The translations under genes and the position numbers were made by a program. Shown here one piece after another: positions 1-64,000 of a stretch of DNA of 64,000 nucleotides (position 1 is the first letter of the stretch; each line of letters begins with the position of its first letter). The notes under the pieces were generated by a model. It was not told where the DNA came from. It made no database searches and worked only from the letters and a program-made list of their open reading frames with translations. The DNA is from Aphrocallistes beatrix. Lineage: Eukaryota; Porifera; Hexactinellida; Sceptrulophora; Aphrocallistidae. The stretch spans positions 3,485,934 to 3,549,933 of the forward strand of contig OY725494.1 of assembly GCA_963281255.1 (NCBI GenBank), written 5' to 3'.

Positions 1-1
1 T

Positions 2-14327
<14,326 letters not shown>

Positions 14328-15185
14328 GAGTTTTACGTTTCAAGAGAAACACGGGAGTGAGTATGCAATAAGCAGATGGGCTGGATTCTGGAGAATGAGT
14401 TAGAATTTTATAATTATAGTCAAACTCCCATTTATAATTCCAAGTTCCCCTTCGTGTCCATGGTATGGCATGACAATGGTAGCCTGGTACGTAGTAAATT
14501 CTCCTTAATTTTGTGTCAATTTACTCTTTTTGTGGATTTATTTCTATAAATTAAGACTATTGATGGACTATTCACGTATGTTGCATTAGGTTGACTATTT
14601 CAATTGAAAAATAGTCAACTTTAAAGTAACAGAACCATTCTGAAAGTTCCCTTTCCGTCCTAGAAAGTTCTACATATAATTGACTCCTGAAGGAAGGTAC
14701 GAGTAGGCTACGATACATAGTATACAAGTATATACCGTAAACGCGACTTGGGCGATGGGTGTAAGGAGCTTCAATATATTCAGTGTATACTGTTCCTTAG
14801 GGACCTCTCAAATTGACTTATCAATGCATACACATATTAACCGTTGAAATTTCATAATACATTATACACAGCTTTGTATTGCGTGTACGGAGTAGGAGTA
14901 CATAGTACATATAGTACATCACACAATGTTATTTCCTTGGGAAATCAATCGGTTGAATATGAGTGCCATAATTCAGTGGATGCGGTATTTCGGAGATTAC
15001 GCTTTGGGAAGTTTAACTTAACTAAGGTTTCATGTAACTATCCAATCTAATAAAATACGAGAAAAAAATGAATAATACGCTGGATTTAATTAACGTCCCT
15101 AATTTCAATTGAGTATCAGAACCAACCTTGTAATATTTTCGGATTCAGCAGGAATGAAGGTGTCCTTTCGTAAAAATTCAGGCTT
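14328..15185. other. Intergenic region before the ADAM gene
   Basis: About 860 bp of AT-rich DNA with no convincing gene; the 68-residue frame at 14844 has no recognisable character. It holds the XAB2 3' end and the ADAM10-like promoter. A short inverted repeat (TTGACTATTTCAATTGAAAA then ATAGTCAA, about 14590-14617) is the only structure noted. Confidence 0.6.
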
Positions 15186-18100
15186 ATGATCTCTGCCATT
15201 AGCACGATGTTAGCTGCTCGCCTCTTCCTTATAACACTCTTAATCAGTGCAAGTGGTCACAGAGTCAGATCAGCAGGTGTGAAAAGCTCTCACAAATCAT
15301 TAGACAATTTCGAACCAATCGACTTCAGTGCTGAAGAGGTCAAGAAGCAGCATGAAAACGTAAAACTGTGGAACAGCCGAAAGAATGAGGAATTCAGCCA
15401 AGAAGATCTCATATCGACTCAGAACCAGCGCCACATCTCAATCAGGTTCAAAGGCTATGGCCGAGTATTCATCTTGAAACTCTCTCCTGACACCAGCGCT
15501 CTGCACCCGAACGTAGAGTTTAACATCATAGACGAGAACGGTAAGAGACCAGCGAGCTATGACCCTTCCACCCTCTACACAGGGAGGGTCCTAGGGGACG
15601 CCGACTCCTACGTACACGGACATGTGCTGCAGTCCGGCCTCTTCGATGGAATCATACACGCGTTTGATGCTACATTTCATTTGGAGCCTGCTTCTAGGTA
15701 TTCATTTATTAGATAAACTGCCTTACTTCGGCTGTTAAAATTAATTGTGACAATTCCTCGCACCAGGTTCCTGTCCAAGCCTTCCTTCCACTCTCTACTC
15801 TATCGCTACTCAGACGTGAGTGAAGATCTGCGGAATGTTAACGTTAACAAGTGCGACTACGAGAAGCATTTAAAGAAGCTAGAAGAGCAATACTGGCCAT
15901 CTGCACCAGGTGATGGAAATTAATTTAGTTCCATGAACCTAGTCTATGTTACTCGAGTTCAATAATTAGTAGGTCATTCTGAACCGTCCTTACACATCAG
16001 CATTTAGTGCGTCAGTATGGCATTTAATCTAGTCAATTAATCGATTTAGGATCAATAAATGGATCAGTGTTCAATCCTGTCGGAAATGAGAGAAGAAGAC
16101 TGAGACGAAACAACTTCTTGGATACCCCAATCTGTCCTGTGTACCTCGCGGCAGATCACACCTTCTTCCAATCCGTGGTAGGAAATAACGATGAGACGCA
16201 GAGCATTACGGAGCTGGTCACTCATCTCAACGAAGCCAACCAGATCTACACGAGGACAGACTTCAACGGAGATGGAAGCCGGGACAATGTCGGCTTTGCT
16301 CTAGCTAGGGTCAGCACCGCCATCTACACATAGTAATTTACATGGATACTGATGATACAGCATTCTGCACTCTAGGTAGATGTGTTCACGTCCCCTAATG
16401 CTGCAGGCTACCTGCTCGGTGGGACTTTCACCGATTCCGGCGAATATCTGGACGTGTGGTCTCAGTACAACCACGCATCCTTCTGCCTGGCGCTCCTGTT
16501 CGGGTACAGAGAGCTGAACAACGGAGTGCTGGGACTAGCGTGGGTGGGCGGGAGTAGTTCTGCGGGAATCTGTGCGAATAACGTGAGTTGTTTAACTGCC
16601 ACTGCCTATGTACAACTGCCTTTACGTTCTCTCCCACGCAACAGGTGGGGACTAACTCCGGCCCGCGCAGTAGGAACACAGGCATTGTGACTCTACTCAA
16701 CTTCGGACAGAGACAGCCGCGAGCAGTGAGTACCATCACAGTCGCACATGAATGGGGACACAATTTCGGTACGCTTCACGACCCTGAAAATGACATTGTC
16801 TGTGCGCCCGGAGAATTCGGGTTATCATCTGGAAACTTTCTGATGTACTCGCGTGCCACTGACGGGACCCAGATCAACAACAACAGGTTCTCCACGTGCT
16901 CCACCGCCGCCATCCTCCCTGTGCTGGAGGGCAGGAGTGGCTGCTTCCTGGCCACCACTGCAGTATGTGGGAACGGAATCGTGGAGGGAGATGAGGAGTG
17001 TGATTGCGGATCCGCCGAGTCCTGTCAGGATCCCTGCTGTGTGCCTTTGAATGGCGAGAACGTAATGAACCCGGAGCCGTGTAGGTTTGTGAGTGGTGGT
17101 GAATGTAGCCCGAACTCAGCTACCGGGAGTGTGTGCTGTAACAGCGACTGCTCCTTTGTCGCAGGGGGAGATACGAGGCTGTGTGAAGCAGCAACGTCAT
17201 GTACGGATGTGAGTTCCTATTTATACTTGATGCTCTGTTGTAACTGAGTTGACTGTACCATGTGTAGAGTTCGTTCTGCAACGGCACTTCAGCCATGTGT
17301 CCAGAACCCAACTCATTTCCTGACGGAATGAACTGCAGTGACACTCAGACGTGTCAAGGAGGAGACTGTGTGGGATCGATTTGTGCTAGCACTGAAAACC
17401 ACACGACAGAATGTCAGTGCACTGCTCGGGCTCAACTCTGTCACGTCTGCTGTCAGAGTGGTCAGGACGGCACAACGTGCACCTCTATCTCCCAGCTGCC
17501 GGGGTTCGGGACTCTGTTCAGAGAGGCAGGCAGGTCCTGTAGCAATTTCAGGGGGTACTGCACCACTGAGCATGTGTAAGTTGAGAATTCTTAAGATACA
17601 TAATATAATATAATCATATTATAGTCCCAAGTACAGTCATTAACTACGTAGCACATCGTGTGTGTGTGTGTGTGTTTGTGTGATGTATGCCCTCAGAGAT
17701 TGACTACGCTACTGCTACTGTTCTATAGATGCGACCTGGTTGATAACAACAGTGTCCTGAATTCGCTGCTCAACCTATTCTCTCTCGAGAACGCACTCCT
17801 ATTCAAAGACTGGCTGGCTCAGTACTGGTACATTCCAGTCATCATAGTGATCGCCATCATCATCTTAGCTATCCTGCTGCACGTCACGTACAGGAAGAAG
17901 AAGAAGGACATCAAGGAGGTGGCTAACAACACGATGCACAGAGCGAGGAACACGCTAGGTAGGCGGGGTGACCAACCGGAAGCTCAAAACCGCAGGCGTA
18001 ATAGGTCGCACAGGATCCGGAAAATGCTGCCCCAGCAGGCGCTCACTCGTCTCAAGCGCTTCTTCCCTACCGTGGGCCTGGACACCCTGAAGGATGTCAT

Positions 18101-18197
18101 GGTGACGTCACGGTCTGAAGAGGCAGCAGTGGAGCGACTGTTGGAAGCGGGGTACCCACTTTTTAGAGTGGATCCGAACGCTCAACAGTCGAACTAA
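15186..18197 (+). CDS. ADAM10: ADAM10-like transmembrane metalloprotease with CUE-like tail
   Basis: Seven exons (15186-15697, 15767-15909, 16050-16309, 16376-16582, 16645-17208, 17268-17575, 17729-18197) join in frame to 820 residues. The order is signal peptide, prodomain (YTGRVLGDADSYVHGHV matches ADAM10), a furin-type RRRLRR site, catalytic domain with GVLGLAWVGG and the zinc motif HEWGHNFGTLHD plus the Met-turn FLMYSRATDG, disintegrin region (CGNGIVEGDEECDCGS), Cys-rich domain (LCHVCC, CNDFRGYC-like) and a TM helix near residue 700 followed by RKKKK. ADAM10 sheds Notch, cadherins and other surface proteins. The tail (about 18042-18159) does not resemble the Pro-rich vertebrate tail but looks like a CUE domain (FFPTVG ... 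ERLLEAG). A (GT)n tract lies in the last intron at about 17658. The exon 3 donor (GTCAGC) is the least certain junction. Confidence 0.92.
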
Positions 18198-18599
18198 CGA
18201 ACAGCTGCTCAGCTCACCTCTCCCACTAATTTACGCTGGAAAGATATATGCTTTCTTTTAGTTTGATTAACGTTTGTTCATTTTGTTTGTCTGAATTGGT
18301 AGTCTTATTATGCATGATGATTGTAGATTTAAGTTGAAATTATATTTATATACAGTACTAAAATGCGTATTCCGATGCAACGTTAGATAAGCAAGAAGAC
18401 GAAAATAACGGATAAGATAATATACGAGATATAGTGCCAGGTAGAATCAGTAAAGCTGTGTGTACTACATTAAAGGGTGACGAATCTAGGAAATGTAAAA
18501 ATCCAAAGTGACTTGTAAGATATATAATAGACCAAAGTCCTAAGCTTCTGATAGAGCAACTTCATATTCTGAATAAATTCGCATTTCGAGATTCTCGAG

Positions 18600-21500
18600 T
18601 CACGTGTGCGCTGGGCTGACTGAGGAGTGGGAGAGCTCTTGTACAAGTTTGGCACTCTCCCTCTCCATGCTATCTTTCTCACTGTCGAACAAGTCCATCG
18701 TTTGTATCCTTCGCGAGGGGGGCTGATGGCTAGGAGCGTTTCTCTTGTCGGTTCGTTTCGGGGGAGAGCGCGTAGACGCAGACTGCGGAGGGGTCCTTTG
18801 GCTGTTCTTGCTCTCAGTCGGCTGGTTAGCGAGGGGCTGGAATGCGTGGCCTGGCTGGTACCCACTAGGTCGAATAGGGTGCACAGGCGGTGTGGTTAAC
18901 ACGTACTGCTGCCTCCCCTGAGAAAGAAGACTCTCGTAGGTTCGAATACGTCCGTTCGCCTCCTGTAGCTGCCTACGCAGCACCTCTATCTCGCTACGGA
19001 AACTGGTCATCTGCGCGCCCAGCTGGTCTCTCTCCATCCCGGCCTCCGCCAGCTGTCTGCTCTGCTTCTCCTTCGAGGTGTCAAGAGTGTGGCACAGCTC
19101 GCGGGTGGTGTTCAGGTCCCCCAGCAGCGCCTTCTTCTCATCTTCCGCCTGTCTCAGCAGCGCTTCCATCTGAGCGAGGGCCTGCGTGACCTCGCCTAGC
19201 TGCTGCTCGTACATGCTCAGTGAGGCCATGGTCTGCTGCAGCTCGTTGGACTGCTGCTGGATCAGCTGTTCCAGCCGGTCCCTCTCCGCACAGGTGGCCC
19301 CGAGCTCTGACTGGAGAGAACTCTGCTCACTCAGCGACTGCTGGACGGTGGAATCGAGTTGGTCTCTCTCTGCGGTCACGTGACTGACAGATCCAACCAG
19401 GCTAGCTTTCTCACGCTCCTTGTCAGAAATGGACTGCTGGTAGTGCTCCACCAGTCTCTCCAGCTCCCCCACCCTCCCCTCCAGCCCCGCCCTCTGTCCG
19501 AGACTCGCCTGCAGCTGCTTCTGACACTCCTGGTAGTACTTGGTCATGGTGGCGAGGTCTTCCTTCACGGAGGACAGCCGCTCGCTCAACTGTTTGTTCA
19601 GCTCGCTCAGAGCTGACAGCTTGGTTGAGAACTCCTCCACCTGCGCTGTGAGGCTTGCTATCTGTCTGTCTCTCTCCGACACACCCTCTCCCGAGATGCT
19701 CACCTCTGTCTTCAGATCCTCAATGTTCGCACGTAGTGTGTTCTCCGTCTAGTCAATTAAATATTATAATTTTGATGTGCAATTTTGAATATTCAGTCTA
19801 TGTAGTTGCAATAAGATTAGAATTAAGAACTCTTTTAGCAGGTATTTCGTCCTCTTTACAGTGTAGCAAGCGAACTTTCCCAAAGGAATGTACTGATTGT
19901 GTAGTATGTAGACGTAAGCATATTCGGTAAGATTTGGTTTTAAGAAAGCTGTATTAGTTAGTTAGTTAGTTAGTACTGTATAGCATATTAGCAGACAACA
20001 CAGCTCAATTCTAGTTGTAACCACACCTGCATCTGCGCTTCTATCTCGTCTCTGAGCTGGTCGTACTCCACTATCTTGGTGTCCAGTGTGTGCTGGATGT
20101 TATCTCTGTCAGTGTCTAGCTCCCGAACCAGCTCTGTCAGTCGGGTCACCTCCCTGCTCAGCTCAGAATTGACGGAGTGAGTTGCACTCAGTTCGGCGTT
20201 CAATTCGAAGTTCTCGATATCTGAGAAGTTGAGCTTGAGCAGCTCCTGAGATAGCTGGGCGTGTTCGGGGAGTTCTTTCAACTGGGACTCCAGTGTCCGT
20301 ATCACTTCCTGCATTCCTGCCAGCCTCTTTCCCATCTGGTCCCTTTCACTGAGGGCTTTCTCTAGCTTCTGATGCGCGCTAGTTAGCAGGTCCAGCGATA
20401 GGGCTTTATTGCTATGTGCACTACCTAAAGAACAAACAACAATAACAAGGTTTTCCTTCTATTACGTCATTTCAATATTAGCTTTGCCTAAATAGTTGCT
20501 AGTATCTCGCATGTCTAACTACGCGTATTGAGTCATACTAAAGGTTCAAAGAAAAAATTGTGAGATTTCTTCTCTCGAAGTTAGATGTAAATTAAGATTT
20601 CCTTGACTGGTATTATCAAATTACCTAGGTGCTCCTTTTCCTTGAGCACTTCTCTCAGAGCATCTCTTTCCTCTCTAATAAAGTCGAGCTCAGTAGCTCT
20701 TTCTACCTCCTTCTTGGATAAGGGAGAGCGATGTGAAGTGGGAACTCTCGCATGGGGGGTGTCAATATCCCTTCTTGTCTGTTCATAGAGGAGCTTGTAG
20801 TTGTCTCTATCTTTGGTGAGCAGCTTTACCTGATTCTGGATATCGCCGATCTCTCTTTCGATCTCCTTCAGGGCCTGTAAAACATATTTTAAAAGAATGA
20901 ATCAGTTGAAATCCATTAATAACGTATGTATATAATATATCATTACTGTAAAATTATATATACATGACTCACAATACTTTATTATATTACCATAGCTCCA
21001 ATAGGGAAATTCTCTTATTGTATGGACGGTGAGCTAAGTCAAGATGTCCCATTCTTAGTAAATGTGGTATGTAGAATCCTTTTGTTGTAAATGTAACCGA
21101 AATTTCATGGTTTCCGGGTTTCATATGCATATTATTCTTATTTTACACTTTATTCATAAACAACATTCTCAAGATGGAAATGAAAAGTCAGCCGTTAGTA
21201 TATACGATATTAACATATGTGAATAATACTTGTATATAGCCATACCATAGCATTCTATACGCCATACTTCTACATCTCTGATTGGTACTGGGATGATTGT
21301 AGACAAGTTTTCAAACTAATAACTTATTAATTGTCACTCCAAAAAACTGAAATAACAGGTGAACCACTAGACTCCATGGTAAGAAGGTCTCACACATCAG
21401 TTCACGATTCACTGTGAATTGCGTGGTGCTAAATAGCTAAATCTAGCATGTCTCCACACACCAAGATGAGGAATTTATAGCTGTATCGAGGATATCACAA

Positions 21501-24314
21501 ACACAGCCTACTGGTACAAGTCTAGATTTCAAATATGTTGCGTCGCGTCGTGAAGTAGTATAGTTTTTAATAAATTTTAGTATTTGTTAGACATGATGGT
21601 GCTCAGGAAACATGGCTAACAGTAACCTTGATGTAGCGAACGTTATTCGTAGAGAATTTTAATATACTGCCCTAATTAGATAATTAGAATTTGCTTTGCC
21701 ATCACTGCAAGATTAATCAGAATTCTCTACTACTAAACACGACCACAGTTAGTCTTTGAAGATTGAAATAAAACTGTACAATAGCTTATAATGACAGATG
21801 TTCCCAGATTAGATATCACCTGGACTATCAGTTAATTATTATTTTTCTTACCCTCTTCAGGTGGTCCCTTTCCTTCCCGAGCTTGACGAACTCGTCGCTG
21901 AGAGCCCGATGAGATTCCTCCCCGGTAGAGGGTAGAGAGGCCACCAGGCTGTGCTCGCGCTCCCTCCTCAACCGGTCTCTCTCCTGCTCTGCGTTTCTCG
22001 CGCGCAGCATTAGTCCGTGCTGTTCATTCGGAATCTGCTTCTGCTGACTGGTTATATCCAGCTCTGCAGCCAGCCCCTGGTTAGCCTGTGTCAGCTCTAT
22101 ACATCTACAATTGCAGTGTAGTAGTAGCTAATGTTATTATGGCTCATGAATTACAGCAGTTGCTAAGGACATAGACACATAGCAGGTTGTGCACCTGTCT
22201 TTGAGTGCGTTTCTCTCCATCTCCAACTTCTGAATAAGCCTGGCCGTGTTCTGACAGTCTGTCTCTGTCTCAGAGAGAAGTTCGAGCATCTTGTCATTAT
22301 CTTGTCTTATACGCTCAGAGTGGGTGTTACATTCCGCGAGTTCAACTTCCAGCTGTTCTCTGGTATCCTCTAACTCGTTAAGCCTTCCCCGTAACTCATC
22401 TGCCTCCATCTTCTCGTTTTCCAGATCTCCCTGTTACGTAATTAGTAATATAAACTCTCAAATCGTGCATGGATCACTCTAACCGTTATGAATATGAGAG
22501 TTAACATAAAGTATGGTATATAGCAACAAACCTGTAGGTTGTTATGATTCACTTGTGTCAGCTTTTTAAGGCTGTCCAACTCCCGAGACATCTCAGCATT
22601 CCTCTCCGCCAGTTCTGCAGCTTCTCTCACGATAACCTGCTCCTGCTCTGTGCTGCCCTTCAGCCGCTCCTCCAGCTCCTTGTTAGCCTCCTGGAGCAGT
22701 TCTATCTGAATGTTCATGTGCTCGATCGTCTTATCGGTCCCGTCTCTCTGAGCTTCCAGGGCCACCACTTCAGGAGGCCTGCCCCCTGACAGCTGTTCGT
22801 GCAGCCTCTCGATCTCTCGCTCTCGGCTGTGCACCTGCTGACGCAGAATGTCGTTGCTCTTTGATTGCTCAGTCTTGTTGCTGCGGAGCTGATTCACCTG
22901 AAACATTGTTCTATGCTCAGATGGACAAAATACAATATAAGGAATCTACTACACTTAATCTAAATCCTACATAATTCAACTAATTTCCCTGTTTCAAGGC
23001 CAGAGATATTCGTACATGATTGCATACTAGTCTACATACGTAGAACTAGTTTAAACTTAATTAAATAACAGCTGCACACCTTATAAGGCCGGGGACATAT
23101 CATTATGTTATTCTTCAATTATGGGAATTTCACAATTTTGTGATTTTTGAAATATTTGTGTTTTTGGATTGTCATTTTTATCAAAGTAAGAATTATCCTC
23201 AGCAAGTGGAGATAGAAATCTAATCTAATCACAAAGAGACATCAAGGTACAGCAATCAAACTGACAAAATATTTTATCTCTATTGATACATGTCTCATCT
23301 TGGTTCAAGTAATATCACATATCTATAAATCTGCAGGTGGAAAGTCAGAAGACTCTTCGCGGAGAAATAATCCACAAATTTAGTAAGACCGCCTATCTGG
23401 TAATCTGGGCGTTTTAAAGAATGGCATGACTCATAACCTTAGGGATTTATAATGAAATCAAGGGAACATCATCCATCATGTAGATACAACCTCAATTTAC
23501 CACATCAATTGAACAGCAGTCGCAGCCTAATCCATTTAAATTAACAGTATTACCCAACAAAATGTTCACCTGGTCGCAAGAAGTTAGGATACTCAACGTA
23601 ACGACGAATAGATACGGAACTGTTATAAGGTGATATGTACGTATATTTCTCTAGTCGTACCTGGAACTGCAGAGATCTGATCTGTTGATCGGCTACCCCC
23701 ATCAACTCGATCTGCTCAGGCTCCGGGGTGGAGAGCGGAGTGGCACCCGATACGGACGAGTAAGAAGAGGGGGAGGGAGGGGGCAGAAAGCTATCCAGCT
23801 CCATCCTCTGGCGGCGAGTGGGTATCTGCCTCTTGCTGCCGCCAGGTGTCTGTATGACAGCTGACTGGTTCTTCTCTTGGAGGAGATTTATTTTCTCAGA
23901 CTTCGAGTGAGAATCTCTCTCCTGCTGCCTCACGCGAGACAAGTATTGACTGTTCAAGAACTTGATGTCTGTGTTCTCGTGCTCCATACGGCGGAGAGTG
24001 GACTTGAGGTCTCTCATCTTCGTCTCGTTGCCTTCCTTAGCGCGTATAATCTGCGAGTGGAGGGTGTTGTTCTGCTGCACCAACTTGGCATTGTCCTGTC
24101 TGTACGGCTCCACGTGCTGTGTGAATACGTCACGCTCTCTCTGATGCGTGGTCAGCTCCTGTTCTGCATCTCTCAAACTCTCTGTTGTGTGTAGGAGATC
24201 GCTTAGCATCCTCTCTGCTAGTGGGACTGCATCCAGTCCAAGCGGCTGTTTGTATCCCAGCTGATCCAATCTCCGACGGAGTGTGCCGAATTTAGCTTCT
24301 AGGTTGTTCGACAT
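18600..24314 (-). CDS. CEP135: Centrosomal protein CEP135
   Basis: Seven exons, transcribed from 24314: 23661-24314, 22532-22897, 22195-22430, 21852-22104, 20625-20874, 20027-20424 and 18600-19748. They join in frame to 1,101 residues (human about 1,140). CEP135/Bld10 is the coiled-coil pinhead/cartwheel protein that links SAS-6 to centriolar microtubules. The N-terminal segment RRRLDQLGYKQPLGLDAVPL corresponds to the human RLDQLGY microtubule-binding region; NQSAVIQTPGGSKRQ, EREIERLHEQLSGGRPPEV and LGDLNTTRELCHTLDTSKEK also match. The start was taken at MSNNLEAKF, which aligns with the human start; an upstream in-frame Met (24422) would add an unrelated leader. The C-terminus is low-complexity and Ser/Pro-rich. 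It is tail to tail with the ADAM gene, about 400 bp apart. Confidence 0.95.
20875..21851. other. CEP135 intron, no other gene seen
   Basis: A ~980-bp AT-rich intron between the fourth and fifth CEP135 exons. I see no open frame of interest, repeat or RNA gene in it. The next largest intron (22898-23660) is also featureless. Confidence 0.6.
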
Positions 24315-25317
24315 TGAATTCCTGATTCTATGTCGGGTGAAGGGAAGATGGGTTTGGGTCCTATCTCCCACTAAGAATAGGTTCTGCTGCGAATCATAAT
24401 AAGACATTTTGTAACAACACAAATATGAAATTCTTTTAACTCAAAGTTGAAGTTGTATGGTAGTATAGTACTTGTATTTATATTACTCTGCAATTTGATG
24501 AGATTCGCACTAGAAGAAACAATATGCAATCCACATCATGAATGTATATTGTATATATGGCTAATTCTACTATACTTAATTAATTAAAATACAAAATGTC
24601 TTGTTTCCTAGCAGAGATGTGCAATAATCCAATCTTATCCTGGTTGTACATACTAGTGACATCTTAGAAAACTATTTCCATGTAGCACTTTGTTTGCTGC
24701 ATTAGTAAAACCACTGCAGGCACCATGTAATAATTGAACCAAAATTCTACCCTATTGCAACAATTGGAATTTTAGTCAAAGGAATCTAAGGATGATTTGA
24801 TGAGTGTATGGAAAGTAATAAAAGTACCAATCAAGACTATTGTCTTTGAAAGGGATTTTAACCTGGAAAAAGGGTAATTTTAAAACAGGAAAATCCAATT
24901 TAGTATTACCCATTATTCACGTAAGCACTTATTGTATACAATTATCATGAGATTTTACACAGGAGAACTTTATAAGATCGTCAAGAATCTGCGCAGTGCA
25001 TTACTTAAGCACAGCAACCTACAATTAAATTATTAAGTCTTATAATTTCATTTCAGTGAATTTTAACCTTTAAAGTAGATAGAAATCTCTCGTCGATGTA
25101 TTTAGAGAAACCTGTCGTTTCAAATTCATCGAGGGAGCAAGGACAAGGATTACGAGTTCGGCTTAATCGAATAGCTATAAGATAGAGATATTCATTAACT
25201 GCTGTGTTATATAGTTCAAGGTATGAAGCTAGTACAAATAATAACGAAGAAAGACACTGGGCCTTTGTGTAGTACAAATTCGTTAGAATACTCGCGATAA
25301 AGTATGGATTTGTCAAT
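24315..25317. other. CEP135 promoter side / 3' flank of uridine phosphorylase
   Basis: About 1 kb of AT-rich DNA holding the CEP135 upstream region and the 3' flank of the uridine phosphorylase gene. A 105-residue frame at 25053 overlaps the phosphorylase 3' end out of frame and looks like noise. Confidence 0.55.
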
Positions 25318-27573
<2,256 letters not shown>

Positions 27574-28567
27574 CTTGCAGCACTGTCAATTGTGTTCTAA
27601 AAGAGATAAAGAATCAAGGAACGATTATCTAAATTCAAATATATAATTGCTAAAAAAAAGAAGCAAACCTCTCAGGATTTTCTTACGAGTGGAACAAGTG
27701 GTGAAAAATCGAAGGAAGAAAAAATAGCTCAACATCTGGACAGAGATTAAATGTGCTGGTATTCTGTTGAAGTGTGGTAGCATAAGAACATTGAATATAT
27801 CTGTCATATATTATCGCTTCCTAGGATGTGTTGATCAATCATGTAAATAGATAGCAATACAATCGTGTATTGAAGCTGAGACAAAGAAATTATTCCGACT
27901 TAAAATAAACCAATGAGTAGAATGTATACTCTAAGGGTCCGAATAAACGGGCCTCGCGCTTATAATCTATGGATTATATACAATGGGACGGAGCTAATAC
28001 GTATATGGAATGCTAAAAAGGCGCATACCGACATTTCGTGACACAAGTGTCGTGTAAGAAATGTCGGTATTCCCTAAAGAGGGCCAGGACCTGATCACTA
28101 TTAGCGATGCTAAGGTCGTGGCCTGACCACAGCCCTTGAAATGTCTTATTGGCCATGCACAACAGAATCTCTCTCGTATTAGATTTGAATCCTTGGTTGT
28201 ACAAAATAATCCCTCAAGATTAGAAACCCATGGATCAACAGCACCATAAGGGTCAAGAAGTCTAAGAAATCTATGCAACAACTCTAGTAAACACAGGACA
28301 TAATGACAAACTCGATATTTTCAACATTCTCCAACCATTGATTCCAAAATCTCACTACGCTATATTCAAGATGATGAACGTCACTGTTTATAGCGAGTAA
28401 CTGAATAATGCCAGGAATCTCGTTTAATAATAAATTCAACATATTACAGCCACCATACCAAATTAACAGCGTCATAATACATGCTTACAAATTAAATTTT
28501 GTAATCAGTATAACATATCCGGTATAATTATTTAATTATGATATAGTCACTCCATCATGACGCGACG

Positions 28568-28612
<45 letters not shown>

Positions 28613-29170
28613 CAATCTGAGAATATTAATTAGAATTGTTATGCAATTTAACTCGTGCATCTACCGATTCATCAGATGGATTGGGATAACTCATTTACGC
28701 AGTCCCGTACAATTAATTACAAGTGGATATATTCCAGATCGATTTTGCTGACTGGGACCCATTATTTTATTGCAAAGGAGCATACAGCTTTCGCGAAGCA
28801 TCCCGCTTTTTTCACCTTTTTTTATTGAGCTAATTTTCACGTGTCCCGCTTTTTTGGATTACATGTTTAATACTTTTCTATTGCGTCCCGCCGTGTCCCA
28901 CGAAATTCGACCCCATGTCCCACTTTTATCTGGCTTAAGTTGGCATGTATGAAGGAGTCACCCACTTTTAGTCGTTATTGTTGATGTGAGTTCGCAAGCA
29001 GCAGATTAATCGGGACTATTGCCGAATACTCGTAAATAATAAAATGTCTTGATATCTCAGGTAACCGTATTTTAAAAGCATTTATTGTCAATACTTACGA
29101 TAGTACATACTGTATATACAAATTAAGAAAATAAGCAAATGCATGGGAAAGTTCTATTTTCAAGTCTAGG
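27574..29170. other. Intergenic region between uridine phosphorylase and HPS5
   Basis: About 1.6 kb with no convincing gene. It contains an imperfect hairpin at 28027-28069 (ACCGACATTTC against GAAATGTCGGT), which has the look of a transposon end pair, and a CAA trinucleotide tract at 28566-28612. A 95-residue minus-strand frame around 28000-28280 has no recognisable features and is probably relic or chance. Confidence 0.5.
28566..28612 (+). repeat. (CAA)n microsatellite
   Basis: About 15 uninterrupted CAA units. In one frame it would encode polyglutamine, but the surrounding 64-residue frame has no support as a gene. Confidence 0.95.
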
Positions 29171-32100
29171 TCACTTTTGAGAAGATTTCGAGTAGCAGAA
29201 GGTACAAACTCCTTCAGGGAGACAGCTTTTGTGGTAGGAGTGACCTAAATAGAAAGAAGATATTGAATTTTTCGTACATATTCGTAAAATTTAATACTGA
29301 ACTCTATTGATAATGATTGATATGGTGAGCACCTACCACAGGAGAGCATCAGGGTATTATCTGATGAGAGTGGTAGTGAATAATCGCCCAGGCAGCCTTG
29401 ACACTGAAATCTAAACGAACAGTTTCGAGTTATAAACCAGAAGTGTGAACAATTCTCACTTCATAAATACTCACTCATCCTGCTTGAGTCTGATGCCCCA
29501 CTGATAACTACAAGTTTCTAGTGTCTGTACATCTGGTAGAAGCTAAGGCGACAATATATTAACAGACAAACTAAACCTATCCAGTGAACAGAAGTCAGTT
29601 GTACCTCGCTGGAAAGCTGTTTGTCTTGAGATAAGAACTAGAGAGAGAGAACATGAGTATTCTAAATACTTCACACATAGTTATAGGATTTCTAATCAAC
29701 ATTTCAAGATCTGATCATAAAGCTTACTTGAACTGGGATTGCATTCGGCTTCTGTTTCCACAACTCCTCGTCCAACCGTTCATGCAAATTAAATGCTATC
29801 TTACTGAAGTAGTACAACTTTATAAACGTTGAAATTATTAGACAGTAAGATTGTGATCAAAACCCAACTTACCCTTTCTGTTGTTCCATGTTAGCGAATT
29901 GAACTAAATTCAGGAACAGCTCGTAAGGGAACCATGACTTGATGCTAGTAGTTTTCTCCAACTCTTGGATCACATCATTCAGGATCTCAGCTGCAGAGAG
30001 ACAGCCTAGACTCCTCACAGCCAGCCTGATGATGCTAGAGAGGAAGTCTCGCGCCTGCTCATACTTATCCATTTTTTCAAAATCTTCAGAGTATAGGCAT
30101 AAGAAGGTGTGTAGTGTGAGTGTCCAGTCGGATGGAGTTCCAGGGTAGCCTCCTTAAGATCAATTGTTATTCAGATAAATTCAGTTAGAAATCTGAGATA
30201 TAAAATGCTGGGAATTTTATATTTGTTTATCCGAAATGATTGAAGAACTGGCAAGTCAAATGGCTATAAAATGGCAGGTTAGTCTACAAAGTTCAAAAAT
30301 CTGAGCGAAATTATCACACCTCTATGAAATAATTGATAATTGTCTTACAATTATTTTATAATTATTTTAGAACCACTTTATAGATATTTTGAAATCATTA
30401 TATAATAATTATAAAATAATAAGCTTGTGAGTTTAAAGAGGAATCGAAGAAATCAGTTGAGTGCAACAATTCTCTATAGATATAAATTAACACACCCCAT
30501 GCAAGTTTAGGATGCTCTATCAAGCTGATATCTCCAAGACAAAGGAGGAGATGTGTTGCTTTCGTTCTGTTTCCGATTTCCATCAGACTTGAGATCATTC
30601 CAAACCAGAAACTACAATTTAAAAATATATTCACTGAAATATAGATTGTTAATTAATCGTATATGCACTAGTACTTGACATTCAATAACTTATTGAATGA
30701 CCTATATATTAAAGAAAAAATATAACAAAGATACCCTAGATCAATGCAAAACACATTATTCGCCGAAGACTTGACTAAATTTTAAAAGGAGCTGGTACAA
30801 ACCCTGAAAGCTTTACCGTAAGTTAAGATGTCCATGTACAAGCTCAGCATTTCAATCAATTAAATTTAAATTAATATTATTATCTCTTCAAATAAAAAGT
30901 AAGATGGACCATGAAGATGAACAAGTATCACAAACTACCACGCACTCACAGACCTACTAACGTGGACGATAATCAGTGGAACGAATATCGAACCGGAGAC
31001 AACGATTAGTTCAGACAAAAACTCAAATTCGAGCATATTTAGTGATTGAATCAGGAGTTGCCTATTTTTTGTGTGCATATTCTAAACTAATCAAACCAAT
31101 CTAAACTAGTTACGCACAACAAAACTGGGACTGAATCTAGAAAATTTAGGGAAAAATTTAAAACAAAATAAAAATAATTATTATACAATTATTATATAAT
31201 AATTATATAATAATTATATAATTATTATATAATTATTATATAATTATTATACAATTATTATATAATAATTATATAATAATTATATAATTATTATATAATT
31301 ATTATATAATTATTATACAATTATTATATAATTATTATACAATTATTATATAATTATTATATAAAGTATTTGTTTACTTTTGTTTACAATAGATACATAA
31401 AGTAAACAAAGACAAAAATAGACTAGAAACTAGCTTCCAACGGTTGACATGGGGTTTTTATAGGTGTAGATTTCGAAAATCATATTTTCAGATCAATATG
31501 ATAAATTATTGGTTTACTTTTGTTTACAATAGATATATAAAGTAAACAAATTACAAAAATAGGCTAGATACAAGCTTCCAACGGTTGGCAAGGGGTTTTC
31601 AGGGGTGTAGATTTTGAATATCAGATTTTCAAGTAAATTTGAAGATTAATTTGTTTACTTTTGTTTACAATAGATACATAAAGTAAAAAGTTCCAAAATA
31701 GGCTAGAGACTAGCTTCCAACGGTTGACATGAGGTTTTCAGGGGTGTAGATTTCGAATATCATATTTTCGAGTAAATTTGATGTTTTGTTTACTTTTGTT
31801 TAAACAAGATATATAAAGTAAACAAATTACAAAAATAGGCTAGAAGCTGGCTTCCAACGGGGGTTGACATGGGGTTTTCAGGGGTGTAGATTTATAATAT
31901 TATATTTTCGGATTCATACGAGAAATTATTCGTGAAATTTTGTTTACAATATTTATATAAAGTAAAAAAATTCCCAAATAGGTTAGATTGAGTAACTCTA
32001 GGCGTCCGCAGGGCGACTCTGCGAACACGCAGTGTCCGCAAGCAAGCGAAGAGTGTTTGTTTATTATATAATGATTATACAATTATTATATAATTATGAT

Positions 32101-35100
32101 ATAATTATTTTACAATAATTTTCTCAAAATATAGATAGGGAGGCACTCATTTCAGAAGTTGGCCACTATACATACCGGGTGATCCATAAAAAACAGGCCC
32201 ATAATAATTTTTCTCGCCACCTAACTAAGGATTTTATTCTAGTCAAGTTATTTCCTTAAAGAATGGCAGAGGCAACTCATGTGAAGGCATGCAAACCAAA
32301 TTGGAAGTTGGAGCACCGTGTATTCTGTGTGGAATTCTACTTCAAGCATGGCTCATTTAAGAAGGTCAATGAGTTATTTCATGTAAAGTTTGAGACAGCT
32401 TCATCGCCCTGTAAGAGCGTGATACAAGCTTGGATTGACCATTTCAGGACTTATGGGACAGTGCTAAACCTAAATGTGAAGGATGACAAGCGCCCGACTC
32501 ATTCTGGAAGACCTAGGAAGAGAACTGCCGAACTTATTGATGATATTAGGGAGGCAGTTGGAAACAGCCCAAAAAGGTCAATCCGGAAGAGGAGCCAGAC
32601 TCTTGGTATCACACCTACCACTCTCTGGAGAGTCCTGAAACATGATCTGCGTGTTTTTCCCTATAGAATACGGACTAGTCAGAAGCTAACTAATGCAGAT
32701 ATCGCCAAGAGGCTGACTATGGCTGTGAAATTGGTCGCCAAAGTAGAATGTTGTGACACATTTCTTGGACTTCTTTTCACCTCGGATGAGGCTCATTTTG
32801 ACCTGGATGGGAAGGTCAACAGTAAGAACAATGTATTTTGGGGTACTCAAAAGCCTTCAGAGATATCCCAGAAGCCATTACACTCCGAAAGATGTACTGT
32901 GTGGGCTGCTCTTAGCGCGAGAGGCATCATCGGACCCATTTTCATCGAAGAAAATGGTCGAAATGTGACTGTGACAAAAGAACGCTATGTCAAGGTGCTA
33001 GAGGAATTTTGGAAGGAAGTGGAATCACTTTACCCTTCACTATTACCCAGGCTATGGTTCCAGCAGGATGGAGCACCTGCACACACTTCAATAATGGCTA
33101 GGGAATGGCTCAAAAATCATTTCGGAACCCGAGTCATCAGTCGACTGACTCCCTTTGAGTGGGCCCCTCACAGTCCGGATCTGAGCCCCCCGGATTTCTA
33201 TCTTTGGGGTTATTTGAAGGATAAAGTATATGCTAACAAGCCCCAAAACATCGTAGAACTCAAAGACTCCATCAAGGATGAAAGATTCCGAGGTCAGTTT
33301 GCAAGGATGTAATGAACAATTTTGTTGTAAGACTGAGAAAATGTATGGAATTAAATGGGGAACATCTAGAACATATGCTATAACTTACGCATTTTTTGGA
33401 TTATAGCTTTTTCCTTTTGATATATTATTAAAAAGTGTTTTAACTTTATTATTGTTGAATTGTCAAATTTATTTCATAACACTGATTGATTTGTGGTAAT
33501 TTTGATTAGGGGCCTGTTTTTTTTGAAACACCCTGTATATGTATATGTATAGTCGGCAAACTAAAAACATACAAGTCGTATACTTGATGCCTAAGAAAGT
33601 GCTCATGCGTAATAACTAACTTTAACTTGATTGTGTTAAATAACACTTACCAGTGTTGTTCAAAATGAGGCAGGCATTCACTACATAAATTTGAATCTAC
33701 CAGTTTCAGGTTAAAGGTTAACTCCCACACATGTTTGTATCTCCAATCAATTTGGTGAGAGAGAGGTCTAATGGGTATAAGAAGAATCAAATGTAGTCCA
33801 CGATATGTAGTGCCAAGTTAATACTTGTATAACAAACTTTGGGATATCTAAATTGTCCTCAACAGTCAGGTTCTTAGCAGAGGGGAGGAAGGGAAGAGAG
33901 ACACAAATCCAAATGATGAAAGTTTGTAGGTCAGCAGAGAATACATTTCTCAACATTCTAAAATAGAAATATGCATTAGATATGTATTTAAGCAAATAAG
34001 AGTATGTATATATAAGCACTACCTCTGTTTAGAGCAATCAGCTTCTGCAGATAAAATCAACTTCTCCATATAGTCAAGAAACATCTTGACTAGCGGATGT
34101 GAACCCAACTTCTGAGGAGACTCGATCTGACCAAATAGAATAGTCGAAATTTCCCATGGGAGGAGAAAGGGGAACTTGCTCACACAATATATTATCTCTC
34201 CCCCTTGTACGACCCTAGAGAGTCCCATAACGCAATTGCATTAAAATATACATCCAAAATAAGTGTTAGTCATACCGTTTTAGGTCCAAGGGAAAAAAAC
34301 GAGATTCAAAATCGAGAATTGGAGAGGCAGTTTCTGAGTCAGACTTTGTATCAATGGTTTGAAAATCTAGAAAATAATTATAACATTTTATAAAGCGATG
34401 TCTTTAAAATATTTATTTAGTCCAGCATTTTTGCTAATGAGTTTTAACAAAATCAGTGCTTACCTGCCAATCCTTTAGTATATAATGCATATGCTTTGTT
34501 CTTATCAACATTCTGTTGTTCTGTGAGGTAACCTCTAACTTCTGCAAGCGGCAGAAATAAAGAAAGGAGATAGAAGAAGTTGTACGGGTGAGGTGAGTGT
34601 GAAGTGGTGAGGGGGTTAGGAAACAAGATGGGGAGCCAAGCGCCAGCTAGCATAGCGTAGGTAGCCAGTTGGTGCAGGAGAGGGGAACGAGATGAACTAG
34701 AGAGGAAGGTGAGGCAGGAAATAGCGTGTGAAGCTGGGAAGGAGGAAGCCGGCACGGAAGATATTAAACGGGCAAACTCAGTCAACCAAGTTGAGAGTTT
34801 GGAGATGAAAGCGAGATCGACTTCTTCAGACTCTAACTCGTTCCTACATCAGACAGTACATCAGTTCACAATATTCTATGTCAATTCGTAAATAGACTTA
34901 CCAAATTAGCTGTGAAGAATTTAAGAATTCTTCCATTTTTTTGCTGCTATTTCTAGAATCTTCCAAAGTATCAGCCTGTGTCCTGAGAGGAGAGGCGATA
35001 AATGCCCCCAGGGACTCCTGTTGAGTAGAGAGGTCAGTCTGGCGGATAGCAAGGGGGGCAGGGGCAGGGGCAGGGGGACTAGGGAGGTTATCAGTAGACA

Positions 35101-38100
35101 GTTGTTTGGAATCTCTCCTATTCTTTTTCTTGCGTTCAGACCTAAAATGATGTTAAAGAGAGAAGTATCAAATACAAACGCGCATAAGAGTAGAAGCAGT
35201 GTTTACCTAGAAATGTGTTCTGAGATGGGCTGTTCTTCATGTTGCGATTGCGAGCGGTTCATCCCTTTGAGAAGAGGCAGTTCAGAAGTAAGAGGAACAG
35301 GTGGATCAGAACTTTCATTCTGGAATATATCGTTAGAGAAGAGATCTACTCCAGAGGTTGGCTTATCAGCTGTTTCAATCTCACTCATAGAGTGATACTT
35401 GCTTCCCTTGTTCCCCCCAGGCCGCTCCTTCTTGCTCCTCTTCCTCACCAGCTTAGGACTCCAGCTGGAGGACAAGTCTCCCTCCTTCGAGCTCTGTGTC
35501 ATCTTCACACGGGACGCGGATGGGAAAGGTAGATTACTTTCATCGAATGATGTGTCCGGAATCGCATCTGAATCAACCTCATTATTTGTCTCTGCTAATT
35601 GGTTAACTAGAACAGCTGCTGTGTCATCTTCATGGCATGTTGTCATATCTTCATTTGGTAAGCTCGTCACTTCCTGCATTAGGTTCTCATCACTGGAGCT
35701 CTGAGATTCTATGTTACGATCTTTTTGTGGAATAAAATCCTCAGTAACATTCGAACTAACATTTTCAGAAAAAATTGCTGCGGCATTCATTTCATTCAAA
35801 TCTTCGCTAGCTGCTTCATCTTGAGATTGACTGGTGCTATTAGTCGGGTCTATTTCCTCTGACGAGGGAATGAATTGAGGAGAGTCTGGAAAGGCTAAAG
35901 AGACATCAGTGGGGTTGACAGTAATAGGGTCAGCTGTTGGCTTCTGTTGAAATATCTCAACATCAGAAGAATTTAGCTCTGACAGAGCCTCAAGGCCGGA
36001 TACCGACTAAATAATGTAATTTATTACAGATAGTATTCATCATATTATTAAACAGTCAGATATGAATTACCTCTGATTTGTTCGTGGGCTGTGGTGCTGA
36101 CTCGTTAACATCAGTAACATCGTTACATTCGGTTTCTGGTTTAATAACATTCTCAAATTCCACTTTTATCTGCGAAATAAAATGGTACTTATTACAATTC
36201 CGGATATTTGAGTGAATTAACTTATCCTAGTTGACGCACCTGGCTAATCTGAGAGTGCAGCTGGAGCTGAGAGAGAAACTTAAGAAGCTGTGCGTAGTGG
36301 AAGAATGACAGACAACGTATTTGGATCGGATCTCCAAAACTTATCCAAATCTCGTTGTCATGCACAAGCACATCCTGGATGTCTACCAAAACAGTTAATG
36401 AGGAATATTACATTCAGCATTCGCTCCCTACGTATCATAAATCGTTTAGAATCATACTCGGAAGGCTTCTGCCCATATATAGTAATAACAGCATTGTAAT
36501 AAATATATGCTAACCATATTGGAGCTAATTTGAACATTTTACCATTATGATATGGTCCCATTAACAAAATGAACAATAAAGAGAATTCAGTTAAAATAAT
36601 CAACGATTCTTTGGTGGTTCATGTGAATCAGGGCTAAGAACGGGAGTAGGCTTCTTGTCTTCAGCTTGATTTTGGATTATAACATCTTCTTCCTGATCCG
36701 AATCGGTTCCAATAGTATCTATTCCATCTCCATGCACATTTCCCTGAAATTTAATTCCTTCTCCATCGCTAGGCTCGATTTCATCAACCTCCTCTTCCGA
36801 GTCGACCGGAATACCAACAGGCATGGTTTCAGATTTTTTATCAAATCTGACATTAGGAGGTTGAGTCGGGACTGCTAAAGCTGGAGGAGAGGTGGACACA
36901 GACCTGAAGAAGTAGAGTTGGAACCCCACAGCTAGCAGCACGTGCAGTAGAATGATGGCAGCGATCACGCCGTAAGCTATCCGCTGCTTATCCTTCTTAA
37001 TGACCGGCCAGAAGGAGATAGCCAGCACTCCCCCAGACAGAGCGGCTGCTGACATAGTGATCGCCCACTGAACGCTGGCGAAGCGTATGAGTAAGGTCCA
37101 CAGAATGGAAACGGGGATGTAGATGGAGAGGGAGTACCCGTAGAGTGTGATCATGCTAAACAGAGAATGGGTGTTGGCCTGACCCACCCGCCAAATCAAA
37201 ACGGCCCAGAGTACAATGGGGACGACCCAGGTATAGATGAATAGGATAGAAGCAAGTGTGGTTACCTCTTGAAACTGAAACGTCCATACGGACAGGCCTT
37301 GCGTACCAAAGTACTTTGCAATGTTTCCAGACATGGAGGCCGTCACGATGAGAGTTATGCAGATCCAGAGGGGGCCGTATAAGTCTGGATTACTGGACAC
37401 CATATCGATGAACCCCTTCCGATTAGGAATCATAGAACTGAGCACACGGTGACCTACGTCTGAAGTGGTTACGTTAAAAAACTGCTGGTAGTAATCGAGC
37501 TTCCAGAAAACTTTACTCTGTTGGGAGGAATCGTTAGAACTCTCTCCTTCCTTATCTTTAGCAGGATTAGCTTCAATGTCTGCGAATGAGTCATTCATCT
37601 TAAGCAAGTGGGAGATGAGTTTCTTATAGGACTGAGCTAATTTGTTAGAACAGAGAGGTATTCAATTTAGTTCTCATAAATAGTCAAGTAAGAATTTATT
37701 GCAATAGTCTAAGGGTGAAGAAATAATTTACATACTACGAAGGCACTCTAAAATTAAAGAACTATGCAATGCAGATAACTCTCTGTCAGCCATTGCGCCA
37801 CTCTTAATTATTTTCAAGGTAAAATATGGTCTGGCTTACCTTCAAGAAGACAGTGTTGAGTGATTGTGTTCCTAGACAGATTCAGGATGTACAGGGCGTT
37901 AGCGTTCCAAGCGAGCATGTGGTTTCTAAAGAATATTTTAAATTTAAAGATGTGCAATGAAAGAAGAGATGATTCACGATAGGAAATTATAAATAGAAAA
38001 CCATTTCTGAGATTTTGCCAAACTGCTGTCCTGTGAGCTGTTTCCTGGATTCTCAAAATTATAACTTCGCTAAGACTTTATGGTTAGGACAGGTATTTTA

Positions 38101-41100
38101 GAAGGAAAGTTTTTAGAAACTAAGAGAGTCGAATATTCTAGAATTTGTAAGCGGCGAGGTTAAACTTAATTAATGGTATTATTAATTACATTTCTATACT
38201 TAATTGATGGATATACAAGACTTGCTACAACAGATGCAAAAATAGAATACTACGAATATATCTATCGATCTAGTACCATATTCAGCTACACTCACTAACT
38301 CACATGAACTAACTTGATAACTCGAATTCTTTTGAAAGCATTTGGGATGGCCGCATCAGCTAGAACATCTAGTTCATCTCCCTCCGAATTGGTTGATTCA
38401 AAGCTAAGTTACAATAGAAAACAATTCGTGGTTAGTATACAAACAACTACGAGCAAAATAAAATAATTTCAACTCACTTTATACCGTATATTGGAGTAGT
38501 TGCAATTCCCACCAAAAGATCTCTCAGTTTATGCGTAATCTCTACCTTACCATCAAGAGAGGCCTAGTGCATAGAATGCAGGACATGATTGCAATAATGC
38601 AGTACTTAATTGTCTGGGGAGAGTACACTCATACACACCTTCCAAATTCTGGCTTTAGGTCTCGCTGATAGAATCTTTGTGACTTGAGGATGTGTCGTTG
38701 TGACTCGATAGAAACAGGCTCCATACAGACCATCTCTATGTACAGAAGAATATAAATACGTTAGAAATGAACTGTCACATCAAGTTACTACCTCTCTTGA
38801 GAGCCAACTGAAACAACTTCCTCTCTAAACAAGAAAATACAAATAAATGTACTAATGAGAAGAGTAAAATGATATAAGAGTTGCAACTCACCTCTTCAGA
38901 TTCATCACTGCAGACTTATGCCTGCAAGATACAAGCAGATGATCATTCTCATAATCCTAAAAAAAGTCAAATACTAATTCCTGCACTCTACTTGCCAATT
39001 AGGCTTTTAATCAAACATTTTTTAAAACGATAAAAGGTAATGAGCACTCAAATCGAAGCGATTAATTCGAACTGATGGAAACGCACTGTGAGTACACGAA
39101 ACTTCTGAGGCTATCCTTGCCCTATATACTGCTACTCCTCCTACTGGCAAATTCCGTCCCAGCAACCAGAGCACAAGAAGGGAATGCAGATGCCAGAGGA
39201 CTCATCAACACGCTTAAAGATGGGGATTTCCATTTGGTACTAAATCGATACAAGAAACGGATAATTTTGATACTCTGCACGCCTATCTTCTTATGTTGTG
39301 CGTGTTGTGTCCTGTTCTGTACGCTCCCGTGCATTTGCGTTGTCATGATTGGGTGTGGATGCGCAGGAGGGATAGATGCATTCAGAACTAAGAGAAGGCC
39401 GGCTGAACCACCTACTAACAATATAGTCGTGATCGAGAAGATCCAGGGAAGAGAAAGTCAAGTACCTGAGGAACTAACTGGACCGAGACAATTCCTCTAT
39501 TCACCTAACACCTACTTCTCGAACCAGGCACAGTATGCAGAGCATAGGCCTGGTCTCGGCAGTTATCCCAAACTCACTGTGACGCATGGTACAATTGCGA
39601 ATAATGAGAATGTCCTTACAGAGGAACACACATCTGAGAGAAGGAATAGCTTGCCGAGTGATGACAAGGACAAAGATAATGCGAGGTACAACTTCCTGTC
39701 ATTGGATGACCTGAATCAGATCGAGACTCGAGCTAAAACTCTAGGCAGAGTCAAGTTCGGTCAATCTAATGTTTGAACAGCATCTGTCATGAAATTGTAT
39801 ATTTTTGATGATCTGTAGGTGAAATAACGAAAAAATTAGTTTATCTGGAAAATAGAAGCATTGTGTTTTCAAAGAGTATTATTATCACGTCATTGAAAAG
39901 TGTTAATTATGGTTGCAACAAAGATTATTAAACAATGTCTACTATACAATACCAAGTTGAAATAAATCTAAATACCGAGTGTTTTGTTTTCTTTGCATGT
40001 TGCAGGGAGTGGGTCATGTCCTAATGTCTATAATGTGCATTTAAGTTAGCTAAACATGTTCAATGTACTTATTAATGATATTTAAATATTAATTTAAAAT
40101 GTCTCTAATTTAATCTCAGCATTCCATTCATCTACCCTGGCTAGCTTTACTGTATGTATAAAACTAGACCTTGACGGATAAAATGAACTCTGCACAATAT
40201 CCAGATAGAGAAGGGTATGAAATATATTTTGGTTAGAAAGTTGTTTTCTTTACATCTCATTTTGTCGATATTGCTCGTCCAAGGCCTCAGGATAGACACA
40301 GAAGATAAAGCTGGAATTCGTGAGAGGAGAGATGCTCCAACAGACCTCACAAGGCGAGTAGACGCGTTTCTAGGTACGCAGCGAGGCCAAATAATCCTGG
40401 CGGTAGTGCTGGGAGTATCCGGCTATCTCTGTTGCGTCATAGTGCCTTGCTGTCTGGGTGCAGCCTCCATACTCCTGCTGCATTGCATGAACCTGCTGGA
40501 ATATCCTGATACCCCAAAGCTCAACAAGGGCAGATTAGACCTAGATAAAGTCCACAGGAAGAGAGAGCAAGGAGAATGTACCGCCAGAGAAACAGGCATT
40601 CCAGAGAATCAAAGGGAATGCACGGCAATTCAAGACTCTTTAGCTGATCACCCAGGACCACCTATAATCCTTAACCAAGTTGCATCATCCGAACAGGTCA
40701 ACTGCCCAGTAAACAGTCAGATCCTCTACCCATATCTCCCCTACCAGTTCACCTACCTCACCTACGGAGCTCATGCTACTAATAGCCCCGTCTACATGAA
40801 TCCAGCCACCTGCAACCTCCCCAATGACAACATGGATCCTGTCTCCTCTAACGTTAGAGATGAGAAGGCTGAGGTTGTGTATGAGAATTATTGAGATATC
40901 GTACAGTACAGTGATTGGTGTGTATTTATTTGTTTAGGAATTATTCATCTGATTGAGCGCTTGTCTCAGATTACTGATTGTAAAGTGGATTGAAATCGAC
41001 TATTAGTAAGTAATGATTAAACTCAATGATTGCAAATGTCAACACTTAATATATCAAATTTATCCAGACTTTACACGACACATTAACTAAACGGAAAGTA

Positions 41101-43341
41101 TTCGATTCTTGAAAGACATATAGTTCCATGTGAATATACATTTTGAGAAGACATGGAAACAGCAATAAGCGATTGCTATCCGAAGTTGATTTTGAATCGA
41201 GGTCTATGGACTGAGTTAGAGCTGGGCATAACATTAACTAACTTTTGAGTTAAATATGAAGATATGAAGAGAACTAAGATCTTGATTTCGAAATGTACTA
41301 CCAGCTCATCACGATCCTCTTAGTCGTCACTCTCATCCCGGGATTCAGTGTCAGAACTGTGCAAGGAGAGGAAGCTAGGGAGAGCGAGCTAATCGATGTG
41401 AGCAAAAGACTGGAGAGATCATTTGAACAGAACAGAAATGGTAGTCTCAGACCGAACATCATCCACAATGGAATCGGAAAAGTGGAAAGAGACATCATAA
41501 TCTCAGTTTTAATCGTGGCTTGTGTGACACCATTGCTATGTGGGATCTTGATGGTTGCATGTCAGCTCGCTACCCAGATGAAAAAAAAGCACATCCGGAA
41601 GTTTTGTAAGAAGCAAGGGCTAGCAAGGAGAGATTGCAACCAGTCAGAAGGCATCAGTAAGATGGGACCGCTGCAGCTCCATAACTCCTTCCCCGTCTAC
41701 ATCAACGGACTAACTCGGGAGGAGATGGAGTGCTACATGAATCTGACCGCTCTAGCAAGGGAGCAAGGAATGCGTGCGAATGGCAGCATCGGGACGAATA
41801 ACCCTGAGACAGGACAGATAGAGGGGAAAGAAAGTGTTCCTTTGACGCCGCCACATATCAGAATAAAGCCAAGGATTGCTATAGTATACCCCAGTCCCAC
41901 TCCAAGTTACGTTAATACTAATGGAGTATTCTCACCAACTGAAAGGAATACAAGAAATCTATATCCACCGCTTCCGTACAATTTCAGAAATGATGCACCT
42001 ATCTTTGAGATGCAACCCAAAAACTCCACTCCTAGGTCTCCCCTCAGTACGCCTCCACAGGCTAAGCACAGGCCGTCCATACGAGAGACGCCTGATCGCG
42101 CTGTGAAAAAGAAGAAAATAGATCTACTGAGACAGATGACGATGTCTCCACCGCCCAGTTACACTTCAAAGGAAGTGATAAAGAGCATGCCCTGCCTCTC
42201 GTTTCCTTATAAGGGCAGTCCCTGTAGCAACTTGAATGTGAGCAAGAGTAGCGTAGTGAAACAGAAGGACAGGAGTGCGAGTGAGAGCGACCTCTCTACT
42301 TAAGTAAATTATATAAACTCTATTTAGATTCATTTCTCTTCACATTAGTTAGTTGTATATTCCTCTAAGTGAGGACAATTAGGGAACAGATTCGATTCGT
42401 GTGCATATAATGTGAAATTAATTATATTACATCATTTCTTGATTAGCTTACCAATTGTACGACAGGAGTTTCACAGATTAGAATTATTCCTTGTTTCCTC
42501 AGTCTAATTCCGCCTCCCGAGGAAAGAACGGTTCTTGGCAGCTACACAAATAAAAGATGAAAAATTAAATTTCGAAATTCCAAATAAGAACAATGTAGAC
42601 AAGCAGAAGCAAATTAAACTGATAAGAGATTCAATTATGCATGAATTAACGCTTGAAACGAGTACAACTAACCACTCCGGGCATGTGTACGACGGAGACC
42701 TTGCCAGTATTGTCTCCAATGAATAACTGCTGTCCTTTGTTGTCCCATACAATATCACTGATATGACAGCCTCTGTGTTCTGACACTTCCAGAACTTTCT
42801 AGAAATATAAGTCCAGGCTGATTGATACAAGTACAATACTATAAATGAACACTCACCTTAGAATGCTGTAAGTGAGTAACATTGAGCTCCCAAACAATAA
42901 TAACTCCACATCTAAATATGAGAGAATTCAATGGGTACCAGTACGTATTTATGGACAAGCACCCTCACATAATCATTACTCACCCAGAACCGATCGCTAG
43001 GTACTTGTCATCAGGAGAGAATCTGGCTATCTGGATATCTCGTTCCTATGGATACAACGTTGAACAGTAGAAGAGCACGAGATCATATTACACAGTAGCA
43101 TGAGCAAGCAGCTGACCTTATTAGGGATGAAGTTGATGTAATTGAGTGGGTGTTTGATGAACACGTACACTCCGCCCGTGTTAGCTCCCAGGACTAACAG
43201 GTGGCTGGAAACTGCGAAACAGGAGTACTTGATGCGGTTTGAAGCTCTGATTGGTAGGTACAGCTTTTTACCGAAATCTCGCACATCAACCGGAAGGTAT
43301 AACTCCTCAGCCAAATAGATATCTCCACCTGATGCAGCCAT
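29171..43341 (-). CDS. HPS5: HPS5 (BLOC-2 subunit) with C-terminal RING-H2 finger
   Basis: About 26 exons and roughly 1,280 residues. Exons: 43117-43341, 42984-43045, 42857-42911, 42673-42798, 42452-42541, 38892-38956, 38792-38824, 38639-38735, 38478-38563, ~38306-38403, 37840-37925, 36240-36382, 36071-36169, 35207-36006, 34902-35141, 34464-34843, 34023-34203, ~33825-33957, 33651-33767, 30496-30611, 29873-30152, 29728-29803, 29605-29637, 29475-29542, 29337-29410, 29171-29244. The N-terminal beta-propeller (GANTGGVYVF, RFSPDDKYLAIGSG, FIGDNTGK, ERDGLYGACF, DIQDVLVHDNEIW) and C-terminal solenoid (KFPFLLPWEISTILF, FWFGMISSLMEIG, DISLIEHP) follow human HPS5. BLOC-2 directs cargo to lysosome-related organelles. 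Two junctions (38306/37925 and 33825/33767) do not resolve in frame by eye. The end carries C-x2-C ... CGHSYHKSC ... C-x2-C. Introns host other genes and a transposon. Confidence 0.88.
31162..31366. repeat. AT-only tandem repeat (ATAATTAT type)
   Basis: About 200 bp of near-pure A/T in phased repeats of ATTATATAATT with occasional C. It lies within an HPS5 intron, next to the satellite described below, and a short stretch of the same pattern returns at 32062-32115. Confidence 0.9.
31370..31985. repeat. ~140-bp tandem satellite, about 4.5 units
   Basis: Units begin near 31371, 31511, 31650, 31787 and 31935 with TTTGTTTACTTTTGTTTACA, followed by ATAAAGTAAAC, then CTTCCAACGGTTG and GGGTGTAGATTT. 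Copies differ by scattered substitutions and small indels; the last is truncated. It is intronic to HPS5. Confidence 0.9.
31998..32062. repeat. GC-rich dispersed hairpin repeat, copy A
   Basis: A GC-rich island in AT-rich DNA: TAGGCG, GGCGACTCTGCG, ACACGCAGTGT, then GCGAAGAGTGTTTG. The same string of blocks recurs at 54299-54383. Internal inverted repeats (GCGAACACG with AGTGTCCGC) would fold. It looks like a short dispersed element, perhaps a structured non-autonomous transposon or SINE tail. Confidence 0.7.
32175..33535 (+). mobile_element. Full-length Tc1/mariner-superfamily transposon
   Basis: A 1.36-kb element in an HPS5 intron. Terminal inverted repeats: the left end starts CCGGGTGATCC and continues AAAAAACAGGCCC; the right end, read inward, starts CAGGGTGTTTC and continues AAAAAACAGGCCC. 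Each end is flanked by TA, the expected target duplication. It contains one transposase gene. The termini are not identical (several mismatches), so it is not brand new. Confidence 0.92.
32263..33312 (+). CDS. Tc1/mariner-type transposase, C-terminally frameshifted
   Basis: 349 residues as read. An N-terminal helix-turn-helix region (about residues 15-125, with SGRPRKRT between two HTH-like parts) binds the terminal repeats. The DDE/D catalytic core has FTSDEAHF (first Asp), FQQDGAPAHT (second Asp) and PHSPDLSPPDFYLWG (third Asp, 36 residues after the second). The frame ends at FRGQFARM, but a different frame from about 33285 to the stop at 33381-33383 continues with the family's usual end (RLRKC ... 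NGEHLEHML). This copy is therefore probably inactivated by a single-base loss near 33280-33290. The nearest named family was not determined. Confidence 0.9.
   Translation: MAEATHVKACKPNWKLEHRVFCVEFYFKHGSFKKVNELFHVKFETASSPCKSVIQAWIDHFRTYGTVLNLNVKDDKRPTHSGRPRKRTAELIDDIREAVGNSPKRSIRKRSQTLGITPTTLWRVLKHDLRVFPYRIRTSQKLTNADIAKRLTMAVKLVAKVECCDTFLGLLFTSDEAHFDLDGKVNSKNNVFWGTQKPSEISQKPLHSERCTVWAALSARGIIGPIFIEENGRNVTVTKERYVKVLEEFWKEVESLYPSLLPRLWFQQDGAPAHTSIMAREWLKNHFGTRVISRLTPFEWAPHSPDLSPPDFYLWGYLKDKVYANKPQNIVELKDSIKDERFRGQFARM
36600..37607 (-). CDS. YIPF1/YIPF2-type Golgi membrane protein
   Basis: 335 residues, intronless. A cytoplasmic N-terminus (KVFWKLDYYQQFFNVTTSDV, typical of YIPF1/2) is followed by the Yip1 domain with five membrane segments (about residues 75-235) including MSGNIAKYFG and the Tyr/Gly-rich YGYSLSIYIPVSI. 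The C-terminus adds an acidic tail of about 100 residues, longer than in the human proteins. YIPF1/2 cycle in the Golgi, pair with other YIPF proteins and bind Rab GTPases. The gene lies in the HPS5 intron between the exons at 36240-36382 and 37840-37925, on the same strand as its host, so it needs its own promoter and terminator there. Confidence 0.93.
   Translation of the reverse strand: MLKMNDSFADIEANPAKDKEGESSNDSSQQSKVFWKLDYYQQFFNVTTSDVGHRVLSSMIPNRKGFIDMVSSNPDLYGPLWICITLIVTASMSGNIAKYFGTQGLSVWTFQFQEVTTLASILFIYTWVVPIVLWAVLIWRVGQANTHSLFSMITLYGYSLSIYIPVSILWTLLIRFASVQWAITMSAAALSGGVLAISFWPVIKKDKQRIAYGVIAAIILLHVLLAVGFQLYFFRSVSTSPPALAVPTQPPNVRFDKKSETMPVGIPVDSEEEVDEIEPSDGEGIKFQGNVHGDGIDTIGTDSDQEEDVIIQNQAEDKKPTPVLSPDSHEPPKNR
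39075..39776 (+). CDS. Orphan single-pass TM protein A (Cys-rich TM)
   Basis: 233 residues, intronless, not recognised. A signal peptide (about residues 10-33) is followed by a short ectodomain of about 25 residues and a long Cys-rich hydrophobic span (about residues 60-100; CCACCVLFCTLPC, then GCGCAGG). The rest is a polar cytoplasmic tail of about 130 residues without a known domain. The tail contains FLYSPNTYFS, weakly like the LYPxLPYxF motif of its two neighbours. It is on the strand opposite HPS5, within the ~3.5-kb HPS5 intron 38957-42451. Cys clusters at the membrane could be palmitoylated. Shisa-like adaptors have comparable architecture, but I see no Shisa Cys pattern, so this is only an analogy. 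Confidence 0.75.
   Translation: METHCEYTKLLRLSLPYILLLLLLANSVPATRAQEGNADARGLINTLKDGDFHLVLNRYKKRIILILCTPIFLCCACCVLFCTLPCICVVMIGCGCAGGIDAFRTKRRPAEPPTNNIVVIEKIQGRESQVPEELTGPRQFLYSPNTYFSNQAQYAEHRPGLGSYPKLTVTHGTIANNENVLTEEHTSERRNSLPSDDKDKDNARYNFLSLDDLNQIETRAKTLGRVKFGQSNV
40217..40894 (+). CDS. Orphan single-pass TM protein B
   Basis: 225 residues, intronless, unrecognised. Signal-like segment at residues 8-24, ectodomain of about 35 residues with a dibasic ERRD site, TM with Cys pairs (about residues 56-90; GYLCCVIVPCC), then a ~130-residue tail. The tail has the motif LYPYLPYQF, nearly identical to LYPPLPYNF in gene C, which argues that B and C are paralogues. It ends in VVYENY, a possible tyrosine-based signal. 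It lies in the same HPS5 intron and orientation as A and C, with spacers of about 400 bp. No function can be assigned. Confidence 0.75.
   Translation: MKYILVRKLFSLHLILSILLVQGLRIDTEDKAGIRERRDAPTDLTRRVDAFLGTQRGQIILAVVLGVSGYLCCVIVPCCLGAASILLLHCMNLLEYPDTPKLNKGRLDLDKVHRKREQGECTARETGIPENQRECTAIQDSLADHPGPPIILNQVASSEQVNCPVNSQILYPYLPYQFTYLTYGAHATNSPVYMNPATCNLPNDNMDPVSSNVRDEKAEVVYENY
41293..42303 (+). CDS. Orphan single-pass TM protein C with PPxY tail
   Basis: 336 residues, intronless, unrecognised. Signal peptide (residues 1-25), a ~45-residue ectodomain with an N-glycosylation site (NGS), TM (about residues 73-95, with two Cys) and a basic stop-transfer KKKH. The ~235-residue tail is Pro-rich with LYPPLPYNF and PPPSYT (a PPxY motif, a typical WW-domain ligand for Nedd4-type E3 ligases), and a basic KKKK. 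The signal-TM-tail layout and the LYPxLPYxF motif link it to gene B. It is the last of three same-strand genes inside one HPS5 intron; its stop is about 150 bp from the HPS5 exon at 42452. Confidence 0.78.
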   Translation: MYYQLITILLVVTLIPGFSVRTVQGEEARESELIDVSKRLERSFEQNRNGSLRPNIIHNGIGKVERDIIISVLIVACVTPLLCGILMVACQLATQMKKKHIRKFCKKQGLARRDCNQSEGISKMGPLQLHNSFPVYINGLTREEMECYMNLTALAREQGMRANGSIGTNNPETGQIEGKESVPLTPPHIRIKPRIAIVYPSPTPSYVNTNGVFSPTERNTRNLYPPLPYNFRNDAPIFEMQPKNSTPRSPLSTPPQAKHRPSIRETPDRAVKKKKIDLLRQMTMSPPPSYTSKEVIKSMPCLSFPYKGSPCSNLNVSKSSVVKQKDRSASESDLST

Positions 43342-43538
43342 CTCTAGGACTAACTAACATTGTACAATCGCATACATCAATATTATAATAAAATTCTGGT
43401 CCCGGGGGAGCATTTGAAACTAATGGTAGTAGGATGAATGCTCTTTATGAAATCTCGATTGCAGAGGATTTATGCACACATACAACTTAGTATTTCAAAA
43501 AATTCGATGACAAACTAAATACGCCGATTCAGATCTAA

Positions 43539-44444
43539 TTATTTCCCCTTAAAGACTGGTTTCCGCTTCTCCTTGAAGGCCATCAGTCCCTCCATCCTGT
43601 CAGCAGTGGGGATAACCTGGGCATAGCAGGCCTCCTCGATCTTGAGTCCGGTGGACAGGTCAGTCTGCATTCCGGCATTGATCGCCTGCTTAGCTAGTCT
43701 GACCGCAATCGGGCCCTGAGGAACGATGTCCTTCGCAATCTGCAGTGCCTTCTGAAAGGCGGCGTCTCTGTCCTCATTCTGTTCCACTGCGTACTGTACC
43801 AGCCCCGCCTCCTGCGCCTCCGTCCCGCTGAGAACCTTAGCCGTGAAGATGAACTCCTTCGCTTTGGCACTCCCGATCAGTCTCGGCAGTCTCTGCGTCC
43901 CGCCTCCCCCCGGGATGATAGCCAGCCGCGTCTCCACCAGTCCGATCTTAGCATCGGAGGAGGAGACGATCATGTCCCCCGCCAGCGCCAGCTCCAGCCC
44001 TCCTCCCAGCGCCACGCCGTCCACCGCCATCAGCACCGGTTTGTTCAGGTTCTCGATCCGCCACGTGATCTGTCTGAAGCCAGCGACGAACCCGCCCACT
44101 TTCTCGGGAGGGATCTTGGCCCGCTCCTTCAGGTCAGCCCCGGCGCAGAACACCCCGGGGACGAGAGAGCGGAATATCACAGCCCTGATGCCCCCCAGGT
44201 CTTGCTCCAGCTCTGTCAAGATGGAGGTCAGTCGGGCGACTAGACCGAAACTGAGGGCATTCTTAGCTTCCGGTCTGTTGATTCCGAGGATGGCGATATT
44301 GTCATCTGTCGTGGTCAGTTCAATCTCTGTTCCTTGGCCGGTCGTATGGGAGAGGAGCCTGCTCGCTAAGCTCAGGGGAGGGGAGGGGAACAGCGGCCGT
44401 GTCGCTAACCTTCTAAACGAGTTAATCATTGCAGAACTAAACAT
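43539..44444 (-). CDS. AUH: Methylglutaconyl-CoA hydratase (AUH family), mitochondrial
   Basis: 301 residues, intronless. An N-terminal basic/hydroxylated leader (residues 1-35, rich in R, S, L) is a plausible mitochondrial presequence. The crotonase fold follows, with oxyanion-hole segments FCAGADLKERAK and ALGGGLELALAGD and the second catalytic Glu region GLVETRLAIIPGGGGTQRLP, then IEEACYAQVIPT and FKEKRKPVFKGK. AUH hydrates 3-methylglutaconyl-CoA in leucine breakdown and can bind AU-rich RNA. ECHDC2 is a close relative; the VETRLAIIPGGGGTQ segment favours AUH. It lies upstream of HPS5 on the same strand, with about 200 bp between. Confidence 0.93.
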   Translation of the reverse strand: MFSSAMINSFRRLATRPLFPSPPLSLASRLLSHTTGQGTEIELTTTDDNIAILGINRPEAKNALSFGLVARLTSILTELEQDLGGIRAVIFRSLVPGVFCAGADLKERAKIPPEKVGGFVAGFRQITWRIENLNKPVLMAVDGVALGGGLELALAGDMIVSSSDAKIGLVETRLAIIPGGGGTQRLPRLIGSAKAKEFIFTAKVLSGTEAQEAGLVQYAVEQNEDRDAAFQKALQIAKDIVPQGPIAVRLAKQAINAGMQTDLSTGLKIEEACYAQVIPTADRMEGLMAFKEKRKPVFKGK

Positions 44445-44583
44445 TCAACGTAAAAACATTAGGTCTAGTGCCAAGCAGTCATTACTTAAAGCGAAGTGAA
44501 ATGAACCAAAACAGATTCGAATAAGAATAGACCAATCTGAAACATTACATTAAAAGCACTGCATTCCAACTGATCTAATCAAG

Positions 44584-48350
<3,767 letters not shown>

Positions 48351-50618
48351 ATGGGATTTCTGTTTCATGTTTATACATATGTAACTATTGTTAGCGTTTT
48401 GATCGGCTATATCTATTGTCAATGCAAGTTGAACTGCAATTCTGGCACGTGTAGTGAAGCGAGTGGAGTGAGTTCATGTGTCTGTGATATCGGGTATAGG
48501 GGAGAGTATTGCGACATAATTTCTAGAGAGCCGTTCTGTGAAGGTGTGAGTGAGCAGGGGTACAAATGGCCGGATACCAAGGCCGGGGGCATAGCCGCGA
48601 TAAAATGCAACTCGAGTGGCAGCACAAAGTTCGAAGGTGTTATTAATCGACCGTGTGGTGTAGGTGGTGTTTGGAAGGGGGTGAATCTGAAAAATTGCAC
48701 CAATCCTAAATTCAATGAAATTCAACAACAGCTCAATCAACTGGGAGGGGAGAGACCTGGTGCGATAAGTCTATCAGATTGTATCGCACTCGCGGACACG
48801 CTGATAGAAGCTACGACTCCACCTTCCAACGCAATAGGAGCTTACATTGGTCCTTTGAATCTCGTCACCGCAGTTGAATGTTTACACCTCCTGCAATTAG
48901 CCATAAACCAAAAGTTAGGAATAGAAAAGAAGGAAGCAATCGAGGGGTTCGGCACTCAGTGGCTCGGATCTTTTTCAAACGTGATAGATCTAAGGAACTC
49001 TCTAAGTTTCATGTCTCCTTGTGTGGATGCATTGAGTCTAGTCAATATTCTAGTTTCCAGTCTTGAATCTATAACCAGAAACTACGCAGAATTTTCTACT
49101 CGAGAACGAATGATCGAGCATCAAAATCTTCAAATAATAGGAGGACCCGTTTACACAACTCTTAAAGGGAATGTGGCCTCATTTCCAATCACGACGCCCA
49201 TGAATTGGGAAGAAGAGATACAATTTGACTCGGATCACTTGAAAACAATTAGAACACACACTGGAACGAATACAACGGTATTCATTGGTATGAGCGTCAG
49301 TACTGGACTAAGTGAGATCATTAATGCAGTGTTGAATTCATCAGAAATTGGAAATGGATATACTCCGATTTCTAGGTTCGTCACAGTAGGAGTCGGGGGC
49401 CAGCGAGGACGAATAGAATTCAGTTCTCCAGTAAATATTACGTTAGCAATACCACCCAAGTACTCAGACAGTAGTTACGTACACAAATGTGCGTATTGGA
49501 ATGCTAGCTTGCGGGTCTGGAGTAGAGACGGGGTGTATGCGGGCGGAGGTTCTGTTGCAAACAGATTTGTATGCAGCAGCTCACACTTAACAAGCTTCAG
49601 TGTACTTTCCAATGCAAGCCTCAATTCCACGAATGAAGATCTCAGTTCCCTTACCATATTCGTCCTCAGTATTATCACCTATGTACTAAGCATAGTGTCG
49701 ATAATCGCACTCATCGCAGCCATTGTGATATTCCTGTTGTTAGGTAAGGAACTGTACAAGAAAGATCTCTACATGGCACACTTTAACTATGCCATTTCTC
49801 TCACTCTCTCCTTGGCCATGTTTGTGATTGCGGTACAATCAGCAACCGTAACAAATAGCCCAATTGCATGCGGGATCATCGCAGGAATCGTCCATTACAC
49901 TTTTCTATCAGTGTTCGCATGGAGCTTTTGTGAGGCAGTGTTAATAGTCTATTTACTATTCGTGCTACTCGGTACCCGGAGAATAATTTTCTACCTTATG
50001 CTGGTAGGCTGGGGGCTCCCAATTCCTATCGTGATAGTAACAGTCAGCGCTCGTTGGTACAACTACGGAGTACCCGGGAAACACTGCTGGGTGTCGACTG
50101 AGAATGGAGTGATATGGAGTTTCATTGCCCCCGCTCTCGTTATTATACTGATCAACTTTGTTTTGTTAATAATCTCAATTGTACGGATTGTGTCAGGACT
50201 CGACACAAGTAACCGACAAATGACACAAGTGAAGCAAGCGAAATTAGCCGCGATTGGAACTCTCCTACTCGTGCCACTTCTCGGAATACCGTGTGCAGTG
50301 GCGATACCCAACTTCTTCTTTCCTATTCCATTGTTCCAGTGGATATTCGTCCTGCTCAACACCCCTCAGGGGCCGCTATTCTTCCTGACATATGTGCTGA
50401 GCAATAGATACCTCGTGATGCAAGTATTCCGAAAAAAGAATGAGATTGAGACGCAAAGGGAAAGACATACCGAGCTACGCAGACTGAGAGAGACTGAATA
50501 TTCTACGCCGAGATCGTCTCAGTATAGGAAGTCTATTCGCGGCGTGGAAATGAATAATGAAGGAAGTATGACATTCAAAGAGGAAGTTTTAGCATCAAAA
50601 CCCAATCTTGTTAATTAA
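48351..50618 (+). CDS. Adhesion G-protein-coupled receptor (EGF-HormR-GAIN-7TM)
   Basis: 755 residues in one exon. A hydrophobic leader (residues 1-23) is followed by an EGF-like module (CKLNCNSGTCSEASGVSSCV, then CDIGYRGEYC), a hormone-receptor-like Cys/Trp module (to about residue 122), a GAIN domain and a GPS (about residues 381-423). Seven TM segments span about 435-685 in the class B2 layout. The cytoplasmic tail is about 70 residues, basic then polar. The GPS keeps the SSSHLTSFSVL self-cleavage core (HL/T) but lacks one of its two usual Cys pairs. EGF plus HormR plus GAIN resembles ADGRL/ADGRE-type receptors, but no vertebrate orthologue is clear. It is divergent from CDC5L. Ligand and G protein unknown. 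Confidence 0.92.
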   Translation: MGFLFHVYTYVTIVSVLIGYIYCQCKLNCNSGTCSEASGVSSCVCDIGYRGEYCDIISREPFCEGVSEQGYKWPDTKAGGIAAIKCNSSGSTKFEGVINRPCGVGGVWKGVNLKNCTNPKFNEIQQQLNQLGGERPGAISLSDCIALADTLIEATTPPSNAIGAYIGPLNLVTAVECLHLLQLAINQKLGIEKKEAIEGFGTQWLGSFSNVIDLRNSLSFMSPCVDALSLVNILVSSLESITRNYAEFSTRERMIEHQNLQIIGGPVYTTLKGNVASFPITTPMNWEEEIQFDSDHLKTIRTHTGTNTTVFIGMSVSTGLSEIINAVLNSSEIGNGYTPISRFVTVGVGGQRGRIEFSSPVNITLAIPPKYSDSSYVHKCAYWNASLRVWSRDGVYAGGGSVANRFVCSSSHLTSFSVLSNASLNSTNEDLSSLTIFVLSIITYVLSIVSIIALIAAIVIFLLLGKELYKKDLYMAHFNYAISLTLSLAMFVIAVQSATVTNSPIACGIIAGIVHYTFLSVFAWSFCEAVLIVYLLFVLLGTRRIIFYLMLVGWGLPIPIVIVTVSARWYNYGVPGKHCWVSTENGVIWSFIAPALVIILINFVLLIISIVRIVSGLDTSNRQMTQVKQAKLAAIGTLLLVPLLGIPCAVAIPNFFFPIPLFQWIFVLLNTPQGPLFFLTYVLSNRYLVMQVFRKKNEIETQRERHTELRRLRETEYSTPRSSQYRKSIRGVEMNNEGSMTFKEEVLASKPNLVN

Positions 50619-50844
50619 ATGTACATAATTACATGTACATTGTACAGCTGTACATACTACATATATAAATTGGATGATGTATTAGTCCTTCTACCTGTAA
50701 ATACAAGTATGCAAAATGTCATTTGGAAATAGTGATCAACGTTAATTTATCATAAAACTCTCAATTGTAGAAAATATCCATTCAAAGTTCAGAAGTCATC
50801 ATAGGTACGGCATACATATATTCACCAAACGTACATATTACGTA
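50619..50844. other. 3' flank of the GPCR gene
   Basis: AT-rich sequence with a TGTACA-rich stretch just after the stop. No terminator or gene can be named. Confidence 0.5.
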
Positions 50845-51017
50845 TAGTAGAACCTCGTTAATGCCAGCAGGGGTCGAAATTAGTTCGTACGCGTATTATC
50901 CGGAATTCGTATTAACCGAAGTGATTTACGTGTATTTTCCTCTGTAGACGATAAAATATCTGTTCGTATTATAAGTTGCGGATATTATATTCGTGTTCGT
51001 ATTACGAGGTTTTACTG
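50845..51017. mobile_element. Pogo/Tigger-like MITE
   Basis: A 173-bp element flanked by TA, with inverted ends: the left begins TAGTAGAACCTCGTTAAT and the right, read inward, begins CAGTAAAACCTCGTAATACG. CAGTAGAACCTCG-type termini with a TA target are typical of pogo/Tigger elements (established for that group). The interior contains several TTCGTATTA units and no open frame. Related fragments occur at about 48017-48090 and 51193-51270. Confidence 0.75.
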
Positions 51018-51780
51018 TAGTTGCGATTCTTAGAGTGCATTCGTATAGGGAGATACTTGTACCATGGACAGGTAATCGATGTCTTCCGTATGCACGATAC
51101 TGCGAAATATAAGAATCCCATTTCTACCAAATTTTGCATGTAGGATCCCTTTTTATACATATTCACACCTTTTTTACACAAGTTTGTACAGTTGAACTCA
51201 GATCGTGGTACTCAGGAAAATTTGGAAAAGTACGCACTAACTGAAGTACATCTCATCCGAGTATACAATGTATGTATGAATGTATGTATGCATGTATGTA
51301 CGTTATCTCTAAGCATGACTAAAGGAATATTGTTAATTAATACAATACTTAATTATTTAATAAAACACCCCTTACGTAGATGACAAACTAAACAAATTAT
51401 AGATATTAACCAAAAATATGTTCGTGAAAATTGTTCATGTTTATTTGTACATTGGTCTTAGAGGCTAAGCATGAACCTAAGTTCTAATTAGTGTTTTGTG
51501 GTGTTCCGTTCCTGGAGGTGGTCCCCACTAACTGCAGTCGATTGTATACCAACATGGCACAAATAAAATCATAAATCATAACATTTATTAAATAAAATAT
51601 CAAAAAGTAAGAGAGAACAAGGTATGAAATGTTATATACGTATGTATAGGTATGTTAAAACAATTCTAATATCAAAAATACAAACATTAATGAACTCATT
51701 TAGTGGCGATTTGTTGTAGACGAAATCACGAGTTGGGAAGTTGTGGTCCGTATTGAAAAAATAAAATCAATGCTACTAAC
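51018..51780. other. Gap between GPCR and receptor PTP
   Basis: AT-rich; carries a relic related to the MITE just upstream (about 51193-51270) and a short ATGTATGT tract at about 51268. No gene. Confidence 0.55.
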
Positions 51781-54700
51781 TCATAAGAAAGTGAAATCTT
51801 TGTTGATAGCTTCCAGAACAGCTTTGTGGCAATACATGAACTGTTTCAGTGATGACACCATTTGTGGACGCATCACGCGTAGTCCCTTCACGGTCTGGAA
51901 CACATCGACCACTCCTTCGTACACTTCCTGCTCCAGACTCAGATAGATGCCAAGAAAGGCGCCAGTTCTCCCCACCCCGTCGTTACAGTGGACAATGACA
52001 GGCCTATCGACACCTAGCGACCGGTGTAGGCGAGAGGTATGCTTCACGAGTTGGAGAATCTCGCTGACGTCTGGAGGCGTGCCGGCTACGGACCAATTAC
52101 TGATCTGCAATTGGGACACCTGTTGCTTCTGCTGCCCGGAGCTGACCACATAATCACGCAGCTTGAAAGGTCCCAACATGCGCTCGTCCACGAAAGAGAC
52201 CTGAAGGTTCTTAATGGTCAGCATCTCAGTGCTGGTGGGCCAGTAGTGAGCGCACATCTCTCTCCCGTCCTCGTACAGGCTGGTGAGCATCACGATGAGC
52301 GACGCTTTCGTCGAGACGACCATGGACCAGAACTGTGGAACTGTGTGTTCTAGCGGTCCTTGTGTGGCGATAAACATACGCTTCTGTGTGTAGCTGTCAA
52401 TGTAGCTCGCGTTGATATAATCCGAGGTCTCGCCTGTCAGTCTGATGTCCAGCTGAACTCGTGACAGGTTGCTCGGGAGTTTGTCCTCGTATCTGTTCTT
52501 CTTGAGGTTGACGTGGTGTCTGGCGTGAGAGACCTGCTCAGGGGTTGGATCAGGACACACTCGAGCTAGCGTCTCGAACTGCTCGTTGTAGAGGGTGGAG
52601 TTAGGAGCACTGCTGTCTTTCTGCTCCATATACCTATGTACGGATTAATGTTAACCCTTGGAAACATTTGGGATTTTTCTATTTATAGTAGTAACGTATA
52701 TGGCTTCCCCATTGAAAATGGCTTAAACCGGAAATGGCGCATCACATTCCTGTGGCAAGCGTGGGTTTTAAATATAAGATGGGACTGTAGTAGAGATATT
52801 TTCAAATTTTGGAATGGCTTATCCATACATGTGAATCGTTGACTTACTTGCAGGTTATCTCGAAGTTGTGCTTCTGAATACTAGTATCAGTCCTGTTCAC
52901 TTGATCCAGGAGAGCTGCGTAGACGAATGCGTATTGTTCTTGAGTGGAAACAATGTTCGCTCTCTCCAGCCTCAAGCGCTGTATCAGCTCAAACACATTC
53001 AGTTCTGTCGGTTCGTGCTGGATCAATTCTAGCATGAGTTCAAACAGAACTAGGAACAGACCACACTGGTTAGACCCGTCGGGACAGTGTAGGAGCAGGG
53101 GTGTTTGGGAGTTGGATGAATGGTGCCTAATGGGTGAACATTATTAAATTTGTAAATTACACAATTAAAATGGAAGTAAGGGTAATGGATTGGTATGCTT
53201 ACCTGTGGACTTTTGCGATGAACTGCCAGAGGATGTGTGGGTACACCGGTAGAGATTTATGCGGCCAGCTAGTGAGCTGTAGCTGAGTAACCCTGAGTTT
53301 ATCTTGTGAGAGGGAAGGACATTTCAATGTGAAACTTCTCTGAATAAAGTGAGCGAATGTTTGTGATTTCTCATGAGTTATGTGCAAGTGATTCACGGCC
53401 ATCGTCTCTCCAACAGAGGGCCAATACTCCTCACAGCAAGCGGGGCCTGTTTCAGCAGTTAGCATTACTATGACGGAGAGTGAGTTCTGCCACACCATCT
53501 GCCAGAATGCAGGGATGGAGTTAGGGAGAGGTCCCTGCGTGGTGATGTAGGAGAAGGTCAGCCATTCCGGATTGATGAGACTTGCATTAATGTAGGTCGC
53601 GTCTTCGAGATGGATGCGGTTAAAGTCATACGGACAGATGTTCGGGTATCTATAGAATTACGTAGAGGGTTAAGTAAGTACTAAACAGCAACTTGCTATT
53701 CGTTAATATTAATCAAAACGTTATTATACAATTGTTTAATGTAGCATTTCATCTCATACATTAAGCTAGGATTTTTGAGAGAGAGAATGTCATTAGTTCC
53801 AAACAGCTGCTAACTCTAGACTTGGAGTCATTGTCACGAATCAAATATTAAAATGCTAGATTGCTTTATTCAAACACTGGTTAACTAGTCAATATTTGAG
53901 ATTAAATATTCTGCTCAGTTTCCTACGTACACCCATGTGGTATTTTAACATAGTTCTAATTCCAGTATAGGATAAAGTGCAGTGGAGGCAAGATTTCAGG
54001 CGCCACTGATATGTTAGAAGAGATTTTGTTCACTTTACAACCAATTGATATATATATATATCCAGTAAGAATAAGCTGTAAACTCATCTCGTGGTCTACC
54101 ATAACACATAACATGATCAAGTGAATGCACAAATGGTAGATTGTCAATGCTTGGATGAGATGACCAAAATATTTCCAATGTTATTTTACAAAGTTAACAT
54201 ATTATTAATTATTAATAAAATGATGTAGGCTATCCCACCATTACATATTCGTTTTGTTTCTAATTATCTGAAAAGTGTGGCTATTGTTATTGAATTAGCA
54301 TAGGCGCCTGGCGCTGAGGCGACCTATGCGGACACGAAGTGTTCGCCAGCCGCGCAGCGCAACAGCGAAGCACGCTGTTTGATAAAAATGTAGGAATTTG
54401 GCATACTATTTGCATTTGTTGAAATTGAATCCTTACACAATGTAAATTAAACAGCAGCTATTTGAACGCCAATCTTTTATTTCGAAGAGAAGAACTACAG
54501 AAATCAATTGCAAAAATAATTGATTGTAATCGCCGTATGCAATTAAAGCAGAAACAAACCTATTATTTTTATTGTTTTCAGGGAGAAGTCCAACAGTCGC
54601 CTCTTTGAGAAGACCTTCACGTAGATCTGCAAACTCTTCATTAGCGAGTTTAGCGCCATTATCCAGGTGCTGCTCCAAGCAAGGCTTGAGGTGGCGCAAG

Positions 54701-57700
54701 GGGATCTTGCTGTTGCGGATACGCGCCTCGTCAAACTCAGGCATGAGCTGCTGATCTTGTACCTCCTCGCTCGAGTGAGACTTGCGTAGACTGGAAAACC
54801 AATTGATAAGAATAATTTTAAGTGCATATGCGTACACAAAATGTAATATAAGTTCTGTCTAAATAATAAAGGAGAACATTTCAATTCCATTCATGAAAAC
54901 CATTCGTGTTTAGTAAATATGTCTCCTCTAAAATGAAGTGTTAAATATTATTATGTAAAAACACACACAAACCGGAATTCTCTTTCCATCATCTAAAGCT
55001 CACCTATAGTCGTATATTCCTGAGTCCGCGGAGTGATGATCGCTGTGTCTGGGAGTGAAGGTGTCCCCTTTGGACATCCTCTTCAGCGTACTGGTAACCT
55101 GAAACTCTCCCAAAGCGTCCTTGGTGGCGCGCCTTCCAAGGGAGCGCTTCCGGAAGAGCGCCACCGCGAGGCAGCAGATGATCATCACGGCGACGTAGAT
55201 GAAGGCCGAGAGAAGGATTATGAGGATGATGGGGAGCTTCGTTAGCAGGTCATCTTGATTAACTAAAATTCAATGCAAAATAAAATCGAATGACGTGATG
55301 AAATATTTTTAATTTGTTAAAAAGTGCTTGAAATTATTTGAATCAACCAAGGTACGTACCTTGATAAGTCTGTATGTCTCTGTCTGGCTGGCAATCGAGC
55401 CCGTAAATATTCACTGCACAGAAACGAATTGAGTGCATGGCATTGCCATCCAACTGTAAGCTCACTCTGTTTCCACGGGATACGTTCTTATTCGTAACAA
55501 GCTTCTCGTTTTGGTAAACAAAAATGGAATAAGATACTGAGACGTTGGAGGTGTACTTGAGGTCAAGAGGACTCCATGTGAGGACGAGAGTTCGAATATC
55601 TGTCCAGATACTGAATAATTCTATTTGCTCGACAACAGGTGGTCCTTGTCTTGTGTTTATAGCAGTCTCCTGAGTATACGAGGCATCAGAATTAGAGTAG
55701 ACAAGTTCCAAACGATATCTATGAAATTTAGGATGATCAATTCATAGCATATAATATCATGTATAAACATTACTTGATCACTCAGGAAGAAATGGCAATC
55801 TTACTAATAACTATGGTATACTATATATGGTAGCTTAAATAAGTTACTCCTTAATCGCCTTTATTAAACGCGAATTCGACAAGTAGAGAGAGATAAGATT
55901 TCCAGAAAACAGAAGACTGACTAGTTAGTTCACAATAAGGTGCGCTTCACATCTGTGATAGTCTCAACTCAGTTAGATGGTTGTTGCGAGACGACAGCAC
56001 AATGCGAGTACGAATGGTACGGGGCTAGGAGCATATGTCTTCAGTGTTTAATTACAACTAAGGTCAAGCCTTGTATTATTATTCAGCAAATACAGGAATC
56101 TACCGGGAGAAATGTAACACTCGATTTTCTAAACAGACTTGTCGGTAAAAGTACAAGTCAGCTGTCTGCATTAGAGAGAAATTACTAATTTCTATAATTA
56201 GTACGCGTAGCAAAACTGAATAGAAGACAATTATCCTAAGAAGCAGTCTAACTATTCTCGGGTTGACGGGGAGTCTGAGTTAATAGAGGTAAAATGATAC
56301 GGTAATAGGAAGGAAAGTAGACAGAGTTCGGGTTGCTATCCACAAAGTTCACATAAAACAGACTTATTCTAAGAGTTGAAGCCAGATTTACTTCTTGATT
56401 GAGATACGGTCATTAAAATTAATGGAGCTAAAATTTAAAGTTCGGTTAGATCATGGAATCAAGATGACACTCAAATACGGTACGTGTTTAGAAACAGATC
56501 AACATACTTCTGAATGAAATAACGTAATATTGAGAGCAAGGACGTAGTGAAAAAGATTGTAATGTTGGGTATGCTTATCGTAACTATTACAAGACATAGT
56601 GATTTCTACCTACACAGCCCACACGACACGAGTGGTAGAAACAGTGAAATCATAATTGCTGACTTGCTGTTCTTAGTAATGCAACCTGATTAATTAAATA
56701 TTGGCAGAAATATTGTCATCAAATTGCAATCAAATCGTGATTATGTGTCCGAGTAATCTGCTAGGGGTCAATTTGATTTAATTTTCATTTTGGATATCTA
56801 GCAAATTTCAACATTTATAATTGAACGATTTAAAAATAAACACACACAAATAATAACTTAGTTGCCATAATAGAATCTGTGCAAAGTTATTGCAATGAAT
56901 TAAGAATTGCGAAGGCTAAATCTCATCAAATTTAATTTGAATAATTTTAGTGAAAAAGAACACTGACTTACCGGTGGTATGGCAATACATCTCTAATTGT
57001 ATAGGAGTGATTGAATTGCAAAATCTCAGTGTCGAGTTCTTTTCGAACATTTTCCAATTCATAGCTCTCAGCATTGCAAGTCTGGCCTGGCAGATATCGA
57101 GGGCATTGGGAGAGGGTGTAGGTGGAGATGGGTCGCGCGTCATGGAATGTGCGCCATTCAAGTTTAATACTGTTTTGATATTGAAGATTTGATATGGAAT
57201 ATTGATAGGAAGCTCTGATGTCAAAAATAGGATCTTGTGATGAGTATGAGAATGATATGGAATATTTCTCGGTCGAAACAATTCCAGCAGAGTCAGTGGC
57301 TTTGCAAATATAGATGCCTTCACCATTAGAGAGAAGAGTGGTCTTATTCAATTCCTCGGTTTCTGATACCTGAAGATTAATCACACTGTAACGAACCTAA
57401 CTAAATAAATACACCAGTGAGTTAGTCAATAATCAACAAACCAATTGGTTCTCGTTTGATGAAACAACCAGCTCCCAGGTAAAGCTGTCTCCACTGAGTT
57501 CACAGATAATGCTCTTACTTTCTGAAAGATTGTAAACTTTTTCGAGAGCTATATAATATGGCAAATATAAATTCAAGATTAAAAGTGAATGTGTGTATCT
57601 ATACTTTAGAATAATTGGTAAATTATCTATTCGATACCATCAAGTGTAACTTAAGCAAATGACTTGAATTGGAAGTGTTAATTGAATTAAATAAACCATT

Positions 57701-57879
57701 TTGATAGAATGTCAGAATGTCTCTGGGTGCCTAAACAAAGTTATAATTATGTCTGTGAGTAAAGTGAGAAAGTTACCTGGCGAATTCGTGTCTAAGGCTG
57801 CATGAACTTCATACACAGAGGTGAGAACGAAAACAGAAATTAAAATCCGCGTGCATAATGAAGTGGATCTATAACGCAT
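51781..57879 (-). CDS. Receptor-type tyrosine phosphatase, both PTP domains degenerate
   Basis: Nine exons (57777-57879, 57442-57548, 56972-57369, 55360-55718, 55004-55262, 54560-54790, 53203-53649, 52848-53126, 51781-52633) join in frame to 1,011 residues. Order: signal peptide, Ig domain (Cys pair in IICELSG ... GIYICKATD), two FN3 domains, TM (about residues 335-360, IILIILLSAFIYVAVMII), basic juxtamembrane, PTP D1 (NNRYPNICPYDFNRI, YINASLINPEW, TTQGPLPNSIPAFWQMVWQ) and D2 (KKNRYEDKLPSN, DYINASYIDSY, FWSMVVSTKASLIVMLTSL). D1 has WPH for WPD, and its loop reads HCPDGSNQC, so Cys remains but Arg is lost. D2 keeps HCNDGVGRTG but has WSV for WPD. It is probably a pseudophosphatase or a weak enzyme that acts by binding. 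The subfamily resembles LAR/IIa types by ectodomain, without a clear orthologue. Confidence 0.9.
54299..54383. repeat. GC-rich dispersed hairpin repeat, copy B
   Basis: Blocks TAGGCG, GGCGACCTATGCG, ACACGAAGTGT, CGC, GCGAAG and GTTTG in the same order as at 31998-32062, with a longer middle. Here GCGGACACG pairs with AGTGTTCGC. It lies in an RPTP intron and is flanked by AT-rich DNA. Confidence 0.7.
55719..56971. other. RPTP intron, no other gene seen
   Basis: A ~1.25-kb AT-rich intron between the exons of the two FN3 modules. An 82-residue + frame at 55940 shows no family signature and is likely chance. Confidence 0.55.
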
Positions 57880-59330
57880 TATTACCAGTCTTTGTTATAA
57901 ATATTATTTGGTTATATCAGAAAAATAAAAGGTAATAAAACTTAATTATTCAAGACTAGCATATCCGAATTTGTCTGTGAGCCCTATATATATAGTGATT
58001 CTAATATAGTGCGTACCTAGCCTGACTGCACTACTAACTATGATGACATCACATCTCTGTGTATTGGAATAATTGAGGTCGGATAATAGAGTGTAAGGAG
58101 GCATTGGTATTGTGTTTTAAACTACGTAATACAACTGTATCACCAGACGTGTTGAGTGGGTAAGTATTGATTCCAACAGATGATTCAAGTATGCATGTGT
58201 GTACTCACAAAAGAGGGGTAATCATTTGAGAAGACCATGGACTTCCAATTTAACTTATTCTTTTGTAGACTTTTGTTTCGGAATCACACACACCTGGATC
58301 GTATGATACTAACAAATTATTGTATTGTTTCGTTGTCATCATGACATCATATCTCATTAAGTCTCGACCACATGGTAGATTAGACTCTTTGTAGAGCAAT
58401 GGTAGCCTAATTTTGAGCAATGGTAGCCTAATTTTGGACCATAGGAACTCCATACCAAGTTCCTTGTTCTCTACCACAAAGTATTGTACTTTCCTAAGAA
58501 AGTGACTTGCCATTAGGCAATGTTTATCTACCATTCTTATCACTAATATAGAACAAACACATTCAAATAAATAGTGATCCAATAATGTTACAAAACGATG
58601 ATGCAATAATTATATTGTATGTAAACATTGTAAACAAAGGGAAATAATAATCAGAGAACTTTGAATCGGAATCAATTATAATTTCCTGTGTCAATAGATC
58701 TAAAGTATCTGAGAATACGCGTGGCGTGGATTGCATCACACAAAATGATGTTTATTCACAATCACAGCCAATGCTGCCATCGCATAGGTAATCAGATCAA
58801 TGCGTTTTGAAATTAAATACATAATTGATTTGCTTGTATTATTTCAATCTAACTGGCCCAGGACTCCTGATGAGCTAAAACACTTCGTACGATTCGCAGG
58901 TAGTTTATAATTAAATACCACGTTTGTGCGTTATAATCTAACAAACATATGTTGGCACATGATCTACAGCGGACATAAATTGTGCATGGATCACATCACA
59001 CCTATTCTCCTTTATCTGAGATCTAGACTGCTTATTGTATAATCCATGGTATGGTCGGAGTTAAGCTCAGTATGCGCGCGCATTTAGTCCCAAAATGCAT
59101 TAATTATCCAGTAAACTATGATTAACATTAAATTTGTTATATAAAATAATAACAAAATTTGCAGATTGTGAGGGTATACAATAAACTAGATCAAAAGTGA
59201 GAAATCCAAACATCGAAACAAACACGTGATCAACATTAATAATATAGTACAACCTGAATGGAAATCTAAAAATATTAACAAGTATTAAAATTTAACAATT
59301 TTGTCCATCAAAATAATACAGTTTTCCGGG
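57880..59330. other. Intergenic region between RPTP and ARAP
   Basis: About 1.45 kb, AT-rich. A 118-residue minus-strand frame at 58250-58606 has no recognised domain and spans a tandem 22-bp duplication (GAGCAATGGTAGCCTAATTT unit, 58398-58442), so it may be decayed transposon sequence. No RNA gene seen. It holds the RPTP promoter. Confidence 0.5.
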
Positions 59331-62300
59331 TCAAACAAATTCAGAACTCGGTGCAAAATTGTTGCTTTGAGAAAAAAGCTTTGAATTTTTAACCTGAGGA
59401 TATTGTTTCCTGGGACTGAGGTTCCCAGCGGGAGTAGAGTCACACGCGGGCGTGTATGTGAGGCTGTTCAAGCCATCCGGGTGGTACTTGGCGTGATAGA
59501 AACAAGCGATGAACCGATACATCTCCTGCTCTGTGTCTGCACAGAGGTAGCGGTGCCCATCGTCGTATGACCTCTGCAGCCAGAATCCCCACTGAGTGGG
59601 AGAGTTCCGAGATATGTCCGACTGTAAGAGTCCGATAAACAGCACAAAGTCAAGTTTAGTCGTCTGGGGTCCCTCCTTGGTGAATATCCCTTTCCCTTCT
59701 TTCTGAGAGAAGAGCCACTCCCCATTCACCCAGAAAATGTGCTTCTTCCATCGGGTCTTCCCCTTCATGTAGAGGGAGACCCTGTCAGTCCCGGAAGCAG
59801 TGAAATCGCATATCCTACGCACCACCGAGTTAATCTTGATGCAGAGGTAGTTGTTCCTGTTGGACCAGCTGGACACGACCTTGAGAATCTGCTCTTCCGG
59901 GTGCAGTACCCTCTCCGACTCATTCTTGCCGAGGATTTCGTAGAGAGCTAGGTTATCCATGGTCATCGATTTCTTGTGCAAACATTGATTGAAAGTTTGC
60001 AGAGCTGTGGTCTTGATGTTAACCTTTATTGTCATTGGTTCTCCGTGCTTGTCTTCAACGAAGATTGTAATGATAAACTCATTCGATTCCACTCGACTCA
60101 AAGTGTTCCTTTTTATTTGCTCCTCTGCAGTCTTCATCTTCACTATCGCTTCTTCCATTTTCTTCTTCTGATCTTTGTCATTCTTCACATCGAATAGCCA
60201 TTCGTAGTGCTGGATGAGAAGTTGCATCAGCTTCACCTAGTATTAGAATGTGCAATAAATACGATAAAGTATTATACAAATTGGAAAAGGAATTTAACTT
60301 TTTAAAAAGTGTCTGACAGACTGATAGCGCAGCTCAATTAAAACACCAGCCAGAAGGGTGAAAATTGCACAAATTATAATAATGGTGTATTTACACTTTA
60401 ATTAACATCACTCACCTCTTTCTCGGTATCACGTACTAAAGCTACATCATCCAGCTGATTGGATCTATTAGCTCCTCGAATGTTAGGCCCAAATACAAGA
60501 GCCAGATTATGCACTCCCATCTTATTCAACTCCTCCTGCTCTGCCACAAGTCTCAAATGTTCACAGAGACGTAACAATGTGTTTTTGTACTCTCTTGGCA
60601 TCTTTACAATAAGCTCTTGGATGGTGTACATCAGTTCATCATGTTCACGAATGCTTGTAGCTGCCATGAAGGCGGGATAGAGTTCTTCGGTTAGGAGAGG
60701 GTGTGGCAAGGCGCGAAGAAACCGTTTCAACACCCCGGACACATCCTGTACTGAAAATGTCTCTGGATCGAGAACGAGGGCTTTACAGCCCTGATCGAAC
60801 TGTAGGATGAGGTCATCTATTTGCTTGGCGCGTCCATTCACTCGGTAGAGCCCTACCAAGTCCACTCCGTCGTCCTCAATGAACTCTATGCACTTGTGCA
60901 TGAGTAGGGGCACTCCAGCGCTCGTGCACTGCTGCTCTTCTAGAGGGACTCCGAACACCTGAGTGCGCTTCAAAACCTATAAAAGAGCATTCAAGATAAG
61001 TGAATTACAGCTTTGCAGTATGAAATCTCCTACATGGGTACAACGAATCTACTCTATGATATCACCACCAAATACACTAGGGATAGACTCAAACTAGTAA
61101 ATATTAAGCTAGGACTTCTACATTGAATCACAACACATCAGGTACTTACCTGGTACCAGAGCTTAGCTTCATGGTGCGAGTCTGTGTGAATGGAGTAGGT
61201 CTTCTCCTGCGTGATGATCTGGAAACAGACGGACATCTCCTCGGTCTGACATGTGTCAGGGTCGGCCGGGGGCTGTATGGAGAGACAGGACTGCAGAGGG
61301 ATCTTCTCCGGCTCTGCTCTGTCCAGGGAGAGAGCCACGAGCATACGGCTCTTCAGGAAGCAGAACCGCTGCTTCCAGGGAGAGGTCTGGTTGGTCCGTA
61401 TCCGCAAGTACCCCCAGCGGTCTATCCCGTGCAGCTGGAACACGTCGGGGCTGAGTATGTTGCCCAGCTTGCTGAGCCACAGGTCCATTTCGCTTCTGGT
61501 GGGAGAGGAGAATGCGTAGATGGCAGGCTTGAACGAGATGAGTTCGAACACGTGGGGGAACTTCCCGTCTTGAGGCTCGGGGAGGTCTTTGGTCTCCCTC
61601 ACTAGGAGGATCTCAGAGGCGAGAATCTCTCCCTCAGGGTCTAGGTCCCGATCAGACTTGAGGATTGAGAGTCCCTCCTTTCTGAGGACGAAAAATCGCT
61701 TCTGCCAGGTGGGACGCAATTGGGGCTTTCCGTGCTACATGAGACAATCACTAAATTAAATTGTTCCGATGCTGCATATCGTGTGCAGTACTAACTCAAT
61801 CGTAATACTAAGTAGTGTGTTCATGCAATACCTTGGTAGTAGCGGGGGAATACTTGTGCAGGTATCCAGACAGGTGGGACCGCTCTATAGTGCTGGTGAA
61901 GCTCCCTCTGTCCTCCTGCACCCTCCAGCGCCACTGAGTCAGCAGTTCGTGGTGGAGAGGTCTCTCTGCTGCCTTCGTGAGCTGCAGGGGGGTGCTAGCC
62001 GGTTCCCCCGGTATCCGGGGAACGGGTTCAGAGTAGGTAGGGTCCGCTCCTTGCAGCAGGAGGTGGAGCGTTTCGAAGAGGGTACCGTTCAGAGCTGTTT
62101 CACACAGCGATTGATTCAGTTCCGTCTGCTCATCAGGAGATACCTCCGCAACGGATCCTCTCGCTCCCTTCTTTAGCCAGGCTTTGTCTTTGTACTTAGC
62201 TGAAATGAAGCTTTTGCGTATGTCGGACTGCTCATCAGAGAACATCTTCTCTCCGTGGTAGCGGTCCAGGTAGAGCTTGTTCACCTCTTCATTCCCGAGG

Positions 62301-62853
62301 CAGATGAGTAGCTCGATCAGTGCTGCATTCCAGACGGACTTGTCCAAATCGACTGAGCGGACCTGGAGAATGGAAATGAGAAGAATTATATGCTTGCATG
62401 CCTCATGATTGAATCGGAAAATGCGAGGAGATCGCAGAGGAATTCTCTACTACACCATAGAACTGCTCTACTACACCATCCCTAGATCTGCCACTGGAAC
62501 GGTACGGTTTATGCATAAATAAAATACTATTTTAGAAGTACAGTAGACACAAAGTCATCCCTACCTTGGACAAGTGAGCTCCGAGTGCTCTGTGCACGCC
62601 GCTGCATTCAATGCACACCAGCACACAGAGGTTGAGACTGACCCAGGACGGGTTAGCCGCCTGGCAGTCCGCACACTGCTGGTTGGAAGGGTTAGTGTAG
62701 AGTGTGCTCAGGATGTCCTGGCCTTTGTTCTGGTCGAACAGAGTCAGGGCCTGTAGCACACTGAGAGTGAGAGCGTCGATCCATATTCGAAGCTCAGACA
62801 TTTCCCTGCACTCAAAAATATAGTTCCTACCTCCGACTATAACGATCTCAAAT
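59331..62853 (-). CDS. ARAP-type ArfGAP/RhoGAP/PH protein, 3' part
   Basis: Five exons: 62565-62853, 61832-62362, 61150-61734, 60416-60976 and 59331-60236, with upstream exons outside the window or unseen. The order matches human ARAP1-3 after the first PH domains: end of a PH domain (RFEIVIVGGRNYIFE), ArfGAP zinc finger (CADC-x16-CIEC, then GVHRALG with the catalytic Arg), a link region, two PH domains (TWQKRFFVLRKEG; GYLRIRTNQTSPWKQRFCFL), RhoGAP (FGVPLEEQ, arginine finger GLYRVNGR, HNLALVFGPNI), a Ras-association domain (about 60090-59860) and a final PH domain (SLYMKGKTRWKKHIFWVNGE). ARAPs are PI(3,4,5)P3-dependent GAPs for Arf and Rho that couple actin to membrane traffic. Both GAP centres look intact. 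Confidence 0.93.
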
Positions 62854-63008
62854 CTACAAGATGGTAGGGAGAATGAACCATGGTTCTCAATGACAAGCGA
62901 ATTTAACATGAAAGCCGCACATTTAGAACGGAAACAATTTTTTAACTACCATACGAGCCTATTTAGGGAATTTGTTCAATTCATGTATCTAATGTAAACA
63001 AAAGATGT
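62854..63008. other. Start of an upstream ARAP intron
   Basis: Intron immediately upstream of the ArfGAP exon; the acceptor is the TTGTAG read on the minus strand at 62859-62854. No exon for the N-terminal SAM/PH part of ARAP was found between here and the window end. Confidence 0.6.
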
Positions 63009-63244
63009 ATAAACATGTTTAAACATGTTTAAACATGTTTAAACACGTTTAAACACGTTTAAACATGGATGTTTAAACATGTTTAAACATGTTTAAACAT
63101 GTTTAAACACGTTTAAACACGTTTAAACATGTTTAAACACGTTTAAACACGTTTAAACATGGATGTTTAAACATGTTTAAACACGTTTAAACACGGATGT
63201 TTAAACATGTTTAAACATGTTTAGACACGTTTAAACACGTTTAA
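63009..63244. repeat. 10-bp tandem repeat (CATGTTTAAA)n
   Basis: About 23 copies of CATGTTTAAA with frequent CACGTTTAAA variants, interrupted three times by the insertion GGATG. Each unit junction makes the palindrome GTTTAAAC, and CATG is itself palindromic. The period equals about one helical turn. It is probably inside an upstream ARAP intron. Confidence 0.95.
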
Positions 63245-64000
63245 TACCCGACTCCCTATATTTTAGTGCAGCTCCTAGCATAAGAGATGCCTTATGTTAT
63301 GATCGGTGTCGAACGTACGTACGTGCATCAGTCAGCTCGCTCATGTATTAGCCAATCAAAATCCAGGGATTATATCTAACTCAATGAACATATACAAGTT
63401 AGAATCACTCTCTAGCCCAGTGGCAACTATTCTAACTATTCTTGGGACCTGAATATAACTCACTACGTATAATTGAAATACATCCCTAAGCTCTACCCAG
63501 CAAGATTGTAGACTTGGGCACATTTTGCATTATCTCAAAACACTTATCCATCCTTCTCTATCCCTGGTCCAAATTAGTGCAAGTAGTGCATAGTCTAACA
63601 TGACACCCGAAGTTTGTAGGAATCGTCAGAGCCTAAATGTATGTAGGTATGCCTATGTTGAGACTTCAAAACAAAAGGAGGGCAACTCTGTAGTCTAATT
63701 TTAGTTTGTTGAAATATTACGCTCATTACGTAGTCGTTGCAGGTAGTAATTAAATTTTAATTACAAGAAATAAGAGAGTATCATAGATTTTAGTTTTCTT
63801 TCTCAGTATATTCTAAAATAAGATTAGAGGAATAAACCAGCCCGGAGAGTGATAAGAATTTGAAAATGCTGAAAGCATGACTATTTAAGGCGTCGAGATC
63901 AATGTATGATGCAATAGAATATCATATCAAATCAGCAGAATTATTCCACATTGCCGAAAGTAAAACTTGATACTTTATAGAGCTACCTTAGTTATTCCCC
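63245..64000. other. Window end, no feature recognised
   Basis: AT-rich DNA without a convincing exon on either strand; presumably the upstream ARAP intron or its 5' flank. A CGTACGTACGTGC tract at about 63313 is the only simple repeat seen. Confidence 0.5.

What the first reader, a model, noticed from the sequence alone, without database searches (positions are those of the whole stretch)
29171..29410. HPS5 ends in a RING-H2 zinc finger absent from human HPS5
The last two exons, spliced in phase, read C-x2-C, 17 residues, C-x1-H-x2-H-x2-C, 5 residues, C-x2-C (CQGC ... CGHSYHKSC ... CTFC), the RING-H2 spacing. Human HPS5, as I know it, ends around the equivalent of LWKQKP in exon 29728-29803, about 80 residues earlier. 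HOPS/CORVET subunits (VPS8, VPS11, VPS18, VPS41) share propeller-solenoid-RING architecture. A RING on HPS5 would therefore tie BLOC-2 to that family and suggest an ancestral feature lost in vertebrates, or an E3 or tethering role. That evolutionary reading is inference.
Basis: partly seen in the sequence, partly recalled or inferred. Interest (0 to 1): 0.82.

Follow-up and report, generated by a model that had tools for sequence, protein, structure and literature searches.

The report
Tether-type zinc finger ends HPS5
In this animal, probably a sponge, the organelle-building protein HPS5 ends in a small zinc-binding domain that human HPS5 appears to lack but that related membrane-tethering proteins carry at the same place, which fits a shared origin for these machines.

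Summary
Window 43341-29171, minus strand, reads as a 27-exon HPS5 gene: 26 of 26 introns GT-AG, 1305 residues, with an HPS5 propeller (E 1.3e-73), a solenoid match above cut-off and a C-terminal RING. Of 60,640 in-phase GT-AG joins tested in the window, 1 gives a RING pattern: this one.

As a 71-residue piece its best Pfam family is the Vps8 RING (29.7 bits, cut-off 27.3). At E <= 1e-4, 0 of 6 ordinary RINGs of this genome reach that family, and 0 of 4 Vps-type ones. In the full-length scan it scores 23.9, below cut-off. Pairwise comparison does not favour Vps RINGs.

Most likely this is an inherited, structural RING that helps assemble BLOC-2, not a ubiquitin ligase. Kinship of BLOC-2 with HOPS/CORVET seems already published (More et al. 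2024, not held; content recalled). Whether an HPS5 RING is in print I could not settle. No orthologues or transcripts were available.

The parts
29171..43341 (-). HPS5 gene, 27 coding exons, 1305 aa
   Evidence: Gene model with 26 of 26 GT-AG introns and no internal stop; Beta-prop_HPS5 248.5 bits and TPR_HPS5 29.9 bits, both above cut-off
36240..43341 (-). exons 1-12: N-terminal HPS5 beta-propeller (residues 25-356)
   Evidence: PF23756 E 1.3e-73
29873..34214 (-). exons 18-22: solenoid matched by TPR_HPS5 (residues 966-1120, profile 168-315 of 385)
   Evidence: PF23758 29.9 bits, cut-off 27
29728..29803 (-). exon 23, holds ELWKQKP where the recalled human HPS5 seems to end
29605..29637 (-). 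exon 24, 33 bases, phase 0-0, linker; weak donor gtacaa
29475..29542 (-). exon 25, linker leading into the RING
29337..29410 (-). exon 26: first RING half, CQGC...LSC
29171..29244 (-). exon 27: second RING half, GHSYHKSC...CTFC, and stop codon
29081..29086 (-). AATAAA, likely polyadenylation signal of HPS5

Best explanation
This animal's HPS5 is a propeller-solenoid-RING protein built like VPS8 and VPS41. The C-terminal RING most likely binds two zinc ions and caps the solenoid, serving as a docking surface that fixes HPS5 in BLOC-2 (to HPS3, HPS6 or a further subunit), as the VPS41 RING is recruited through the VPS18 RING in human HOPS. It is most likely inherited from the common ancestor of HPS5 and the Vps tether subunits and missing from human HPS5 by loss. 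Shown here: the reading frame, the RING ligands, the profile match. Inferred: zinc binding, docking role, ancestry, loss.
For: Full HPS5 frame with a RING at its end. Best Pfam family of the isolated tail is zf_RING_Vps8, E 5.8e-7, 29.7 bits, over cut-off; its best generic RING match is E 3.6e-5. In the same kind of scan of ten other RINGs of this genome, the 6 ordinary ones are best matched by generic RING families at E 1.6e-9 or better and 0 of 6 reach zf_RING_Vps8 at E <= 1e-4, while the best generic matches of VPS8-like, VPS41, VPS11 and VPS18 RINGs are E 1.2e-6 to 9.9e-5, in the range of HPS5. HPS5, VPS41 and VPS18 share C-x-F-C at the last ligand pair; the VPS8-like RING, VPS11 and 10 of 10 ordinary RINGs read C-P-x-C (noticed after the fact). 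VPS41 joins human HOPS by a RING-RING contact with VPS18, and yeast Vps41 has no such zinc finger, so such a RING can be absent in a lineage (PMC5651818, passages). Propeller-solenoid-RING is a shared plan of CORVET, HOPS, SEA and alpha-COP, and alpha-COP lost zinc ligands in many organisms (PMC4678705, parts 1-2 of 3).
Against: In the full-length scan the RING scores 23.9 bits, below the 27.3 cut-off. 0 of 4 Vps-type RINGs of this genome reach zf_RING_Vps8 at E <= 1e-4, the VPS8-like one included (it scores 19.0 and 23.1 bits). The control is biased: 4 of its 6 ordinary RINGs were fetched as top zf-RING_2 matches; the other 2 came from the Vps8-RING search. VPS11 passes the cut-off of zf-C3H2C3, a general zinc-finger family (28.9 bits). 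Pairwise comparison, with Cys and His held in place, ranks L001, L004, L011 and L003 above VPS41 (z 3.8, 2.76, 2.57, 2.36 against 2.2) and the VPS8-like RING last of 14 (-0.18). The five-residue loop between ligands 6 and 7 is shorter than in 14 of 14 other RINGs read (8-63). No orthologues, transcripts or structure model.
Confidence: 0.57

Rival explanations
1. The RING was gained in this lineage, for example by fusion with a downstream RING gene or exon shuffling from an ordinary RING-H2 gene, and its likeness to the Vps RINGs is convergence.
For: Pairwise scores do not favour the Vps RINGs; the recalled human protein lacks the RING; the domain sits on its own two exons behind a separate linker.
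Against: Best profile is the Vps8 RING and generic families match weakly, unlike the 6 ordinary RINGs scanned. No second copy of the tail was found in the genome: 3 of 3 matches at E <= 10 are this locus itself.
Confidence: 0.22
2. The RING makes HPS5 a ubiquitin ligase acting on endosomal cargo or on BLOC-2 partners.
For: RING-H2 ligand set is complete; Vps11 and Vps18, C-terminal RING subunits of HOPS/CORVET, are reported ligases (PMC6478910, passages).
Against: Three usual E2-contact features (recalled) are absent: hydrophobic residue before ligand 2 (G here; I or V in 10 of 10 ordinary RINGs), loop Trp (none here; present in 8 of 10), Pro after ligand 7 (T here; P in 10 of 10). They are not absolute: this genome's VPS18 RING lacks all three as well, and Vps18 is a reported ligase.
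Confidence: 0.1
3. Annotation error: HPS5 stops near exon 23 and the RING exons are noise or part of another transcript.
For: No RNA evidence; the donor of intron 24 is weaker than all 22 training donors.
Against: Phase-consistent GT-AG joins, coding-like codon use, no other in-frame Met before the RING, AATAAA just past the RING stop, RING pattern unique among 60,640 joins.
Confidence: 0.06

Closest known systems
VPS8 (CORVET subunit) and its C-terminal RING, Pfam zf_RING_Vps8
   Same: Propeller, solenoid, C-terminal RING (recalled plan; PMC4678705 lists Vps8); best profile match of the isolated tail, 29.7 bits
   Different: HPS5 has its own propeller and solenoid families; loop between ligands 6 and 7 is 5 residues, 16 in this genome's VPS8-like protein, which is a separate gene (L009)
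VPS41 (HOPS subunit), zf-RING_Vps41
   Same: RING near the extreme C-terminus; shared C.H.YH..CL and C-x-F-C
   Different: Loop 11 against 5 residues; HPS5 tail has only 17.6 bits to zf-RING_Vps41, cut-off 30.3
Human HPS5 (BLOC-2)
   Same: Propeller and solenoid families; the recalled human sequence covers TPR_HPS5 1-385 at 632.9 bits
alpha-COP C-terminal RING-like domain
   Same: Propeller-solenoid protein of a coat with a RING whose ligands were lost in many organisms (PMC4678705)
   Different: Different complex; first metal site substituted in many organisms there, all eight ligands present here

Membership tests
HPS5 (BLOC-2 subunit) | HPS5 beta-propeller | tested here: met
   PF23756 248.5 bits, cut-off 34. 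The other strong place in the genome, on C10, is TECPR2-like with tectonin domains. Three further places (C11:3703004, C11:4180671, C9:219705-220361) pass the cut-off only with neighbours, 34.4-38.7 bits, and were not followed up
HPS5 (BLOC-2 subunit) | HPS5 solenoid (TPR_HPS5) | tested here: met
   PF23758 29.9 bits, cut-off 27, only profile 168-315 of 385
HPS5 (BLOC-2 subunit) | forms a complex with HPS3 and HPS6 | not testable with these tools
   HPS3_N homologue found (41.3 bits, cut-off 26.2); HPS3_C not found; HPS6 search uninformative, nothing rang anywhere
RING-H2 finger | eight ligands with RING spacing | tested here: met
   C-x2-C-x17-C-x1-H-x2-H-x2-C-x5-C-x2-C
RING-H2 finger | two zinc ions, cross-brace fold | not testable with these tools
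Vps8-type RING (PF23412) | score over the curated cut-off | tested here: inconclusive
   29.7 bits as a 71-residue piece, 23.9 in the full protein; cut-off 27.3. This genome's VPS8-like protein does not pass it either
RING E3 ligase | E2-contact residues | tested here: not met
   0 of 3 usual features in HPS5 (features recalled)
RING E3 ligase | ubiquitin transfer | not testable with these tools
   needs biochemistry
HOPS/CORVET subunit | orthology to a Vps subunit | tested here: not met
   HPS5 propeller and solenoid families are the ones over cut-off; VPS41, VPS11 and VPS18 are separate genes over cut-off, and a VPS8-like gene is separate too but below every Vps8 cut-off

The most novel reading that the evidence does not exclude
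The HPS5 RING is the lost attachment point of an ancient third tether: in early-branching animals BLOC-2 docks by HPS5 onto the class C core (VPS18/VPS11 RINGs), as VPS41 does, so that BLOC-2 acts as, or exchanges with, a HOPS/CORVET accessory arm; vertebrates lost this when HPS5 lost its RING.
Probability: 0.1. Interest if true: 0.82.

Novelty: new variant of a known kind. Interest (0 to 1): 0.52.

Why it matters
BLOC-2 is the Hermansky-Pudlak complex whose exact mechanism of action is still said to await elucidation (PMC12493267, passages). A Vps-type RING on HPS5 gives a concrete, testable piece of HOPS/CORVET anatomy inside BLOC-2: which surface the domain docks on, and how the human complex does without it.

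Tried and rejected
Second HPS5: the Beta-prop_HPS5 match on C10 looked like a better HPS5, but two of its downstream frames carry tectonin domains, so it is TECPR2-like; the window gene keeps the HPS5 name.

VPS8 exons mis-spliced onto HPS5: rejected. A VPS8-like gene, VPS41, VPS11 and VPS18 each have a RING elsewhere (L009, L017, L036, L040). L009 is called VPS8-like by a weak Vps8-RING match, a clathrin-repeat match over cut-off and a sub-threshold TPR_Vps8 match; it passes no Vps8 cut-off.

RING on HPS3: none seen in the 736-aa frame that follows the HPS3_N frame, and no RING or half-RING pattern unspliced in six frames of L035. That this frame belongs to HPS3 is not tested; it matches no Pfam family at E <= 0.5.

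Solved structures: the 1305-aa protein hits 13 chains at E <= 10, all from WD40-type proteins, none HPS5; the tail hits 2 RING chains at E 0.36 and 1. Orthologues in prokaryote contigs (hoping for eukaryote contamination; residues 1-251 only): none. NCBIfam: 0 families for the tail.

Weak Vps propeller matches (Beta-prop_Vps41 15.8 bits in the window protein; Vps11, Vps41 and Vps8 in recalled human HPS5) are below cut-off and mixed with unrelated propellers that score as well or better; I give them no weight.

Pairwise RING comparison meant to show Vps kinship failed to do so (11 ordinary loci tried, L015 dropped because the pattern did not find its RING).

Three looked for HPS5 with RING, RING finger or zinc finger (11, 2 and 12 papers listed) and one for tether RING domains with BLOC-2 (13 listed). 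No title or abstract start describes a RING on HPS5, but I read only the passages named in the report. The two most relevant papers, More et al. 2024 (PNAS) and Thomason et al. 2024 (Current Biology), are not held, so I do not claim that the RING is unpublished.

Full report
WHAT IS THERE. The minus strand of the window from 43341 to 29171 reads as one gene of 27 coding exons with 26 of 26 introns GT-AG, giving 1305 residues without a stop (a first attempt had some wrong boundaries). Pfam finds the HPS5 beta-propeller at residues 25-356 (E 1.3e-73), the HPS5 solenoid at 966-1120 (29.9 bits, cut-off 27, profile 168-315 of 385) and a RING at 1260-1296.

IS IT HPS5? The genome has one other strong Beta-prop_HPS5 place, on contig C10. 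Two of its later frames match Tectonin and Hyd_WA, so it is a TECPR2-like gene. Three more places pass the cut-off only with their neighbours in the frame (34.4-38.7 bits, cut-off 34); I did not follow them. An exon-by-exon search for the HPS5 solenoid finds nothing anywhere, this gene included, so it says nothing on absence.

IS THE RING PART OF THE GENE? The tail exons join in phase. No in-frame Met lies between residue 1193 in exon 22 and the RING start at 1260, though one lies inside the RING at 1278. AATAAA lies just past the stop. Codon use of exons 24-27 is coding-like in frame (0.123) and not in the other frames; 1.55% of 2,000 stretches drawn from the introns, which include the nested genes and the transposon, score as high. 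Introns 23, 25 and 26 have sites within the range of the other 22; intron 24 has a donor weaker than all 22, but its 33-base exon can be skipped in frame. No transcripts were available, and this is the main gap.

IS IT MORE THAN CHANCE? Of 60,640 in-phase joins in the window (31,326 on plus, 29,314 on minus; introns 50-120 bases), 1 yields a RING pattern, this one; 9 of 2,000,000 shuffles of the tail do. Of 10 shuffled tails, 0 match a RING family at E <= 1; two of them give weak matches to other families.

WHAT KIND OF RING? The isolated 71-residue tail is best matched by zf_RING_Vps8 (E 5.8e-7, 29.7 bits, cut-off 27.3). In the whole protein it scores 23.9, below cut-off. As control I cut the same kind of piece from ten other RINGs of this genome, 6 of them ordinary (out of 10 ordinary ones read). 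The 6 are best matched by generic families at E 1.6e-9 or better and 0 of 6 reach zf_RING_Vps8 at 1e-4; the best generic matches of the four Vps-type RINGs lie at E 1.2e-6 (VPS11, over the cut-off of zf-C3H2C3) to 9.9e-5 (VPS18), and that of HPS5 at 3.6e-5. Two limits: 4 of the 6 ordinary RINGs had been fetched as top zf-RING_2 matches and so favour this outcome, the other 2 came from the Vps8-RING search; and 0 of 4 Vps-type RINGs, the VPS8-like one included, reach zf_RING_Vps8 at 1e-4. Direct pairwise scores with Cys and His held in place do not favour Vps RINGs: L001 z 3.8, L004 2.76, L011 2.57, L003 2.36, VPS41 2.2, VPS18 1.17, VPS11 1.16, VPS8-like -0.18, the last of 14. So the Vps character rests on the profile, on the place of the domain, and on a C-x-F-C last pair shared with VPS41 and VPS18, a feature I noticed after looking.

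HUMAN HPS5. No tool here holds it. BLAST aligns it to the window protein over about residues 968-1119 (E 4e-9, 27% identity); beyond that only a global MAFFT alignment places its end, FLWSQ, at the window's ELWKQ, with its last two residues displaced by the aligner. That leaves about 88 extra residues in the window protein.

SURROUNDINGS IN THE GENOME. VPS41 (L017), VPS11 (L036) and VPS18 (L040) are over their families' cut-offs and have their own RINGs; a VPS8-like gene (L009) passes no Vps8 cut-off. An HPS3 homologue exists (HPS3_N 41.3 bits); the 736-aa frame after it has no Pfam match and no RING pattern. HPS3_C was not found and the HPS6 search was uninformative. The genome has 19 homeodomain matches (24 candidates scored); I translated 16 of 19 and by eye see NK, Msx, POU, paired, LIM, Six and TALE types but no Hox type (class names recalled). 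That, with 100.5 Mb in 28 contigs, suggests a sponge; it is inference.

HOW IT LIKELY WORKS. Shown: frame, ligands, profile match. Inferred: two zinc ions, a rigid cap on the solenoid, and docking. The precedent is human HOPS, where the VPS18 RING recruits VPS41 through its RING, while VPS8 needs more than its RING and yeast Vps41 has no zinc finger (PMC5651818, passages). A ligase role is less likely: HPS5 lacks a hydrophobic residue before ligand 2, a loop Trp and a Pro after ligand 7, present in 10, 8 and 10 of 10 ordinary RINGs read (the meaning of these positions is recalled). Yet Vps11 and Vps18 are reported ligases (PMC6478910, passages) and this genome's VPS18 RING lacks all three features, so this is only a leaning.

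WHAT IS KNOWN. [quoted passage not shown] Kaur and Subramanian list propeller-solenoid-RING proteins in CORVET, HOPS, SEA and COPI and suggest a distant common origin; HPS5 is not among those they name in the two of three parts that I read (PMC4678705). [quoted passage not shown] More et al. 2024 and Thomason et al. 2024 are not held (titles seen); from recall, the first reports kinship of BLOC-2 with HOPS and CORVET and the second calls all BLOC-2 subunits proto-coatomer proteins. So the broad evolutionary tie is known; the specific RING on HPS5 may or may not be. My searches listed no paper whose title or abstract start describes it.

VERDICT. Real, more than chance, and best read as a tether-type structural RING at the end of HPS5, probably inherited and lost in the human line. 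It is a new variant of a known kind of protein. The evolutionary reading waits for an orthologue survey.

Noticed in passing
window 36600-37661, minus strand: Single open frame with a Yip1 domain (43.7 bits, cut-off 28.6) lying wholly inside HPS5 intron 11, on the same strand.
   Followed up: partly
window 39075-39776, 40217-40894, 41293-42303, plus strand: Three single open frames (233, 225 and 336 aa), each by eye with a signal-like start and one membrane segment, nested in HPS5 intron 5 on the opposite strand; they may be one small family, not tested.
   Followed up: no
window 32260-33312, plus strand: Open 350-aa transposase frame (DUF4817 over cut-off, DDE_3 28.1 bits just under its 28.6) inside HPS5 intron 20.
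   Followed up: partly
window about 31150-31400: Run of AT-rich TATAATAATTG-like units beside the transposon in intron 20 (seen).
   Followed up: no
L031 (G000 C10:4221500-4231400): TECPR2-like gene whose propeller matches Beta-prop_HPS5 and whose later frames carry tectonin domains: HPS5 and TECPR2 share a propeller type.
   Followed up: partly
G000: Only 19 homeodomain matches and, by eye, no Hox type among the 16 translated; suggests a sponge.
   Followed up: partly
L009 and L017: The VPS8-like and VPS41 RING matches lie in long open frames (1277 and 900 aa) while HPS5 is cut into 27 exons in the same genome.
   Followed up: no
window about 28547-28610: Simple (GTT)n run downstream of HPS5.
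   Followed up: no
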